Positions 1 through 64,000 of a DNA stretch of 64,000 nt are shown piece by piece (within the stretch, counting starts at the first letter, position 1; every line of letters begins with the position of its first letter). The notes under the pieces were generated by a model, which saw only the letters and a list, made by a program, of their open reading frames with translations, did not search any database and was not told where the DNA came from. The translations under genes were made by a program, and so were the position numbers. Source of the DNA: Micromonospora echinaurantiaca. Lineage in GTDB: Bacteria; Actinomycetota; Actinomycetes; Mycobacteriales; Micromonosporaceae. The stretch lies in NCBI RefSeq assembly GCF_900090235.1, contig NZ_LT607750.1, positions 62,001-126,000 of the forward strand, read 5' to 3'.

Positions 1-669
1 GGCCGGGTTGCCCTGGAGGGCACCGAACTGGGGGTCGCAGATCGGCCGGCTCCGCCCGTCGGGGAGCACCTCCCGGGGCACGGGTCCGCACACGATGTCC
101 CACGGGTACGACCGGCCGTCGGTGTACGGCGTCCCTCGTTCGGACAACTCGCCGTCGAAGCGGGGATAGATGAGGCGGTGCTTCGTCACGTACACGTAGC
201 GCGGCTTGGCGTCGGCCGTGGAGAGGCCACGTTCGGCGACGAAGGTGGGTTCGATGCGGATCACCTGGCGGTCCAGGCTGCGGTCGACGGCGTCGGTGAC
301 GTCGAACGACATCGGCACCGGTGCGGTGGAGTGGCCCAGCATCGCGATGGGCGCGGCGACGTCGACGCCGGCCACCGCCTTGACCTGCTCGTACTGTTCC
401 GTGGTGATGCCGCCGAAGAGGCCGGAGAGGTAGTTCGGGCGGACCAGCCGCCGCTCGACCTCCAGTGGGGTGCGCGTCCCCTGCGGACGGACCAGGATGT
501 CGTAGGCGGCCCGGGTGTTCCGCTCGACGGTCCCGGTGACATCCAAACGCGAGGTGGCGGTGGCCCCGGTCAGGGCGACGAACCCGGTGGTCGCCACCAG
601 TACCCCGACCAGCAGGGCCACCGACCGCCCCGCACGGCCGCGAAGCTGCCTCCAGACGAAGCTGAGCAT
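1..669 (-). CDS. FtsX-type ABC transporter permease, N-terminal part (cut by window edge)
   Basis: This is the first 223 codons of a minus-strand gene that runs off the left edge. The product begins MLSFVWRQLRGRAGRS and has one N-terminal membrane segment (about residues 15-37) followed by an extracytoplasmic region. It is nearly the same as the N-terminus of the complete permease at 1402-4242, including VRPNYLSG and PIAMLGHST, so the two are recent paralogues. The start ATG has GGGGAGG upstream on the coding strand. By family this is a permease of the MacB/FtsX type, which needs an ATPase subunit that is not in view. It is transcribed divergently from the PadR gene, with a palindrome between them that suggests PadR control (inference). 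Confidence 0.85.
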   Translation of the reverse strand, partial: MLSFVWRQLRGRAGRSVALLVGVLVATTGFVALTGATATSRLDVTGTVERNTRAAYDILVRPQGTRTPLEVERRLVRPNYLSGLFGGITTEQYEQVKAVAGVDVAAPIAMLGHSTAPVPMSFDVTDAVDRSLDRQVIRIEPTFVAERGLSTADAKPRYVYVTKHRLIYPRFDGELSERGTPYTDGRSYPWDIVCGPVPREVLPDGRSRPICDPQFGALQGNPA

Positions 670-708
670 GTCGCGCCTCCCCGTGTGCTGCCCACACTCT
701 GCGCGATA

Positions 709-721
709 CATTGTGACAATG
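709..721. promoter_or_regulatory. Candidate PadR operator (palindrome)
   Basis: The 13-base sequence CATTGTGACAATG is a perfect palindrome around one central base. It lies between the divergent FtsX-type permease and the padR-like gene, 24 bases before the padR start. PadR-family repressors usually bind such dyads near their own promoter and that of a neighbouring transporter. Binding is inferred, not shown. Confidence 0.6.
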
Positions 722-744
722 CAAGACCCCGACCCGGAGGTGAC

Positions 745-1350
745 ATGGCGATCCAGCACGCCGTCCTGGCCCTGCTCGCCCACGGCCCCAGCCACGGCTA
801 CCAGCTCAAGGGCGCGTTCGAGGCCGCCGTCGGCCCGCAGTGGGGGCCGCTGAACATCGGCCACCTCTACCAGATCCTGGACCGGCTCTCCCGGGACGGC
901 CTGGTCGTCTCGGCGCGCGAGCCGCAGCCGGTCAAGCCCGACCGGGTGGTCTACGAGATCACCCCCGACGGCCGGGCCGAGCTGGGCCGCTGGCTGTCCG
1001 AACCGAGCCCGCGCAGCGGCGGCTTCCGGGACGACTTCTTCCTCAAGGTCACCGCCGCCGCCCGGACGGGCGCGCCGGAGACGGTGCGGTCCGTCCTGGC
1101 GAACCAGCGCGGGCACCTGATGCGGGAGCTGCGCAACCTCGACGGGCTGCGTCGGGGCGCCACCGACCCGGTGGTCGGGCTGCTGCTCTCGGCCGCCAGC
1201 CGGCACGTCGAGGCCGACCTGGCCTTCGTCGACGACGCCGAGTCGGCGCTGCTCGCCGACGGTGGCGCGACGCTCGCCGCGCTGGCACTCGACCGCCCGG
1301 CGGCCACGGACCGGGACGAGGGCGTGGGACCGAGCCGGGCGGCCGGCTGA
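745..1350 (+). CDS. PadR family transcriptional regulator
   Basis: A 201-residue PadR-like protein. The N-terminal winged helix (about residues 1-85) has the family signature AVLALLAHGPSHGYQLKGAFE, then LNIGHLYQILDRLSRDGLV and VYEITPDGRAELGRWL. The C-terminal half is helical, as in Vir_act_alpha_C-type PadR proteins that dimerise. The ATG at 745 is chosen because GGAGG lies five bases upstream; the reading frame is open much further upstream but that region has no start signal and overlaps the divergent gene. PadR repressors commonly control adjacent drug or lipid transporters, which fits the two flanking permeases. The operator palindrome at 709-721 suggests autoregulation (inference). Confidence 0.9.
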   Translation: MAIQHAVLALLAHGPSHGYQLKGAFEAAVGPQWGPLNIGHLYQILDRLSRDGLVVSAREPQPVKPDRVVYEITPDGRAELGRWLSEPSPRSGGFRDDFFLKVTAAARTGAPETVRSVLANQRGHLMRELRNLDGLRRGATDPVVGLLLSAASRHVEADLAFVDDAESALLADGGATLAALALDRPAATDRDEGVGPSRAAG

Positions 1351-1382
1351 CGACAAACCCGATCCGCCCGCCAGGCCAGCGC

Positions 1383-1401
1383 GACCGCCGCGCCGGCGGT
1401 C
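1383..1401. terminator. Short hairpin between convergent genes
   Basis: GACCGCC-GCGCC-GGCGGTC forms a 7-bp stem with a 5-base loop in the 51-base gap between the convergent padR-like gene and the permease. It is a plausible bidirectional terminator, but there is no T-run. Confidence 0.4.
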
Positions 1402-4242
1402 TCACTCTTCCGCCAGTAGTCGTGCCGTGGGTAGGCGGCGTAGCAGCGTGGCGGGTGCCAGCGCCGCGGTGGCGGTGAGCAGTACGCCGCTCGCCGCGGT
1501 GAGCCCGGCGACCAGGATCAGTGCGCCGGGGAGGTCGCCGACGAGCCAGGCCGCGCCGGTCATGCCGAGTGCCGCGCCGGTGAGTGCGCCGAGTGTGCCG
1601 AGGAGTAGTCCTTCGTAGCCGATGAGCCGGCCGAGTTCGAGGTCGGTCCAGCCGGTGGCGCGCAGGGCGGCCAGTTCGGTCGCCCGGTCGCGGATGTTGA
1701 GGTAGAGCACGTCGGCGACGGCGGCGGCGCCGAGTAGCACGGTCGCGGCGGCGGCGAGGGCGTCGGCGCCGCGCACGGTGAGTGCGACGGTGTCGCCGAG
1801 GAGGTTGCCGACGATCGCGCCGTGAAAGGCGTAGCTGACGGCGGCCACGACGGTGAGTGCCGCCACGCCGATGGCCAGGGCGCCGGCGCCGAGCAGGGTG
1901 CGCCCGGGGGTGCGCACCAGGTTGACCAGGGCCAGGCTCAGCAGGGTGCGGGGTCGGCGTACCCAGCCGGCGGTGGCGACCGGTGGGCGCAGGGCGGCGG
2001 CGGGGTGGGCGCGTGCGGCCCGCAGGGCCGGCGTCAGGCCGGCGACCAGCGCGAGCAGCAGGGCCACCGGTACGGCGAGCAGCGCCCGCCGCCAGTCGAC
2101 GTCGATGCCGAGCGCGGCGCCGAGCGGCCCGGTGAGCCCGATGGCGAGCAGCCCGGCCACCAGGCCCAGCAGCGCGACCTCGCCGAGGATCAGCGCGGCG
2201 ATGCGCCGGGCCGGCCAGCCGAGGCAGGCCAGCACGGCCAGCTCGGGGCGGCGGTCTCGGACGGCGGCGGAGACCGCGTTGCCGAGGAAGAGCCCGCAGA
2301 CCACCAGCACGAGCAGGAAGAGCACGGCGCTCTTGCGGTCGACCGCCTCGACGATGGTGGACGCCACCCCGAGCGCCGACCAGTTCTCGGTCAGCCGCAG
2401 CTCGGGTCGCCCGAACTCGCCCGCGGGCAGCGTGACGGTCTGCGGGGCCGGGGAGGAGCCGAGGGTGATGTCGACGTCCAGGCCGGTCGCCCGGTTGATC
2501 TGCTCGGCGATCAGCCGGACCCGCTCGGCGGCGGCCTCGTTGTAGCCGTCCACACCGGCGACCCGGACCCGGATCGCGCTGATCGGCGCGCCGCGCTGCG
2601 GGCTGTTGCCGCCCTCCAGCAGCTTCGGCACGCTGGCGAGGTTGGTGAGCACCAGCGGCGGCGCGGAGAGGTAGCCGGCCGGGTTGCCGCTCGGCTCCAG
2701 CGGTCGGCCGCCCAGTGCGGCGCGGCTGCGGTCGTCCGCCCCCTCGGCGCGCGGCGGCTCGTACGTCTCCAGCGGCACCTTGCTGAGCTCGCCGAAGCCG
2801 GTCAGCCGGTCAGGATCGAACACGCCCACCGCCCGCCAGTCGTGCAGGGCCTCGTCGCTGGGGATGACCAGCCGGCCCACCCGGCGCGAACCGGTGTCGT
2901 CGCTGAGCCAGGGCCGGGGCAGCAGGTTGATCTCCGTCCGGTCGCCGAAGACCGCCGGGTCGGGCGGTGACACGCGGGCGATGCGCAGGGTGCCGTCCGC
3001 CCCGCGCTCGTAGTCCACCGGGCCCGGCTGGGCGAGCACCTGGAGTTGGCCGCGGCAGCAGCTGTCGAAGGCGTCGTCACCGAGGCCGGCGGCGAGCATG
3101 CCCCGGTAGCTCTCCGCGAGGTCGATCTCGGCGCTGCCGGCCGGGGTCCCCTCGGCCCGCCGCAACGCCCCGTCCAGCACCGTGGGCGGCAGCCCCGCCG
3201 GGCGGGCCGTCGGCAGCCGGGTGAGGCGGGTGCGCACCGCGCCGTCCAGGAAGGGCCGGCTCGGGACCAGCGCCGGGACGCTCCGGTCGGGGACGAAGCC
3301 CGGAATCGAGGTGTCGGTGAGCGTGTCCGCCGCGTTCAGCGGACGGCCGTCGACCACCGCGTCGGCGAGGCCGACCAGGCGCTGCTCGGCGTCCGGGTCC
3401 ACGGCGGCGATCAGGAACGGCACGGTCAGCGTTTCCTCCAGCGCCAGCCGGCTGACCGTGGTGGGGCCGGGGTCCACGGCGCCGACGGCCGCGCCGAGCG
3501 CGCGGTGGGTCACCTCGAAACGGCCGTCGGGCAGCAGGCGAGCGGTGAGCACCCGCCAGATCTCTCGCTCCGACCAGCCGGGGTTGCCGACGACGACGGC
3601 GCTCCGCGGGTCGCAGACCGGCCGGCTGCTCCCGTCCGGCTGGACCTCGCGGGGGACCGCCCCGCACTCGTCGGACCAGGAGTGGACGCGACCGTCGGTG
3701 TACCGGGCCGAGTCCATCGTGTCCGGCTCGATGACCGGGTAGATCAGCGGGTACCGGGTGACGTACACGTACTCGGGCCTGCCCGGGGCGGTGGAGAGGC
3801 CCCGCTCGGCGACGTACGTGCGGTCGATCCGGATCACCTGGCGGTCCAGGGAGCGGTCGACGGCGTCGGTGAGGTCGACCGACATCGGCACGCGCGAGGT
3901 CGAGTGACCGAGCATCGCGATCGGGGCGGCCACCTCCACCCCGGCGACGGCCCGCACCCGCTCGTACTGCTGCAGCGTGATGCCGCCGTAGATGCCGGAG
4001 AGGTAGTTCGGGCGGACCAGCCGGTGCTCGGCCTCCAGCGCGGTACGCGCCCCCGTCGGGCGGACGAGGATGTCGTACGCGGACCGGGTCTCGCGCTCGA
4101 CGGCGCCGGTCACCTCCAGCCGGGAGGTGGTGGTGGCCCCGGTGAGGACGACGAACCCGGTGGTCGCCACCAGTACGCCGACCAGCAGCGCCACCGACCT
4201 GCCAGCACGGCCACGAAGTTGTCCCCACACCATCCGGAACAT
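1402..4242 (-). CDS. FtsX-type ABC transporter permease
   Basis: A 946-residue membrane protein. One membrane segment lies near residues 15-37, a large extracytoplasmic region follows to about residue 665, then three membrane segments with the FtsX signature (AAVRDRRPELAVLACLGWPARRI). A second FtsX-like block lies at the C-terminus (NIRDRATELAALRATGWT, LIGYEGLLLGTLGALTGAALG). This layout is that of MacB/FtsX-like exporters with two permease repeats. The start ATG at 4242 has GGGGAGG upstream and matches the paralogue at 1-669. No ATP-binding subunit is visible next to it. The upstream region carries a degenerate copy of the palindrome found before the padR-like gene, so the duplication included the control region. 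Confidence 0.9.
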   Translation of the reverse strand: MFRMVWGQLRGRAGRSVALLVGVLVATTGFVVLTGATTTSRLEVTGAVERETRSAYDILVRPTGARTALEAEHRLVRPNYLSGIYGGITLQQYERVRAVAGVEVAAPIAMLGHSTSRVPMSVDLTDAVDRSLDRQVIRIDRTYVAERGLSTAPGRPEYVYVTRYPLIYPVIEPDTMDSARYTDGRVHSWSDECGAVPREVQPDGSSRPVCDPRSAVVVGNPGWSEREIWRVLTARLLPDGRFEVTHRALGAAVGAVDPGPTTVSRLALEETLTVPFLIAAVDPDAEQRLVGLADAVVDGRPLNAADTLTDTSIPGFVPDRSVPALVPSRPFLDGAVRTRLTRLPTARPAGLPPTVLDGALRRAEGTPAGSAEIDLAESYRGMLAAGLGDDAFDSCCRGQLQVLAQPGPVDYERGADGTLRIARVSPPDPAVFGDRTEINLLPRPWLSDDTGSRRVGRLVIPSDEALHDWRAVGVFDPDRLTGFGELSKVPLETYEPPRAEGADDRSRAALGGRPLEPSGNPAGYLSAPPLVLTNLASVPKLLEGGNSPQRGAPISAIRVRVAGVDGYNEAAAERVRLIAEQINRATGLDVDITLGSSPAPQTVTLPAGEFGRPELRLTENWSALGVASTIVEAVDRKSAVLFLLVLVVCGLFLGNAVSAAVRDRRPELAVLACLGWPARRIAALILGEVALLGLVAGLLAIGLTGPLGAALGIDVDWRRALLAVPVALLLALVAGLTPALRAARAHPAAALRPPVATAGWVRRPRTLLSLALVNLVRTPGRTLLGAGALAIGVAALTVVAAVSYAFHGAIVGNLLGDTVALTVRGADALAAAATVLLGAAAVADVLYLNIRDRATELAALRATGWTDLELGRLIGYEGLLLGTLGALTGAALGMTGAAWLVGDLPGALILVAGLTAASGVLLTATAALAPATLLRRLPTARLLAEE

Positions 4243-4282
4243 GTCGCGCCTCCCCGTGTGCTGCACCACACTCTGCGCGATA

Positions 4283-4295
4283 CATTGCGACAATG
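4283..4295. promoter_or_regulatory. Degenerate copy of candidate PadR operator
   Basis: CATTGCGACAATG differs by one base from the palindrome at 709-721 and lies at the same place relative to the start of the paralogous permease. Flanking bases (CTCTGCGCGATA before, CAAG after) are also shared. The pair suggests that one PadR protein controls both permease genes. Confidence 0.5.
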
Positions 4296-4334
4296 CAAGG
4301 CCGGTTCCGCCGGGCCGGGCAAGGCCCGTGGCGG

Positions 4335-5444
4335 TCAGTCCACCGGCAGCCGGCGCAGGAAACGCTCGCCCAGCGCGGCCACCTGGCCCGCGTCCAGCTC
4401 CGCCGCCGGGCCGGCGACGGTCACCTCGGCCGTGGCCACGCCGGGCACCTCGGTGTCCCGCCAGCCGCCCACGAACCAGACCTTCTCCTGCTCGGCGAGG
4501 GCGAGGTTGGCGTCGTTCAGGGCGTCCGCCGGATGCGGCAGCCAGAGCCGGAACTGGTGGGTGTGCGGGGGCGCCGGGAACACCCGCGCGCCGGGCAGGC
4601 CGGCCAGGGCCGTGGCCACCGTGCGGGCGTGCGCCACGTAACCGGCCAGCCGGGGCAGCTCGTGGGTCAGGCCGGCGAGCGCGGCCAGCGCCACCGGCCA
4701 CTGCTGGAACAGCGTGCCGCCGTGTCGGTGCCGCCAGGCCCGGGCGTACGCGACCAGCTCGGCGGAGCCGGCCAGGGCGGCGCCGGAGTGCCCGCCGAGC
4801 GACTTGTAGAACGAGACGTAGGTGCTGTCGGCGAGCCCGGCGATTTCGGCCAGCGAGTGCCCGAGGTGGGTGGTGGACTCCCAGAGCCGGGCGCCGTCCA
4901 GGTGCACCCGGGCGCCCCCGGCCCGGGCCGCGTCGACCACCGCGACCAGCTCGTCCCAGCTCGGCAGGACGAAGCCGACGTCGCGCAGCGGCAACTCCAG
5001 CAGCAGCGTGCCGATCGGCTCGTCCACCGCCGCCACCTCCTCCGCCGTGGGGTTGCGCGGGGCGTCGGTGGTGGAGATCGCGCGCAGGCCGCCGAGCACC
5101 GCGTACGCGTCCCGCTCGTGCAGTACTGGGTGACTCAGCGGGTGCAGCCCGACCGTTGTCCGGCCGGTCAGCTCCGCGCCGTACCGCATCGCGACCTGCT
5201 GCGCCATGGTGCCGCTCGGGAAGAACGCGACGGCCTCCGTGCCGAGCAGCTCGGCGACCCGGCGCTCCAGCTCCGCGACCGCGCCGCCCTCGGCGTAGTA
5301 ATCGGGCAGCGCGTCGTCGGTGGCCATCGCGCTCAGCGTGGCGAGCTGCTCGGCGACCGAGTCCGGCCGTACGCCGGAGAGCACGGTGTCGCAGCCGCGC
5401 AGCGCGGTCAGCCGGCGGACCCGTTGGGCGTACGCGTCGGTCAT
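4335..5444 (-). CDS. Threonine aldolase family protein (beta-eliminating lyase fold)
   Basis: A 369-residue pyridoxal phosphate enzyme resembling low-specificity L-threonine aldolase, which splits L-threonine or L-allo-threonine to glycine and acetaldehyde. The fold-type I pattern is seen: an early AVAFFPSGTMAQQ segment for the phosphate site, HLDGARLWES with the Asp that pairs with the PLP ring, and SFYKSLGG with the Schiff-base lysine. Length is close to the family norm. The ATG overlaps the stop of the upstream aminotransferase by four bases (ATGA), so the two are translationally coupled. Substrate identity cannot be told from sequence. Confidence 0.85.
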   Translation of the reverse strand: MTDAYAQRVRRLTALRGCDTVLSGVRPDSVAEQLATLSAMATDDALPDYYAEGGAVAELERRVAELLGTEAVAFFPSGTMAQQVAMRYGAELTGRTTVGLHPLSHPVLHERDAYAVLGGLRAISTTDAPRNPTAEEVAAVDEPIGTLLLELPLRDVGFVLPSWDELVAVVDAARAGGARVHLDGARLWESTTHLGHSLAEIAGLADSTYVSFYKSLGGHSGAALAGSAELVAYARAWRHRHGGTLFQQWPVALAALAGLTHELPRLAGYVAHARTVATALAGLPGARVFPAPPHTHQFRLWLPHPADALNDANLALAEQEKVWFVGGWRDTEVPGVATAEVTVAGPAAELDAGQVAALGERFLRRLPVD

Positions 5445-6640
5445 CGCGTCGCCGCCAGCCGGCGCAGCCGGGTGACCGCCTCGGTGAGCACCTCCGGGCG
5501 CTTGCAGAAGGCGAACCGGACCAGGCGCCGGCCCGCCTCCGGGTCGTCGTAGAAGACCTGGGTCGGTACGCCCACCACGCCGCACCGCTCGGGCAGCGAC
5601 CGGCAGAACTCCACCCCGTCCCGCCCGCCCAGGGCGGTGACGTCGGCGGTGACGAAGTACGTGCCCTCCGGCGCGAGCACCTCGAACCCGGCGTCGGTCA
5701 GCCCGCCGACCAGTTGGTCCCGGCGGGCCTGCAGGCCGGCCCGGAAGTCGGCGAAGTAGTCGTCGGGCAGGGTCAGCGCCACCGCGACCGCCGGTTGCAG
5801 CGGTGCGGCGTTGACGAAGGTGAGGAACTGCTTCACCCGCAGCACCGCGGAGACCAGCGCGGCCGGACCGCTGACCCAGCCCACCTTCCAGCCGGTGCAG
5901 GAGAACGTCTTGCCCGCCGAGGAGATGCGCAGCGTCCGCTCGCGCATCCAGGGCAGGGTGGCCAGCGGCACGTGCGGGGCGTTCGCGTCGGTGAAGACCA
6001 GGTGCTCGTAGACCTCGTCGGTCACCGCGTACGCGCCGTGTTCCTGGCACAGTTCCGCGACCAGGGCCAGCTCGGCGGGGGTGAAGACCTTGCCGGTCGG
6101 GTTGTGCGGCGAGTTCAGCAGCACCAGCCGAGTACGCGGGCCGAACGCCGCGCGCAGGGCGGCCGGGTCGAAGGCGTACCGGCCGTCGGGGCCGGGACGC
6201 AGCGTGACCGGGCGCCGGACCGCGCCGGCCAGCGCGATCGAGGCGGCGTACGAGTCGTAGTAGGGCTCGAAGCAGACCACCTCGTCGCCCGGCTCGCAGA
6301 GCGCCAGGATGCTCGCCGCGATCGCCTCGGTGGCGCCCGCGGTCACCACGATCTCGCCGTCCGGGTCGTACTCCAGCCCCCAGAACCGCCGCTGGTGCGC
6401 GGCCACCGCGGCACGCAGGTCCGGGACGCCCGGACCGGGCGGATACTGGTTCTGCCCGGCGCGCAGCGCCTCGGCCGCGGCGGCCAGCATCTCCGGCGGG
6501 CCGTCGGTGTCCGGGAAGCCCTGGCCGAGGTTGACCGCGCCGGTGCGCACGGCCAGGGCGGACATCTCGGCGAAGATGGTCGTCCCGAACGGGCGCATCC
6601 GCGCCACCAGCGGGTCGACCTGGGCGGGGGTGGTCGTCAC
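5441..6640 (-). CDS. Class I/II pyridoxal phosphate aminotransferase
   Basis: A 399-residue fold-type I aminotransferase. Recognisable stretches are VNLGQGFPDTDGPP, QYPPGPGVPDLR, NSPHNPTGKV (substrate and cofactor binding), TDEVYEHLVF, and SSAGKTFSCTGWKVGW with the catalytic lysine. The pattern is that of the kynurenine/methionine aminotransferase (YbdL) and N-succinyldiaminopimelate aminotransferase (DapC) group; the precise substrate is uncertain. The start is a GTG at 6640. It is the first gene of a two-gene operon with the aldolase-like enzyme, which suggests joint amino-acid metabolism (inference). Confidence 0.88.
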   Translation of the reverse strand: MTTTPAQVDPLVARMRPFGTTIFAEMSALAVRTGAVNLGQGFPDTDGPPEMLAAAAEALRAGQNQYPPGPGVPDLRAAVAAHQRRFWGLEYDPDGEIVVTAGATEAIAASILALCEPGDEVVCFEPYYDSYAASIALAGAVRRPVTLRPGPDGRYAFDPAALRAAFGPRTRLVLLNSPHNPTGKVFTPAELALVAELCQEHGAYAVTDEVYEHLVFTDANAPHVPLATLPWMRERTLRISSAGKTFSCTGWKVGWVSGPAALVSAVLRVKQFLTFVNAAPLQPAVAVALTLPDDYFADFRAGLQARRDQLVGGLTDAGFEVLAPEGTYFVTADVTALGGRDGVEFCRSLPERCGVVGVPTQVFYDDPEAGRRLVRFAFCKRPEVLTEAVTRLRRLAATR

Positions 6641-6683
6641 GCCGCCAGCCTACGGACCACCGGCGCGGCTTCAACCCCTCGCC

Positions 6684-7517
6684 TCAGCCGGTGCAGTTCA
6701 CCCAGTACAGCCGCTCGTCCGTCACGACGGTGCGCCCGTCGACGGTGATCCGGCAGCTGATCGGAGCCCGATGGTCGTGGTTCGCCAGGACCATCACCCG
6801 GCCGGCGTCGTGCATCCGCAGGCTCCGCCGCCACGGCAGCGTGACCTGCTCGACCTGGATGAAGTCGCCGTTGGCGTCGTAGTACTCCAGGTCCGCGGGG
6901 CCGCGCCCGGTCACCTCGTACACCACGGTGACGTCGCCCGGCCCGTCGGACGGGGTCAGCGCCGGCCGTACCGTCGGGCGCGTCTGGGTCGGCCAGGCCT
7001 CCGGCTCGTCGTAGTCGTAGTACGGGTCGTAGGTCTCCTGGGCGTACGGGTCGTCCGGGTAGGGGGTGTCGGCGCTGTAGATGAGGCCGGCGACGCCGAG
7101 GCAGGCGCAGAGCCCGAACGCGAGGACGGTGGTCACGGCGACGATGACGCCGACCACCGTCGACCGGTTGCCCGAGCGGGCCGGGGCCGGCGGCACGTAC
7201 GGCGGCGGGTAGCCGGGCGGCAGGTGGCCCGGCGGGTACCAGGCCGGCCCCGGGGCGCCGGCCGGCGGCGGGAAGCCCGGCGGGGCGCCGGCCGGGCCCG
7301 GCGTGCCGGGTGGCGTCCACGGGCCGGGCGCCGCCCAGGGCTGGGGCGGCGGCGTCGGGTCCGGCGGGGTCCACGGCGGCGGCGTGTCCGGGCCGGGTGC
7401 CGCCGGCGGGCCGGACACGGCGGCGTCGGGTGCGGCCGGTCCGGTGGACGGCGCGGGGTCGGGTGCGGCCGGTCCGGTGGACGGGGTGGGGTCTGGGGGC
7501 GGCGGGGCCTCGGACAT
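6684..7517 (-). CDS. MmpS-like membrane-anchored protein with Pro-rich N-terminus
   Basis: A 277-residue protein in three parts: about 112 residues very rich in Pro, Gly and Ala, one membrane segment (STVVGVIVAVTTVLAFGLCACLGVAGLI), and an acidic linker leading to an outside domain. The last 85 residues (VTVVYEVTGRGPADLEYYDANGD, LPWRRSLRM, CRITVDGRTVV) match the pattern of the mycobacterial MmpS family, which assists MmpL lipid exporters. No MmpL gene is nearby. The ATG at 7517 is preferred over upstream in-frame codons because GGAG lies nine bases before it and the sequence parallels the start of the paralogue at 7728-8432. Confidence 0.75.
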   Translation of the reverse strand: MSEAPPPPDPTPSTGPAAPDPAPSTGPAAPDAAVSGPPAAPGPDTPPPWTPPDPTPPPQPWAAPGPWTPPGTPGPAGAPPGFPPPAGAPGPAWYPPGHLPPGYPPPYVPPAPARSGNRSTVVGVIVAVTTVLAFGLCACLGVAGLIYSADTPYPDDPYAQETYDPYYDYDEPEAWPTQTRPTVRPALTPSDGPGDVTVVYEVTGRGPADLEYYDANGDFIQVEQVTLPWRRSLRMHDAGRVMVLANHDHRAPISCRITVDGRTVVTDERLYWVNCTG

Positions 7518-7727
7518 GGGGTCAGCTCCGGTGGGGCGGGTGGGGGCGTCCGCGACGCCGGTGGCGGCGTACCGGCGCTGCAAGCCGGCGGCTCAATGTA
7601 CGCGGACGGACCGCGTGATGGGCGGCACCGGGACGCCGCTGACTGTGGAGGCCGGGGTGGGGCGGTCAGAGGGTGTCGTATGCGATCCGTCCGCGCAACC
7701 CTGTTGATCAGCCCGGCGGATGAGCTG

Positions 7728-8432
7728 TCACGCCGCGCCGAAGCAGCTGGCCCGCCACGCGCCGCGGCCGGCCGTCTCGGTCGCCGCCGGGCTGCCGTCC
7801 ACGGTGACCGAACAGGAGACCGACCAGCTCGCGTCGTCGGGTTTGCTGGCCTGCACCATCACCAGGTCGAGCCGGTCGGTACGGACGCTGGTGCGCCACG
7901 GCAGCCGCACCGCGTCCAGCCAGATCGGCGCGCCGTTGGCGTCGTGGTAGAGGATGTCGGCCGCGCCCCGCCCGGTCACCTCGTAGACCACCCGGATCCG
8001 ACCCGGTCCCTGCGACGGGGTGGCCGCCGGGCTGGCCGAGGGGCTCGGTGACGCGGAGACGCCCGGCGGCGGCACGTCGCCGGCCTCGGTGCCCAACTCG
8101 CCGGTCGTCGACTCGATTTGCGGCCGGTCGTCGGGGCGGAGCAGCTCGTAGCCACCGAACCCCAGCCCGGCGGCGAGGACGAGCACGCCGGCGAGCACGG
8201 CGGCCAGCGGCCCGCGCCGGGACCGGCGGCGGCCCGCGGAACCGCCGCCACCGGCCTCGGCGGCAGTGGGCCGCGGTGCCGGCGGATCGGTGTACAGCGG
8301 GGTGGCGGGGATCCACGGGTCCGGCTGTGCCGCGTGTCCCGGGTCGGGCCGCGGGTCGAGCGGCGCCCAGGGGCGCGGCTCGGCCGCCGGGGGCCGGGTC
8401 GGCGGATCGGTGGGCGGGGTCGTCTCGGACAC
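7728..8432 (-). CDS. MmpS-like membrane-anchored protein, paralogue
   Basis: A 234-residue paralogue of the preceding protein with the same plan: a Pro-rich cytoplasmic N-terminus, a basic patch, one membrane segment (GPLAAVLAGVLVLAAGLGFGGYELL), a Thr/Ser/Pro-rich linker and a C-terminal domain (IRVVYEVTGRGAADILYHDANG, LPWRTSVRT, CSVTVDGS). Both C-terminal domains keep two Cys that could form a disulfide. It starts at a GTG with GGAG upstream. About 210 bases separate the two genes, so they may have separate promoters. A role in envelope transport is an inference from the MmpS likeness. Confidence 0.75.
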   Translation of the reverse strand: MSETTPPTDPPTRPPAAEPRPWAPLDPRPDPGHAAQPDPWIPATPLYTDPPAPRPTAAEAGGGGSAGRRRSRRGPLAAVLAGVLVLAAGLGFGGYELLRPDDRPQIESTTGELGTEAGDVPPPGVSASPSPSASPAATPSQGPGRIRVVYEVTGRGAADILYHDANGAPIWLDAVRLPWRTSVRTDRLDLVMVQASKPDDASWSVSCSVTVDGSPAATETAGRGAWRASCFGAA

Positions 8433-8650
8433 GGTCGCTCCAGGTGCCGGGTCAGGTGCACCGGCGCGCCTACGGGGAACGCCGGCCCGGGCGAGCCTGT
8501 CGTACCGCCGCCGGGGTCCGCAACCCGGCCTCCGCGTCGGCCGACCTGGTGCGGGGTGTTTGCCCGGTTAGTCCACAATTTCGACCTGATCGCTCAAGTT
8601 CAGTGATCGTATACCCGGCTTTCGAGCACACCTGGTGAGCGATACTGGGT

Positions 8651-8656
8651 TAGGCT
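8651..8656 (+). promoter_or_regulatory. Leaderless -10 box of glmS
   Basis: TAGGCT stands seven bases before the ATG at 8664, and there is no Shine-Dalgarno sequence. This spacing puts the transcription start at or beside the start codon, as in actinobacterial leaderless genes. Confidence 0.6.
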
Positions 8657-8663
8657 GCCACCC

Positions 8664-10577
8664 ATGTGTGGAATCGTGGGGTACGCCGGATCGCGCCCGG
8701 CGCTGGGCATCGTGCTGGACGGACTGCGGCGGCTGGAGTACCGCGGCTACGACTCGGCCGGGGTGGCCGTCGTCTGCGACGGTGAGCTGCTCACCGAGAA
8801 GAAGGCCGGCAAGCTGGCCAACCTGGAGAAGGTCCTGTCCGAGCGGGCGGCCGACGACCCGACGTCCTGCGGCGCGAGCCCGATCGGGATCGGCGACGGC
8901 ACCACCGGCATCGGGCACACCCGCTGGGCCACCCACGGCGGCCCCACCGACCGCAACGCCCACCCGCACCTGGCCCCCGACGGCCGGGTCGCCGTCATCC
9001 ACAACGGCATCATCGAGAACTTCGCGAAGCTCCGCGCCGAGCTGGAGGCCGACGGCGTCCAGTTCACCAGCGACACCGACACCGAGTGCGCGGCGCACCT
9101 GCTCTCCGCCGCGCTGGCCGACCTGCGCGCCGCCGGCCACCCGGAGGGGCCGCAGCTGCTCGCCGCCGGCATGCGGGTGGTCTGCCAGCGGCTGGAGGGA
9201 GCGTTCACCCTGCTCGCCGTCGACGCCGCGGTGCCCGGCGCGGTGGTCGGCGCCCGGCGCAACTCGCCGCTGGTGGTGGGTCGTGGCGACGGCGAGAACT
9301 ACCTCGCCAGCGACGTCGCCGCGTTCATCGAGCACACCCGGGACGCGGTGGAGCTGGGCCAGGACCAGATCGTCCTGATCACCGGCGACACCATCGAGAT
9401 CACCGACTTCGCCGGCCAGCCCGCCAGCGGCAAGGACTTCCACATCGACTGGGACTCCTCGGCCGCCGAGAAGGGTGGCTACGACTGGTTCATGCTCAAG
9501 GAGATCGAGGAGCAGCCGCAGGCCATCGCCGACACGCTGCTGGGGCGGCTCACCGAGACCGGCGAGATCGCGCTCGACGAGGTCCGCCTCAGCGACCAGG
9601 ACCTGCGCGACGTCGACAAGATCTTCATCGTCGCCTGCGGCACCGCGTACCACTCGGGCCTGGTCGCCAAGTACGCCATCGAGCACTGGACCCGGATCCC
9701 CTGCGAGGTGGAGCTGGCCAGCGAGTTCCGCTACCGCGACCCGGTCCTCGACCGGTCCACGCTGATCGTGGTGATCTCGCAGTCCGGCGAGACCATGGAC
9801 ACCCTGATGGCGCTGCGGCACGCCAAGGAGCAGAAGGCCCGGGTGCTGGCGATCTGCAACACCAACGGCTCCACCATCCCGCGTGAGTCCGACGCGGTCC
9901 TCTACACCCACGGCGGGCCGGAGATCGCGGTCGCCTCCACCAAGGCGTTCCTCACCCAGCTGGTCGCCTGCTACCTGATCGGCCTGCACCTGGCCCAGGT
10001 CCGCGGGGTCAAGTACGCCGACGAGGTGGCCGCGGTGGTGGCCCAGCTCCAGGAGGTGCCGGGCAAGCTGCGCGAGCTGCTGGACCGGATCGAGCCGGTC
10101 CGCGAACTGGCCCGGGAGCTGAAGAGCGAGCCGACCGTGCTCTTCATCGGCCGGCACGTCGGCTACCCGGTGGCGCTGGAGGGTGCGCTCAAGCTCAAGG
10201 AGCTGGCGTACATGCACGCCGAGGGCTTCGCGGCGGGCGAGCTGAAGCACGGCCCGATCGCGCTGATCGACAAGGGCACCCCGGTGGTCTGCGTGGTGCC
10301 GTCGCCGGCCGGCCGGGGCGTCCTGCACGACAAGGTCGTCTCCAACATCCAGGAGGTGCGGGCGCGCGGCGCCCGCACCATCGTGATCGCCGAGGAGGGC
10401 GACGAGGCGGTGGTCCGCTACGCCGACCACCTGATCCGCGTGCCGCGCACCCCGACGCTGCTCGCGCCGCTGCTCACCACCGTGCCGTTGCAGGTGCTGG
10501 CGGCCGAGATCGCCGCCGCCCGGGGGCACGACGTGGACCAGCCGCGCAACCTGGCCAAGTCCGTCACCGTCGAGTAG
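8664..10577 (+). CDS. glmS: Glutamine-fructose-6-phosphate aminotransferase (isomerising)
   Basis: A 637-residue glucosamine-6-phosphate synthase, the entry step of UDP-GlcNAc and so of peptidoglycan synthesis. It begins MCGIVGY, so Cys2 is the N-terminal nucleophile of the glutaminase domain. GHTRWATHGGPTDRNAHPH and YRGYDSAGVAVV are diagnostic of that half. Two sugar-isomerase (SIS) domains follow (CGTAYHSGLVAKY, SQSGETMDTLMAL, STKAFLTQLV), and the end DQPRNLAKSVTVE is the conserved isomerase tail. Length is slightly above the usual 608-625. The gene stands alone on the plus strand, with a leaderless promoter, and heads the conserved acpS-nnr-alr backbone. Confidence 0.97.
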   Translation: MCGIVGYAGSRPALGIVLDGLRRLEYRGYDSAGVAVVCDGELLTEKKAGKLANLEKVLSERAADDPTSCGASPIGIGDGTTGIGHTRWATHGGPTDRNAHPHLAPDGRVAVIHNGIIENFAKLRAELEADGVQFTSDTDTECAAHLLSAALADLRAAGHPEGPQLLAAGMRVVCQRLEGAFTLLAVDAAVPGAVVGARRNSPLVVGRGDGENYLASDVAAFIEHTRDAVELGQDQIVLITGDTIEITDFAGQPASGKDFHIDWDSSAAEKGGYDWFMLKEIEEQPQAIADTLLGRLTETGEIALDEVRLSDQDLRDVDKIFIVACGTAYHSGLVAKYAIEHWTRIPCEVELASEFRYRDPVLDRSTLIVVISQSGETMDTLMALRHAKEQKARVLAICNTNGSTIPRESDAVLYTHGGPEIAVASTKAFLTQLVACYLIGLHLAQVRGVKYADEVAAVVAQLQEVPGKLRELLDRIEPVRELARELKSEPTVLFIGRHVGYPVALEGALKLKELAYMHAEGFAAGELKHGPIALIDKGTPVVCVVPSPAGRGVLHDKVVSNIQEVRARGARTIVIAEEGDEAVVRYADHLIRVPRTPTLLAPLLTTVPLQVLAAEIAAARGHDVDQPRNLAKSVTVE

Positions 10578-10631
10578 CCACCGCATCGGCACCTCCGGCC
10601 CCGGTCCGTCGCGTCGCCGACGACCGGGGCC

Positions 10632-10726
10632 GGCCCGTCCCGGCACCGGCCCGTCCCGGCACCGGCCCGTCCCGGCACCGGCCCGTCCCGGCACCGGCCC
10701 GTCCCGGCACCGGCCCGTCCTGTACC
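10632..10726. repeat. Tandem 16-bp repeat (five exact copies plus one degenerate)
   Basis: The unit GGCCCGTCCCGGCACC starts at 10632, 10648, 10664, 10680 and 10696 without a mismatch; a sixth copy from 10712 is altered. It fills the gap between the convergent ends of glmS and the hydrolase gene. Sixteen is not a multiple of three, so it is not a coding repeat. Confidence 0.95.
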
Positions 10727-10796
10727 GGCGCGGGCCGAGCGCACCGGAGGAGGCGCCGCCCCAGCGGGCGGCTGCCCTCGGCGCGGCGGTCGGGGC

Positions 10797-12554
10797 TCAC
10801 CGGCCCAGGACGATCCGGGCCATGCCGTCCAACGCCGGGTTGTCGGCCGCCCAGTAGCCGGTGTGGCCGTGTCGGCCGCTGGGGAACGTCCGCGCGCCGA
10901 AGCCCGGGTCGGTGGGGTCGCGCCCGAACCACAGCTCGTGACCGCCGGCCACCCCGGCCGTCGCGCCGAGCGGCGACGCGCCGAGCAACGCCCGCCGGGC
11001 CAGCTCGTCCGGCGGGCGGGCCAGCCGGATCACGTCGTCCGCCGCGGTGCTCGCCCAGACCTGGCCGGCGGGCAGGCCCAGCTCGGCGGCGTGCGCCACG
11101 CCGACCCCGGGCGAGCCGACGAAGACCAGCGCGTCGGCGGCCAGCCCGTGTTCCCGCGCGGCGGTGCCCACCACCAGCGAGCCGTAGCTGTGTCCCAGCA
11201 CGGTCTGCCGGGCCGGTGGCCCCTCGTGGGTCGCCCGCAGCCCCTCCTGGAACCGGTGCAGCGCCGGCCCGGCGTCCCGGGCCTGCCCCGGCCAGACCGC
11301 CTCGTGCAGGAAGTCGGGGGCGTCGTAGTCCAGCCACAACACCGCCGCGGTCTCCGCGCCCGGGTCGAGGGCGCCGCAGCGGGCCAGCACCCGGCCCGCC
11401 CGGCCCAGCTCGCCCGGGGCGTCGTCGAGGCCGGCGGTCATCCCCGGCACGTACGTCAGCACCCGGCTCGACCGGTCCGGGTTGCCCAGCGCGACCACCG
11501 CCCGGCCCTCGCCACCCGGCTCCAGCCCGAGCAGATACGCCCGTGGCGCACCGGGCGCCGCCAGCCGGGCATCGAGCGCGTCCAGCCCGGACAGCGCCGC
11601 CCCGACCCGGAGCAGCCCGGCCACCTCGGCCGGCCCGCGCGGCACCCGGCCGAGCAGCCGCGACCGCTCGGTGAGCAGGTCGTCGCGCCAGGCCCCGAGC
11701 AGCAGCCGGTTGGCCTGGTCGCGGGCCGCGATCGGCACCCCGTCGAGATGGCCGACCAGCCCCGGTTCGTGCGCCACCAGCCACCGGCGCTGGGCCGGGG
11801 TGAGCCCCGCCCACCAGGCACGGACCAGGGCCGGGCCACCACCCGGCGCGGGTCGGCCCGGTGGTGGGGCGTCCACCCAGCCGGTCCCGGCGGCGGCGGA
11901 CAGCTCGTCCAGCCGCGTCCTGGCCTCGCGGTCGGCCGCCCCGGCGAGGTCGAGGGCGTCGCGGATCGCCGCGGCGACCCGGGCGGCCGCGGGCCCGGCG
12001 CGTTCGGTCGCCGGCCGGGCCGGGTCGGCGCGGACCCGGCCGTGCCGGTCGACCAGCACCCCGGAGCCGTCGGCCAGCGCCACGGCGGCGGCCAGCCGGG
12101 CCTTCGCCGCGGCCAGTCGGGCGGCGAACTCGGCGAGCGCCTGGTCGGCCTCGATCAGGGCGGGTCGCAGCGTGGTCAGTTCGGCCCGCAACCGGACCAG
12201 CCGGGTGTCGGCCGCCCCGGCGGCCCCGCCCGACCAGCCGTCCCGTAACCCGGCGGCGGCACCGTCCAACGCACCGGACCGCCGGTCGGCCAGCCCGGTG
12301 AGCCCGGCCCAGGCGGCGCCGGCGGCCCGCCAGGCAGCCGGGTCGGCCGCCCACAGCTGGGCGTAGCCGACGCCGCCGGTGGCCGCCCCCGATCGCCCCG
12401 GCGGCTCCGTCCCGCCGGCCGCTCCGGGACGCCCCGGCGGCCTGGTTCCGCCGGCCGCCCCGGGTCGCCCCGCCGGGCGGGTCCCGCCGGCTGGCACCGG
12501 CCGCCCGGCGGGCCTGGCGGCACCCGCCGGACGAGCCGTCCTCGGCCCGCTCAC
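10797..12554 (-). CDS. Alpha/beta hydrolase (DUF1023-like) linked to an EspC-like protein
   Basis: A 585-residue protein. The first 60 residues are a low-complexity run of Pro, Gly, Arg and Ala. Residues of about 65-270 are predicted helical and resemble the spacer of secreted type VII-associated hydrolases. The C-terminal half is an alpha/beta-hydrolase domain of the DUF1023 type, with VLTYVPGMTAGLDDAPGE, VLWLDYDAPDF and the nucleophile elbow LGHSYGSLVVG; GGHELWFG and HTGYW lie near the expected catalytic acid/His end. The start is a GTG that overlaps the stop of the EspC-like gene (GTGA), so they are coupled. Its substrate is unknown. Confidence 0.75.
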   Translation of the reverse strand: MSGPRTARPAGAARPAGRPVPAGGTRPAGRPGAAGGTRPPGRPGAAGGTEPPGRSGAATGGVGYAQLWAADPAAWRAAGAAWAGLTGLADRRSGALDGAAAGLRDGWSGGAAGAADTRLVRLRAELTTLRPALIEADQALAEFAARLAAAKARLAAAVALADGSGVLVDRHGRVRADPARPATERAGPAAARVAAAIRDALDLAGAADREARTRLDELSAAAGTGWVDAPPPGRPAPGGGPALVRAWWAGLTPAQRRWLVAHEPGLVGHLDGVPIAARDQANRLLLGAWRDDLLTERSRLLGRVPRGPAEVAGLLRVGAALSGLDALDARLAAPGAPRAYLLGLEPGGEGRAVVALGNPDRSSRVLTYVPGMTAGLDDAPGELGRAGRVLARCGALDPGAETAAVLWLDYDAPDFLHEAVWPGQARDAGPALHRFQEGLRATHEGPPARQTVLGHSYGSLVVGTAAREHGLAADALVFVGSPGVGVAHAAELGLPAGQVWASTAADDVIRLARPPDELARRALLGASPLGATAGVAGGHELWFGRDPTDPGFGARTFPSGRHGHTGYWAADNPALDGMARIVLGR

Positions 12555-12847
12555 CGGGGCAGGGCGGCGAGCCGGGCGGCCGCCCGGTCGTCCGCCGCCT
12601 GGTACGCCTCGACCGCCACCGTGACCGCCTCGCCGGTCGCCGCCACCCGCGCGCCGAGCCGGCCGCACCAGCCGTGCACCGCCGATTCCAGCCCGGCCAG
12701 CGCGGCACCGGCCGTCCAGCCCGGTGCCGGCACCACCAGACCGGGCACCCCGGCCAGCCCGTGCGCCAGCCGGTAGCCCTCGTCGGCGAGCCGCCCCGCG
12801 GCCCGTCGCAACACCTCCGGTCGGACGTTGATCGTCTCGTCGCTCAT
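12551..12847 (-). CDS. EspC/DUF2580-like small helical protein (type VII secretion target)
   Basis: A 98-residue protein starting MSDETINVRPEVLRRAAGRL. It looks like one helical hairpin: a first helix to about residue 28, a Gly/Pro-rich turn with a Trp (PAPGWTAGAALAGLE), then a second long helix. This is the plan of ESX-1 secretion-associated EspC-like (DUF2580) proteins and of WXG100-like partners. It directly precedes and overlaps the hydrolase gene, a common arrangement where the small protein guides export of the large one. No ESX core gene is in the window, so export is inferred. Confidence 0.65.
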   Translation of the reverse strand: MSDETINVRPEVLRRAAGRLADEGYRLAHGLAGVPGLVVPAPGWTAGAALAGLESAVHGWCGRLGARVAATGEAVTVAVEAYQAADDRAAARLAALPR

Positions 12848-12917
12848 CCGGCCCCCGCCTCGCCGCTGGAACATCGACGGGCCCGACGCTAGGTGCCGGC
12901 GGCAGCGCGTCGCGTGC

Positions 12918-12962
12918 CCTGTGGACAACGGCCCCTGGCCGCCCGCCGCGGTTGTCCACAGG
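12918..12962. promoter_or_regulatory. Inverted pair of DnaA boxes
   Basis: CCTGTGGACAAC (12918-12929) and GTTGTCCACAGG (12951-12962) are exact inverted copies separated by 21 bases. Each contains TTGTCCACA, the preferred DnaA box of Streptomyces and other high-G+C actinobacteria (established knowledge). They sit between the divergent EspC-like gene and acpS. Confidence 0.6.
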
Positions 12963-13010
12963 CGTTGCCGTGGACGACGTCGGCGGCTAATCTGCGGCCC
13001 GCCACGCCGG

Positions 13011-13016
13011 TAGGGT
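13011..13016 (+). promoter_or_regulatory. Leaderless -10 box of acpS
   Basis: TAGGGT lies six bases before the GTG start at 13023 with no Shine-Dalgarno sequence, as expected for a leaderless transcript. Confidence 0.55.
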
Positions 13017-13022
13017 GGGTTC

Positions 13023-13391
13023 GTGATCGTGGCTGTCGGCATCGACGTCGTGCTGGTCGACCGGTTCGCCCGGGCCCTCGCCCGCACGCCGTTGCTCGCC
13101 GACCGGCTCTTCACCGAGGCCGAGCGGTACACCCGCTCGGGCAACCCGCGCTCGCCCGAGTCGCTGGCCGCCCGGTTCGCCGCGAAGGAGGCGGTGGCCA
13201 AGGCGCTCGGCGCGCCGGCCGGGCTGAGCTGGCACGACTGCGAGATCGTGCCGGATCCGGACGGCCGCCCCTGGCTCACCGTCTCCGGCACCGTCGCCGC
13301 GGCGGCCACCGAGCGCGGGGTCAGCCGCTGGCACCTCTCGCTGTCCCACGACGGCGGGATCGCCTCGGCCATGGTGGTCGCGGAACGGTGA
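13023..13391 (+). CDS. acpS: Holo-[acyl-carrier-protein] synthase
   Basis: A 122-residue 4'-phosphopantetheinyl transferase of the AcpS type, which moves the phosphopantetheine arm from CoA to acyl carrier protein. It shows the N-terminal [10 protein letters not shown] stretch, whose Asp binds magnesium, and the [13 protein letters not shown] motif with the second metal ligand and CoA-binding lysine. [16 protein letters not shown] near the end is also typical. Length is normal for the trimeric bacterial enzyme. It is the first gene of a tight plus-strand run (nnr, alr, hydrolase, tsaE). Confidence 0.95.
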
Positions 13392-13429
13392 TCGGGAGCG
13401 TGCCGCGCCGGCACGCGGGACGGAGTGGC

Positions 13430-14899
13430 ATGAGACCGGTGTGGCGGGTCGCGGACGTACGGGCGGCGGAGGCGGGACTGATGGCCACCCTGCCGCCCGG
13501 GACGCTGATGCAGCGCGCCGCCGCCGGGCTGGCCCGCCGCTGCGCGTTGCTGCTCGCCGACCGGGGCGGGGTGTACGCGGCCCGGGTGCTGCTGCTGGTC
13601 GGCTCCGGGGACAACGGCGGCGACACCCTCTACGCGGGCGCGCGGCTGGCCCGGCGCGGCGCGGCGGTGTCCGCGTTGCTGCTGAACCCGGGCCGGGCGC
13701 ACGCCGGCGGGCTGGCCGCGTTCCGGGCCGCCGGAGGCCGGCTGGTGGACCGGCCGCCCGCCGTGGTCGACCTGGTGCTGGACGGGATCGTCGGGATCGG
13801 CGCCAGCGGAGGGCTCCGGGAGACCGCCGACCAGTTGGCGGCCAGCCTGGTGCGGCACTGCGGACGCGACGGCGACCGGGCCACCGTGGTCGCGGTGGAC
13901 GTGCCGAGCGGGGTGGCGGTGGACACCGGCCACGTCCCGCTGGCCGCCTCCGGCCGGCCGAACGCGGTCCGCGCCGACGTCACGGTGACCTTCGGCGCGC
14001 TGAAGCCGGCCCTGGTGGTCGGCCCGGCCGCTCCGCTCGCCGGTCAGGTGGAGCTGGTCGACATCGGGCTGGCGCCGTGGCTGCGCGGCACCCCGGCGCT
14101 GCGGGTCACCGAGTGGTCGGACGTGGTCGACTGGTGGCCCCGGCTGGGCGCGGCGTCGGAGAAGTACAGCCGGGGCGTGGTCGGGGTGGCCACCGGCTCG
14201 GCGACGTACCCGGGCGCCGCGGTGCTCTCGGTCGGCGGCGCGCTGGCCGGCCCGACCGGCATGGTCCGCTACGCCGGTGGCGCCCGAGCGGAGGTGCTGC
14301 ACCAGCACCCCTCGGTGATCGCCACCGGCCGGGTCGCCGACGCCGGCCGGGTGCAGGCCTGGGTCTGCGGCTCCGGGTTGGGCACCGGTGAGGAGGCGGC
14401 CGGCGAGCTGCGGGCCGTGCTGGCCGCGCCGGTGCCGGTGGTGCTCGACGCGGACGCGCTCACCCTGCTGGTCGACGGCTCGCTCGCCGACCAGTTGCGC
14501 AAGCGGGACGCCCCGATCGTGGTCACCCCGCACGACCGCGAGTTCACCCGGCTCTGCGGGGAGAGCCCGGGCACCGACCGGGTCGCCGCCACGCTGCGAC
14601 TGGCCGCCTGGATGAACGCGGTGGTGCTGCTCAAGGGGGACCGCACGGTGATCGGCACGCCGGACGGGCAGGCGTACGTCAACCCGACCGGTACCCCGGC
14701 GCTGGCCACCGGGGGCACCGGGGACGTGCTGGCCGGGCTGCTCGGCTCGCTGCTCGCGGCCGGAGTGCCGGCGGCCCGGGCGGCCGCGATGGCCGCGTAC
14801 CTGCACGGGCTGGCCGGCCGGGAAGCGGCCCGGGGTGGCCCGGTGACCGCGCCCGACGTGGCGGACGCGCTACGCCCGGTGCTGGCCCGGCTCGGCTGA
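13430..14899 (+). CDS. nnr: Bifunctional NAD(P)H-hydrate epimerase / ADP-dependent dehydratase
   Basis: A 489-residue repair enzyme for hydrated NADH and NADPH. The N-terminal YjeF_N epimerase domain (about 1-210) has LVGSGDNGGDTLYAGARLARRG and VVAVDVPSGVAVDTG. The C-terminal ribokinase-like dehydratase domain (about 225-489) has VVTPHDREFTRL and the catalytic anion hole ATGGTGDVLAGLLGSLLA. ATG 13430 is chosen because GGAG lies five bases before it. It follows acpS by 38 bases and precedes alr, the same order as in mycobacteria and streptomycetes. Confidence 0.95.
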   Translation: MRPVWRVADVRAAEAGLMATLPPGTLMQRAAAGLARRCALLLADRGGVYAARVLLLVGSGDNGGDTLYAGARLARRGAAVSALLLNPGRAHAGGLAAFRAAGGRLVDRPPAVVDLVLDGIVGIGASGGLRETADQLAASLVRHCGRDGDRATVVAVDVPSGVAVDTGHVPLAASGRPNAVRADVTVTFGALKPALVVGPAAPLAGQVELVDIGLAPWLRGTPALRVTEWSDVVDWWPRLGAASEKYSRGVVGVATGSATYPGAAVLSVGGALAGPTGMVRYAGGARAEVLHQHPSVIATGRVADAGRVQAWVCGSGLGTGEEAAGELRAVLAAPVPVVLDADALTLLVDGSLADQLRKRDAPIVVTPHDREFTRLCGESPGTDRVAATLRLAAWMNAVVLLKGDRTVIGTPDGQAYVNPTGTPALATGGTGDVLAGLLGSLLAAGVPAARAAAMAAYLHGLAGREAARGGPVTAPDVADALRPVLARLG

Positions 14900-14944
14900 G
14901 CGGCGGGCTCGGCCGGCCTCGGCCGACGTGATCGGCCCGGAAAG

Positions 14945-14950
14945 TAGGCT
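14945..14950 (+). promoter_or_regulatory. Leaderless -10 box of alr
   Basis: TAGGCT is six bases before the ATG at 14957, with no Shine-Dalgarno sequence. This suggests an internal leaderless promoter for alr inside the acpS-tsaE run. Confidence 0.55.
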
Positions 14951-14956
14951 GGGCCC

Positions 14957-16075
14957 ATGTGGCAGGCCGAGATGCGCGTCGACCTCGACGCGATCCGCGA
15001 GAACGTGAGCCAGCTCCGCGCCGGCACCGGTGCCGAGCTGATGGCGGTGGTCAAGGCCGACGGGTACGGCCACGGCATGGTCCCGGCCGCGCGGGCGGCG
15101 CTCGACGGGGGTGCCGACTGGCTGGGCGTCTGCACCCTGGACGAGGCGCTGGGTCTGCGGGCGGCCGGCATCACCGCCCCGGTGCTGGCCTGGTTGCTCG
15201 CCCCGGGGCTCCCGCTGCACCAGGGGGTCACCGCCGGGATCGACCTGGGCGCGGCGAGCCTGCCCCAGCTCGACGAGATGATCGAGGCGAGCCGGCTGGC
15301 CGGGCGTCCGGCCCGGCTGCACCTCAAGATCGACACCGGGCTGTCCCGGGGTGGCGCGACGGTCGCCGACTGGCCGGCGCTGCTCGACGCCGCGGCCAAG
15401 GCCCAGGCGGACGGCCTGGTCGAGGTGGTCGGGGTGTGGAGCCACTTCGTCTACGCCGACATGCCCGGGCATCCGACCACCGACCGGCAGCTCGCCGTCT
15501 TCCACGAGGGGCTGGCCATGGTCGAGCAGGCCGGGCTGCGCCCCCGCTACCGGCACCTGGCCAACTCCGCGGCCACCCTGACCCGGCCGGACACCCACTT
15601 CGACCTGGTCCGGCCCGGGCTGGCCGTCTACGGCCTCTCCCCGGTGGCCGGCGAGACCTACGGGCTGCGGCCGGCGATGACCGCCCGCGCCCGGGTGATG
15701 CTCACCAAGCGGGTCGCGGCCGGCTCCGGCGTCTCGTACGGCCACACCTACACCACCGAGCGGGAGGCCAACCTGGCAGTGGTGCCGCTCGGCTACGCGG
15801 ACGGGGTGCCCCGGCACGCCTCCAACAGCGGCCCGGTCCAGCTCGGCGGCAAGCGCCGGACGATCTCCGGTCGGGTCTGCATGGACCAGTTCGTGCTCGA
15901 CTGCGGTGACGACCCGGTGGCCGCCGGCGACGTGGTCACGCTGTTCGGCAGCGGCGCCGACGGCGAGCCCACCGCCGACGACTGGGCCGAGGCGGTCGGC
16001 ACCATCAACTACGAGATCGTCACCCGGTTCGGCGGCAGCCGGGTGCCCCGGGTCTACGACGGCGAGCGTCCGTGA
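14957..16075 (+). CDS. alr: Alanine racemase
   Basis: A 372-residue PLP enzyme that interconverts L- and D-alanine for peptidoglycan. The N-terminal TIM-barrel starts AEMRVDLDAIRENV and contains AVVKADGYGHG with the cofactor lysine. LHLKIDTGLSRGG, RHLANSAATL and FDLVRPGLAVYGL are further family stretches. The C-terminal beta domain contains YGHTYTT with the catalytic Tyr and GRVCMDQFVLD. Length is normal. It belongs to the cell-wall and housekeeping run and may have its own leaderless promoter. Confidence 0.96.
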   Translation: MWQAEMRVDLDAIRENVSQLRAGTGAELMAVVKADGYGHGMVPAARAALDGGADWLGVCTLDEALGLRAAGITAPVLAWLLAPGLPLHQGVTAGIDLGAASLPQLDEMIEASRLAGRPARLHLKIDTGLSRGGATVADWPALLDAAAKAQADGLVEVVGVWSHFVYADMPGHPTTDRQLAVFHEGLAMVEQAGLRPRYRHLANSAATLTRPDTHFDLVRPGLAVYGLSPVAGETYGLRPAMTARARVMLTKRVAAGSGVSYGHTYTTEREANLAVVPLGYADGVPRHASNSGPVQLGGKRRTISGRVCMDQFVLDCGDDPVAAGDVVTLFGSGADGEPTADDWAEAVGTINYEIVTRFGGSRVPRVYDGERP

Positions 16076-16130
16076 GCGCGAGGCGTGAGCCGGGTCTGCG
16101 AGCCCCGCAGGCGCGAGCCAGGGTGGTGCC

Positions 16131-17225
16131 GTGAGCGGTCAGAAACACCGCATCCCGCGCCCGCGTACCGCGACGGGCAAGGTCGCCGGCCTGGTGGGGG
16201 CCGCGGTCGGGGTGGCCGCCGCCGGGCTCGCCGCCGGCGTCGCCACCGAGCGCGCGCTGGTCCGCCGGCTCAAGGCCGACCCCGCCGACCGGTACGCCCA
16301 CGAGGTCTTCGGCGAGCCGCCGTACGACGAGTCGTTCCGGCTGGAGATGCCGGACGGCACCGACATCCACGTCGAGGTGGTCGAGCCGACCCGGCCGGTG
16401 GCCGGCAACCCGACGGTGGTGCTGGTACACGGCTTCTGCCTGGACATGGGCACCTTCCACTTCCAGCGCAAGATGCTCGCCGAGCGGGGCGAGCACCGGG
16501 TGGTCGCGTACGACCAGCCCGGCCACGGCCGGTCCGGCCGGCTGGAGACCGGCGAGTACGACCTCACCGTGCTCGGCCGCACGCTGCGCGCGGTGATCGA
16601 CCGGGCCGCCCCGGAGGGGCCACTGGTGCTGGTCGGCCATTCGATGGGCGGGATGACCATCATGGCCTTCGCCGAACTCTTCCCGGAGATGTTCGGTCAC
16701 CGGGTGGTCGGCACCGTGCTGATGGCCACCTCGGGCGGCCTGCTCGCCGAGACCAAGCTGGTGGCGCCAGCGCTGCTCGGCCGGGTCGGCGCGCCGGTGC
16801 TCTACATGGTCGGCAACGTCACCCGCTACGGCGGCAGCGTGATCGACCGGGCCCGCAAGTCCACCACCAACGTCGCCTGGCTGCTCACCCGCCGGTACGG
16901 CTTCGGCACCCGGAACCCGAGTCCGGCCCTGGTCTCGTACGTGGAGATGATGAACTCCCGTACCTCGGCGGACACGGTGACCCGCTACCTGCGCACGCTG
17001 GCCACCCACTCGCGGTTCCCGGCGCTGGCCGCGCTGGCCGACACGCCGGTGCTGGTGGTGGTGGGCGACAAGGACATGATCACCCCGGTGACCCACTCGG
17101 AGGAGATCGTGCGGCGGCTGCCGCACGCCGAGTTCGTCAAGATCAACGACAGTGGGCACGTGGTGATGCTGGAGCACGCCGACGAGGTCAACGCCGCGCT
17201 GGCGCGCTTCCTCGAATCGTTGTGA
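16131..17225 (+). CDS. Alpha/beta hydrolase with N-terminal membrane segment
   Basis: A 364-residue protein. A hydrophobic stretch at about residues 20-40 (VAGLVGAAVGVAAAGLAAGVA) is a likely membrane anchor or uncleaved signal. The alpha/beta-hydrolase domain follows: VVLVHGFCLDMGTFHFQRKML, AYDQPGHGRSG, nucleophile elbow LVGHSMGGMTIMAF, acid region VLVVVGDKDMITPVTHSEEI and the catalytic His in NDSGHVVML. The same type of gene lies between alr and tsaE in other actinobacteria. Substrate is unknown. The GTG start has only a weak GGTGG upstream. tsaE begins 13 bases after its stop. Confidence 0.85.
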   Translation: MSGQKHRIPRPRTATGKVAGLVGAAVGVAAAGLAAGVATERALVRRLKADPADRYAHEVFGEPPYDESFRLEMPDGTDIHVEVVEPTRPVAGNPTVVLVHGFCLDMGTFHFQRKMLAERGEHRVVAYDQPGHGRSGRLETGEYDLTVLGRTLRAVIDRAAPEGPLVLVGHSMGGMTIMAFAELFPEMFGHRVVGTVLMATSGGLLAETKLVAPALLGRVGAPVLYMVGNVTRYGGSVIDRARKSTTNVAWLLTRRYGFGTRNPSPALVSYVEMMNSRTSADTVTRYLRTLATHSRFPALAALADTPVLVVVGDKDMITPVTHSEEIVRRLPHAEFVKINDSGHVVMLEHADEVNAALARFLESL

Positions 17226-17238
17226 GCATGGAGGAACC

Positions 17239-17721
17239 GTGACCCACGTGGTCAAGCTGCCCACCGTCACCGACACCCACGAGTTCGGTCGCCGGCTCGC
17301 CGGCCTGCTGCGCGCCGGCGACCTGGTGCTGCTCACCGGTCCGCTCGGCGCCGGCAAGACCGCGCTGACCCAGGGCATCGGCGCCGGGCTGGGGGTACGC
17401 GGGGACATCACCTCGCCGACCTTCGTGATCGCCCGGGTGCACCAGCCCGACCGGGCCCGGGGTGGCCGGGTGGCGCTGGTGCACGCCGACGCGTACCGGC
17501 TGGGCGAGGCGGCCGACCCGCGGGCCGAGATCGACGACCTCGACCTGGACGCCTCGGTGGAGGAGTCGGTGACCGTGGTCGAGTGGGGCGAGGGGATGGT
17601 CGAGCAGCTGGTCGACGCCCACCTGCGGGTACGCATCGACCGGCGGGACGACGACACCCGGGTGGTGGAGCTGGAGCCGGTCGGCGGCGACTGGGCACAT
17701 CGCCTGGCCGGCCTGGGCTGA
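17239..17721 (+). CDS. tsaE: tRNA threonylcarbamoyladenosine biosynthesis ATPase TsaE
   Basis: A 160-residue P-loop protein. GPLGAGKTALTQGIG is the Walker A motif, SPTFVIARVHQ the switch region and VTVVEWGEGM the Walker B-like segment, all in the usual TsaE order. It works with TsaB, TsaD and TsaC to form t6A at position 37 of ANN-decoding tRNAs. The GTG at 17239 has GGAGG upstream. In many actinobacteria tsaE directly precedes tsaB; here ung and the XRE gene lie between them. Confidence 0.93.
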   Translation: MTHVVKLPTVTDTHEFGRRLAGLLRAGDLVLLTGPLGAGKTALTQGIGAGLGVRGDITSPTFVIARVHQPDRARGGRVALVHADAYRLGEAADPRAEIDDLDLDASVEESVTVVEWGEGMVEQLVDAHLRVRIDRRDDDTRVVELEPVGGDWAHRLAGLG

Positions 17722-17781
17722 GCGCTGTCGTACCCGCTGCCTAGAGTTCGGCCGACCGATTCGACCGGCGAAAGGTTGCCG

Positions 17782-18483
17782 ATGCCCGACGACGCCCCCA
17801 CCCTCGACCTGCTGGCGCTGCTGCCGGCGGACTGGCGGGCCGTGCTCACCCCGCACCTCGACCCGGCCCGCACCGCCGCGCTGGCCGGCTTCGTCGCCCG
17901 CGAGTACGCGACCGCGACGGTCTACCCGCCGGTCGAGGACCTCTTCTCCGCCTACCGGCTCTGCCCGCCCGACGGCTGCCGGGTGCTGATCCTCGGGCAG
18001 GACCCGTACCACCGGGCCGGGCAGGCGCACGGGCTGAGCTTCAGCGTCCGCGAGGGGGTGACGGTGCCGCCGTCGCTGCGCAACGTCTTCAAGGAGCTGG
18101 GGGAGGACCTCGGCGTGCCCAAGCCGCGCAGCGGCAACCTCGACGGCTGGGCCGCCCAGGGCGTGCTGCTGCTCAACTCGGTGCTGACCGTCCGGCAGGG
18201 CACGCCGGGCTCGCACGCGAACTCCGGCTGGGAGGAGTTCACCGACGCCACCATCCGGGCCCTGGACGCGCTGGACACCCGGGTGGTCTTCCTGCTCTGG
18301 GGCGGCTACGCGCGCAAGAAGGCCGCCCTGGTCACCAACCCCCGGCACGTCGTGCTGGAGGCCGGCCACCCCAGCCCGATGAACCCCCGGGGCTTCCTCG
18401 GCAGCCGCCCGTTCAGCGCGGCCAACAAGGCGCTGGCCGACGCCGGCCTGCCCACCATCGACTGGGAGCGCTCGGCCGGCTGA
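17782..18483 (+). CDS. ung: Uracil-DNA glycosylase, family 1
   Basis: A 233-residue base-excision repair enzyme that removes uracil from DNA. Motif A is LILGQDPYHRAGQAHGLSFSV, with the catalytic Asp in GQDPYH. LLNSVLTVRQGTPGSHANSGWEEFT and FLLWGGYARKK follow, and motif B is AGHPSPMNPRGFLGSRPFS with the catalytic His. The ATG at 17782 is chosen because GAAAGG lies six bases upstream; an in-frame TTG six bases earlier has poorer spacing. TAGAGT about 45 bases upstream may be its -10 box. Confidence 0.95.
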   Translation: MPDDAPTLDLLALLPADWRAVLTPHLDPARTAALAGFVAREYATATVYPPVEDLFSAYRLCPPDGCRVLILGQDPYHRAGQAHGLSFSVREGVTVPPSLRNVFKELGEDLGVPKPRSGNLDGWAAQGVLLLNSVLTVRQGTPGSHANSGWEEFTDATIRALDALDTRVVFLLWGGYARKKAALVTNPRHVVLEAGHPSPMNPRGFLGSRPFSAANKALADAGLPTIDWERSAG

Positions 18484-18541
18484 CGGCTGGGTAGTCCCGC
18501 GGGCTCGGCCGGCTGGGCCCGTTGGCTCGGCCTGTGCCGGG

Positions 18542-19255
18542 TCAGCGGGTCCGGTCGGTGGCGGCGGGGTGTGCGCGGCTCCGGTAGCGGCGCAGCAGCC
18601 CGGCGGCGCCCGGGTCGGCCAGCTCCACGGCGATCAGCGGCACCACCCGGTAGCCGCGTTCGCCGTGCCGCACCTCGACCGTCTCGGGCAGCTCGTCGCA
18701 CATCACGGCCCGCAGCTCCCCGTACCGGGTCAGCCATCGGTGGGCGCCCGGTTCCTCGGGCTCCACCGGCACCCCGCCGAACTCGCCCCACCGGTCGTGC
18801 CACCGCTGTCCGTAGGCGGTCCTCAGCCAGGCGGTGAACCGGGCCGAGTCGCGCCAGCGGACCGCGATCTCCACGGCGTCGACCGGCACCGGCGCACCCT
18901 GGAGCGCCGCGGCAGTGGCACCCGCGAGCACGTGCGGCAGGTCGCCGAGGCGGTCCAGGATCCGGTCCAGCCCCAGGTCGCTGACCCGCTCGGCCAGCGG
19001 CCGGGCGGCCAGCTCGGCCATCCGGGCATCGAGTTGCGCGTCGAGCGGCTCCACCATGACCGCCAACTGGAGGTCCATTGCCGCGAGCAGCCGCTCCAGC
19101 AGCGGCACGCTGGGCGAGCGGTCGCCGCGTTCGATGCGGGCGACTGCCGCCTGGCTGACCCCGACCAGCTCGGCCAGCTCACGCTGGCTGAGTTCGCGCA
19201 ACTCGCGCTGCTGCCGGACCGTGGTGCCGAGGAGGGTGACCAGACGGGATGACAT
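18542..19255 (-). CDS. XRE-type HTH regulator fused to a nucleotidyltransferase-like domain
   Basis: A 237-residue protein. Residues of about 7-62 are a classic HTH_3 domain (RQQRELRELSQRELAELVGVSQAAVARIERG). After a helical linker comes a segment (HVLAGATAAALQG, DAVEIAVRW, then WGEFGGVPVEP) resembling the opening GG-x-AaALHG and acidic strand of minimal nucleotidyltransferases such as AbiEii-type toxins, though the double Gly and the DxD pair are not fully kept. The start at 19255 (MSSRLV) is preferred; an upstream in-frame ATG would lie inside the inverted repeat at 19282-19329. It interrupts tsaE and tsaB on the other strand. The function is unknown; a self-contained toxin-antitoxin-like or degenerate regulator is possible. 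Confidence 0.75.
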   Translation of the reverse strand: MSSRLVTLLGTTVRQQRELRELSQRELAELVGVSQAAVARIERGDRSPSVPLLERLLAAMDLQLAVMVEPLDAQLDARMAELAARPLAERVSDLGLDRILDRLGDLPHVLAGATAAALQGAPVPVDAVEIAVRWRDSARFTAWLRTAYGQRWHDRWGEFGGVPVEPEEPGAHRWLTRYGELRAVMCDELPETVEVRHGERGYRVVPLIAVELADPGAAGLLRRYRSRAHPAATDRTR

Positions 19256-19281
19256 CCCGGCATGGTGGGCCATTCGAGGAA

Positions 19282-19329
19282 GAGCCTGATACCTCAGAGT
19301 CATCAATATGACTCTCAGGTATCAGGCTC
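19282..19329. promoter_or_regulatory. Near-perfect 22-bp inverted repeat with 4-base loop
   Basis: The arms 19282-19303 and 19308-19329 are reverse complements with one mismatch in 22, separated by CAAT. Each arm begins or ends with GAGCCTGATACCT/AGGTATCAGGCTC. The stretch is clearly more A+T-rich than its surroundings. It lies 27 bases before the preferred start of the XRE gene, where an autoregulatory operator would be expected. A transcript hairpin is the other reading. Confidence 0.85.
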
Positions 19330-19521
19330 GAAGAGCAACATGGCCGGTCCCGACGACACGCCCACCGCTCAGCCCTGAGCCGAGGTGCGGGCAGAGCCAG
19401 ATAAAGCCGACGGGCGAGGTGGAGCCGCGGCCAGGTGCGGCGGCGGTGTAGGGCGTGGTCGGGCTGTGCCGAGGGTTGGACGGGCGGGGCGGGCGTGCGT
19501 CAGGGGTGGGGGCGGGGCGGC

Positions 19522-19527
19522 TAGGCT
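19522..19527 (+). promoter_or_regulatory. Leaderless -10 box of tsaB
   Basis: TAGGCT is eight bases before the GTG at 19536, without a Shine-Dalgarno sequence. It would start the tsaB-rimI-tsaD operon. Confidence 0.55.
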
Positions 19528-19535
19528 GGCATACC

Positions 19536-20213
19536 GTGCTCGTACTCGTGGTGGACAGCTCCACGCCCGCGGTGACCGCGGCCCTGATGGAGGTCTCGGC
19601 CGACGGCGTCGCGCTCCGCGCGCAGCGGAGCACCGTCGACGCCCGCGCGCACGGCGAACTGCTCGCCCCGCAGGTCGACGCGGTCCTCGCCGACGCCGGC
19701 GCCCGTCCGGGTGACCTGGCGGCGATCGTCGCCGGTCTCGGTCCCGGCCCGTTCACCGGGCTGCGCGTGGGGCTGGTCACCGCCGCCACGATGGGCCAGG
19801 TGCTCGGCATCCCCACGTACGGCGTCTGCTCGCTGGACGCGATCGGCCACCCGGCGGCCGCCGGGGAGCCGGTGCTGGCCGCCAGCGACGCGCGGCGCAA
19901 GGAGATCTACTGGGCGGTCTACGACGGCGCCGGTCAGCGGCTGGTCGGGCCGGAGGTCTCCGCCCCGGCGGTCGCCGCCGAGCAGGCCCGGGGGCTGGCG
20001 GTCACCCTGGCGGTCGGCGACGGCGCCCACCGGTACGCCGACGCGCTCGGCCTGCCGCTCCGGGCGGAGCCGCGCTACCCGGATCCCGCGTCGCTGGCCG
20101 CCCTGGCCGCCGAGCGGATCCGGGCCGGTGCCCCCGGCGAGCGGCTCACCCCGCTCTACCTGCGCCGCCCGGACGCCGTGGCGGCGACCGCGCGCAAGCC
20201 GGTCCTGCCGTGA
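19536..20213 (+). CDS. tsaB: tRNA t6A biosynthesis protein TsaB (TsaD partner)
   Basis: A 225-residue member of the ASKHA fold. It opens VLVVDSSTPAVTAALM and contains the family stretch GLGPGPFTGLRVGLVTA and the segment YGVCSLDAIGHPAA, followed by SDARRKEIYWAVYD. TsaB has no catalysis of its own and is the scaffold that binds TsaD and TsaE in t6A synthesis. The GTG at 19536 is taken because the homology starts there and a leaderless -10 box precedes it. Its stop overlaps the rimI start by four bases (GTGA). Confidence 0.93.
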   Translation: MLVLVVDSSTPAVTAALMEVSADGVALRAQRSTVDARAHGELLAPQVDAVLADAGARPGDLAAIVAGLGPGPFTGLRVGLVTAATMGQVLGIPTYGVCSLDAIGHPAAAGEPVLAASDARRKEIYWAVYDGAGQRLVGPEVSAPAVAAEQARGLAVTLAVGDGAHRYADALGLPLRAEPRYPDPASLAALAAERIRAGAPGERLTPLYLRRPDAVAATARKPVLP

Positions 20214-20689
20214 GCGTGGTCCACCTGGAGCCGTTCCGTTGGTGGCACATCGACGAGGTGCTGCCGATCGAGGCGGACCTGTTCGGCCCCGAGCAGTGGT
20301 CGGCGGCGATGTTCTGGAACGAACTGGCCAACGGGCACTTCTACCTGGTGGCCCGCGACGACGACGGCGCGCTGCTCGGCTACGCCGGGCTCACCGCCGT
20401 GCTGCCGGACGAGGCCTGGGTGCAGAACATCGCCGTCCGCCGGGACGCCCAGCGTCGCGGCATCGGCCGGCTGCTGCTGGAGGCGCTGCTCGCCGAGGCC
20501 GCCCGGCTCGGCGTCCGCAGCACCCTGCTGGAGGTCTCGGCGGACAACGCCCCGGCCCAACGGCTCTACGCCGCGTACGGCTTCGAACCGATCGGGGTAC
20601 GACGCGGCTACTACCAACCGAGCAACACCGACGCGCTGGTCATGCAGCGCGTCGCGGCGGCGACCGGAGATGGGACCGACCGTGGCTGA
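20210..20689 (+). CDS. rimI: Ribosomal protein S18-alanine N-acetyltransferase
   Basis: A 159-residue GNAT acetyltransferase. The acetyl-CoA site is visible as [24 protein letters not shown] (R/Q-x-x-G-x-G/A pattern), and [29 protein letters not shown] is the usual RimI end motif. Its target by family is the N-terminal alanine of ribosomal protein S18. It lies between tsaB and tsaD as in mycobacteria, overlapping both, so the three are translationally coupled. Confidence 0.92.
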
Positions 20690-21728
20690 CGAACCACTGA
20701 TCCTCGGCATCGAGACTTCCTGCGACGAGACCGGGGTCGGCATCGTGCGCGGGCACACGCTGCTCGCCGACGCGCTCGCCTCCAGCGTCGAGCAGCACGC
20801 CCGGTTCGGCGGCGTGGTGCCCGAGGTGGCCAGCCGGGCCCACCTGGAGGCCATCGTGCCGACCATGGACCGGGCGCTGGCCGAGGCCGGGGTGACCCTC
20901 GCCGACATCGACGCCATCGCGGTGACCTCCGGTCCGGGTCTGGCCGGCGCCCTGCTGGTCGGGGTGGCCGCGGCCAAGGGGTACGCGCTCGCCGCCGAGA
21001 AGCCCGTCTACGGGGTCAACCACCTCGCCGCGCACGTGGCGGTGGACACCCTGGAGCACGGCCCGCTGCCCGAGCCGGCGATCGCCCTGCTGGTCTCCGG
21101 CGGCCACTCGTCCCTGCTCCGGGTCGACGACCTGGCCCGCGGCGTCACCCCGCTCGGCGCCACCATCGACGACGCCGCCGGTGAGGCGTTCGACAAGGTC
21201 GCCCGCCTGCTCGGGCTGCCGTTCCCCGGCGGCCCGCCGATCGACCGGGAGGCGCGCGCCGGCGACCCGGCGGCGATCGCCTTCCCGCGCGGCCTGACCG
21301 CCGCCAAGGACCTCGCCGCCCACCGCTACGACTTTTCCTTCTCCGGCCTGAAGACCGCGGTGGCCCGCTGGGTGGAGGCACGGCAGCGGGCCGGCGAGCC
21401 GGTGCCCGTCGCCGACGTCGCCGCCTCCTTCCAGGAGGCGGTCTGCGACGTGCTGACCGCCAAGGCGATCGACGCGTGCCGGACGGACGGCATCGACACG
21501 CTGGTGATCGGCGGCGGCGTCGCGGCCAACTCGCGGCTGCGGGCGATGGCCGAGCACCGCGCCGCCAAACACGGCATCCGGGTCCGGGCGCCCCGGCCGA
21601 AGCTCTGCACCGACAACGGCGCGATGGTGGCCGCGCTCGGCGCGCACCTGGTCGCGGCGGGCATCGCCCCCAGCCGGCTGGACCTGCCCGCCGACTCGGC
21701 CATGCCGCTCACCACGGTCAGCGTGTGA
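20682..21728 (+). CDS. tsaD: tRNA N6-adenosine threonylcarbamoyltransferase TsaD
   Basis: A 348-residue ASKHA-fold enzyme (Gcp/Kae1 family) that transfers the threonylcarbamoyl group to A37 of tRNA. It begins [16 protein letters not shown]. The metal-binding HxxxH is in [10 protein letters not shown], and [30 protein letters not shown] and [11 protein letters not shown] are the expected nucleotide-binding segments. GTG 20682 is chosen over ATG 20670 because GGAG directly abuts the ATG, leaving no spacing, and homologues start with MADEPLIL-like sequence. If ATG 20670 is used, four residues are added. It overlaps the end of rimI. Confidence 0.94.
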
Positions 21729-21994
21729 CGGGGGCCGACGTGATCGTCCGGATGTGGGAGGCGCGCGCCGAGCCGTACGGGGTGGCCGACCTGATCACCT
21801 GGGTCTGCGACACCGCGCTGCCGGAGTTCGACCACGACCCGCTGCACCTGTCCAGCGAGGTGTTCTCCTCCACCGACCACCGGGTGGTGGTCATCTCCAA
21901 GTGGCGGGGCAACCCGCGCGCGCTGCCCGATCCGCCTCCCACCCTGCTCGCCCGGCCGCCGCACTCGTGGGACTTCACGCAGGTCGACCGCTGA
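21725..21994 (+). CDS. Hypothetical protein, antibiotic biosynthesis monooxygenase-like size
   Basis: An 89-residue protein whose GTG overlaps the tsaD stop (GTGA), so it is coupled to the t6A operon. The pattern [12 protein letters not shown], a middle helix and [12 protein letters not shown] resembles the ferredoxin-like fold of small ABM-domain proteins, in which R-x-W and V-x-x-S-x-W recur. The tail is Pro-rich ([16 protein letters not shown]). No catalytic residue can be named. It may be real because it continues the operon and uses actinobacterial codons; its function is not recognised. Confidence 0.6.
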
Positions 21995-22052
21995 CCGCCG
22001 GCCGGTAATTGGTTCGCGGGGCGGGCGGCCCGACGTCTAGCGTCGAGGGGCT

Positions 22053-23753
22053 ATGCGCTCCTTACCGGCCGGTGATCCCGGCGTACCCGACTCGCGGTCG
22101 GCGACCCGCTACCTGGTGTGGCTGGCGCTGCGGCACAAGGCCGTGTTCAGCGCCGGCATCGCCCTCGGCGTGCTCTGGATGGTCGCCCAGGCGCTGATGC
22201 CCGCCGCCGTCGGCCGGGCCGTGGACGGGCTCACCCGCCGCGACGAGGGCGCCCTGGTCACCTGGGGGCTGGTGCTGCTCGGCCTGGGCGTGCTCCAGGC
22301 GGTCGCCGGCATCCTGCGGCACCGGTGCGCGGTGTTCAACTGGCTCGCCGCCGCGTACCGGACGGTGCAGCTGACCGTGCAGACCGCCAACCGGCTCGGC
22401 GCCGCCCTGCCCCGCCGGGTGGCCGCCGGCGAGGTGGTGAGCATCGGCACCGCCGACATCAGCCACATCGGCCACGCGATCGACATCACCGCCCGGGGCA
22501 CCGGCGCGGTGGTCGCCATCGTCACCGTCGCGGTGATCCTGCTCGGCGCCTCGGTGCCGCTCGGCCTGGTCGTGGTGCTCGGCGTACCGCTGCTGATGGC
22601 GGTGGTCGGCCTGCTCATCCGGCCGCTGCACCGGCAGCAGCAGGCGTACCGGGACTCCGAGGGGGCGCTGACCACCCGGGCCGGTGACATCGTCTCCGGG
22701 CTGCGGGTGCTGCGCGGCGTCGGCGGCGAGCCGGTGCTGTCCGCCCGATACCGGACGCAGTCGCAGGCGCTGCGCGCCGACGGCGTACGGGTGGCCCGGG
22801 TCGAGTCGCTGCTGGAGGCGGCGCAGGTGCTGCTCCCCGGCGCCTTCCTGGTGCTGGTCACCTGGCTCGGCGCCCGGTTCGCGCTGCGCGGCGAGATCAG
22901 CGCCGGCCAGCTGGTCGCCTTCTACGGCTACACCGCGTTCCTGGTCAGCCCGCTGCGGCAGCTCACCGAGGCGGTGGACAAGCTGACCCGTGGCCACGTG
23001 GCCGCCCGGCGGGTGGTCCGGCTGCTCCGGCTCACCCCGGAACTGGCCGAACCGGCGCGGCCGGCGCGCCTGCCCGACGGTCCGGGCGAGCTGGTGGACG
23101 TCGAGTCCGGGGTGACGCTGCGCCCCGGCCGGTTCACCGCGCTCGCCGCGACCGCGCCCGAGGAGGCCGCGGCGATCGTGGATCGGCTCGGCCGGTACGT
23201 CGACGGGGAGGCGACCCTGCACGGCGTACCGCTGCGGGACCTGCCGCTGGCCGCGGTGCGTGAGCGGATCATGGTGGCCGACAACGACGCGCACCTGTTC
23301 ACCGGGTCGCTCCGGGCGGAGCTGGACCCGCACGACACGGCCGACGACGCGACGATCGCGGCGGCGCTCGCCGCGGCGAGCGCGACGGACATCGTCGACG
23401 CGCTGCCCGACGGGCTGGACAGCGCGGTCGCCGAGCGGGGCCGGGAGTTCTCCGGCGGGCAGCAGCAGCGGTTGCGGCTGGCCCGGGCGCTGGTCGCCGA
23501 CCCGGAGACGCTGCTGCTGGTCGAGCCGACCAGCGCGGTCGACGCGCACACCGAGGCGCGGATCGCGGACCGGCTCGCCGTCGCCCGCGCCGGCCGGACC
23601 ACCCTGGTCTGCACCACCAGCCCGCTGGTGCTCGGCCGGGCCGAACATGTGATCTTCGTGGAGGACGGCAAGGCGGTGGCCGAGGGGACGCACGCCGAGC
23701 TGCTCGACGGCGAACCGCGCTACCGCGCCACGGTGAGCCGGGAGGAGGGCTGA
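22053..23753 (+). CDS. Heterodimeric ABC exporter subunit with degenerate ATPase domain
   Basis: A 566-residue fusion of a six-helix ABC exporter membrane domain (about 25-310) and a nucleotide-binding domain. The ATPase part lacks a Walker A motif altogether (the region reads LRPGRFTALAATAPEEAAA), the Q-loop Gln is absent (IMVADNDAHLF), the Walker B Asp is Val (LLLVEPTSAVD) and the switch His is missing (LVCTTSPL). Only the signature FSGGQQQRLRLARAL (from residue 466) and the Walker B-adjacent Glu are intact. GAGGGG precedes the ATG. Its stop overlaps the next start (TGATG). It must work with the following subunit, which has the opposite set of intact motifs. Confidence 0.9.
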   Translation: MRSLPAGDPGVPDSRSATRYLVWLALRHKAVFSAGIALGVLWMVAQALMPAAVGRAVDGLTRRDEGALVTWGLVLLGLGVLQAVAGILRHRCAVFNWLAAAYRTVQLTVQTANRLGAALPRRVAAGEVVSIGTADISHIGHAIDITARGTGAVVAIVTVAVILLGASVPLGLVVVLGVPLLMAVVGLLIRPLHRQQQAYRDSEGALTTRAGDIVSGLRVLRGVGGEPVLSARYRTQSQALRADGVRVARVESLLEAAQVLLPGAFLVLVTWLGARFALRGEISAGQLVAFYGYTAFLVSPLRQLTEAVDKLTRGHVAARRVVRLLRLTPELAEPARPARLPDGPGELVDVESGVTLRPGRFTALAATAPEEAAAIVDRLGRYVDGEATLHGVPLRDLPLAAVRERIMVADNDAHLFTGSLRAELDPHDTADDATIAAALAAASATDIVDALPDGLDSAVAERGREFSGGQQQRLRLARALVADPETLLLVEPTSAVDAHTEARIADRLAVARAGRTTLVCTTSPLVLGRAEHVIFVEDGKAVAEGTHAELLDGEPRYRATVSREEG

Positions 23754-25549
23754 TGGGCACCGCACTGCCGGTCGCCGACGCGGCGCAGGTGCGGCGGTAC
23801 GCGCGCGGCCTGGTCCGCCGGCACCCGCGCGCGCTCGCCGCGGCGCTGGCCCTGCACGCGCTGGCCGCCGCGGCCGGCCTGGTCGCGCCGCGGCTGCTCG
23901 GCGACCTGGTCGAGGGGATCTCCCGGGGCACCACCGGCACCACGGTGGACCGGATCGCCCTGCTCATCGCCGGGTTCGTGGTGGTGCAGTCGGTGCTGGT
24001 GCGCTTCGCCCACCTGGCCTCGGCCCGGCTCGGCGAGCGGGTGCTGGCCGAGCTGCGCGAGGAGTTCGTCGACCGGATGCTGGCCCTGCCGCTGGCCACC
24101 GTCGAGCGGGCCGGCACCGGCGACCTGCTCACCCGTACCTCCCGGGACGTCTCGGCGTTGTCCCGCACGGTCCGCTTCGCGGTGCCGGAGACGCTCATCG
24201 CGATCGTCACCGCCGGCTTCATCATCGGCGCGCTGGTGCTGGTCGGCCCGCTGCTCGCGCTGCCCTGCCTGATCGCGGTGCCGGTGCTCTGGGCCGGCAC
24301 CCGCTGGTACCTGCGCCGCGCGCCGCAGGGCTACCTGCGGGAGAACGCCGCCTACTCCGACATCACCGACGGGATCAGTGAGACCGTCGAGGGGTCGCGG
24401 ACCACCGAGGCGCTGCGGCAGCAGGCGCGCCGCCGGGCCCGCATCGACGCCGACATCCGCCGGTCGTACGCGGCCGAGCGGTACACCCTCTGGCTGCGCA
24501 CCATCTTCTTTCCGGTCGCCGAGATCGGGTACGTGGTGCCGGTGGCCGCCACCCTGCTCATCGGTGGCTGGTTCTACCTGGAGGGCTGGGTCAGCCTCGG
24601 GCAGGTCACCGCCGCCACCCTCTACGTGCAGCAGCTCGTGGACCCGGTCGACCGGCTGCTCTCCTGGCTGGACGAATTCCAGGTCGGCGGCGCCTCGATG
24701 GCCCGGCTGCTCGGCGTGGCCGGCGACCCGCCCGCCACCCCGGCCGTCACTCCGGCCGCCGCTCAGGCAGCCCCGGCCGCCGCCGACCGGGCGGGCGACG
24801 CGGGGCCGGACGCGGACCGGCGGCTCGCCGCCCGCGACGTCCGGTACGCCTACCGGCCCGGCCGGGACGTGCTGCACGGGGTGACCCTGGTGCCGGAGCC
24901 GGGCGAGAAGCTGGCCATGGTGGGCCCGTCGGGCGCCGGCAAGTCCACCCTGGGGCGGCTGCTCGCCGGGGTGCACGCGCCCCGCTCCGGTTCGGTGACG
25001 GTGGCCGGCCGGCGGCTGGACGAACTGCCCCTGGACGAGCTGCGCTCGCACGTCGCGCTGGTCACCCAGGAGCACCACGTCTTCATCGGCACGCTCCGGG
25101 AGAACGTGGCGATGGTCCGCCCGGGCGCCGACCAGGCGGCCGTGGAGTCGGCGCTGGCCGCCGTGGACGCGCTGGACTGGGCGCGGGCGCTGCCGGACGG
25201 GCTGGAGACCGTGGTCGGCTCCGGCGGGCATCCGCTCTCGCCGGCCCAGGCACAGCAGCTGGCGCTGGCCCGGCTGGTGCTGGCCGACCCGCACACCCTG
25301 GTGCTCGACGAGGCCACCTCGCTGATCGACCCCCGGGCCGCTCGGCACCTGGAGCGTTCGCTGGCCGCCGTGCTGGCCGGCCGGACGGTGATTGCCATCG
25401 CGCACCGGCTCTTCTCGGCGCACGACGCGGACCGGGTGGCGGTGGTCGAGGACGGCCGGATCACCGAGCTCGGCCCGCACGACGAACTGGTCGCGGCCGG
25501 TGGCCCGTACGCCGCCCTCTGGCGCTCCTGGCACGGCGACCGGCCCTGA
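23753..25549 (+). CDS. Heterodimeric ABC exporter subunit with intact Walker motifs
   Basis: A 598-residue partner of the preceding gene. The membrane domain spans about residues 25-320. A Pro/Ala-rich linker leads to the ATPase domain: Walker A GPSGAGKST at 391-399, Q-loop VTQEHHVF, Walker B TLVLDEATS and switch IAHRLF are all canonical. The signature is not: LSPAQAQQLALARL (495 onward) replaces LSGGQ. The pair thus has one composite ATP site with every motif and one with almost none. Homologues are multidrug or lipid exporters such as TM287/288; the substrate here is unknown. Confidence 0.9.
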   Translation: MGTALPVADAAQVRRYARGLVRRHPRALAAALALHALAAAAGLVAPRLLGDLVEGISRGTTGTTVDRIALLIAGFVVVQSVLVRFAHLASARLGERVLAELREEFVDRMLALPLATVERAGTGDLLTRTSRDVSALSRTVRFAVPETLIAIVTAGFIIGALVLVGPLLALPCLIAVPVLWAGTRWYLRRAPQGYLRENAAYSDITDGISETVEGSRTTEALRQQARRRARIDADIRRSYAAERYTLWLRTIFFPVAEIGYVVPVAATLLIGGWFYLEGWVSLGQVTAATLYVQQLVDPVDRLLSWLDEFQVGGASMARLLGVAGDPPATPAVTPAAAQAAPAAADRAGDAGPDADRRLAARDVRYAYRPGRDVLHGVTLVPEPGEKLAMVGPSGAGKSTLGRLLAGVHAPRSGSVTVAGRRLDELPLDELRSHVALVTQEHHVFIGTLRENVAMVRPGADQAAVESALAAVDALDWARALPDGLETVVGSGGHPLSPAQAQQLALARLVLADPHTLVLDEATSLIDPRAARHLERSLAAVLAGRTVIAIAHRLFSAHDADRVAVVEDGRITELGPHDELVAAGGPYAALWRSWHGDRP

Positions 25550-25597
25550 CCGGCCCGGACCCCACGCTGTCCGGCCCTGGCCGGGTCTGATCGCACT

Positions 25598-25616
25598 GGT
25601 CCGGCCGGGCCGGACC
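25598..25616. repeat. Short perfect palindrome upstream of antiporter gene
   Basis: GGTCCGGCC-G-GGCCGGACC has two 9-base arms around one base. It lies between the ABC exporter and the antiporter genes. It may be a terminator stem or operator; in such G+C-rich DNA chance is possible. Confidence 0.35.
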
Positions 25617-25689
25617 GGCCCCCGCCAATTCGGACGAACGGCGGTGCGCCGCCGGTCCGCCGTACCACCATGTGTGCGGGGGTGGGGGC

Positions 25690-27267
25690 GTGGAGGCGCT
25701 GGTACTGATCGTGGTGCTGGGCACCACCGTGCTGATCGGCACGACCCTCGGCGGCCGGTACAGCGTGGCGCCGCCGGTGCTGCTGATCACCATGGGCGCG
25801 CTGCTCGCGCTGCTGCCCCCGCTGTCCCACGTGGTGCTCGACCCCGAGGTGGTGCTGCTGCTCTTCCTGCCGGCGATCCTCTACCGGGAGAGCATCACCA
25901 CCAGCCTGCGGGAGATCCGGGCCAACCTGGTGCCGATCACGTTGCTCGCGGTGGGGCTGGTGATCGTGACCATGGTCGCGGTGACGATCTTCGTGGAGCG
26001 GTTCGGCATCGAACCGGCGGCGGCCTGGGTGCTCGGCGCGGTGCTCGCGCCGACCGACGCGGCGGCGGTCTCCGGCCTGGCCAAGCGGATGCCACGCCGG
26101 ATCCTCACCACCCTGCACGCGGAGAGCCTGATCAACGACGGCACCGCGCTGGTGCTCTTCTCGGTCGCCGTGGGCCTGGTCGCCGGCGGCGTCGAGCCGA
26201 GCCTGTTCGCGCTGACGGAGCGGTTCCTGGTCGCGTCGGTGGGCGGCGTCGCCGCCGGCATCGTGGTCGGTCTGGTGGTCATCCTGATCCGGAAGCGGCT
26301 CGACGACCCGTTGCGCGAAGGCGGGCTGAGCGTGCTCACCCCGTTCGCCGCCTTCTTCCTCGCCGAGGAGATCCACGCCAGCGGCGTCCTGGCGGTGGTG
26401 GTGGCGGGGCTGATGCTCGCCTACGCCAGCCCGCGGGTGATCCGGGCCCGCTCCCGGATCATGGCGTTCGACTTCTGGGACCTGTCCACGTTCCTGATCA
26501 ACGGCAGCCTCTTCATCCTGCTCGGGATGCAGATCCCGCGCGCCCTGCGCAGCCTCACCAGCACCTCCGCCGCACAGGCGCTGACCATCGCGGTGGGGGT
26601 GACCGGCGTGGTCATCGCGGTCCGGCTGCTCTACGTCCACATCACCACGGCCCTGATCCAGGCGGTCGACCGGCGCAGCTCCCGGCGGGCCATGCGGGTG
26701 CCGTGGCGGGTGCGGACCGCGACCGGGTGGGCCGGCTTCCGCGGTGCCGTCTCGCTGGCGGCCGCCCTCGCGGTTCCGGTGACCACCACCGCCGGCACCC
26801 CGGTGCACGAACGTGACCTGATCATCTTCACCACGGTGGTGGTGATCGTGCTGATCATGCTGATCGAGGGCACCACGCTGCCGGCCGTGGTCCGCTGGGC
26901 GGGCCTGGTCGGTGACGTCCAGCGGGAGGACGAGGTGCGGCTGGCCCGGCGGCGGGCCACCGAGGCCGGCCTGGCGGCGCTGCCCGAGGTGGCCGCCCGG
27001 CTCGGCATCGAGCAGGAGGTCGTCGACCGGATGCGCGGGGAGTACCAGAAGCACCTGGACTCGGTCGCCGCCGAGGAGCGGGGCGAGGAGCCGGAGCAGG
27101 CCCGGGAGCTGGACCGGCAGCTGCGCCTCGCCGTCCTCGACCACAAGCGCCGGGAGGTCACCCGGCTGCGCGACACCAACCAGATCGACGACTTCGTGCT
27201 GCGCGAGGTGCAGGCCGCGCTGGACATCGAGGAGATCCGCCTGCTCGGGCCGGCCCAGAACGAGTAG
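25690..27267 (+). CDS. Na+/H+ antiporter, CPA1 family
   Basis: A 525-residue membrane protein with about twelve hydrophobic segments in the first 415 residues. FLPAILYRESITTSLREIR, GAVLAPTDAAAVSGLAKRMPRRI, HAESLINDGTALVLF (the ND pair that binds the cation) and GFRGAVSLAAALAVP mark the NhaP/CPA1 exchanger family. The last 110 residues form a charged, coiled-coil-like cytoplasmic tail. GTG 25690 is chosen because the purine-rich GGGGGTGGGGG precedes it; an in-frame GTG 18 bases earlier would add only CGGGG. The protein exchanges protons for sodium or potassium in pH or salt homeostasis. Confidence 0.9.
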   Translation: MEALVLIVVLGTTVLIGTTLGGRYSVAPPVLLITMGALLALLPPLSHVVLDPEVVLLLFLPAILYRESITTSLREIRANLVPITLLAVGLVIVTMVAVTIFVERFGIEPAAAWVLGAVLAPTDAAAVSGLAKRMPRRILTTLHAESLINDGTALVLFSVAVGLVAGGVEPSLFALTERFLVASVGGVAAGIVVGLVVILIRKRLDDPLREGGLSVLTPFAAFFLAEEIHASGVLAVVVAGLMLAYASPRVIRARSRIMAFDFWDLSTFLINGSLFILLGMQIPRALRSLTSTSAAQALTIAVGVTGVVIAVRLLYVHITTALIQAVDRRSSRRAMRVPWRVRTATGWAGFRGAVSLAAALAVPVTTTAGTPVHERDLIIFTTVVVIVLIMLIEGTTLPAVVRWAGLVGDVQREDEVRLARRRATEAGLAALPEVAARLGIEQEVVDRMRGEYQKHLDSVAAEERGEEPEQARELDRQLRLAVLDHKRREVTRLRDTNQIDDFVLREVQAALDIEEIRLLGPAQNE

Positions 27268-27279
27268 CCGGCCGGCGGG

Positions 27280-28014
27280 TCAGGTGCGGCGGAGCATCCG
27301 GTAGGTGGCGATTCCGCCGGTGCCCAGCGCGGCGAGGAAGACCAGCCAGACCACGGTGCTGCTGACGCCCATCTGCGGGCCGGTGTTGGCCGAGGCGGCG
27401 GCGAGCAGCCCGTCGTTGCCGGGGGCGGGCAGCGCGGCGGGCGGGAGTTCCGGCCACCGCACCAGGCCGGTGCTCTCCAGCATCTGCATGTGGTGCATGA
27501 CGAACCGGTTGGCGTCCTCGGCGAGCTTGCGCACGATCGGGTCGCGGGTGCTGGCCCGGATGGCTCCGATCACCGGGAAGATCTTGCCGTGGGCGACCCG
27601 CAGCCGGGTGACGAAGATCTGGTCGAAGCGCGCGCCGGTGGCGTTCTGCATCTCCTTCAACCAGCCCTTCTGCTCGTCCGTCGGGTCGGTCGGGATGGTC
27701 GCGCCCAGCTTGTTGGCCGCCTCCACGGTCAGCCGGTCCAGCTCCTCGTGCTCGGTGGCGATGGCGGCGCCGATCTCCCGGACCTTGGCCGACTGGCCCT
27801 TCTCGGCGGCCATCTGCCCGGCCGGCATCTCCCAGAGCCCGGCCAGCCGGACGCCGTTGAGCAGGGCGGCGTCGGCGGCGTTGAGCTGCTGTCCGGCCGG
27901 CGCGGCGACGGCCACACCGGGCAGCACCAGCCCGGCGGCGATCGTGACGAGCAGCACCGCCAACCGACGGGTCCGGTGCACCTGCCGACGGCGGGCGGAA
28001 CTGAGCGATGCCAT
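27280..28014 (-). CDS. DUF4142 family exported protein
   Basis: A 244-residue protein. An Arg-rich start and hydrophobic core end in VAVAAPAG, a likely signal peptide cut near residue 38. The middle (about 43-185) is the helical DUF4142 domain, with LAGLWEMPAGQMAAEKGQSAKVREIG and TEHEELDRLTVEAANKLG, a ferritin-like bundle found in many bacterial envelope proteins. A C-terminal membrane segment (STVVWLVFLAALGTGGIATY) and RMLRRT would anchor it facing outside. GGAGG stands eight bases before the ATG. Its function is unknown; it is convergent with the antiporter, 12 bases apart. Confidence 0.85.
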   Translation of the reverse strand: MASLSSARRRQVHRTRRLAVLLVTIAAGLVLPGVAVAAPAGQQLNAADAALLNGVRLAGLWEMPAGQMAAEKGQSAKVREIGAAIATEHEELDRLTVEAANKLGATIPTDPTDEQKGWLKEMQNATGARFDQIFVTRLRVAHGKIFPVIGAIRASTRDPIVRKLAEDANRFVMHHMQMLESTGLVRWPELPPAALPAPGNDGLLAAASANTGPQMGVSSTVVWLVFLAALGTGGIATYRMLRRT

Positions 28015-28138
28015 GTCTGTGCTGCCTCCTCGGTGCGGGCCGGACGCCTCCGCCGGGCGACCGCATCCCGCCGGCCGCCCGTCCGCCCACTGGTACGGAC
28101 TGATCGCCCGATCAGTTCATTGCGCCCGGCGGCAGCGG

Positions 28139-28435
28139 TCAGCGGACGACGGCCAGCACCAGCCCGAGCAGCAGCAGGGTGAGCGCGGCGGCGGCGAAGA
28201 TCGCCAGCAGTTCCCGCCGGCCGTGCGCGCCGGCCGGGTCGGGGGTGGCCGGCGCGGCCGGCGGCGGCAGGTCCCGGGTGAGCGCGGCGAGGTCGCCGAG
28301 CGTACGCGCGGTCCAGACGGCACCGGCCCGGTCGGCGAACTCGTCCAGGGTGAGCCGGCCGGCGGCGGTGTGCCGTTGCAGCTCGGCGACCACCCGGTGC
28401 CGGTCGTCGTCGGAGGCGCGCAACTGGACGTCCAC
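28139..28435 (-). CDS. DUF1707 (SHOCT-like) membrane protein
   Basis: A 98-residue protein. Residues 5-55 are the DUF1707 domain common in actinobacteria (LRASDDDRHRVVAELQRHTAAGRLTLDEFADRAGAVWTARTLGDLAALTRDLP). A short Pro/Ala linker and one C-terminal membrane segment (LLAIFAAAALTLLLLGLVLAVV) follow. DUF1707 domains are usually found near the N-terminus of small membrane proteins of unknown role. The start is GTG 28435. It lies alone between the DUF4142 and ROK genes on the same strand. Confidence 0.85.
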   Translation of the reverse strand: MDVQLRASDDDRHRVVAELQRHTAAGRLTLDEFADRAGAVWTARTLGDLAALTRDLPPPAAPATPDPAGAHGRRELLAIFAAAALTLLLLGLVLAVVR

Positions 28436-28623
28436 GGGGGACAGGCTACGCAGGACAGCGCGCCGGCGGGTCCGCCGGACAGCCGAGTGTTCCCCCCGGG
28501 CGGGGTCGCCGCTCAGCCCCCGCGTCGCCGATCACCGCGGGTGGTCGCTGCGGAGTTGCGGGCGGTCAGCGACCCGGCCGGGAGCAGCCGGTCCGCGTCG
28601 CCGGTCGGCCCCGGTGCCGCCGG

Positions 28624-29826
28624 TCAGCCGGCGTCGAGCGGGTCGGCGAGCAGCCGCTCGAAGGCCAGCTCGGCCGCACCGATCAGGGCGGCGTCCTCGC
28701 CCAGCTTGGGGGTGCGCAGCCGGACGTGTTCCAGGCAGGCGGCCAGCCCGTTGGAGTTGAGCCGGCTGCGGACCTGGGCCGCCGCGGCGAGGTAGAGGTC
28801 GCGCATGGTGCCGCCGAAGATGACCATCTCCGGGTTGAAGATGTTGACCAGGTTGGCCACCCCGAAGCCGAGCCAGTCGCCGGCCTGGCGGACCGCCGAC
28901 TGGGCCCGGGCGTCGCCCCGGTCGGCGGCGTCGAAGACGGCCAGCAGCGCGTCCCGCCCCCGGGCGTCCGAGCGGCCGGCGTGGCGCAGCAACGCGTGCT
29001 CGCCGATCTCGGTCTCCCAGCAGCCCCGGGAGCCGCACTCGCAGCGCTCGCAGCGCTCGCCGTCGCGGACCACCTTCATGTGGCCCACCTCGCCGCCGTA
29101 CCCGCCGTGCCCGGTCACCCGCCGGCCGCCGGCGATGATGCCGGCGCCCACGCCGACGTCCCCGTAGAGGTAGATGACGTTGTCGCAGCCGGAAGCCGCG
29201 CCCCGGGCGTGCTCGGCGAAGGCCGCCACGTCGGCCACGTTCCCGACGGTGACCGGCACGTCGCAGCCGAGTTCCGCGCTGAGCGCCGCGCCGATCGGCT
29301 CGTCCACCCAGCCGGTGGTCGGGCCCAGCCGGACCAGGCCGTCGGCGCGGCGCACCATGCCGCAGACGGCGACCCCGGCGCCGACGCAGATCGACTCGCC
29401 CGGCACCGCGTGCTGCATCTCCTTGACCGCCCCGGCGAGCAGCGGCGCGGCCTCCGCGGCGGTCAGGTCGCGGGGCCGGTCCAGCTCCCGGCGGTCGAGC
29501 ACGGTGCCGCCGAGCCCGACCCGCGCGGCACGCAGCCGGTCCACCTCGATGCTGTACGCGTACGCGTAGACCCGCGCCGACTCGGGCCGGACGACCAGCG
29601 ACGGTCGTCCGGCCCGGCCGGTCTCCTTCGGCGTCCCCTCGCTGACCAGCCCGGCGCCGGCCAGGTCGGCGGTCAGCGCACCGATGGTGCTGCGGTTCAA
29701 CCCCAGCGCGGTGGTCAGTTCCGCGCGGGTGGTCGCCCCGTGGACGTGCACGTAGCGCAGCAGCGCACCGAGGTTCTGCCGGCGGATCTCGTCCTGGCTC
29801 GGCCCTGCGCGCATTACTGTCGCCAC
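28624..29826 (-). CDS. ROK family transcriptional regulator
   Basis: A 400-residue NagC/XylR-type regulator. The N-terminal winged helix reads IRRQNLGALLRYVHVHGATTRAELTTALGLNRSTIGALTADLAGAGLV. The sugar-kinase-like domain has YLYGDVGVGAGIIAGG, GGYGGEVGHM and the zinc-binding cluster CERCECGSRGCWE typical of ROK proteins. The GTG at 29826 follows the permease stop by 16 bases, so it is the last gene of the sugar ABC operon; an ATG 12 bases inside is an alternative start. By analogy with XylR/NagC it should sense the transported sugar and repress the operon, perhaps at the site 33231-33249 (inference). Confidence 0.9.
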   Translation of the reverse strand: MATVMRAGPSQDEIRRQNLGALLRYVHVHGATTRAELTTALGLNRSTIGALTADLAGAGLVSEGTPKETGRAGRPSLVVRPESARVYAYAYSIEVDRLRAARVGLGGTVLDRRELDRPRDLTAAEAAPLLAGAVKEMQHAVPGESICVGAGVAVCGMVRRADGLVRLGPTTGWVDEPIGAALSAELGCDVPVTVGNVADVAAFAEHARGAASGCDNVIYLYGDVGVGAGIIAGGRRVTGHGGYGGEVGHMKVVRDGERCERCECGSRGCWETEIGEHALLRHAGRSDARGRDALLAVFDAADRGDARAQSAVRQAGDWLGFGVANLVNIFNPEMVIFGGTMRDLYLAAAAQVRSRLNSNGLAACLEHVRLRTPKLGEDAALIGAAELAFERLLADPLDAG

Positions 29827-29842
29827 GTCGGTACCGCGGGGG

Positions 29843-31102
29843 TCAGCGGGTGCCGGTCGCCGCGGAACGGCGCCGGGAGAAGGCGTCCACGCTCGCCGCG
29901 AGCAGCAGCACCACGCCGGTGACCACGTACTTCACGCCCGAGCTGTACCCCATCAGACCCATCCCGTTGTCGATCACCGCGACCACCGCGCCACCGAGTA
30001 CGGCGTCCAGCACCCGGCCCTTGCCGCCGAAGAGGCTGGTGCCGCCGATAACCGCGGCGCCCACGGCGTAGAGCAGTACGTTACTGCCACCGGTGTTGGG
30101 GTCCACCGAGTTGGCCCGGCTGGCCGCCACGATGCCGCCGACGGCCGCCATCGAGGAGCAGATCATGAAGACCGAGATGCGGATCCGGTCCACGTTGATG
30201 CCGGCCCGGCGCGCCGCCTCCTTGTTGCCGCCGACCGCGTAGACGTGCCGGCCGTAGCTGGTGCGCTGGAGCACGAAGGTCCAGAGGACCAGCAGCAGCG
30301 CGATGATCGGCACGACGATCGGCACACCCTTGAGCGAGCTGATCAGGACGTTGCGGCTGCGCTCCAGGTTGAGGATGAAGACCGCGACGCCGAGGATCAC
30401 CGCGAGGCCGCCGATCCGGACGAACACCACGGCGAGTGGGTCGGTGACCAGCCCCCGGTTGGCGCGGTTGCGGTGCCGCAGCAGTTGCACCGCGGCGAAG
30501 CCGGCGACCGCGACGGCGGCCAGCAGCCAGCCGAGGACGGGGGGCAGGTTGCGGTTGGCGATGGCCACCAGCACGTCGTCCCGCACCGAGATGTTGGTGC
30601 CCTCCTCCATGAGCATCAGCACGACGCCCTGGAAGGCGAGGAACCCGGCGAGGGTCACCACGAAGGACGGGATCCCGATCTTGGCGACCAGGAAGCCCAG
30701 CGTCGTGCCGATCACCACGCCGGTGGCCAGGGCCGCGACCACCGCGACGTACCAGGGGTAGCCGAGCACGGTGACCACATTGGCCAGCACGGCGGCGCAG
30801 ACGCCGCTGGCGAAGCCGGCGGAGAGGTCGATCTCGCCGAGCAGCAGGACGAAGACCAGCCCCATGGCGATCAGGGTGACCGCCGCGCCCTGGGTGAACA
30901 GGTTGGCGAAGTTGCCGGCGGTGAGGAACGACGGCCGCATGATCGAGAAGACAGTGCAGAGCACGATCAGGCCGAGCACGGCCGGCAGCGCGCCGATGTC
31001 GCCACCGCGTACCCGGCCGACGTAGTTGCGTACGTGGCTGCCGAGGGTGGGCGTCGGTGTGACCGCCGCCGGGCCTTCCTTCTGCACGACCGTGGTGGTC
31101 AC
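29843..31102 (-). CDS. Xylose-type sugar ABC transporter permease
   Basis: A 419-residue permease of the RbsC/XylH family (BPD_transp_2). About ten to twelve membrane segments are visible. Typical stretches are GLVFVLLLGEIDLSAGFASG, the EAA-like RTSYGRHVYAVGGNKEAARRAGINVDRIRI, VAASRANSVDPNTGG, and AVIGGTSLFGGKGRVLDAVLGG near the end. The length, with a long middle region (about 170-260), matches XylH rather than RbsC. The GTG start overlaps the ATPase gene stop (GTGA), so the two are coupled. The sugar is predicted to be xylose or a related pentose, by family only. Confidence 0.9.
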   Translation of the reverse strand: MTTTVVQKEGPAAVTPTPTLGSHVRNYVGRVRGGDIGALPAVLGLIVLCTVFSIMRPSFLTAGNFANLFTQGAAVTLIAMGLVFVLLLGEIDLSAGFASGVCAAVLANVVTVLGYPWYVAVVAALATGVVIGTTLGFLVAKIGIPSFVVTLAGFLAFQGVVLMLMEEGTNISVRDDVLVAIANRNLPPVLGWLLAAVAVAGFAAVQLLRHRNRANRGLVTDPLAVVFVRIGGLAVILGVAVFILNLERSRNVLISSLKGVPIVVPIIALLLVLWTFVLQRTSYGRHVYAVGGNKEAARRAGINVDRIRISVFMICSSMAAVGGIVAASRANSVDPNTGGSNVLLYAVGAAVIGGTSLFGGKGRVLDAVLGGAVVAVIDNGMGLMGYSSGVKYVVTGVVLLLAASVDAFSRRRSAATGTR

Positions 31103-31917
31103 TGGACGCCTCCTGTGGTGGTCTGGGTCGGCTCGGCGCCGTGGCCGTTGCTGGCCGCCTCGGCGGCGAGGCCGAGCCCGCCGGAGCGGCCGGCGGTGAT
31201 CAGCTCCACCACCTGGGCGTGGGTGATGTCGGTGGTCTTCACCTGGGCGACCATCTGGCCGAGGTAGAGCGCGGCGATCCGGTCGGAGACGGCGAAGACG
31301 TCGTTCATGTTGTGCGAGATGAGCACGACCGCGAGGCCGTTGTCGGCCAGCCGGCGGACCAGCTCGAGCACCTGCGCGGTCTGCGCGACGCCGAGCGCGG
31401 CGGTCGGCTCGTCGAGGATGACCAGCTTGCTGTTCCAGAGCACCGCCTTGGCGATGGCCACCGTCTGGCGCTGGCCGCCGGAGAGGCTGGAGACGTGCTG
31501 CCGCAACGACTTCACGGTGCGGACGGAGAGCCCGGCCAGCGTCTCCGCGGCGAGCTGCTCCATGGTCGGCTCGTCCAGGACGATGCCGCTGCGCTTCTCC
31601 CGGCCGAGGAACATGTTCTGCACGATGTCGAGGTTGTCGCAGAGCGCGAGGTCCTGGTAGACGACCTCGATACCGAGCGCGGCGGCGTCCCGGGGACTGT
31701 TGATGGTCACCGGCCGGCCGTCGAAGAGGAACTCGCCGGCGTCGGTCTGGTAGATGCCGCTGATGCACTTGACCAGGGTCGACTTGCCGGCGCCGTTGTC
31801 GCCGACCAGCGCGGTCACCTCGCCGGGATGGGCGGCGAAGGCGACGTCACGCAGGACCTGGACGGGACCGAAGCTCTTGTCGATCCCGCGTAGCTCCAGC
31901 AGTGGTGTTGCGGACAC
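31099..31917 (-). CDS. Sugar ABC transporter ATP-binding protein (single-domain)
   Basis: A 272-residue ATPase. Walker A is GDNGAGKST, the Q-loop VVYQDLAL, the signature LSGGQRQTVAIAKAV, Walker B LVILDEPTAALG and the switch ISHNMND. It resembles XylG/RbsA-type proteins but has only one ATPase domain rather than two, as in FrcA-like systems. The DEPTAALG, with Gly in place of Asp after ALxx, is the usual form in this subgroup. The GTG start has GGAG eight bases upstream. It is second in the operon, after the binding protein and a strong hairpin. Confidence 0.92.
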   Translation of the reverse strand: MSATPLLELRGIDKSFGPVQVLRDVAFAAHPGEVTALVGDNGAGKSTLVKCISGIYQTDAGEFLFDGRPVTINSPRDAAALGIEVVYQDLALCDNLDIVQNMFLGREKRSGIVLDEPTMEQLAAETLAGLSVRTVKSLRQHVSSLSGGQRQTVAIAKAVLWNSKLVILDEPTAALGVAQTAQVLELVRRLADNGLAVVLISHNMNDVFAVSDRIAALYLGQMVAQVKTTDITHAQVVELITAGRSGGLGLAAEAASNGHGAEPTQTTTGGVQ

Positions 31918-31960
31918 GGGGTGTCTCCTTCGGATGGAGGGGAGATCTCGGAGCCCGTCC

Positions 31961-32007
31961 GGCGAGTGCCGCCCGGCACGGGGGAGTCCCGTGCCGGGCG
32001 GCTCGCC
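31961..32007 (-). terminator. Strong intra-operon hairpin after the binding-protein gene
   Basis: A 15-bp perfect stem (31968-31982 with 31988-32002) has a 5-base loop and continues for five more pairs (31961-31965 with 32003-32007) past a two-base bulge. It follows the binding-protein gene by 26 bases. Such hairpins in sugar ABC operons usually cut down readthrough or protect the first cistron, so that more binding protein is made than ATPase and permease (established for similar operons, inferred here). Confidence 0.7.
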
Positions 32008-32033
32008 TCGGCGGGTACGACGTGGAGCGTCGG

Positions 32034-33131
32034 TCAGCTGATGCCGGCGTCGGCGCAGAGCTTGGCGTAGTCGGCCGTGCAGACCTCGTCCTTGGTGACG
32101 AAGCCGTCGGCGATCACGTCCTTGACGTTCTCCTTGTAGATCAGCTTCGGGGTGAGCAGCACGGACGCGACGTCACGGCCGCCCTCCGGGTCCTTGACGG
32201 TCTGCCCGGTCTCCTTCTTCTCACCCTTGGCGAGCGCGATGGCCAGGTCGGAGGCGGCCTTCGCCTCCTCCTTGATCGCCTTGTAGACGGTCATGCACTG
32301 GTCGCCGGCGAGGATGTTCTGCAGGCCCTGCGGGGTGGCGTCCTGGCCGGTGACCGGGACCTTCCCGTTGAGCTTGTTCTTCTTCAGCACCGAGATGGCC
32401 GCGTTGCCCAGCCCGTCGTTGGCGGCGAGCACACCGTCGATCTTGCCGCCGGTCTGGGTCAGCATCTGCTCGAAGATCGTCGCGGCCTGGGCGTTGTCCC
32501 AGTCCGGCACGGACTGGTCCGGGCCCTTGGTGTACTCCTTGGAGTCGAACTTCGGCTTGAGGATCGAGTCGTACCCGTTCTTGAACAGGGTGGCGTTGTT
32601 GTCGGTCGGCGAGCCGTTGAGGTAGGCCACGACCGGGTTCTTGGCGCCCTTGTCGGTCAGGCACTTGGCCAGACCCTCGCCCTGGAGCTTGCCGACCGCC
32701 TCGTTGTCGAAGCTGACGTAGTACTCGGCGGAGCCGCCGAGGGTGAGCCGGTCGTAGTCGATGGTGGCGACGCCCTGCGACTTGGCCTTGTCCAGGACGG
32801 CCTTGCCGGTGCCGGAGTCCAGGTTGACGATCATCAGGGCGGTGACGCCGTTGGTGATCATCTGGTCGGCGATGGTCTGGAAGGCGGTCTTGTCGCCCTG
32901 GGCGTTCTGGATGTCGTACTGGACGCCGGCGGCCTTGAACGCCTCTTCCAGGAACTTGCGGTCGGCGCCCTCCCAGCGGGCGGAGGACTTGCTGTCCGGG
33001 AGGATGACGCCGATCTTCGGGGTCTTGGCGCTGCCGGCCTGGTCACCGCTGCCGGATTCGTCGCCACAGGCGGCCACGCTGCCGACGGTCAGGAGGCCCA
33101 CGGCGGCGAAGGTGAGGAAGCCCTTGCGCAT
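32034..33131 (-). CDS. Xylose-type sugar ABC transporter substrate-binding lipoprotein
   Basis: A 365-residue binding protein. The signal MRKGFLTFAAVGLLTVGSVAAC ends in a lipobox with Cys22 as the lipidated residue. The mature part is a periplasmic-binding-protein-1 fold: IGVILPDSKSSARWEGADRKFLEEAFKAAG, NVDSGTGKA-like segment, IDYDRLTLGGSAEYYVSFDNEAVGKLQG and VPVTGQDATPQGLQNI match the XylF pattern, so xylose or a similar sugar is likely. ATG 33131 is chosen because the signal peptide starts there and AGGA lies nine bases upstream. It heads the four-gene operon that ends with the ROK regulator. Confidence 0.92.
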   Translation of the reverse strand: MRKGFLTFAAVGLLTVGSVAACGDESGSGDQAGSAKTPKIGVILPDSKSSARWEGADRKFLEEAFKAAGVQYDIQNAQGDKTAFQTIADQMITNGVTALMIVNLDSGTGKAVLDKAKSQGVATIDYDRLTLGGSAEYYVSFDNEAVGKLQGEGLAKCLTDKGAKNPVVAYLNGSPTDNNATLFKNGYDSILKPKFDSKEYTKGPDQSVPDWDNAQAATIFEQMLTQTGGKIDGVLAANDGLGNAAISVLKKNKLNGKVPVTGQDATPQGLQNILAGDQCMTVYKAIKEEAKAASDLAIALAKGEKKETGQTVKDPEGGRDVASVLLTPKLIYKENVKDVIADGFVTKDEVCTADYAKLCADAGIS

Positions 33132-33182
33132 GTGCAGGGTCCTTTCGAGGTGGGGGTAGGTGTTGTTTTGTTGTGCCCGGCA

Positions 33183-33211
33183 ACGTATTCCGCTCGCCGA
33201 CCCGACCACAA
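33183..33211 (-). promoter_or_regulatory. Candidate promoter of the sugar ABC operon
   Basis: On the minus strand TTGTGG (33206-33211) is followed after 17 bases by ATACGT (33183-33188). This is a modest sigma-A-like match. The start would lie about 45 bases before the ATG. Confidence 0.35.
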
Positions 33212-33230
33212 GGGTGCCGAGGTCATGAGT

Positions 33231-33249
33231 TTGTTGGCAGCGGTAACAA
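33231..33249. promoter_or_regulatory. Candidate ROK-regulator operator
   Basis: TTGTT-GGCAGCGGT-AACAA is a dyad of A+T-rich outer arms with a G+C-rich nine-base centre, the general form of NagC/XylR operators. It lies about 100 bases before the binding-protein gene of the operon that encodes a ROK regulator. Confidence 0.45.
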
Positions 33250-33274
33250 TTCAGCAACGTCCCCGACACCCTCA

Positions 33275-33288
33275 AGAAAGCGCTCCCA
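33275..33288. promoter_or_regulatory. Candidate LacI-type operator
   Basis: AGAAAGCGCTCCCA resembles the actinobacterial CebR-type site TGGGAGCGCTCCCA with the central AGCGCT intact. A LacI-family sugar repressor encoded elsewhere could add a second control. The match is imperfect in one half. Confidence 0.35.
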
Positions 33289-33312
33289 CCCCTGCCGCCG
33301 TCACACCGACGT

Positions 33313-33372
33313 GTTGATCAAGGGGTTCGCGTCATACGCTGCGCGATTTCCGCCCCAAACCCCTTGATCAAC
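33313..33372. repeat. Inverted repeat of the GTTGATCA family, copy 1
   Basis: The arms GTTGATCAAGGGGTT (33313-33327) and AACCCCTTGATCAAC (33358-33372) are exact inverted copies with 30 bases between. Past one mismatch, GACG and CGTC extend the stem. It lies 18 bases after the stop of the ybaK-like gene. Two related elements occur at 40816-40876 and 57050-57116. Confidence 0.9.
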
Positions 33373-33390
33373 CCGTCGGGGGGTGCGGGG

Positions 33391-33873
33391 TCAGGGGCTG
33401 GTGGAGAGGGGGGCGAGGTGGGCGGTGGTGAGGGTGATCAGGTCGGCCGGGGCGAGTTGGAGTTGGAGGCCGCGCCGGCCGGCCGAGACGTAGATCGTCG
33501 GGAAGTCCAGCGCCGACGAGTCGAGCACGGTGGGCAGCCGCTTGCGCTGGCCCAGCGGGCTGATCCCGCCCCGGACGTAGCCGGTCACCCGCTCGGCCAC
33601 CGTACGGTCGGCCAGCGCCGCCCGCTTGCCACCGACCGCCGCGGCGAGCGCCTTGAGGTCCAGCTCGCCGGTGACCGGCACGACCGCCACCGTGAGCGCC
33701 CCGTCGACCTCGGTGACCAGCGACTTGAACACCCGCTCCGGCGGCACGCCCAGCGCCTCGGCGACCAGCCCGCCGTAGTTCGGCGCGTCCGGGGAGACGT
33801 CGTACGGATGGGTGCTGTGCGTGATCTTCCGCTTCGCCAGCAGCGCCGTCGCCGGTGTTCCCTGTCCCGCCAT
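33391..33873 (-). CDS. ybaK: Cys-tRNA(Pro)/Cys-tRNA(Cys) deacylase, YbaK/EbsC family
   Basis: A 160-residue protein of the YbaK/ProX-like editing family, which hydrolyses mischarged Cys-tRNA(Pro). It shows ATALLAKRKITHSTHPYDV, ERVFKSLVTEVDG with the conserved Lys of the active pocket, VAVVPVTGELDLKALAAAVGGKRA, and GYVRGGISPLGQRKRLPTVLD. Length is normal. ATG 33873 is chosen because the family starts here and a leaderless -10 box (TAGCTT) lies seven bases upstream; a TTG nine bases earlier is unlikely. Confidence 0.92.
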   Translation of the reverse strand: MAGQGTPATALLAKRKITHSTHPYDVSPDAPNYGGLVAEALGVPPERVFKSLVTEVDGALTVAVVPVTGELDLKALAAAVGGKRAALADRTVAERVTGYVRGGISPLGQRKRLPTVLDSSALDFPTIYVSAGRRGLQLQLAPADLITLTTAHLAPLSTSP

Positions 33874-33880
33874 GCCCGAC

Positions 33881-33886
33881 AAGCTA
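33881..33886 (-). promoter_or_regulatory. Leaderless -10 box of ybaK
   Basis: Read on the minus strand, TAGCTT lies seven bases before the ATG at 33873 and no Shine-Dalgarno sequence is present. Confidence 0.5.
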
Positions 33887-33964
33887 GCGGCGCCCCGCCC
33901 GCCAGGCCATCCGATACCCGCGCCCTGGGACGGGCCGACCGCCGGGCGGCGAGCGGCGGGGTGG

Positions 33965-35155
33965 TCAGGGGGCCGGCACGGGTTGGCAGATCAGCGTGGT
34001 GGGGGCACCGGCCACCCGGGTGAGCACCAGGCTGGCGGCGTTGTCCCCGGCCAGCTTCAGGTCGCGGCGCAGCCGCTCCGGCTCCAGCGCCGAGCCGCGC
34101 TTGAGGATCTCCACCCGGCCCACCCGCCGCTCCCGGAGCAGGGCCCGCAGCCGCTTGAGCGAGAACGGCAGCACGTCGGTGACCGCCAGGCAGCGGGCGT
34201 ACGGGGTGGCGGCCGGCGCATCGGCGTAGAGGTAGGCGATGTCGGGGTCGGCGAGCGTGGCGTCGAGGGTGTCGGCCAGCTCGGCGACCAGGTGGGCGCG
34301 GACCACCGCCGGGTCCGGGTCGTACAGGTGGCGGCGCACCGGCCCGACCGCCGCCTGCCGGTCGCCGGCGCCGGTCAGCACGTGTGCCGTCGCGCCGCGC
34401 AGCACGGTGGCCCGGCGGGGGACCTCGGCCAGCCGGCCGCACCACAGGGTCGCCTCGACCAGGTCACCGTCCACGCTGACCCACTCCGCCTCGGCGCCTG
34501 GCGGGATCAGCGCGTGGTCCAGCCCGGGCGCCACCTTCACCACGGTGTACGGCACCCGCTCGGCGAGCCCGAGCACGAAGTCCCACGGCGGCGAGTAGGC
34601 GCTCGGGTCGAACACCCGCCGCCCGGTGCCGGCCTTGCGCCGCGCCGGATCGCAGAAGACCGCGTCGACCCGGTCGACGTCGAAGGCGGTGGCGTCACCG
34701 CACTCGACGGTGAACAGCTCGGCCACGCCGGCCGCCTCGGCGTTCGCCGCGGCCATCGCGGCGGTCACCGGGTCGGCCTCCACGCCGTACACCCGGATGC
34801 CGGCGCGGGCGGCGGCGAGCGCGTCGGCGCCGAGGCCGCAGCCCAGGTCGGCCAGGGTGCGCACCCCGGCGGCGCGCAACCGCTCGGCCCGCCGGTCGGC
34901 GACCACCTGGCGGGTGGCCTGCTCCAGCCCCGGGCGGGTGAGGAACATGCCGGCGGCCGCCGGCCCGAACTTGCCGGCCGCCCGGCGGCGCAGCTCGACC
35001 TGGGTCAGCGCGGCGGCGGCCAGCCCGGCCGGAACGCCGGCCGAGCGGAGCGCCGACGCCGCGGCCAGCGGGTCGCCGCCGGCCACCTCGGCCGCCGCGG
35101 CGAGCGCGGCCGACCCCTCGGCGGTACGCAGGGCGGCGAGCTGGTCCAGATCCAC
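33965..35155 (-). CDS. Class I SAM-dependent methyltransferase with THUMP-like domain
   Basis: A 396-residue protein. A helical N-terminal part (about 1-90) precedes a Rossmann methyltransferase domain: motif I is TLADLGCGLGADALAAARAG, followed by VYGVEADPVTAAMAAANAEAAG and VDAVFCDPARR, where the CDPARR replaces the usual NPPY/DPPY. The C-terminal section (about 290-396) is the THUMP-like domain (YADAPAATPYARCLAVTDVLPFSLKRLRALLRERRVGRVEILKRGSALEPERLRRDL). The target, probably RNA, is not known. It starts at GTG 35155; the ATG at 35163 is in another frame. Confidence 0.88.
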   Translation of the reverse strand: MDLDQLAALRTAEGSAALAAAAEVAGGDPLAAASALRSAGVPAGLAAAALTQVELRRRAAGKFGPAAAGMFLTRPGLEQATRQVVADRRAERLRAAGVRTLADLGCGLGADALAAARAGIRVYGVEADPVTAAMAAANAEAAGVAELFTVECGDATAFDVDRVDAVFCDPARRKAGTGRRVFDPSAYSPPWDFVLGLAERVPYTVVKVAPGLDHALIPPGAEAEWVSVDGDLVEATLWCGRLAEVPRRATVLRGATAHVLTGAGDRQAAVGPVRRHLYDPDPAVVRAHLVAELADTLDATLADPDIAYLYADAPAATPYARCLAVTDVLPFSLKRLRALLRERRVGRVEILKRGSALEPERLRRDLKLAGDNAASLVLTRVAGAPTTLICQPVPAP

Positions 35156-35357
35156 CCGGCCATTGTCCCGGCCCCGTTCCGCCTCCTGCGCACGCCGTCA
35201 GGTCGGCGCGGTCACGGGCTCCCGCTGGGTTGATCCACTCCATGTGCGGGACATGGCGGCATCCCGAGCCTACGGACACCGCGATATGCCGGACACGGTG
35301 TGGATCACCGGGGCCGCCCTCGGCGTGGGAGGCGCGTTCGCGTCGTCGAGCGGGTGG

Positions 35358-35549
35358 TCAGTGACGGGTCGGGGTGGCGGTGACGAAGGCCCGCCAGCTC
35401 GCCGGGGCGAAGGTGAGCACCGGGCCGGTCGGGTCCTTGCTGTCCCGGACGGCGACCACGCCGGGCAGGTTGTCGGCGACCTCGACGCACGCGCCGCCGT
35501 TGTTGGTGCTGCGGGAGGACTTGCGCCAGGCGGCGCGGGTCAGGTCCAT
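35358..35549 (-). CDS. DUF397 domain protein
   Basis: A 63-residue DUF397 protein, MDLTRAAWRKSSRSTNNGGACVEVA, then VAVRDSKDPTGPVLTF and SWRAFV, all standard for the family. It overlaps the upstream XRE gene by ten bases, so the two are a coupled pair. In Streptomyces such XRE-DUF397 pairs (WhiJ-type loci) affect development and antibiotic production, and the DUF397 protein is thought to act against or with the regulator. The start at 35549 is where the family homology begins. Confidence 0.93.
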   Translation of the reverse strand: MDLTRAAWRKSSRSTNNGGACVEVADNLPGVVAVRDSKDPTGPVLTFAPASWRAFVTATPTRH

Positions 35550-36340
35550 GTCTTGGCCACTTCCTCGATCAGCCGGGCGGACTGCCGGCAAGGCAGTGCC
35601 TCACCCGTCACAGTCTCCCAGCGTCGTTCGAGGGCGGCAACGTCGTTAGGGCTGTCCACGGTCAGGCCCCGGAGCTGGTTGTCCAGGTGAATCAGCTCGG
35701 CGCCGTTGGCGAGCCTGGCCAGGATGAACGAGCCGCCGAGCCCGGTGTGCCAGGGAGAGTCCGCCGGCACGACGCGGATCTGCACGTTCGGTTCAGCGCC
35801 AACGGCCAGCAGATGTGCCAACTGATCGCGCATGGTGGCCCGGTCGCCGACCTGCCGGCGCAGCGCCTGCTCGTCCAGCACGGCGACGAACTGCGGCCGT
35901 AGGTCGCCGGCCAGCACGGCCTGTCGGGCGAGCCGGGCCACCACCCGCGCCTCGACCTCTTCGGCGATCAGCTCACCACCCACACCGAGCATCGCCCGCG
36001 CGTAGCCCTCGGTCTGCAGCAGGCCGGGGACGGCGCTCGCTTCACACCAGCGCAGCGCTATCGCCTCCCGCTCGACCTCCTCCCACGGGCGGAACCAGTC
36101 CGGCGCGGCGTGGAGCCGGATCAGCTCCAGCATGGCGACGAAGAGGCCGCCGGTGTCGAGCACCGCGTCGACCCGGGCCAGATAGTCCCGCTGGACCGGC
36201 CGCTCGCCGATCTCGACGGCGCTCACCTGTGACGACGAGTAGTTGATCAGCTTGCCCAGCTCCTCCTGGCTGAGCCCGCGCGCCTGGCGGGCCCGGCGAA
36301 GCTGATCTCGCAGGAATGTCAGTGTCGGTACCCGGGACAT
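35540..36340 (-). CDS. XRE family regulator with DUF5753 domain
   Basis: A 266-residue regulator. Residues of about 10-65 are an HTH_31-type domain (LRRARQARGLSQEELGKLINYSSSQVSAVEIGERPVQRDYLARVDAVL). The rest is DUF5753, the sensory domain of WhiJ-like proteins, with FRPWEEVEREAIALRWCEASAVPGLLQTEGYARAML and PWHTGLGGSFILARLANGAELIHLDN. GGGGAGG lies nine bases before the ATG. It is coupled to the DUF397 gene. The cognate pair probably binds its own promoter (family knowledge). Confidence 0.93.
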   Translation of the reverse strand: MSRVPTLTFLRDQLRRARQARGLSQEELGKLINYSSSQVSAVEIGERPVQRDYLARVDAVLDTGGLFVAMLELIRLHAAPDWFRPWEEVEREAIALRWCEASAVPGLLQTEGYARAMLGVGGELIAEEVEARVVARLARQAVLAGDLRPQFVAVLDEQALRRQVGDRATMRDQLAHLLAVGAEPNVQIRVVPADSPWHTGLGGSFILARLANGAELIHLDNQLRGLTVDSPNDVAALERRWETVTGEALPCRQSARLIEEVAKTWT

Positions 36341-36489
36341 CGGTCGCTACCTCCCCTCGGCATCGTGCCGGCACCGGAGAGTAGGGGGTCGATCACGCTG
36401 CGGCGAGGCGTTGCCGGCGTGTCGCGGTATCCCGTGGCGGAACAGTGGCAGAAGGTTGGCGGGACAGTGGCGACACGAGGTCTGGAGCG

Positions 36490-36516
36490 TTGGCACTCTC
36501 CTTGACGGAGTGCTAG
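36490..36516. promoter_or_regulatory. CIRCE element 1 (HrcA operator)
   Basis: TTGGCACTC-N9-GAGTGCTAG differs from the CIRCE consensus TTAGCACTC-N9-GAGTGCTAA at two outer positions. It overlaps the -35 box of the groES promoter. HrcA represses groE operons through this site. Confidence 0.9.
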
Positions 36517-36530
36517 CCGAGGAATAACCT
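36502..36530 (+). promoter_or_regulatory. groES promoter
   Basis: TTGACG (36502-36507), 17 bases, then TAACCT (36525-36530): a good sigma-A-type promoter. The predicted transcription start near 36537 falls inside the second CIRCE element, leaving a leader of about 160 bases. The leader (36562-36680) shows no further gene. Confidence 0.75.
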
Positions 36531-36534
36531 GCGA

Positions 36535-36561
36535 TTAGCACTCTCACCCTGAGGGTGCCAG
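36535..36561. promoter_or_regulatory. CIRCE element 2, degenerate right arm
   Basis: TTAGCACTC-N9-GGGTGCCAG has a perfect left arm and a right arm with three changes from GAGTGCTAA. It begins 18 bases after element 1 and covers the predicted transcription start, so HrcA could block both recognition and escape. Confidence 0.75.
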
Positions 36562-36696
36562 CTTCCGGGCCGCGCGGTCCGGGCGCTGAACGCCAGGCGG
36601 ACCGGCACCCGCGACGACGGCCCCGCCCGGTGGCATGTGGCAGATTGACGCTGGTCGGCCCGCCGACCGGTAACGAAACCAGTACCCCAGGAGGGT

Positions 36697-38731
<2,035 letters not shown>

Positions 38732-38749
38732 CCCGGTAGCACCACCGGT

Positions 38750-38784
38750 CCGGGGCACACCGTCACGCCGACGGTGTGCCCCGG
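38750..38784 (+). terminator. Terminator hairpin of the groES-groEL operon
   Basis: CCGGGGCACACCGT and ACGGTGTGCCCCGG form a perfect 14-bp stem with a 7-base loop, 18 bases after the groEL stop. The rest of 38785-39016 holds no gene; it has repeated GGGTCTCC words but no clear signal. Confidence 0.75.
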
Positions 38785-39016
38785 CCGGGTTTCCGGCCCC
38801 GCGCTCCCGCCTCCGGACCCCGGCGAGCGCCTGGGTCTCCACGTGGGTCTCCGGGCCCCGAGGCCATCGCGCCCCCGGGCCGCGGCGGGGTCGTGTCTCC
38901 GGGTCGAGGCAGTGTGGGCGGGCGGTGGCGGTGCGGGCGGGCCGCCGCTCCGAGGCGGGATTACGGAACGCTGACGTGGCTACCGACCGGGCCGGCCGAT
39001 CGGAAAGACTGGCCCG

Positions 39017-40777
39017 ATGAGCACCACGACACGCCGGTACGCCGCGCTGGCCGGGTTCACCGCCGCCGCGGTGGCGATCGGCTCCGCCGAACTGGTGGCG
39101 GTGCTGACCGGCCCCCGCTCGGCCCCGCTGGTCGCCGTCGGCGGACTGGTCGTCGACACCGTTCCGGAGCCGCTCAAGCAGCTCGGCATCGCGCTCTTCG
39201 GCACGTACGACAAGGTCGCTCTGCTGATCGGGACGGCGCTGCTGCTCGGCGCGGCGGCCGCGCTGCTCGGGGTGGTGGCCGTCCGCCGGTTGGCCGTCGC
39301 CCTGGCCGGCATCGCGGCCTTCGGGGCGCTCGGGGTGACCGCCGCGCTGACCCGGGCCGGCGCGGACCTCGCCGACGCCCTGCCCGCGCTGCTCGGTGCC
39401 GGGGCGGGGACGCTGGTGCTCTGGCTCTTCGTGGCCGGCCCGCTGGAACTCGACCCGTGGCCCTGGTCACCGCCCGAGCCCCTGCCCTCCGCCGCGCGGC
39501 CGGCCGGCCCGGGGATCGGGGCAACGAGGGCCGGGCCGGCCGCCGACGGGCCCGAGGGCCGGCCTGCGGTGGTGGCTCCGCGAGCGGCTGCCGGGCCGGC
39601 GGGGGACGAAGCGCGGGGCCAGCCGGCGGCAGCGGCCGGGGGACGGTCGGCCCAGGCCAGGGCGGCGGACCCGAGGCCGGCTGGGTGGGAGCCGCTGGAG
39701 CGCACCGATCCGGAGTCGCGGCGGCGGTTCCTCACCGGGGCCGGGGTGTTGCTCGGCGCGGCCACCGTGGCCGGTCTGGGCGGGCGGTGGCTGGCCGGGC
39801 GGCGGGGCGTCTCGGCGGCCCGGGCGGCGGTGCGGCTGCCCGCGCCGGTCTCCGCCGCGCCGCCGGTGCCCGCCGGGGCCGACCTGTCGCTGACCCAGCT
39901 CGCCCCCTACGTCACCCCGAACTTCGGCTTCTACCGGATCGACACGGCGCTGGTGGTGCCGCAGGTCGACCCGGAGACCTGGCGGCTGCGCATCCACGGC
40001 CGGGTCCGCCGGCCGCTCACCCTCAGCTTCGCCGACCTGCTGGCCCGGCCGCTGGTCGAGCGGTATGTGACGCTGGCCTGCGTGTCCAACGAGGTCGGCG
40101 GCGACCTGATCGGCAACGCCCGCTGGTTGGGCGTGCCGCTGAAGGAACTGCTCGACGAGGTGGAGCCCGAGGAGGGCGCCGACCAGGTGGTCGGGCGGTC
40201 GGTGGACGGCTGGACCTGCGGCACCCCCACGGCGGTGCTGCGCGACGGGCGGGACGCCCTGCTGGCGGTGGGGATGAACGGTGAGCCGCTGCCGGTCGAG
40301 CACGGCTTTCCGGTACGGATGGTGGTGCCCGGTCTGTACGGCTACGTGTCGGCCTGCAAGTGGGTCACCGAGCTGGAGCTGACCAGCTTCGCCGACTTCG
40401 ACGCGTACTGGGTGCCGCGTGGCTGGTCGGCGCAGGGGCCGGTGAAGACCCAGTCGCGGATCGACCGGCCCCGGGCGCGCAACCGGCTCACGGCCGGCCC
40501 GATCACCGTGGCCGGGGTGGCCTGGGCCCAGCACCGGGGCATCCGCCGGGTTGAGGTACGCGTCGACGAGGGCCCCTGGCAGGAGGCGGAACTGGCCGCC
40601 ACCGTCTCGGCGGACACCTGGGTGCAGTGGTCGTGGCGGTGGGACGCCACGCCGGGCGAGCACACCCTCCAGGTTCGCGCAACCGACGCCACCGGCGAAA
40701 CCCAGACCGACCACCGCCAGGACGTCGCCCCCGACGGCGCCACCGGCTGGCACACCGTCCCCCTAACCATCCACTAA
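39017..40777 (+). CDS. Membrane-anchored molybdopterin-dependent oxidoreductase (sulfite oxidase/YedY-type)
   Basis: A 586-residue protein. Four hydrophobic segments lie in the first 150 residues, then a long Pro/Ala/Gly-rich linker. From about residue 235 comes RRRFLTGAGVLLGAATVAGLGG, which looks like an internal membrane segment with an RRRF twin-arginine-like start. The oxidoreductase domain follows (NFGFYRIDTALVVPQVDPETWRLRIHGRV, YVTLACVSNEVGGDLIGNARWLGVPL with the molybdenum-ligating Cys, HGFPVRMVVPGLYGYVSACKWVTELEL) and the C-terminal Mo-co dimerisation domain. This order is common in actinobacterial homologues. The electron donor is unknown. It has a weak leader; AAGACT six bases before the ATG could be a leaderless -10 box. 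Confidence 0.88.
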   Translation: MSTTTRRYAALAGFTAAAVAIGSAELVAVLTGPRSAPLVAVGGLVVDTVPEPLKQLGIALFGTYDKVALLIGTALLLGAAAALLGVVAVRRLAVALAGIAAFGALGVTAALTRAGADLADALPALLGAGAGTLVLWLFVAGPLELDPWPWSPPEPLPSAARPAGPGIGATRAGPAADGPEGRPAVVAPRAAAGPAGDEARGQPAAAAGGRSAQARAADPRPAGWEPLERTDPESRRRFLTGAGVLLGAATVAGLGGRWLAGRRGVSAARAAVRLPAPVSAAPPVPAGADLSLTQLAPYVTPNFGFYRIDTALVVPQVDPETWRLRIHGRVRRPLTLSFADLLARPLVERYVTLACVSNEVGGDLIGNARWLGVPLKELLDEVEPEEGADQVVGRSVDGWTCGTPTAVLRDGRDALLAVGMNGEPLPVEHGFPVRMVVPGLYGYVSACKWVTELELTSFADFDAYWVPRGWSAQGPVKTQSRIDRPRARNRLTAGPITVAGVAWAQHRGIRRVEVRVDEGPWQEAELAATVSADTWVQWSWRWDATPGEHTLQVRATDATGETQTDHRQDVAPDGATGWHTVPLTIH

Positions 40778-40815
40778 CCCCCACCCCGCCCCGCCCCGCC
40801 CCCGCGCCGAGCCCG

Positions 40816-40876
40816 GTTGATCATGAGGTTAGCGGCGCGAATGGAGATCATCGCCGCCGTCAACCTCATGATCAAC
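40816..40876. repeat. Inverted repeat of the GTTGATCA family, copy 2
   Basis: GTTGATCATGAGGTT (40816-40830) and AACCTCATGATCAAC (40862-40876) are exact inverted copies 31 bases apart. Inside, GCGGCG (40832-40837) and CGCCGC (40852-40857) extend the fold. It lies 38 bases after the oxidoreductase stop, between convergent genes, where it could end both transcripts. Confidence 0.9.
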
Positions 40877-40957
40877 GTGGGGGGGAGGGGGTGGGGGTGG
40901 GGCGACGCCACGCCCTGGGGGCGTGGCGTCGCGTGGTGGGGCTGGGGGGGGGGTGGG

Positions 40958-41341
40958 TTAGGCGATCTTGCGTTGGGCGGGGACGGCGGACTTGTGCGGC
41001 CGGCCCAGGCGGGCCTCCAGCCGGGCTACGTCGACCCGGGTCTGCCGGCGGTCGGCCAGGTCCTCCCAGCCGATGGCGAGCAGCCGCAGCCGCTCGGACT
41101 CGCTGAAGCCGCCCCACACGCCGTACGGCTCGCGGACCGAGAGCGCGTGGGCCGCGCACTCGGCGCGCACCGGGCAGGTGCGGCAGACCGCCTTGGCGCC
41201 GGACTCGCGGCGCAGGCGGGAGGAGCCGCGCTCGCCGTCGGGGTGGAAGAACTGGGCGCTGTCGCGACCCCGGCAGGCGCCGAGCCGCTGCCAGTCCCAG
41301 AGATCGACGATGGGTCCGGGCAGTCTACGTACGTTCGACAT
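40958..41341 (-). CDS. WhiB family iron-sulfur regulator, WhiB3/WhiD type
   Basis: A 127-residue Wbl protein. The four Fe-S ligands are Cys23, Cys53, Cys56 and Cys62, and EPYGVWGGFSESER is the family turn. The start RRLPGPIVDLWDWQRLGACRGRDSAQFFHPDGERG closely matches the WhiB3/WhiD subgroup (recalled PGPNADIWNWQ and FFHPDGERG of mycobacterial WhiB3). These proteins bind a 4Fe-4S cluster, respond to redox or nitric oxide and partner with the main sigma factor. A basic C-terminal tail (LGRPHKSAVPAQRK) would bind DNA. GGAGGAG precedes the ATG. It is divergent from the LuxR gene and sits at the groEL side of the backbone, as in M. tuberculosis. Confidence 0.92.
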   Translation of the reverse strand: MSNVRRLPGPIVDLWDWQRLGACRGRDSAQFFHPDGERGSSRLRRESGAKAVCRTCPVRAECAAHALSVREPYGVWGGFSESERLRLLAIGWEDLADRRQTRVDVARLEARLGRPHKSAVPAQRKIA

Positions 41342-41596
41342 CAGCACCCCTCCTCCCGCGCGGCACCGCGAGATACTCATGGCCGGCAACACCGGGCGGC
41401 GGCGCCGCGCAGGCGCACCCTTCCCGGCCTGGACATCCCGGTACCCGAGCTGTTGCCGACTCACACTTCTGTGATCGAAAACTTCCGGCAACTTGCGGCA
41501 TATGCCCTAACTGTCGGAAAAGTTCGGAGGATTGCCGGGAACCACCTCGGCGGCGCACCCGGTCATGGTCTGCTCATTGGCGGAGAGGAGACCACT

Positions 41597-42424
41597 GTGC
41601 GTACGGTTCTCGTGTGCGTTCGGACACCGCTCGCCGCCCAGCACCTGACCTCGGCGGCGGCCCGGCTCGGGCTGTCCGCGGTCGTCCGGACCGCTGTCTC
41701 CGACCCCGAGGTGATGCTGCGCCTGGCCGAGCGGCCGGCCGACGTGGTGCTCGCCGACACGGCGCTCACCCGGCCGGACAGCGCCGGCTTCGTCCGCCGG
41801 GTGCTCGCCCGCGCGCCGCAGGCCGCCGTCGTGCTGCTCGGGACGGAGGAGTCCGAGGCGGCCGCCGCCACCATCAGCGCCGGCGCCCGGGGCCTGATCC
41901 AGGGCGCCGACCACGACCTGACCAGCGCGGTGGCCAAGGCGCTGCTGCTGCTCTCCGCGCCCGGCCGCGCGGCCCGGCACCGGATCACCGACCCGGCCCG
42001 GGACACCGCCGCGGTCGGCGGCCCGGGTCGCCCGGCGCAGGGCGGCCGGCCCTCGGGCGAGGCGAACCCGCCCTGGCCGGCCGGGTCCGCCGAAGCGGCC
42101 GGCGGCGCCCCGGCGGTGGTGCCGGTGCAGCGCGGTGACGACCCGGCCGAGCCGGCCGCCGGTGAGCCCGAGGAGGCCGCGCCGGAGGCGCGCCGCGGCA
42201 CGCCGGGCAGCCGGCCGAGCCGACCGCCGGTCGGACTGACCGAGCGCGAACTCCAGGTGCTGCTGGGCATGGCGGAGGGCAAGAGCAACGCGGAGATCGG
42301 TCGCGAGCTGTTCGTCTCGGAGGACACCGTCAAGACGCACGCCCGCCGGCTCTTCCGCAAGCTCGGCGCCCGGGACCGGGCGCACGCGGTGGCCGCCGGC
42401 TTCCGCGCCGGCCTGGTGGCCTGA
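41597..42424 (+). CDS. LuxR-type response regulator with atypical receiver
   Basis: A 275-residue regulator. Residues 1-120 are receiver-like: an Asp at 54 in DVVLADTAL matches the phosphorylation site, but the paired acidic residues normally at positions 8-9 are absent (VLVCVRTP), so ordinary phosphorylation is doubtful. A long Pro/Ala/Gly linker follows. Residues of about 210-275 are a GerE/LuxR HTH (VGLTERELQVLLGMAEGKSNAEIGRELFVSEDTVKTHARRLFRKLGARDRAHAVAAGFR). The GTG at 41597 has GGAGAGGAG upstream. No sensor kinase is adjacent. The 255-base gap to the divergent whiB is relatively A+T-rich and holds both promoters, not resolved here. Confidence 0.88.
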   Translation: MRTVLVCVRTPLAAQHLTSAAARLGLSAVVRTAVSDPEVMLRLAERPADVVLADTALTRPDSAGFVRRVLARAPQAAVVLLGTEESEAAAATISAGARGLIQGADHDLTSAVAKALLLLSAPGRAARHRITDPARDTAAVGGPGRPAQGGRPSGEANPPWPAGSAEAAGGAPAVVPVQRGDDPAEPAAGEPEEAAPEARRGTPGSRPSRPPVGLTERELQVLLGMAEGKSNAEIGRELFVSEDTVKTHARRLFRKLGARDRAHAVAAGFRAGLVA

Positions 42425-42434
42425 TCCACAGCAC

Positions 42435-42505
42435 CGCCCCGAGCGGCGTCGTCCGCGGTCTTCCGGGCCGGTTCCCCTCCGGAACGGCCGTGACCGCCCG
42501 GGGCG
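42435..42505. terminator. Compound inverted repeat between convergent genes
   Basis: CGCCCCGAGCGG (42435-42446) pairs with CCGCCCGGGGCG (42494-42505), 11 of 12, and an inner pair GGCCGGTTCC/GGAACGGCC forms a second stem. It lies between the convergent LuxR and DUF5319 genes. Confidence 0.55.
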
Positions 42506-42518
42506 TCGCGGGCCAGGG

Positions 42519-42929
42519 TCAGTCGGCGGAGCTGGGCTCGTCCTCGGTGCCCTCGGTCAGGGTGTCGTGCACCCCGTCGGCGTAGCCGCGGGCGTAGTCC
42601 CAGGTGACGTAGTGGTCCGGATCCGGGTCGTAGGCCGGCTCGTGCACCCGGGGGCGGCCGGAGTTGAGCAGGTGGCGCAGGTTGCCGCGGAGCAGGTCCC
42701 AGTCGAAGTAGTGCGGCTCCCGGCAGTCCTCACACTCGATCACCAGCCCGCGGATCCCGATCGGGGCCAGCAGCGCCTGGTAGATCTCCAGGTCGGCGAG
42801 ATCCTCCAGCACGTCCTGCCGCTCGCCCTCGGTCAGCGGGTCGAGCGGCGCGTCGTCCCCCGGATCGTGCAGGCCCGCTGCCGGATCGGCCGGGTCGCCG
42901 TTGAACGGGTCGATGGGCTCGTCGTGCAC
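42519..42929 (-). CDS. DUF5319 family protein
   Basis: A 136-residue acidic protein that matches the DUF5319 pattern: DEPIDPFNGDPADP, LTEGERQDVLEDLADLEIYQALLAPIGIRGLVIECEDCREPHYFDWDLLRGNLRHLLNSGR and AYDPDPDHYVTWDYARGYADGVHD. The CEDC pair might bind a metal. In mycobacteria and streptomycetes the gene lies between sigD and guaB; here sigD is not next to it. It starts at GTG 42929. Its function is unknown. Confidence 0.9.
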   Translation of the reverse strand: MHDEPIDPFNGDPADPAAGLHDPGDDAPLDPLTEGERQDVLEDLADLEIYQALLAPIGIRGLVIECEDCREPHYFDWDLLRGNLRHLLNSGRPRVHEPAYDPDPDHYVTWDYARGYADGVHDTLTEGTEDEPSSAD

Positions 42930-43084
42930 ACCATCACCGTAGACCTACCGCAGCGGCGACGCCCGCCCCCCGGCCGGCGGCGTCCGCGCCCGCCGCCAGC
43001 AGGTCCGGCCCAGGTCACTGGGTACGATGGGGCGACGCGCCGTCACCCGGCGTACGCCGGTGCCCGTCCGCGCCACCTCGCTGA

Positions 43085-44677
<1,593 letters not shown>

Positions 44678-44707
44678 ACCCCCACCCCCAACCACCTGGA
44701 GTCCCCC

Positions 44708-45826
44708 ATGCGTGACGTGGTCGAGATCGGGCTGGGTAAGACCGCGCAACGCGGCTACCACCTGGACGACATCGCCATCGTGCCGAGCCGCCGGACCCGG
44801 GACGTCGACGACGTCTCGACCAACTGGCAGCTCGACGCCTACCAGTTCGGCATCCCCTGCGTCGGGCACCCCTCCGACGCCACCATGAGCCCGGCCTCCG
44901 CGGTCCGGCTCGGCCAGCTCGGCGGCCTCGGCGTACTCAACGTCGAAGGGCTGTGGACCCGCTACGAGAACCCGACCAAGGTGCTCGAGGAGCTGGCCGC
45001 GCTCGACGAGGACGCCCGCGCCACCAAGCGGCTCCAGGAGGTGTACGCCGAGCCGATCCGCCCCGACCTGATCGCCGAGCGGGTCCGCGAGCTGCGTGCC
45101 GGTGGCGGGACGGTGGCCGTCCGGGTCTCCCCGCAGCACACTCTGGCGCTGGCTCCGGTGATCCTGGACGCCGGCGTGGACATCCTGGTCATCCAGGGCA
45201 CCATCGTCTCCGCCGAGCACGTCTCGACCACCGACGAGCCGCTCAACCTCAAGGAGTTCATCGCCGACCTCGACCTGCCGGTCATCGTCGGCGGCTGCAC
45301 CGACTACAAGACCGCGCTGCACCTGATGCGGACCGGCGCGGCCGGGGTGATCGTCGGCATCGGCGGCGACGAGTGGTCCACCACCGAGTCGGTGCTCGGC
45401 ATCCGGGTGCCGATGGCCACCGCCATCGCGGACGCCGCGGCGGCCCGGCGCGACTACCTGGACGAGACCGGCGGCCGGTACGTGCACCTGATCGCCGACG
45501 GCGACCTGCAGACCTCCGGCGACATCGCCAAGGCGCTCGGCTGCGGCGCGGACGCGGTGATGCTCGGCGAGCCGCTGTCGCTCTGCACCGAGGCGCCGGC
45601 CGGCGGCGCCTGGTGGCACTCCGCCGCCAGCCACCCGTCGCTGCCGCGCGGCGCGTTCGAGGTGGCCGGCGAGCCGCTCGGCTCGATGGAGCAGCTGCTC
45701 TTCGGCCCGGCCGACGAGCCGGACGGGCAGCTCAACCTCTTCGGCGGGCTGCGCCGGGCGATGGCCAAGTGCGGCTACCGCGACCTCAAGGAGTTCCAGA
45801 AGGTCGGTCTGGTCCTCGACCGCTGA
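44708..45826 (+). CDS. guaB3: GuaB3 family IMP dehydrogenase-related protein
   Basis: A 372-residue paralogue of IMP dehydrogenase without CBS domains. VEIGLGKTAQRGYHLDDIAIVPSRRTRDVDDVSTNWQ is the GuaB3 opening. In the loop that holds the catalytic Cys of GuaB (GAICTTRIV), this protein reads GGDEWSTTESVLG, so Ser stands at the Cys position and the adjacent Arg is also lost. It is therefore unlikely to be a normal IMP dehydrogenase. The [29 protein letters not shown] phosphate site is kept. It lies next to guaB as in mycobacteria (Rv3411c-Rv3410c), presumably in one operon. Confidence 0.9.
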   Translation: MRDVVEIGLGKTAQRGYHLDDIAIVPSRRTRDVDDVSTNWQLDAYQFGIPCVGHPSDATMSPASAVRLGQLGGLGVLNVEGLWTRYENPTKVLEELAALDEDARATKRLQEVYAEPIRPDLIAERVRELRAGGGTVAVRVSPQHTLALAPVILDAGVDILVIQGTIVSAEHVSTTDEPLNLKEFIADLDLPVIVGGCTDYKTALHLMRTGAAGVIVGIGGDEWSTTESVLGIRVPMATAIADAAAARRDYLDETGGRYVHLIADGDLQTSGDIAKALGCGADAVMLGEPLSLCTEAPAGGAWWHSAASHPSLPRGAFEVAGEPLGSMEQLLFGPADEPDGQLNLFGGLRRAMAKCGYRDLKEFQKVGLVLDR

Positions 45827-45903
45827 CCCTGGACGGGTCCGGCCGAAGGCGGCCCGGACGCGCACCCGCCGCGAAGAGACACCACCCGCACCGGCCGCGC
45901 CGA

Positions 45904-45909
45904 TAGGCT
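45904..45909 (+). promoter_or_regulatory. Leaderless -10 box of first M1 peptidase gene
   Basis: TAGGCT lies six bases before the GTG at 45916 with no Shine-Dalgarno sequence. Confidence 0.55.
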
Positions 45910-45915
45910 CGGCCG

Positions 45916-47334
45916 GTGCGCCGTACTCGTGACCTGATCCCGCTGGCGCTGGCCACCGTGGCGACGGTCGGGCTGCTGACCGCCTGTCCCGGCTCCGACG
46001 ACCGGAAGGGCGACCCCGACGGTCTCCGCGCCGGCAGCGCCGACCTCGCCGACCCGTACGTGCCGGGCGCCGGCAACGGCGGGTACGACGTCTCGCACTA
46101 CCGGCTGGCCGTCCGGTACGACCCGGCGACCGACCGGCTGAGCGGACGCGCCACGGTCACCGCGACGGCGAGCCACGGGCTGTCCCGGTTCACCCTCGAC
46201 CTGGCCGGTCTCGACGTCAGCACGGTCACCGTCGGCGGCAAGCGCGCCGAGCACCGGCGCGACGGCGACGAGCTGGTGGTCACCCCGGCCGACGGGATCC
46301 CGCGGGGCGGGCAGTTCGCGGTCGAGGTCGAGTACGCCGGGGTGCCGGCCCCGGTCCCCGACGGCGTGCTCGGCAACGGCGGCTTCCAGCACACCGCCGA
46401 CGGCGCGATCGCGCTCGGCCAGCCGCACTCGGCGGCCACCTGGTTCCCGGTCAACGACCACCCGTCCGACAAGGCCACCTACGACATCGAGGTGACCGTC
46501 CCGGACGGGCTGGAGGCGCTGAGCAACGGGGTGCCGGGGGAGCGGACGACCGCCGACGGCTGGACCACCTGGCGGTGGGCCGAGCGGGCGCCGATGGCCA
46601 GCTACCTGACCACCCTGGTGATCGGGGACTACCAGGTGCGGACCGGCACCCACGCCGGCAAGCCGATGGTCACCGCCGTGCCGGCGGGCCTGCCGGCCAC
46701 CGGCCCGGAGGCCGCCTCGCTCGCCCGGACCGGGGAGATCGCCGACTTCCTGGCCAGCCGCTTCGGGCCGTACCCGTTCGACTCGTACGGCGGGATCGTG
46801 GTCACCGACGACCGGATCGGCTACGCGCTGGAGACCCAGTCCCGGCCGGTGTACGGGCCGGGCTTCTTCCGCGGCGGCCGGCCCAACACCGGGGTGGTCG
46901 CCCACGAGTTGGCCCACCAGTGGTTCGGCAACAGCGTGGCGCTGAGCAGGTGGCAGGACATCTGGCTCAACGAGGGGTTCGCCAGCTACGCGGAGTGGCT
47001 GTGGGAGGAGCACGACGGCGGCCGCACCGCGCAGCGCAACTTCGAGCTCCAGTACGCCGCCACCGACTGGTCCCGGCCGTCCGTCGACCCGGGACCGACG
47101 CAGATGTTCGGCTCCGCCGTCTACAAGCGCGGCGCGCTGGCCGTGCACGCGCTGCGCCGCACCGTGGGCGACGAGACCTTCTTCCGCATCCTGCGAAGCT
47201 GGACCGACGAGCGGCGGAACGGCAACGCCACCACCGCCGACCTGATCGCGCACGCCGAACGGGTCGCCGGGCGGTCGCTGCGCCCGCTCTTCGACGCCTG
47301 GCTGGTCGGCGCCAGCGCCCCCGCCCTGCCGTGA
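45916..47334 (+). CDS. M1 family metallopeptidase lipoprotein (short form)
   Basis: A 472-residue exported aminopeptidase-like protein. The start MRRTRDLIPLALATVATVGLLTAC is a lipoprotein signal with Cys24 in the lipobox. A beta-rich N-terminal domain precedes a gluzincin domain: His330, Glu331 and His334 in HELAHQW and Glu353 in WLNEGFASY are the zinc ligands and catalytic base. The Tyr-bearing RGALAVHALRRTVGDETFF follows. It lacks the large C-terminal domains of PepN-type M1 enzymes. It has a close paralogue just downstream. The substrate is likely peptides at the cell surface (inference). Confidence 0.9.
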   Translation: MRRTRDLIPLALATVATVGLLTACPGSDDRKGDPDGLRAGSADLADPYVPGAGNGGYDVSHYRLAVRYDPATDRLSGRATVTATASHGLSRFTLDLAGLDVSTVTVGGKRAEHRRDGDELVVTPADGIPRGGQFAVEVEYAGVPAPVPDGVLGNGGFQHTADGAIALGQPHSAATWFPVNDHPSDKATYDIEVTVPDGLEALSNGVPGERTTADGWTTWRWAERAPMASYLTTLVIGDYQVRTGTHAGKPMVTAVPAGLPATGPEAASLARTGEIADFLASRFGPYPFDSYGGIVVTDDRIGYALETQSRPVYGPGFFRGGRPNTGVVAHELAHQWFGNSVALSRWQDIWLNEGFASYAEWLWEEHDGGRTAQRNFELQYAATDWSRPSVDPGPTQMFGSAVYKRGALAVHALRRTVGDETFFRILRSWTDERRNGNATTADLIAHAERVAGRSLRPLFDAWLVGASAPALP

Positions 47335-47461
47335 CGGGTCCCTGATCGACGGTCGGTAGGCTGCCGCCGGGCGGACCGGCCGCGACGCGGGTCCCCCGGT
47401 GGCCACCGCCCGGCCGGACCGGTCGGCGGGACGGCCCGTCGGCACAGGGAGGGGCGAGGCG

Positions 47462-48916
47462 ATGACGCTGCCGCGGCGGGTTCGGCTGGTTACCGGTCTG
47501 CTGGTGACCGGGGCGCTCGGCGTGAGCGGGTGCGGATCGTCGGCGGAGTCGGAGGCCGGCTCGGCCGCCCCGTCGCCGAGCAGCAGCCGGCAGTTCAAGC
47601 CCGGCGGCGCCGGGGTGGGCGACGACTACTTCCCGACCTATGGCAACGGCGGCTACGACGTCGGCCGCTACACGGTCAGGGTGCGCTACGATCCGGCGAC
47701 GGACCGGCTCACCGGCACCACCACCGTGCAGGCCGCCGCGACCGCGAACCTGTCAGCGTTCAACCTGGACCTGGCCGGGCTGAAGGTGCGCGAGGTGACC
47801 GTGGACGGTGCCCCGGCCCGGCACTCCCGCAAGGGCGACGAGCTGGTGGTCACCCCGGCGCGCGGCCTGATCGCCGGCAACGGTTTCGTCGCCGAGATCA
47901 GCTACGACGGCGAGCCGGCGGCGCTGCGTAACGAGACCCTCGGCGCGGGCGGCTTCCTGCACACCTCCGACGGCGCCATCGCGCTCGGCCAGCCGGAGTC
48001 GGCGAGCACCTGGTTCCCGGTCAACGACCACCCCTCCGACAAGGCCAGCTACGACTTCGAGATCACCGTGCCGGAGGGGCTGACCGCGGTCAGCAACGGC
48101 GTGCCGGTGGGCCGGAGCAGCGCCGACGGCTGGACCACCTGGAAGTGGGCCGAGCGCAACCCGATGGCCAGCTACCTGAGCATGGTGGTGATCGGCAAGT
48201 TCCGGCTGACCCGGGGTGAGCACAAGGGACGGCCGGTGTTCCACGCGGTCACCACGAAGCTCTCCGAGGGGGCGGCGGACCGGTCGATCGCCGAGACGGT
48301 GAAGGTTGCCGACTACCTGGAGCGGCTCTTCGGGCCGTACCCGTTCGAGTCGTACGGCGCGGTGGTGGTCTCCGACGACCGGATCCGGTACGCGCTGGAG
48401 ACGCAGAGCCGCCCGGTCTACGCCGCGTCCTTCTTCCGGCAGGGCGAGAACACCGGGGTGGTCGCGCACGAGCTGGCCCACCAGTGGTTCGGCAACAGCG
48501 TGGCGCTGACGAGGTGGCAGGACATCTGGCTCAACGAGGGGCTGGCCACGTACGCCGAGTGGCTCTGGACCGAGCACGACGGCGGGCGCACCGCCGCGCA
48601 GGCCTTCGACGCGCGGTACGCCGGCGCGGCGAGCCGGGTGTGGCGCACCCCGCCGGGCAAGCCGGGGGTGGAGAACCTGTTCGGCGAGTCGGTCTACCAG
48701 CGCGGCGCGATGACCATGCACGCGCTGCGGGTGACGGTCGGCGACAAGGCGTTCTTCGAGATCCTCAAGACCTGGGCGGCGGAGAAGCGGCACGGCAACG
48801 GCACCACTGCCCAGTTCGTGGCGCTGGCCGAACGGATCTCCGGCGAGCGGCTGGACGACCTGTTCGACGACTGGCTCTACGGCACCGAGCGCCCCGCCCG
48901 CCCCGAGCGGCGCTGA
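47462..48916 (+). CDS. M1 family metallopeptidase lipoprotein, tandem paralogue
   Basis: A 484-residue paralogue of the preceding enzyme, with the same plan. The signal MTLPRRVRLVTGLLVTGALGVSGC ends in a lipobox Cys24. The zinc site is His336, Glu337, His340 (HELAHQW) and Glu359 (WLNEGLATY). ATG 47462 is preferred over an in-frame GTG 63 bases upstream because GGGAGGGGCGAGG directly precedes it and the signal peptide begins there. A TAGGCT near 47356 may serve as its -10 box with a leader of about 100 bases. The tandem pair probably arose by duplication. Confidence 0.9.
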   Translation: MTLPRRVRLVTGLLVTGALGVSGCGSSAESEAGSAAPSPSSSRQFKPGGAGVGDDYFPTYGNGGYDVGRYTVRVRYDPATDRLTGTTTVQAAATANLSAFNLDLAGLKVREVTVDGAPARHSRKGDELVVTPARGLIAGNGFVAEISYDGEPAALRNETLGAGGFLHTSDGAIALGQPESASTWFPVNDHPSDKASYDFEITVPEGLTAVSNGVPVGRSSADGWTTWKWAERNPMASYLSMVVIGKFRLTRGEHKGRPVFHAVTTKLSEGAADRSIAETVKVADYLERLFGPYPFESYGAVVVSDDRIRYALETQSRPVYAASFFRQGENTGVVAHELAHQWFGNSVALTRWQDIWLNEGLATYAEWLWTEHDGGRTAAQAFDARYAGAASRVWRTPPGKPGVENLFGESVYQRGAMTMHALRVTVGDKAFFEILKTWAAEKRHGNGTTAQFVALAERISGERLDDLFDDWLYGTERPARPERR

Positions 48917-48920
48917 ACCC

Positions 48921-48957
48921 GACCTGCCCGGCGGGCACCGCCCGGCCGGGTCAGGTC
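48921..48957. terminator. Hairpin between convergent M1 peptidase and LCP genes
   Basis: GACCTGCCCGGC (48921-48932) pairs with GCCGGGTCAGGTC (48945-48957) with one bulged base. It overlaps the last codons of the LCP gene on the other strand. Confidence 0.5.
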
Positions 48958-50078
48958 TTGACCCGCAGCTGTGGGTGGTCGGCGAGGTACGCGTCCGCCC
49001 GGCCGGCGCGCAGCGCGGTGAGGAAGTCCCGGCCCACCTTGGTGAGCTGCTCGCCCCGGTAGCCGCTGCCCCGGCCGACCGCGCCGCCCGGGAGCCCGAC
49101 CAGGACGAACCGCTCCGCCGGCAGCTCGCCGAGGGCGTACGCGAAGTCGATGATCCGCCGCCCGCCGAGGGCGGAGTAGACCAGCGTGTCGCCGAGCGCG
49201 GCGACCACCTGCTCCACCCGTTCCGGCTGGCGGGCCAGGTCCTGGTCGAGGATCTTGCGGACCAGGGCCCGGACCAGCTGCTGCTGGTGCCGCTGCCGGG
49301 CGTAGTCGCCGCCGGTGAGGTAGCGCTGCCGGGCGTAGTCGATCGCCTGCCAGCCGGTCAGGTGCCGCTGGCCCTTCTCGTAGACCATCTGCGGCCCGGT
49401 GTAGCCGCCGGGCGCCGGGTCGCGGTGCCGGCCGTCCGGGCGGCGGTGTCGGGAGGCCACCCGCTGGTCGACGTAGATGTCCACCCCGCCGAGGGTGTCC
49501 ACCAGCTTGTCGAAGCCGCCGAAGGTGACCACCGCGCCGGCGTCGATGCGCAGCCCGGTGTAGCCGCTGACGGTGCTGCGCAGCAACTCGTAGCCCTGCG
49601 CGGTGCTCGGCTGCTTCGGCTTGCCCGGCACCCGGCTGCCGTAGCTCATCGCGTGGGTGAGCTTGGTGCGCCCGCCCCGGTAGCCGGCCTTGGGGAACGC
49701 CGGGATGTCCACCACCAGGTCGCGGGGGAGCGAGAAGAGGTACGCCCGGCCGAGGCCCTTCGGCACGTGCAGCACCAGTACGGCGTCGGCGTGCGGCTCC
49801 CAGCCGGGCACGCTGACCCGGGTGTCCACGCCGACCAGCAGCAGGTTGAGCGGGCCGGTGATGTCCGCGCCCGGCGGTGGGCCGGTCGGGCTCGGGCTGC
49901 CGCTCGGCGTGCCGGCCGGGGTGGCGCTCGGGCTGCCGGCGGCCGGTGTCCCGGACCCGCCGTCGGAGCCGACCAGCCGGGTCACCACCACGGCGGCGGT
50001 CGCCGCCAGCACCACGACGGTGAGCACCGCCAGCCCCAGCAGCCAGCGGCGCCGTGGCGCCCGCGATCGGAGGACCAT
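48951..50078 (-). CDS. LytR-CpsA-Psr (LCP) family protein
   Basis: A 375-residue envelope protein. A basic start (MVLRSRAPRRR) and one membrane segment (WLLGLAVLTVVVLAATAAVVVT) are followed by a Pro/Ser/Thr linker and the LCP domain: NLLLVGVDTR, HADAVLVLHVP, RAYLFSLPRDLVVDIP with the phosphate-binding Arg, FDKLVDTLGGVDIYVDQRV and ALDYARQR-like IDYARQRYLTGGDYARQRHQQQL. LCP enzymes join teichoic acid-like or arabinogalactan polymers to peptidoglycan. ATG 50078 is chosen by GGGGAGAGG upstream. It is divergent from the oxidase gene. Confidence 0.9.
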   Translation of the reverse strand: MVLRSRAPRRRWLLGLAVLTVVVLAATAAVVVTRLVGSDGGSGTPAAGSPSATPAGTPSGSPSPTGPPPGADITGPLNLLLVGVDTRVSVPGWEPHADAVLVLHVPKGLGRAYLFSLPRDLVVDIPAFPKAGYRGGRTKLTHAMSYGSRVPGKPKQPSTAQGYELLRSTVSGYTGLRIDAGAVVTFGGFDKLVDTLGGVDIYVDQRVASRHRRPDGRHRDPAPGGYTGPQMVYEKGQRHLTGWQAIDYARQRYLTGGDYARQRHQQQLVRALVRKILDQDLARQPERVEQVVAALGDTLVYSALGGRRIIDFAYALGELPAERFVLVGLPGGAVGRGSGYRGEQLTKVGRDFLTALRAGRADAYLADHPQLRVKT

Positions 50079-50220
50079 GTCGACCCCTCTCCCCGTACCT
50101 GACTCGACGCTCCGACGGCGGCCTCGGTTGCGTCCGGGGGGCGGCGGGCGGTGGACGGGGTGCATGATCGCGCGAAAACTGCCCCTGGCGCGACAGCTAC
50201 TGACCGGTAATGATGCGTCC

Positions 50221-51918
50221 ATGCGGTACGACGTGCTCGTCATCGGGTCCGGCTTCGGCGGCAGCGTGACCGCGCTGCGGCTGGCCGAGAAGGGCTACAC
50301 CGTCGGCGTGCTGGAAGCCGGGCGGCGGTTCGCCGACGACGAGTTCCCGCAGACCTCCTGGCGGCTGCGCCGCTTCCTCTGGGCGCCGAAGCTGGGCTGC
50401 TACGGCCTGCAACGGATCACCCTGCTCCGCCCCGCCGACCGCCGGGCCGGCGGCGGGGTGATGGTGCTCTCCGGCACCGGGGTCGGTGGCGGCTCGCTGG
50501 TCTACGCGAACACCCTCTACGAGCCGCTGCCCGCGTTCTACGCCGACCCGCAGTGGCGGGACATCACCGACTGGCGCGACGAACTGGCCCGACACTACGA
50601 CCAGGCGAAGCGGATGCTCGGCGTCACCACGTACCCGATGGTCACCGGCGCGGACCGGGCGATGCGGGCGGTGGCCGAGCGGATGGGGGTGGGGCACACC
50701 GTGCACGCCACCCCGGTCGGGGTGCACATCGGCCGCCCCGGCGAGCGGGTCGCCGACCCGTACTTCGGCGGCGCCGGCCCGGAGCGCACCGGCTGCACGC
50801 ACTGTGGCGCCTGCATGACCGGCTGCCGGCACGGGGCGAAGAACACCCTGGTGAAGAACTACCTCTGGCTGGCCGAGCGGCTCGGCGTGCGGGTGCACCC
50901 GCTGACCACGGTGACCGCGGTCCGGCCGGCCGCCGACGGCGGCTACGCGGTGGAGACCGTCCGCACCGGGGCGTGGCTGCGCCGGCGCCGCCAGGTGATC
51001 CACGCCGACCAGGTGGTCTTCGCCGCCGGCGCGCTCGGCACCCAGCGGCTGCTGCACGAGATGAAGGCCACCGGCGCGCTGCCCGCGCTCTCGCCCCGGC
51101 TCGGCGAGCTGACCCGGACCAACTCGGAGGCCATCCTCGGCGCCTCGGTGCCCCGCCGGCAGGCCCGGGCGCAGGGGATCGACTTCACCGAAGGGGTGGC
51201 GATCACCAGCTCGTTCCACCCCGACCCGCAGACCCACATCGAACCGGTCCGCTACGGCCGGGGCTCCAACGCGATGGGGCTGCTCCAGTCGCTGCTGGTC
51301 GACGGCGGGCCGCACCGGGTACGCCGCTGGCTGGGCATCCTGCTGCGCCAACCCGGCACCGCGGCCCGGATGCTCAGCGTGCGCGGCTGGTCGGAGCGTA
51401 CGGTGATCGCCCTGGTCATGCAGTCCGCCGACAACTCGCTGACCACCCGGCTCCGGCGTGGCCCGTTCGGCCGGCGGCTGGTCTCCGGCCCCGGCCACGG
51501 CACCCCCAACCCGACCTGGATCCCGGCCGGCAACACCGCCGCCCGGCTGCTCGCCGAGGAGATCGGTGGGGTGCCCGGCGGCTCGCTCACCGAGCCCTTC
51601 GACATCCCGATGACCGCGCACATCCTGGGCGGAGCGGTGATCGGCGCCACGGCGGCCGACGGGGTGATCGACCCCTGGCACCGGGTCTACGGGCACCCCG
51701 GGCTGCACGTGGTGGACGGCGCGGCGATCTCGGCGAACCTCGGGGTGAACCCGTCGCTGACCATCACCGCCCAGGCCGAACGCGCCATGTCGTTCTGGCC
51801 CAACAAGGGCGAGCCGGACCCCCGGCCCCCGCTCGGTGCCGCGTACCGCCGCCTGGACCCGGTCCCCCCACGCCACCCCGCGGTCCCGGCGGACGCCCCC
51901 GGCGCCCTCCGGAGGTGA
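50221..51918 (+). CDS. GMC family oxidoreductase, cholesterol oxidase (ChoD)-like
   Basis: A 565-residue flavoenzyme. MRYDVLVIGSGFGGSVTALRLAEKGYTVGVLEAG is the FAD Rossmann motif; GVMVLSGTGVGGGSLVYANTLY and the C-terminal HILGGAVIGATAADGVIDPWHRVYGHPGLHVVDGAAISANLGVNPSLTITAQAERA are typical of the cholesterol oxidase branch. Residues 192-202 read CTHCGACMTGC, a CxxCxxCxxxC pattern like a 4Fe-4S site. The position after guaB3 and before guaA is the same as choD (Rv3409c) in M. tuberculosis. Sterol oxidation is not proven; the natural substrate may differ. TAATGA seven bases before the ATG may be a leaderless -10 box. Confidence 0.85.
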   Translation: MRYDVLVIGSGFGGSVTALRLAEKGYTVGVLEAGRRFADDEFPQTSWRLRRFLWAPKLGCYGLQRITLLRPADRRAGGGVMVLSGTGVGGGSLVYANTLYEPLPAFYADPQWRDITDWRDELARHYDQAKRMLGVTTYPMVTGADRAMRAVAERMGVGHTVHATPVGVHIGRPGERVADPYFGGAGPERTGCTHCGACMTGCRHGAKNTLVKNYLWLAERLGVRVHPLTTVTAVRPAADGGYAVETVRTGAWLRRRRQVIHADQVVFAAGALGTQRLLHEMKATGALPALSPRLGELTRTNSEAILGASVPRRQARAQGIDFTEGVAITSSFHPDPQTHIEPVRYGRGSNAMGLLQSLLVDGGPHRVRRWLGILLRQPGTAARMLSVRGWSERTVIALVMQSADNSLTTRLRRGPFGRRLVSGPGHGTPNPTWIPAGNTAARLLAEEIGGVPGGSLTEPFDIPMTAHILGGAVIGATAADGVIDPWHRVYGHPGLHVVDGAAISANLGVNPSLTITAQAERAMSFWPNKGEPDPRPPLGAAYRRLDPVPPRHPAVPADAPGALRR

Positions 51919-51936
51919 CCGGGGCCGGCGCCCGGG

Positions 51937-53016
51937 TCAACCCGCCGGGCGTCGGAGCACGGGTTCGCGCCGGTCCGTCCAGGCGACCAGTGCCGCGTGC
52001 GGGAGGGTCAGCGCGGCCAGCACGGCGACCGTCGCGGGCAGCGGGTCCGCCCGGTGGCCGGGCCAGGTGACCAGGGCGAGCAGGGCGGCGACGGCGACCG
52101 CCGTGGGGGCCGCCGCCTGCCGCGCGAAGCGACGCAGCGGCGGTCCGACCCGCCCGGCCTCCAGGTCGGCCGCGTTCCCCGGATCGTGTCGCAGCAACCG
52201 GGCGACGTGGCGGCAGGAGTGCCAGGCCGCGAAGTACGCCCCGATGGCCAGGGCCGGCGGCACGGTGCTGAACAGCGCGGTGAGCAGGGCCGGTGGGACG
52301 GCGTCGCGGACGCGTCCGGCACGCACCTCCCGGATCGCGGTGGCCGCGACCGCGCACAGCACGGTGGCCAGTGCCAGCGTCCTCACCTCGACGGTGAGCA
52401 GCGCCGGTGCCCGTGGGGCCACCGCCGCCAGCAACGGGTCGACCTGGTCCCGCCACAGCGCCAACGGGACGACCACCGGCGGTCCCCCGTACGCGAGCAC
52501 GGCGGCCACTCTCGGCCGGATCGGTCGGCGGTCCCGTTCGGCGTGGAACGCCTCGTCGGCGGTGCCGAAGTGGACAACCGACACGATGAGGAAGCCGACC
52601 AGCGCCAGGTCCGGCGCGGCCCGGAAGGCCGTCAGCCCGACGCCGGCCACGGCCGGGTAGGCGACCAGCAGCGCCACGCGTGCCGACACCGGGCGGCCGC
52701 GCGCCGACAACCAGGCGGGCACCAGGTGGTCGACGGCGCCGTGCGGGAGCCCGAGGAGCAGCCCCGCGAGCAGGAAGGCCGGCGAGCTGACCGGCCCGGC
52801 GGCGTCGATCAGCGGCGACAGTGCCAGCAGGCCGCCGAGCGCGAGCTGCGACACTGTCCCGGCGCACCGCAGCAGCCGGTCCGGCCTTCGCGGGCCCTCC
52901 GCCTCGTCGGTCGCGCCCGACGGCGGCCGTGCGGTCCGGGCGGGTGCCCGGCCGTCCGCCACCGGCACTCGGGGGCCGGCCCCGCGCGCCGGGTCAGACG
53001 ACGGTGAGGTGTCCAC
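51937..53016 (-). CDS. blh: Brp/Blh family beta-carotene 15,15'-dioxygenase
   Basis: A 359-residue integral membrane protein. Residues 1-50 are polar and low in complexity; eight or so hydrophobic segments follow. The conserved histidines of the family are seen: LGLPHGAVDH (His92, His97), SVVHFGTADE (His149), AAWHSCRHVARL (His266, His270) and TLPHAAL (His340). The spacings of 57 between His92 and His149 and of 4 between the last iron-ligand pair fit the recalled pattern of Blh. The enzyme splits beta-carotene into two retinals. Its GTG overlaps the end of the rhodopsin gene by 23 bases, so the product should supply the chromophore. The start is uncertain, as no Shine-Dalgarno is present; codons 18 or 55 could also serve. 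No carotenoid genes are in the window. Confidence 0.85.
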   Translation of the reverse strand: MDTSPSSDPARGAGPRVPVADGRAPARTARPPSGATDEAEGPRRPDRLLRCAGTVSQLALGGLLALSPLIDAAGPVSSPAFLLAGLLLGLPHGAVDHLVPAWLSARGRPVSARVALLVAYPAVAGVGLTAFRAAPDLALVGFLIVSVVHFGTADEAFHAERDRRPIRPRVAAVLAYGGPPVVVPLALWRDQVDPLLAAVAPRAPALLTVEVRTLALATVLCAVAATAIREVRAGRVRDAVPPALLTALFSTVPPALAIGAYFAAWHSCRHVARLLRHDPGNAADLEAGRVGPPLRRFARQAAAPTAVAVAALLALVTWPGHRADPLPATVAVLAALTLPHAALVAWTDRREPVLRRPAG

Positions 53017-53692
53017 GGTCGGACAGGGCGCGAAGCCGGCCGAGATCGAGGATGCTCCAGCCCACCTTCGTGAGGATGGACAGCAGGACGAAGAGCAGGC
53101 TGGTGGTGGCGGAGCTGATCAGGCCGAGACCGGTCGGGCCGATCATCCAGAACAGGGGGTAGCCCACCCAGAGCACGCTGAGCATCAGGGCGGCCTCCGT
53201 GTACACCGCCGCGACCGGTTCCGGCTGACGGTGCGCGTGGGTGCGCAGCGGGCCCCAGACCAGGCCGTAGATGCCGAGGAACGCCAGGACCCCGATCGTG
53301 AACAGGGTGTATCGGAGCGTGGCGTCCGCCGCGAGCTCGGCGGTCACCCCGCTGAGGAACACCACCAGGTTCGTCCCGACGAGGGCACCCGCCAGTCCCC
53401 AGCGGCGCCCGGGCAGCGAGTGCGTCGCGGTCAGAACCAGGGCCACCAGCAGCAGGGGGGAGGTGACCGCCCAGTCGACGTACCGCGCCCAGTAGAGCGT
53501 GTGGCCAGCCACCTCCGCCCGGCCGCCGCCCAGCGCCATGACCAGGTACCAGAAGCCCGACCAGAGCGGGATCGCGATCGCCACCCGGTACTCGCTGAGC
53601 GGGACTCCCCGCGGGTTGGCCTGCCAGCGAATGAACAGCACGACCCCAGCGGCCATGGCGGCGACGTACATCCACAGCCACCACTCGGTCAT
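52994..53692 (-). CDS. Microbial rhodopsin, Anabaena sensory rhodopsin/xenorhodopsin type
   Basis: A 232-residue seven-helix protein. Helix C reads [16 protein letters not shown] with Arg70, counterion Asp73 and Thr77; the donor position is Ala84. Helix F has [14 protein letters not shown] with retinal-pocket Trp175, Tyr178, Pro179 and Trp182. Helix G has the Schiff-base Lys209 in [15 protein letters not shown]. Ser205 stands where bacteriorhodopsin has Asp212 and Anabaena sensory rhodopsin has Pro206. Asp216 matches Asp217 of the latter, a cytoplasmic proton acceptor. Similarity to that protein runs the whole length ([19 protein letters not shown]-x-S-x-LDL). The ATG has AGGAG upstream. A TATACG near 53783-53788 may be its -10 box. 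It could be a light sensor or inward proton pump; an outward pump is unlikely. Confidence 0.92.
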
Positions 53693-54047
53693 GCCCACTC
53701 CTCGGCCGACTCCCGACGCGCCGCGCACCCGGCTGCGCGCTTCCGATCCCGGGCGGGAGCCTGTGCGGGACGACAGGGACACCGTATACAGCCCAAAAGC
53801 CGCAGATCTGGCTAATGACTCCCGCGGGCGGGGTGGTGCCGCCGTCAGATCACCTGCACGGTGGCCGACATCACCTCCGGGGTGGCGCGCGGCGTCCGGC
53901 TCCACGACGTCGCGTGCGGGCTCGGCGTGGCCGAGAGGTACGTGCGCCGGTCGCCGCGCGTCGCCCGGCCACCTGGGGGTCTACCCGCGGTGGCGTAGCG
54001 GCGGACCGGCGGGGGGTCCGGCGGCGTCGTCGGTAGGATTTGCTGCC
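53693..54047. other. Intergenic region between divergent rhodopsin and guaA genes
   Basis: This 355-base stretch has no confident gene. Near 53770-53820 it is less G+C-rich and holds GTATAC (53784-53789), part of a possible rhodopsin promoter. A plus-strand frame of 46 codons (53861-53998) has no start signal and no recognisable product. The guaA -10 box lies at 54034-54039. Confidence 0.6.
54034..54039 (+). promoter_or_regulatory. Leaderless -10 box of guaA
   Basis: TAGGAT is eight bases before the ATG at 54048, without a Shine-Dalgarno sequence. Confidence 0.55.
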
Positions 54048-55601
<1,554 letters not shown>

Positions 55602-55608
55602 CCCGGCG

Positions 55609-55941
55609 TCACGCCGCCGGCGGGTAGGTCGGCGGCGCCGGCTGCCCGGTGGCGGTCGGCGGGACGGTGGGCTGCGCCACCGTGGGCGGCGCGGTCTCCG
55701 CCGGGTGCGGCCAGGCCGGCGCGTCCGCCGGCTCCTCGGGCATCAGGAACCACATGATCGGGTACGCGAGCAGCGCGAGCCCGCCGGTGAGCAGGCCGGT
55801 GACGGCGAACACGACCCGGACCAGGGTGGGGTCGACGGCGAAGTAGCGGCCGAGGCCGCTGGCCACCCCGGCCACCATCCGGTCGGTGGTCGGGCGGCGG
55901 AGCTGCTTGTACGGGGCCTGGGGAGGGCTGGTGTGTGTCAT
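55609..55941 (-). CDS. PspC domain protein, small
   Basis: A 110-residue protein. Residues 13-70 are a PspC domain (YKQLRRPTTDRMVAGVASGLGRYFAVDPTLVRVVFAVTGLLTGGLALLAYPIMWFLMPEE), whose second half is a membrane segment. The rest is a Pro/Ala/Thr-rich tail. Actinobacterial PspC proteins are linked to envelope-stress sensing. It is convergent with guaA, seven bases apart. Two further PspC proteins occur at 61604-64000. Confidence 0.9.
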   Translation of the reverse strand: MTHTSPPQAPYKQLRRPTTDRMVAGVASGLGRYFAVDPTLVRVVFAVTGLLTGGLALLAYPIMWFLMPEEPADAPAWPHPAETAPPTVAQPTVPPTATGQPAPPTYPPAA

Positions 55942-56085
55942 GCCTCAACCCTCCGCGCGGGCGGCCGGATCGACCTCGGTGACCGCCCGGAGCCTTACCC
56001 TGACCGGCCCCTGATTCGGGAGCCTTGAGTCAGGAATCTGACTCTTTTCGATGCCGGTAACCGGCGCCGGGGAGAATTTCCTCCC

Positions 56086-57033
56086 GTGACCACCACGCTC
56101 AAGCCGCTCCGCAGGATCGCGGCATACGCAGTCTGTGCTGACCCGATCGGCCGGGTGTTGCTGGTCCGCGCGTCGGAGCGGTCCGGCACACCGGGCACGT
56201 GGTCGCTGCCCGGCGGGGCGGTCGACCACGGCGAGGACCCGAACCACACGGTGGTCCGGGAGACCGCTGCCGAGACCGGCCTCTCGGTCACCGTCGACGG
56301 TCTCGACGACGTGCTGGCCGACATGCGGGCGCTGCCCGAGCGGGGCATCACCATCCACACCGACCGGCTGCTCTACCGGGTGTCGGTCCGCGGCGGGACG
56401 CTCACCGACCGGGTCGACCGGCCGACCGACCTGGCCCGCTGGTTCACCCGTGAGGAGGCCGCCGAGCTGCCGCTGCGCTCGTTCACCGCGCGCGCCCTCG
56501 ACCTGCCCGCCTCCTCGGCCGACGTGGTGCCCGACGAGCCGCCGGAGTTCCCCTCCTTCTACGCCGTGCCCGGCCCCGACGGGCTGCACCGGGCGCAGCG
56601 CTTCGCCGCGTACGCGGTCTGCACCGACCCGGAGGGGCGGGTGCTGCTCACCCGGGTGGCCGACGGCTACCCCGGCGCGGGCTGCTGGCACCTGCCCGGC
56701 GGCGGCACCGACTACGGCGAGCAGCCGGGTGCGGCGCTGATCCGGGAGCTGGTCGAGGAGACCGGGCAGACCGGCCGGCTGGTCGAGCTGCTCGGGGTGG
56801 CCAGCCACCGGGACGCCGCCTCGCTCGGCCCCGAGGGTTACCCGATCGACTGGCACGGCGTCCGCGCGTTCTACCGGGTGGTGGTCGACCAGCCCGCCCC
56901 GCCCACGGTCGCCGACGTCGGCGGCTCCACCTGCGAGGCCCGCTGGTTCGCCCCCGCCGAGCTCGGCGCCCTGCCCACCGACCGGCTCACCGAGGTGACC
57001 GCCGAGGCCGTCCAGGCCGCCCGCCTCGCCTGA
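56086..57033 (+). CDS. Tandem double-Nudix hydrolase A
   Basis: A 315-residue protein with two Nudix domains. The first (about 5-150) has GGAVDHGEDPNHTVVRETAAETGL: one of the paired metal-binding Glu of the Nudix box is Ala and the hydrophobic position is Thr, so this domain is partly degenerate. The second (about 175-310) has GGGTDYGEQPGAALIRELVEETGQ, a complete box apart from the last position. Nudix enzymes cleave nucleoside diphosphates linked to another group. The GTG start has GGGGAG about ten bases upstream. It has a double-domain paralogue downstream. Confidence 0.88.
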   Translation: MTTTLKPLRRIAAYAVCADPIGRVLLVRASERSGTPGTWSLPGGAVDHGEDPNHTVVRETAAETGLSVTVDGLDDVLADMRALPERGITIHTDRLLYRVSVRGGTLTDRVDRPTDLARWFTREEAAELPLRSFTARALDLPASSADVVPDEPPEFPSFYAVPGPDGLHRAQRFAAYAVCTDPEGRVLLTRVADGYPGAGCWHLPGGGTDYGEQPGAALIRELVEETGQTGRLVELLGVASHRDAASLGPEGYPIDWHGVRAFYRVVVDQPAPPTVADVGGSTCEARWFAPAELGALPTDRLTEVTAEAVQAARLA

Positions 57034-57049
57034 CCCGGTTCCGCACCCG

Positions 57050-57116
57050 CCCGTTGATCATGAGGTTGACCGCGCGACACGCCGCCACGCAGCCCGCTAA
57101 CCTCATGATCGACGGG
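57050..57116. repeat. Inverted repeat of the GTTGATCA family, copy 3
   Basis: GTTGATCATGAGGTT (57053-57067) and AACCTCATGATCGAC (57099-57113) match with one change that still allows a G-T pair; CCC (57050-57052) and GGG (57114-57116) extend the stem to 18 pairs. The middle is 31 bases. It lies just after the first double-Nudix gene. Confidence 0.9.
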
Positions 57117-57145
57117 GTGGAGCCGGCGGTGCGGGGGAGCGGCGG

Positions 57146-58051
57146 GTGGTCCGGGAAGTGCGGCGGGTGGGGGCGTACGGGGTGTGCGAGGACGCCGGGC
57201 GGGTGTTGCTGGCCCGGAGCTCGGCCGGGTGCCCGTACCCGGGCGTCTGGCAGTTGCCGGGCGGCGGGGTGGAGCACGCCGAGCACCCGGCGCACGCCGT
57301 GGTCCGCGAGTTCGCCGAGGAGACCGGCCTCACCGTCGAGGTGACCGGGCTGCGGGCCGTCCTGGCGGACGTGGCCAGCTTCTCCGAGGACGACGTCGCC
57401 GTGCACACCGACCGGCTGGTCTTCGACGTGGTCGCGCGGGGCGGCGAGCTGCGGCCGGAGCCGGCCGGCGGCAGCGACGACGTGGCCTGGTTCACCCCCG
57501 CCGAGGCGGCCGGGGCGCCGCTGATGCCGTTCACCGCCGAGCTGCTCGGGTTGCCCGTGTCGCCCCTGCCCGGCCTGCCCCGGTCACTGCCTGTCGAGCA
57601 GGCCGCCCCGCCGCACCCCGACCGGCGGCTGCGCTTCGGTGCGTACGGGCTGGTGACCGATCCGGCCGGGCGGGTGCTGCTGACGATGATCGCCGACGGC
57701 TACCCGGGGGCGGGCCGGTGGCACCTGCCCGGCGGCGGCACCGACCACGGTGAGCAGCCGGTCGCCGCGCTGCTGCGGGAGCTGGTCGAGGAGGGCGGCC
57801 AGCTCGGCCGGGTGGTCGAGCTGATCGGGGTGGACAACCTGCACAACCCGGCCGCCCTCGGCCCGGAGGGGCGCCCGCTGGACTGGCACGGCGTCCGGGT
57901 GATCTACCGGGTGGCGGTGGACGCGCCCACCGAGGCGCGGGTCACCGAGCTGGCCGGGGGCTCCACCGCGCGGGCCGCCTGGTTTACCCCGGAGCAGCTC
58001 GCCGGGCTCCCGCTCACCGAGATCGCCGCAAAGGTGGTCCCGCGCCCGTAA
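57146..58051 (+). CDS. Tandem double-Nudix hydrolase B
   Basis: A 301-residue paralogue of the preceding gene. The N-terminal domain has GGGVEHAEHPAHAVVREFAEETGL, with the metal-binding Glu pair intact. The C-terminal domain has GGGTDHGEQPVAALLRELVEEGGQ, also with the Glu pair. The C-terminal domains of A and B are clearly closer to each other than to the N-terminal ones, which means the two-domain form existed before the gene duplicated. The GTG start at 57146 has GGGGGAG upstream. Substrates are unknown. Confidence 0.88.
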   Translation: MVREVRRVGAYGVCEDAGRVLLARSSAGCPYPGVWQLPGGGVEHAEHPAHAVVREFAEETGLTVEVTGLRAVLADVASFSEDDVAVHTDRLVFDVVARGGELRPEPAGGSDDVAWFTPAEAAGAPLMPFTAELLGLPVSPLPGLPRSLPVEQAAPPHPDRRLRFGAYGLVTDPAGRVLLTMIADGYPGAGRWHLPGGGTDHGEQPVAALLRELVEEGGQLGRVVELIGVDNLHNPAALGPEGRPLDWHGVRVIYRVAVDAPTEARVTELAGGSTARAAWFTPEQLAGLPLTEIAAKVVPRP

Positions 58052-58060
58052 AGCTGACCG

Positions 58061-58140
58061 GCCCGACCCGGCCCGACCCGGCGCGACCCGGCGCGGCCCG
58101 GCGCGGCGCGGCCCGGCCCGACCCGGCGCGGCCCGGCCCG
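58061..58140. repeat. Degenerate 10-bp tandem repeat
   Basis: Eight units of the form GCCCGACCCG, varied to GCGCGACCCG, GCGCGGCCCG and similar, follow the stop of the second double-Nudix gene. It is almost pure G and C. Confidence 0.8.
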
Positions 58141-58506
58141 GACGGGCATGGCCACGGTCCCGGTCAGCCGTGTCCGGGCAGGCCGTGTCCGGTCGGTCAC
58201 CGTTCGGTGGCGGGAACCGGACAGCCGGGCGGACAGCACCCGCTCACCGAGCTGAGGTGGGCGCGCTCCGGTACAGTCGGGGTGGGGTTGGTGGAGGAAA
58301 CGGGCGATGGAGCCCGGGATGGGAATAAGAGAGCGGTTCGCGCGGTTTAAGGGAGATATAAGTACCGCCGGCAGCTATCGCCAATCCCCGTCCCTCTATG
58401 CAATGGTGTACTCCGCAAAACGGCTGCCGGGCCGAAGCGGTCCGGCACGAGACAGCCGGACGCTCCCGCCCTCGCGGCGGCCAGCCGATCCGGTGATGGA
58501 GGAAAC
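58141..58506. other. Leader region of pssA with an A+T-richer core
   Basis: This stretch has no sure gene. TACAGT (58272-58277) could be a -10 box. TGGAGGAAACGGGC (58292-58305) recurs with one change at 58497-58510, where it holds the pssA ribosome binding site. From 58316 to 58410 the sequence is unusually A+T-rich for this genome and includes GGAGATATAAGTACC. An ATG at 58307 with GGAGG nine bases upstream opens a 137-codon frame that overlaps pssA; its coding value is doubtful. Confidence 0.5.
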
Positions 58507-59502
58507 GTGCCGAGAGCCCCATGGCGCCGGCGTCGTACGACTGACAGTCCGCGCCCCGCAGGGCGTCGCTGGGCGGGCCCGTTGCGCCGCAGCAGCACGT
58601 TCGCCCGCCAGGTGCTGCTGGTCCGGGTGGGTCGCCGCGATGGCGGTCCCCAGTCCGCCACCGACGTCGCGCTGCCGGAGCACCGTTACGCCGACCGACC
58701 CGGTCGCCGTTACGGCCTGAGCCGGATCCGTCGCGCCGAGGTCGAGGCGGTCATGCCGGTCAGCCCGGCCCTCGCGCCCGCCGCGCCGGTCGACGAGTCG
58801 CCCTCGATGTCGATCCCGCTGCTGCCCGGCGAGCGGACGGCCGCCCGCCGGATGAAGTTCGCGGTGGTCAACGCGTGCACTCTGGCCAGCCTGATGCTCG
58901 GCATGCTGGCGATCTTCCTCGCCATGCAGGGCGAGGTGCGGGTGGCCGCGCTCTGCCTGATCGCCTGCGTCGCCTTCGACGGGCTGGACGGCGCGCTCGC
59001 CCGCAAGCTCGGCGTGGCCAGCCCGTTCGGCGCGCAGATGGACTCGCTGGCCGACATGTGCTCGTTCGGCCTCGCCGCCCCGGTGGTGGTCTACGCCTCA
59101 CTCGCCGGCTCGGTCTCCACGCCCGCCGCCGCGGTGGCGTGCGCGCTGGTCGCGGCGTGCGCGGCGATCCGGCTGGCCCGGTTCAACGTCTCGCCCAAGG
59201 ACGGCCGGTTCTTCTGCGGGGTGCCCACCACGATGGCCGCCGCGGTGCTCGCGCTGACCGTCGCCATCGGGCTGCCCGTGCCGGGACCGGTGCTGGTGGC
59301 CGGGGTGGCCGTGCTGGCCTTCACGATGGTCTCCAGCTTCCCGTACGCCAAGCTCGCCCGGCTGGTCAAGCTACCGCCGTGGCTGTGGCTGGCGCCGGTG
59401 ATCGGCGCCCTGGTCGACGTCCGGCTGACCTTCGCCCTGGTCGTGGTCGGCTACCTGGTCAGCGGCCCGGTGCTCTGGCTGCGCCAGCGCCGCACCGCCT
59501 GA
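58507..59502 (+). CDS. pssA: CDP-diacylglycerol-serine O-phosphatidyltransferase
   Basis: A 331-residue CDP-alcohol phosphatidyltransferase. The signature D-GL-DG-AL-AR-x8-G-AQM-D-SLA-D starts at Asp158 and is complete, and about six membrane segments follow residue 115. It makes phosphatidylserine from CDP-diacylglycerol and serine, and the psd gene is convergent just downstream, which supports this substrate. The GTG at 58507 has GGAGG four bases before it; this gives a long, Arg-rich N-terminal extension. An ATG at 58753 would remove it, but has no ribosome binding site. Confidence 0.88.
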   Translation: MPRAPWRRRRTTDSPRPAGRRWAGPLRRSSTFARQVLLVRVGRRDGGPQSATDVALPEHRYADRPGRRYGLSRIRRAEVEAVMPVSPALAPAAPVDESPSMSIPLLPGERTAARRMKFAVVNACTLASLMLGMLAIFLAMQGEVRVAALCLIACVAFDGLDGALARKLGVASPFGAQMDSLADMCSFGLAAPVVVYASLAGSVSTPAAAVACALVAACAAIRLARFNVSPKDGRFFCGVPTTMAAAVLALTVAIGLPVPGPVLVAGVAVLAFTMVSSFPYAKLARLVKLPPWLWLAPVIGALVDVRLTFALVVVGYLVSGPVLWLRQRRTA

Positions 59503-59514
59503 TCCTGAACAGCG

Positions 59515-59549
59515 AGAAGGGGGCGCCGCGAGCAGCGGCGCCCCCTTCT
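59515..59549. terminator. Bidirectional terminator between pssA and psd
   Basis: AGAAGGGGGCGCCGC and GCGGCGCCCCCTTCT form a perfect 15-bp stem with a 5-base loop (GAGCA). It has A and T at its base on both sides and lies between convergent genes. Confidence 0.85.
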
Positions 59550-59557
59550 TCGTTCGC

Positions 59558-60805
59558 TCAGCGCCAGCGGGCGATGATCGTCGACCCGCCGACCACCTTG
59601 TCGCCCGGGCCGACCAGCGGCTCGGCGGCCTCGGCGGGCAGGTAGACGTCGGTCCGCGAGCCGAACCGGATCAGCCCGAAGCGCTCGCCCCGGGCCAGCA
59701 GCGTCCCGACCGGGGCCCGCTGCACGATCCGCCGGGCGATCAGGCCGGTCCGCTGCGCCACCACGACCGTGCCGCGGGTGGTGTCCAGCACCGTGTACGC
59801 CGCCACGTTGTGCTCCGCGTCCGGCTTCATCGCGTTGACGAAGCCGCCGTCGGCGACGAAGTAGTCGACCACCTTGCCGGCCACCGGCGACCGGTTGACG
59901 TGCACGTCCAGCACCGACAGGAAGACAGCGATCCGCAGCCACTCGCCGTCGCCGAAGCGCTCGTCGTGCAGCCGCTGCACCGACAGCACCTGGCCGTCGG
60001 CGCTGGCGACCACGGCCGACGGGTCCTCGGGCACGTCCCGCTCCGGGTCCCGGAAGAACGCCGCCACCGGAGCGGCGGCCAGCGCGGGCAGCAGCCAGAG
60101 CTTCGACTTGGGCCGGGCGAGGCGGGCCAGCGCGGCCAGCCCCAGGGTGATGCCGGCCGCGGCCACCCCGTTCGAGTCGATGTGCATGGTCCGGGTCAGC
60201 GGCACGCTCGACGGGCGGTAGGCCGGGGCCAGCCGGTCCGCCGCGGCGACGTCGGCCGGGGTGAAGCGCAGCCGGTGCACCCGTACCGGCGGGTTGTTGC
60301 GCAGCACCAGGTCGTTGCCGACGCCGTACAGCGCGCTCTGCCGGTCGAGTTCGGCCGCGGCTCCGGCGGTACGGCCCGGTGCGGTGGCCACGCTGAGCAC
60401 CCCGCCGTCGGCGAGGTACTTCGTCAGCGACTCGATGCTGGTGCGGGCCTCGTCGGCGGTGCCGACGAACGCCTCGCCCGCGACGACCACGGCGGCGGGC
60501 TCGGCCTCGGCGAGCGTGTCCACCACCCGGACCCGCTCGGCGACCCAGCGGCCCTGGGCGGTCACGTGCTCCCGCAACCCGGCCGAGCTGGCCGTCCCGG
60601 CCGGCACGAGGGTGAGCGTGTCACCGGGCAGCAGCGCCTCGATCGCCGCGGCCAGCACCGCGGACTCCGGGGCGGCGCCGACCAGCAGGGCGGCCTTCGG
60701 GTCGTTGATCCGGGCGAGCTCGGCGACGAGGGTACGGGCGGCTCGCTCGCCGATGCGGACCGGACCGGACCGGCCGGGGGTGCGCACGGCGGGGGACTGG
60801 GTCAT
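59558..60805 (-). CDS. psd: Phosphatidylserine decarboxylase with methyltransferase-like N-terminal domain
   Basis: A 415-residue protein. The C-terminal 200 residues are the decarboxylase: AAFFRDPERDVPEDPSAVVASADGQVLSV, FLSVLDVHVNRSPVAGKV with the conserved His, and the self-cleavage site near VGGSTIIARW, where Gly-Ser would split to make the pyruvoyl group. The N-terminal 200 residues (ALLVGAAPESAVLAAAIEALLPGDTLTLV, then AVVVAGEAFVG, FTPADV) resemble a degenerate class I methyltransferase. Stand-alone Psd of this type is about 210 residues, so this is a fusion. ATG 60805 has AGGAG ten bases upstream. It makes phosphatidylethanolamine. Confidence 0.88.
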   Translation of the reverse strand: MTQSPAVRTPGRSGPVRIGERAARTLVAELARINDPKAALLVGAAPESAVLAAAIEALLPGDTLTLVPAGTASSAGLREHVTAQGRWVAERVRVVDTLAEAEPAAVVVAGEAFVGTADEARTSIESLTKYLADGGVLSVATAPGRTAGAAAELDRQSALYGVGNDLVLRNNPPVRVHRLRFTPADVAAADRLAPAYRPSSVPLTRTMHIDSNGVAAAGITLGLAALARLARPKSKLWLLPALAAAPVAAFFRDPERDVPEDPSAVVASADGQVLSVQRLHDERFGDGEWLRIAVFLSVLDVHVNRSPVAGKVVDYFVADGGFVNAMKPDAEHNVAAYTVLDTTRGTVVVAQRTGLIARRIVQRAPVGTLLARGERFGLIRFGSRTDVYLPAEAAEPLVGPGDKVVGGSTIIARWR

Positions 60806-60938
60806 GTCGGACGGGCTCCTGACGGGGTAGCGACGGGCATCGCGGCGGGACCGCCACCGCGGCGCGGGCCGGCCGGCGAAGGCGAAATCTCCACCGGCCA
60901 GCATAGGCGGCCCCGGACCGGGGTCGCACCGGACGCGG

Positions 60939-61607
60939 TCAGCCGCGGGACCTGTCCCCGCCGGCCGGTGGCCCGGTGACCGGAGCTCCGGCGGACCGCT
61001 CCTCGGTGGCCGGGTTCTCGCCACCCGGCCGGCCCTGGTCGGTGAGGCGGTCCTCGGTCTCGTCGACCGGTCGGTCGGTGACGGTGCCGGCCGGCCATTC
61101 GTCGGCGGGGCGGTCCTCGGTGCCCTCGACCGGTCGGTCGGTCACCGCGTCGGTCGGCCACTCGTCGGCCTCGTCCCGGCCGACCCGGTTCGCGTCGGAC
61201 ACCGGGGCACCGGACATGGGCGCGGACACCTCCCAGTCGGAGCGGCCGGTCGGCCAGCCCGACCCGTCCGCCTCCGGCCAGCTGGGCTCGCCCGCGTCCG
61301 AGGTCGGCCGGTCGGCGACCGCCGGCAGGTCCAGGGCCGTCGGGTCGGTGCCGGCGGCACCGGCCGTGCCGGTGGCCGGCTCGCCCGTGGCCGGCGTGCT
61401 CGGCTGCTCCTCCCGGTTGGCCGAGCGGCCCGAGCGCAGCGCGCCGACCAGGCCGAGCAGGCCGATGACGATCAGCGCGCCGGCCAGGAACCAGCCCACG
61501 GGCGGCAGGGCCAACCCGAGCAGTTGGGCGAGCAGCCACCAGGCGGAGAGCCCGACGAAGATCAGCCCGAAGGCGAACGAGACGACGTCCGTGCGGTGGG
61601 CCTTCAC
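60939..61607 (-). CDS. Hypothetical membrane protein with internal repeats
   Basis: A 222-residue protein. Two membrane segments (VVSFAFGLIFVGLSAWWLLAQLL and VGWFLAGALIVIGLLGLVGAL) form the first 60 residues. The rest is an acidic, Pro/Thr/Asp-rich cytoplasmic tail with two adjacent copies of a 21-residue unit, DEWPxxxVTDRPVxxTEDRxxD. The GTG start overlaps the stop of the upstream PspC gene (GTGA), so the two are coupled. No function is recognised; with its partner it may belong to envelope-stress sensing. Confidence 0.8.
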   Translation of the reverse strand: MKAHRTDVVSFAFGLIFVGLSAWWLLAQLLGLALPPVGWFLAGALIVIGLLGLVGALRSGRSANREEQPSTPATGEPATGTAGAAGTDPTALDLPAVADRPTSDAGEPSWPEADGSGWPTGRSDWEVSAPMSGAPVSDANRVGRDEADEWPTDAVTDRPVEGTEDRPADEWPAGTVTDRPVDETEDRLTDQGRPGGENPATEERSAGAPVTGPPAGGDRSRG

Positions 61608-63277
61608 CGGGTCACCTCCAGGTTGCCGGCGTTGACGTGGATGTAGAGCCGTAGCTTCCCGCCGCCGGGACCGTCCGCGCCCAGGTCCGTGGTCTCCCGC
61701 AGCGGGCCGTCCAGGCCGCCCGAGCGCCGGCCGAAGACGTTCGCGTCACCGGCGTTGACGTCCGCGACCGTGGTGACGTCCACGTTCGGCGGCACCACCA
61801 CGGTGGCCTCACCGAAGTTGATCGACACGGTGATCTCGGTGTCCTTCTGGTCGAAGTCGACCGCCCGCAGATCCAGCACGGCGTCGCCGAAGCTGTTCTC
61901 GTACCGGACGGCGAGGTCGCGGTAGTCGGTCGGTGCCCAGGTCACCGCGCCGTCCACGCCGCGCACCCGGTCGTACGACTCGGCGACGGTGGCCACGGCC
62001 AGCGCGGCGGCGGTCACCAGACCGAGCGCGATCAGCCAGCGGGCCCGGCCGAACCAGGTGCCGACCAGCAGGCCGAGACCGATGGTGGCCAGCGCCGCCG
62101 CGAAGTAGGCCGACGCGCCGACCGCGAAGACGTCCAGCAGGTCGAGCACGGCTACCACGCCGAGGGCGAGGAAGATCAGCGAGAACGTCACGGCACCCAG
62201 CGGGGACCGCTCGCGCGGCCGCTTCGGTGGCTTCGGTGGCTTGGGCGGCTTCGGTGCGGGCGCGGTCTTCCCGGCGTACGGCCCGTGCGGGGCGAACGGC
62301 GGCCGGTAGCCGGCCGGAGGCAGCGGCGCGGTGACCGGCTGCCCGCTGGTCGGCGCGGGCGCGGGCCAGCCGGAGGTGGGCGCGGCGGGCGGCCAGCCGG
62401 TGGCCGGGCCGGCCACCGGGGGGTAGCCCTGCGTGGGAGCGGCCGGCGGGGCCGGCGGCCAGGCGGGCAGCTCGGCGGTGGTCGCGGCCGGCTGGCCGGA
62501 GATCGGCGGAGCCGGCGGCGCGCCCAGCTCACCGGTCACCGGGGCGGGTGCCGCGGCGGGCGCGACCGGCCCGGCCTGCGGCGCCGGGTACGCGGCGGGG
62601 GCCGGGTAGCTGACCGGCGGGACCGGGCCGGGCGGTGGCGCCGGGGTCGGCGGGACCGGTTGCGCCGGCCGGCCCTGGTTCTCCCGGTTCAGCAGCAGCG
62701 CGCCGCCGATCAGGATGGCCGCGCCGAGCAGCACCGCGCGGAACGCGTCGGTGACGATGTAGCCGAAGCTGACCGCGACCAGGATGCTGAGCACGATCAC
62801 GGTGACCGGGGACATGCTCGACCGGCCCCGGCCCAGCATCGACTCGACCGGGGAGGCGCTGTCGCCCTCGCCCGGGATGATCAGCCACGCGGTGACGTAG
62901 ACCAGGATGCCGATGCCGCCGAAGAAGCCGAGCACGGCGAGCAGCACCCGCCACAGCACCGGGTCGGTGTTGGTGGCCCGGCCGATCGCCGCGCAGACGC
63001 CGGCCAGGTAGCGGCCGTCGCGCGGGCGTACCAGCCCGTACCGCGTGGTGAAGCCGGCGGCGCCCGGCGGTGGCGGCGCGCCCGGGCCGGGCGGCGGCGT
63101 CCCCGCGCCAGGGGGTGGCGGCGGCGTCCCCGCGGTGCCACCGGCGTCGTTCGGCGCGGCCACCGGCGGTGGCGTCCCGAACGTGCCGGACGCGGTCCCG
63201 CCGGCGGTGGCACCGGGTGGTGGTCCACCCGGCTGCGCCGCCCCGGGACGGGGGGACTGGGCAGCTTCCTCGGTCAT
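61604..63277 (-). CDS. PspC domain protein with LiaF/toastrack-like C-terminus
   Basis: A 557-residue protein. A Pro/Gly-rich start (about 1-72) leads to a PspC domain (LVRPRDGRYLAGVCAAIGRATNTDPVLWRVLLAVLGFFGGIGILVYVTAWLIIPGE). More membrane segments, a second long Pro-rich stretch, and three further membrane segments (around 360-435) follow. The last 110 residues (DYRDLAVRYENSFGDAVLDLRAVDF, VSINFGEATVVVPPNVDVTTVADVNAGDANVFG) are the beta-helical DUF2154/LiaF or toastrack type. Such proteins work with PspC-type sensor kinases in envelope stress. It is divergent from just such a gene at 63476. Confidence 0.87.
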   Translation of the reverse strand: MTEEAAQSPRPGAAQPGGPPPGATAGGTASGTFGTPPPVAAPNDAGGTAGTPPPPPGAGTPPPGPGAPPPPGAAGFTTRYGLVRPRDGRYLAGVCAAIGRATNTDPVLWRVLLAVLGFFGGIGILVYVTAWLIIPGEGDSASPVESMLGRGRSSMSPVTVIVLSILVAVSFGYIVTDAFRAVLLGAAILIGGALLLNRENQGRPAQPVPPTPAPPPGPVPPVSYPAPAAYPAPQAGPVAPAAAPAPVTGELGAPPAPPISGQPAATTAELPAWPPAPPAAPTQGYPPVAGPATGWPPAAPTSGWPAPAPTSGQPVTAPLPPAGYRPPFAPHGPYAGKTAPAPKPPKPPKPPKRPRERSPLGAVTFSLIFLALGVVAVLDLLDVFAVGASAYFAAALATIGLGLLVGTWFGRARWLIALGLVTAAALAVATVAESYDRVRGVDGAVTWAPTDYRDLAVRYENSFGDAVLDLRAVDFDQKDTEITVSINFGEATVVVPPNVDVTTVADVNAGDANVFGRRSGGLDGPLRETTDLGADGPGGGKLRLYIHVNAGNLEVTR

Positions 63278-63475
63278 GCCCTCGATCCTGCTGCGCCGAC
63301 CGCCCGAACGACCTCAGGACCCGACCCTGACCCCACCCTGAGATCCCGGCGCCCCGAATGTCGGGGGCGTCCCCGTGGCCGGGCGGCGGCGCAGCGTGTG
63401 ACGATCGAACCGGCGCCGGCAGCGGCCCGCCGCCCGCCCCGTGCCCAGCCGAACAGGGAGCCTCCGATCAGCACC

Positions 63476-64000
63476 GTGACCCAGCCACCGCGCCTCTACC
63501 GCGCCCCCGAGCACCGGATGGCCGCCGGGGTGGCCGCCGGCATCGCCGACCATCTCGGCATCTCGGTGGTCCGGGTGCGGATCGCCTTCATGGTGCTGCT
63601 CGGGCTGAGCGGGCTCGGCCTGCTGCTCTACGCGGCGTTCTGGGCGGTGGTGCCGCTGCGACCGGGCGACACCGCGGTGCCGCCCCGGCGCGACGTCGCC
63701 CAGCTGCTGCCGTTCGTGGCGATCGGCCTCGGCGTGCTGCTGGTCCAGGTGATGGTCTTCGACTCGGTCGGCGCCGCCGGCACCGCCGGCTGGCTGGTCG
63801 CGATCATCGCGGTCGGCGCCGGGGTGATCTGGCACCAGTCCGCTCCGGAGCGGCGGCAGCGGTGGGGCGAGTCGTTGCCGGTGCCGTGGCTGGGCGCGGT
63901 GGTGGAGGAGAGCGACCGCCGGGCGTTCGTGCTCCGGTTCATCGGCGGCGGGGTGCTGGTCGCGGTCGGCATCATCGGCGTCGCCGCGGTCTACTCCCCG
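63476..64000 (+). CDS. PspC-domain sensor histidine kinase, N-terminal part (cut by window edge)
   Basis: The first 175 codons of a gene that runs off the right end. The PspC domain (LYRAPEHRMAAGVAAGIADHLGISVVRVRIAFMVLLGLSGLGLLLYAAFWAVVPL) is followed by two or three further membrane segments (LLPFVAIGLGVLLVQVMVF, AGWLVAIIAVGAGVIW) and a fourth that begins FVLRFIGGGVLVAVGIIGV. This layout is that of actinobacterial PspC-type histidine kinases; the kinase core itself lies outside the window, so the call is an inference. GTG 63476 is the first start in frame; its ribosome site is weak. Confidence 0.75.
   Translation, partial: MTQPPRLYRAPEHRMAAGVAAGIADHLGISVVRVRIAFMVLLGLSGLGLLLYAAFWAVVPLRPGDTAVPPRRDVAQLLPFVAIGLGVLLVQVMVFDSVGAAGTAGWLVAIIAVGAGVIWHQSAPERRQRWGESLPVPWLGAVVEESDRRAFVLRFIGGGVLVAVGIIGVAAVYSP

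Follow-up and report, generated by a model that had tools for sequence, protein, structure and literature searches.

The rhodopsin gene in the window (the whole 64-kb stretch of Micromonospora DNA analysed here) encodes a member of the xenorhodopsin clade in which the helix-G proline described as diagnostic of these proteins is replaced by serine. The gene overlaps that of a Brp/Blh-type retinal-forming enzyme and adjoins the 3' remnant of a lost sodium-pump rhodopsin gene (Table 1). As far as sequence comparison can indicate, its most likely role, which we favour on balance, would be to pump protons inward in the light, as a stand-alone device with a coupled retinal supply.

Table 1. Features of the rhodopsin locus in the window
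Feature	Position	Strand	Remarks
GMC oxidoreductase gene (cholesterol-oxidase-like)	50212-51918	plus	543 bits, below the model cut-off of 850; flank opposite to guaA
Brp/Blh beta-carotene 15,15'-dioxygenase gene	53016-51937	minus	359 aa; starts at a GTG within the rhodopsin gene
Rhodopsin-Blh gene overlap (stop and start, respectively)	52994-53016	minus	23 nt; translational coupling presumed
Xenorhodopsin-clade rhodopsin gene	53692-52994	minus	232 aa; ATG start; Asp73, Lys209, Ser205, Asp216, Glu34
GTATA(C/G)G-containing upstream block (TGTATACGG in the window)	53769-53821	minus	Candidate promoter/operator; conserved in 8/26 loci
3' fossil of an NDQ sodium-pump rhodopsin (NaR) gene	53843-53995	plus	NaR residues 207-258; between the xenorhodopsin gene and guaA
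guaA (GMP synthase, named by eye)	54048-55601	plus	Flank of the conserved site

The rhodopsin frame, found on the minus strand where the first-pass annotation had placed it, is preceded by a ribosome-binding site (AGGAG ending five bases 5' of the ATG). Its product scored 149 bits against Pfam PF01036 (cut-off 24.6), the single match to this profile in the whole genome (7.2 Mb, one contig), and matched no NCBIfam model; its named near relatives are from Micromonospora. The top PDB sequence match was Anabaena sensory rhodopsin (ASR; residues 6-226, 185 bits), in line with the full-length alignment claimed earlier, and the second was BcXeR (157 bits). For the AlphaFold2 model (pLDDT 94.8), the closest PDB fold was BcXeR (7zmy; TM 0.93, rmsd 1.1 A), with ASR next (TM 0.90). 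Asp73 is assigned as the counterion and Lys209 as the retinal lysine, with Asp216 and Glu34 on the cytoplasmic side; these residues, as well as Thr77 and Ala84, match those of the ASR/BcXeR-type rows. Helix C reads DTA, not DTE, and Ala84 at the donor position provides no carboxylate. The first-pass annotation had read the D-T-A motif and Asp216 correctly at all four residues. Its replacement of the proton-release Glu residues of bacteriorhodopsin (BR) by Thr was also recovered in our by-eye alignment to BR, in which we take Thr187/Thr197 to stand at the positions of BR Glu194/Glu204.

From 129 six-frame matches, 38 duplicates and 16 rows under 200 aa (among them the xenorhodopsins L086, L089 and L092) were left out before construction of a 131-row tree, which used 27 of 91 database homologues. 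The window rhodopsin falls inside a 68-row xenorhodopsin clade (support 99) that includes ASR, BcXeR and cyanobacterial, Hymenobacter, Porphyrobacter and nanohaloarchaeal rows, whereas the DTE- and DTD-type actinobacterial rows, the NDQ sodium pump and the haloarchaeal rows lie outside. The clade was also present in a more careful 76-row tree (support 100/100), where the window protein belongs to a clade of 36 rows, all of actinobacterial origin where named (support 100/99). Nanohaloarchaea, BcXeR and distant rows have long branches, and the placement of the window protein is independent of them. On the evidence of these trees, it was confirmed that the window rhodopsin is a xenorhodopsin-clade member and not an actinobacterial DTE pump, as had been proposed. 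Actinorhodopsin identity was rejected on tree and residues together (DTA, Ser205, separate clade).

A passage in Ugalde et al. (2011; PMC3198991) describes Pro at the position of BR Asp212 as universal in xenorhodopsins and as a potentially useful diagnostic. At this position in helix G (ASR Pro206), the window protein has Ser205. Among the 131 rows, position 205 is Asp in 63/63 outside the xenorhodopsin clade and Pro (39), Ser (27) or Thr (2) in the 68 inside it; Pro is found in each of the 32 xenorhodopsin rows that do not belong to the actinobacterial 36-row clade, and that clade itself comprises 7 Pro, 27 Ser and 2 Thr. The full set of 91 database homologues has Pro in 50, Ser in 36, Thr in 1 and Asp in 4 cases, the Asp residues belonging to the four weakest matches. 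When columns 205 and 70 were excluded from tree building, the Ser/Thr rows grouped as a single 29-row clade (support 97/88), with two changes in total, Pro to Ser once and Ser to Thr once. Since Ser205 replaces the diagnostic Pro, the earlier label of xenorhodopsin-type needs a qualifier: it holds for clade position, but not for the helix-G residue. Judged by tree and residues, the window rhodopsin is a Pro-less variant nested in the xenorhodopsin clade, not a typical member. We know of no functionally tested xenorhodopsin with Ser at position 205.

Comparison with known systems gave the following picture: 1) BcXeR of Bacillus coahuilensis, the PDB entry of which (7zmy) is titled 'light-driven inward proton pump', shares with the window protein the fold, the Asp counterion, Arg at BR Arg82, the donor-position Ala and the Glu34/Asp216 pair, but has Pro for Ser205 and Ser for Thr77, at 40% identity. 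2) ASR has the equivalent residues Asp75, Asp217 and Glu36, but carries Pro206 and is placed in an operon with ASRT in a passage of PMC3267196, whereas the window gene has Ser205, forms an operon with Blh and has no ASRT match in its genome. 3) PoXeR and NsXeR likewise have a single outer counterion and a cytoplasmic Asp acceptor (Asp216 and Asp220, respectively), but the XeR family, as described in part of PMC5118547, has Pro at BR Asp212. 4) Two Nanohaloarchaea rows have Pro at BR Asp212 and Phe/Trp at position 70, where the window protein has Ser205 and Arg70. Within the Micromonosporaceae, Asp73, Lys209 and Asp216 are unchanged in 26/26 xenorhodopsins, Asp216 also being unchanged across all 68 rows of the clade, and Glu34 is kept in 23 of the 26 (L048-L050 lack it). 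The Arg at position 70 (BR Arg82) is replaced in seven of the family rows by His (5), Tyr (1) or Gln (1), and five changes at this position were mapped on the tree within the Ser clade.

The downstream gene scored 166 bits with both PF15461 (cut-off 28) and NCBIfam TIGR03753 Brp/Blh (cut-off 95.25), which upholds its earlier identification as Brp/Blh overlapping the rhodopsin gene by 23 bases, and it is the one PF15461 match in the whole genome. In a 24-row alignment (Blh of L035, L049 and L050 left out), His97, His149, His266, His270 and His340 are invariant and His92 is nearly so; these conserved histidines are presumably metal ligands. Of the 24 adjacent pairs, 9 (those of the window's 8-row xenorhodopsin clade and of L050) offer a possible Blh start codon with the 23-nt overlap, 14 offer one with a 4-nt overlap (TTG in one case), and 1 (L048) has no overlapping start. 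Since codons 9-46 taken alone show no coding pattern, the exact Blh start rests on the conserved overlap. Third-position GC (Blh 0.92, rhodopsin 0.94) and dN/dS (Blh 0.24-0.62 in 14 pairs, and up to 0.66 in a separate comparison; for rhodopsin see below) indicate that both behave as translated genes. For the Blh frame, purifying selection and an overlapping GTG available as start in 8/8 loci of the window's clade agree with its having been taken as a gene in the first-pass annotation.

A xenorhodopsin homologue was detected in 23/160 Micromonospora genomes and in 26/354 genomes of the family (3/44 genera), weak PF01036 matches in G006, G023, G109 and G323, and in G195 and G334 (just above the cut-off), being left uncounted as rhodopsins. 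Blh adjoins the xenorhodopsin gene in 24/26 family loci, and PF15461 was found in 23/23 xenorhodopsin genomes of the genus versus 2/137 others (Fisher p = 8e-26, 160 genomes), so that the proposal that pigment protein and chromophore supply form a module was borne out within the Micromonosporaceae. The two exceptions fit the same rhodopsin-Blh link. In G135, which has no xenorhodopsin, Blh is divergent to a sodium-pump rhodopsin. In G071, which has no PF01036 match, the Blh match (L203, 6793-7554, minus strand) lies at the guaA-GMC site and starts at residue 101 of the window's Blh, and this gene without its first 100 residues is a truncated relic. G064 and G077 carry an isolated xenorhodopsin and a different Blh beside their sodium pump. 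Because this second Blh lineage (43-44% identical) is divergent beside the sodium pump in L204, L205 and L206 (G135, G064 and G077), two rhodopsin-Blh pairings can be distinguished in the genus. Outside the family, Blh was found beside xenorhodopsins in 0/18 named loci, using a Blh HMM that detects the distant Halomicrococcus Blh on flanks of about 0.05 to 6 kb, several of them short.

Production of beta-carotene is plausible because CrtE-, CrtB-, CrtI- and CrtY-type genes are present in the window's genome: genes for a polyprenyl synthase, a phytoene synthase and a phytoene-desaturase-like flavoprotein are located at about 6.595-6.601 Mb (G000:C1), and a lycopene cyclase gene at 2.225 Mb. A MerR/B12-binding regulator is encoded beside the carotenoid genes (about 6595400-6600650). 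LitR/CarH-type regulators of this class sense light, and the position of the gene suggests that the supply of retinal precursor is under light control.

guaA and the GMC gene flank rhodopsin in 17/23 genomes of the genus; these loci also contain an M1-type peptidase gene (17) and a LytR-type gene (15), both named by eye. The GTATA(C/G)G block is confined to the window's 8-row xenorhodopsin clade, and no counterpart was found in the 400 bases upstream in the remaining 18 family loci. The window contains a single TGTATA, both strands counted. A GTATA element shared with the carotenoid genes was considered and rejected, the element being absent from two genome stretches around the crt genes.

In 14/26 family loci, a rhodopsin with the sodium-pump motif NDQ (R-Y-V/M-N-W-S-I-D...Q), of the kind of MNaR of Micromonospora strain CNB394, is the divergent neighbour of the xenorhodopsin gene; in 11 of these loci, it separates the xenorhodopsin gene from guaA. 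Photocurrents of 1-2 pA are given for MNaR in a passage of PMC5531490. These pumps form a separate clade with Asp at position 205, whereas the window xenorhodopsin has Ser205 and adjoins only an NDQ fossil. Both rhodopsins are present in 16 of the 160 genus genomes, xenorhodopsin only in 7 (including the window's) and the sodium pump only in 1; the three xenorhodopsin genomes of other genera have xenorhodopsin only, which gives 10/26 genomes without sodium pump.

The fossil is 54% identical to NaR of L028 over 52 columns (E 3.6e-9) and scores 42.7 bits, against a highest score of 25.0 in 1000 dinucleotide shuffles. NaR residues 1-206 are missing, and Gly stands in place of the retinal lysine; read collinearly, the stop would lie 46 bp 5' of guaA, matching the intact L028 gene. 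Among the sisters, L029 and L027 have weak matches (best E 0.003 and 0.02, respectively) that lie in the same stretch and orientation, closer to guaA, and L026 and L032 have no match in the right orientation below E 0.4. Since a chance-looking L040 match also reaches E 0.02, only the window's fossil is firm. No sodium pump is encoded elsewhere in the window's genome, as judged by its one PF01036 match. Because only the 3' fossil remains, the window lineage has lost the sodium pump and kept xenorhodopsin and Blh; on this alignment evidence, the ancestor of the window locus carried a divergently transcribed sodium-pump rhodopsin. Neither the fossil nor Ser205 figured in the first-pass annotation.

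Light-driven inward proton transport has been shown for several xenorhodopsins. For the window locus, it is envisaged that i) rhodopsin and Blh would be made from one message with coupled translation, ii) Blh would cleave beta-carotene to retinal, which would bind Lys209 and be isomerised by light, and iii) the Schiff-base proton would exit to the cytoplasm via Asp216 (with Glu34) and be refilled from outside. The proton would be expected to leave toward the cytoplasm because Asp73 is the sole outer carboxylate at the Schiff base, the second one of BR being replaced by Ser205, and inward pumping would be expected because Ser, like Pro, removes the second charge. Passages in PMC5118547 state that the second outer counterion is thought to set pumping direction, offer its Pro replacement as the reason for inward pumping, and tie the inward direction of PoXeR to the missing second counterion, with D216 as acceptor and E35 nearby; in NsXeR, D220N abolishes current, according to part of PMC8518763. 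An illuminated inward pump would depolarise and acidify the cell. At the ancestral locus, light would have powered Na+ export along with H+ import, and an inward proton pump beside an outward sodium pump would thereby give light-driven Na+/H+ exchange. Since 10 of the 26 xenorhodopsin genomes have no sodium pump, xenorhodopsin would also serve alone, and the open rhodopsin frame and adjacent Blh kept in these genomes suggest an independent role for it.

The key residues are no proof of pumping, because ASR shares Asp75, Asp217 and Glu36 and yet, in a reviewers' exchange printed with PMC3198991, is described as having no proton-pump function. The main alternative, which we consider less likely, is that the window protein is a photochromic light sensor which cycles in the manner of ASR without net pumping and signals to a partner other than ASRT. 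ASR is its best PDB sequence match and the acceptor pair is common to both, but the fold is marginally closer to BcXeR and no obvious transducer lies beside the rhodopsin gene, where guaA and the GMC oxidase gene are the usual flanks in the genus. Moreover, the ASRT profile PF07100 gave 0 matches in the window's genome, as the first-pass annotation would have it for the ASR transducer, while the same profile did match Thermotoga maritima among 14 control genomes.

We offer more tentatively the idea that the Ser205 clade might be a functionally new xenorhodopsin branch, which is unlikely as it stands: an ancestral Na+-out/H+-in pair with local retinal supply would have undergone the Pro to Ser change and then repeated loss of Arg82, giving a leaky pump, a light-gated proton channel or a sensor, and this device would have persisted after the sodium pump was lost in several species, including the window's. 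In 14 pairs compared, rhodopsin dN/dS was 0.27-0.58 in 12 Ser-clade pairs versus 0.14-0.25 in two Pro-clade pairs, and it exceeded that of the neighbouring sodium pump in 6/7 genome pairs; values for comparison were 0.04-0.19 for guaA, 0.13-0.27 for GMC, 0.16-0.45 for the LytR-type gene and 0.11-0.19 for the sodium pump. The higher rhodopsin dN/dS and the loss of Arg70 (7/26) would suit a changed or loosened function and count against the inward-pump reading. The same two observations would fit a leftover that drifts and does little after the Pro to Ser change and, in the window, the loss of the sodium pump. Such a leftover is nevertheless improbable, since every dN/dS is below 1 and similar to that of the LytR-type neighbour, Asp73, Lys209 and Asp216 are invariant in the family, Blh is adjacent in 10/10 and has an overlapping start in 9/10 of the family loci without sodium pump, and the xenorhodopsin-less G071 has a truncated Blh too. 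An ordinary outward proton pump of the actinorhodopsin/proteorhodopsin kind is most improbable: many of the actinobacterial rhodopsins found are of DTE or DTD type, but the window protein is split from the DTE rows by branches with support 100 and from all Asp-205 rows by one with 99, with no donor carboxylate at Ala84 and no second counterion at Ser205.

The physiological use of inward proton pumping is, to our knowledge, still unexplained. The Micromonospora strains supply natural genotypes with both pumps, xenorhodopsin only or the sodium pump only; this use, therefore, should be testable by gene removal in named strains. In addition, this natural Ser/Thr clade has sisters within the genus that keep Pro, M. 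phaseoli and Verrucosispora being among the carriers of Pro-bearing homologues, and the contrast sets 'no charge' apart from 'proline kink' as the explanation for inward pumping. Rhodopsin genes of Micromonospora are already known: Carro et al. (2018; PMC5765111) list 'proteorhodopsin' in nine type strains and 'sensory rhodopsin II' (SRII) in four, in passages that contain no xenorhodopsin link, Blh operon or proline change. Among the titles and abstract starts searched, which covered non-subscription journals, no literature on the Ser clade or on the sodium-pump/xenorhodopsin pair was found.

Two observations on related proteins may be added. An uncultured Pseudokineococcus (L081, 6001-6690) encodes a Pro-type actinobacterial xenorhodopsin, and the region beside it (about 6750-8870) contains what we take, by eye, to be a photolyase-related gene. 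Sister xenorhodopsins with His or Tyr for BR Arg82 (L045-L050, P0055 and P0061) belong, where named, to Micromonospora, Plantactinospora and Solwaraspora. Changes of BR Arg82 are known elsewhere as Alt-rhodopsins, as part of PMC9601134 describes, and the nine actinobacterial Alt-rhodopsins mentioned there may include these sisters.
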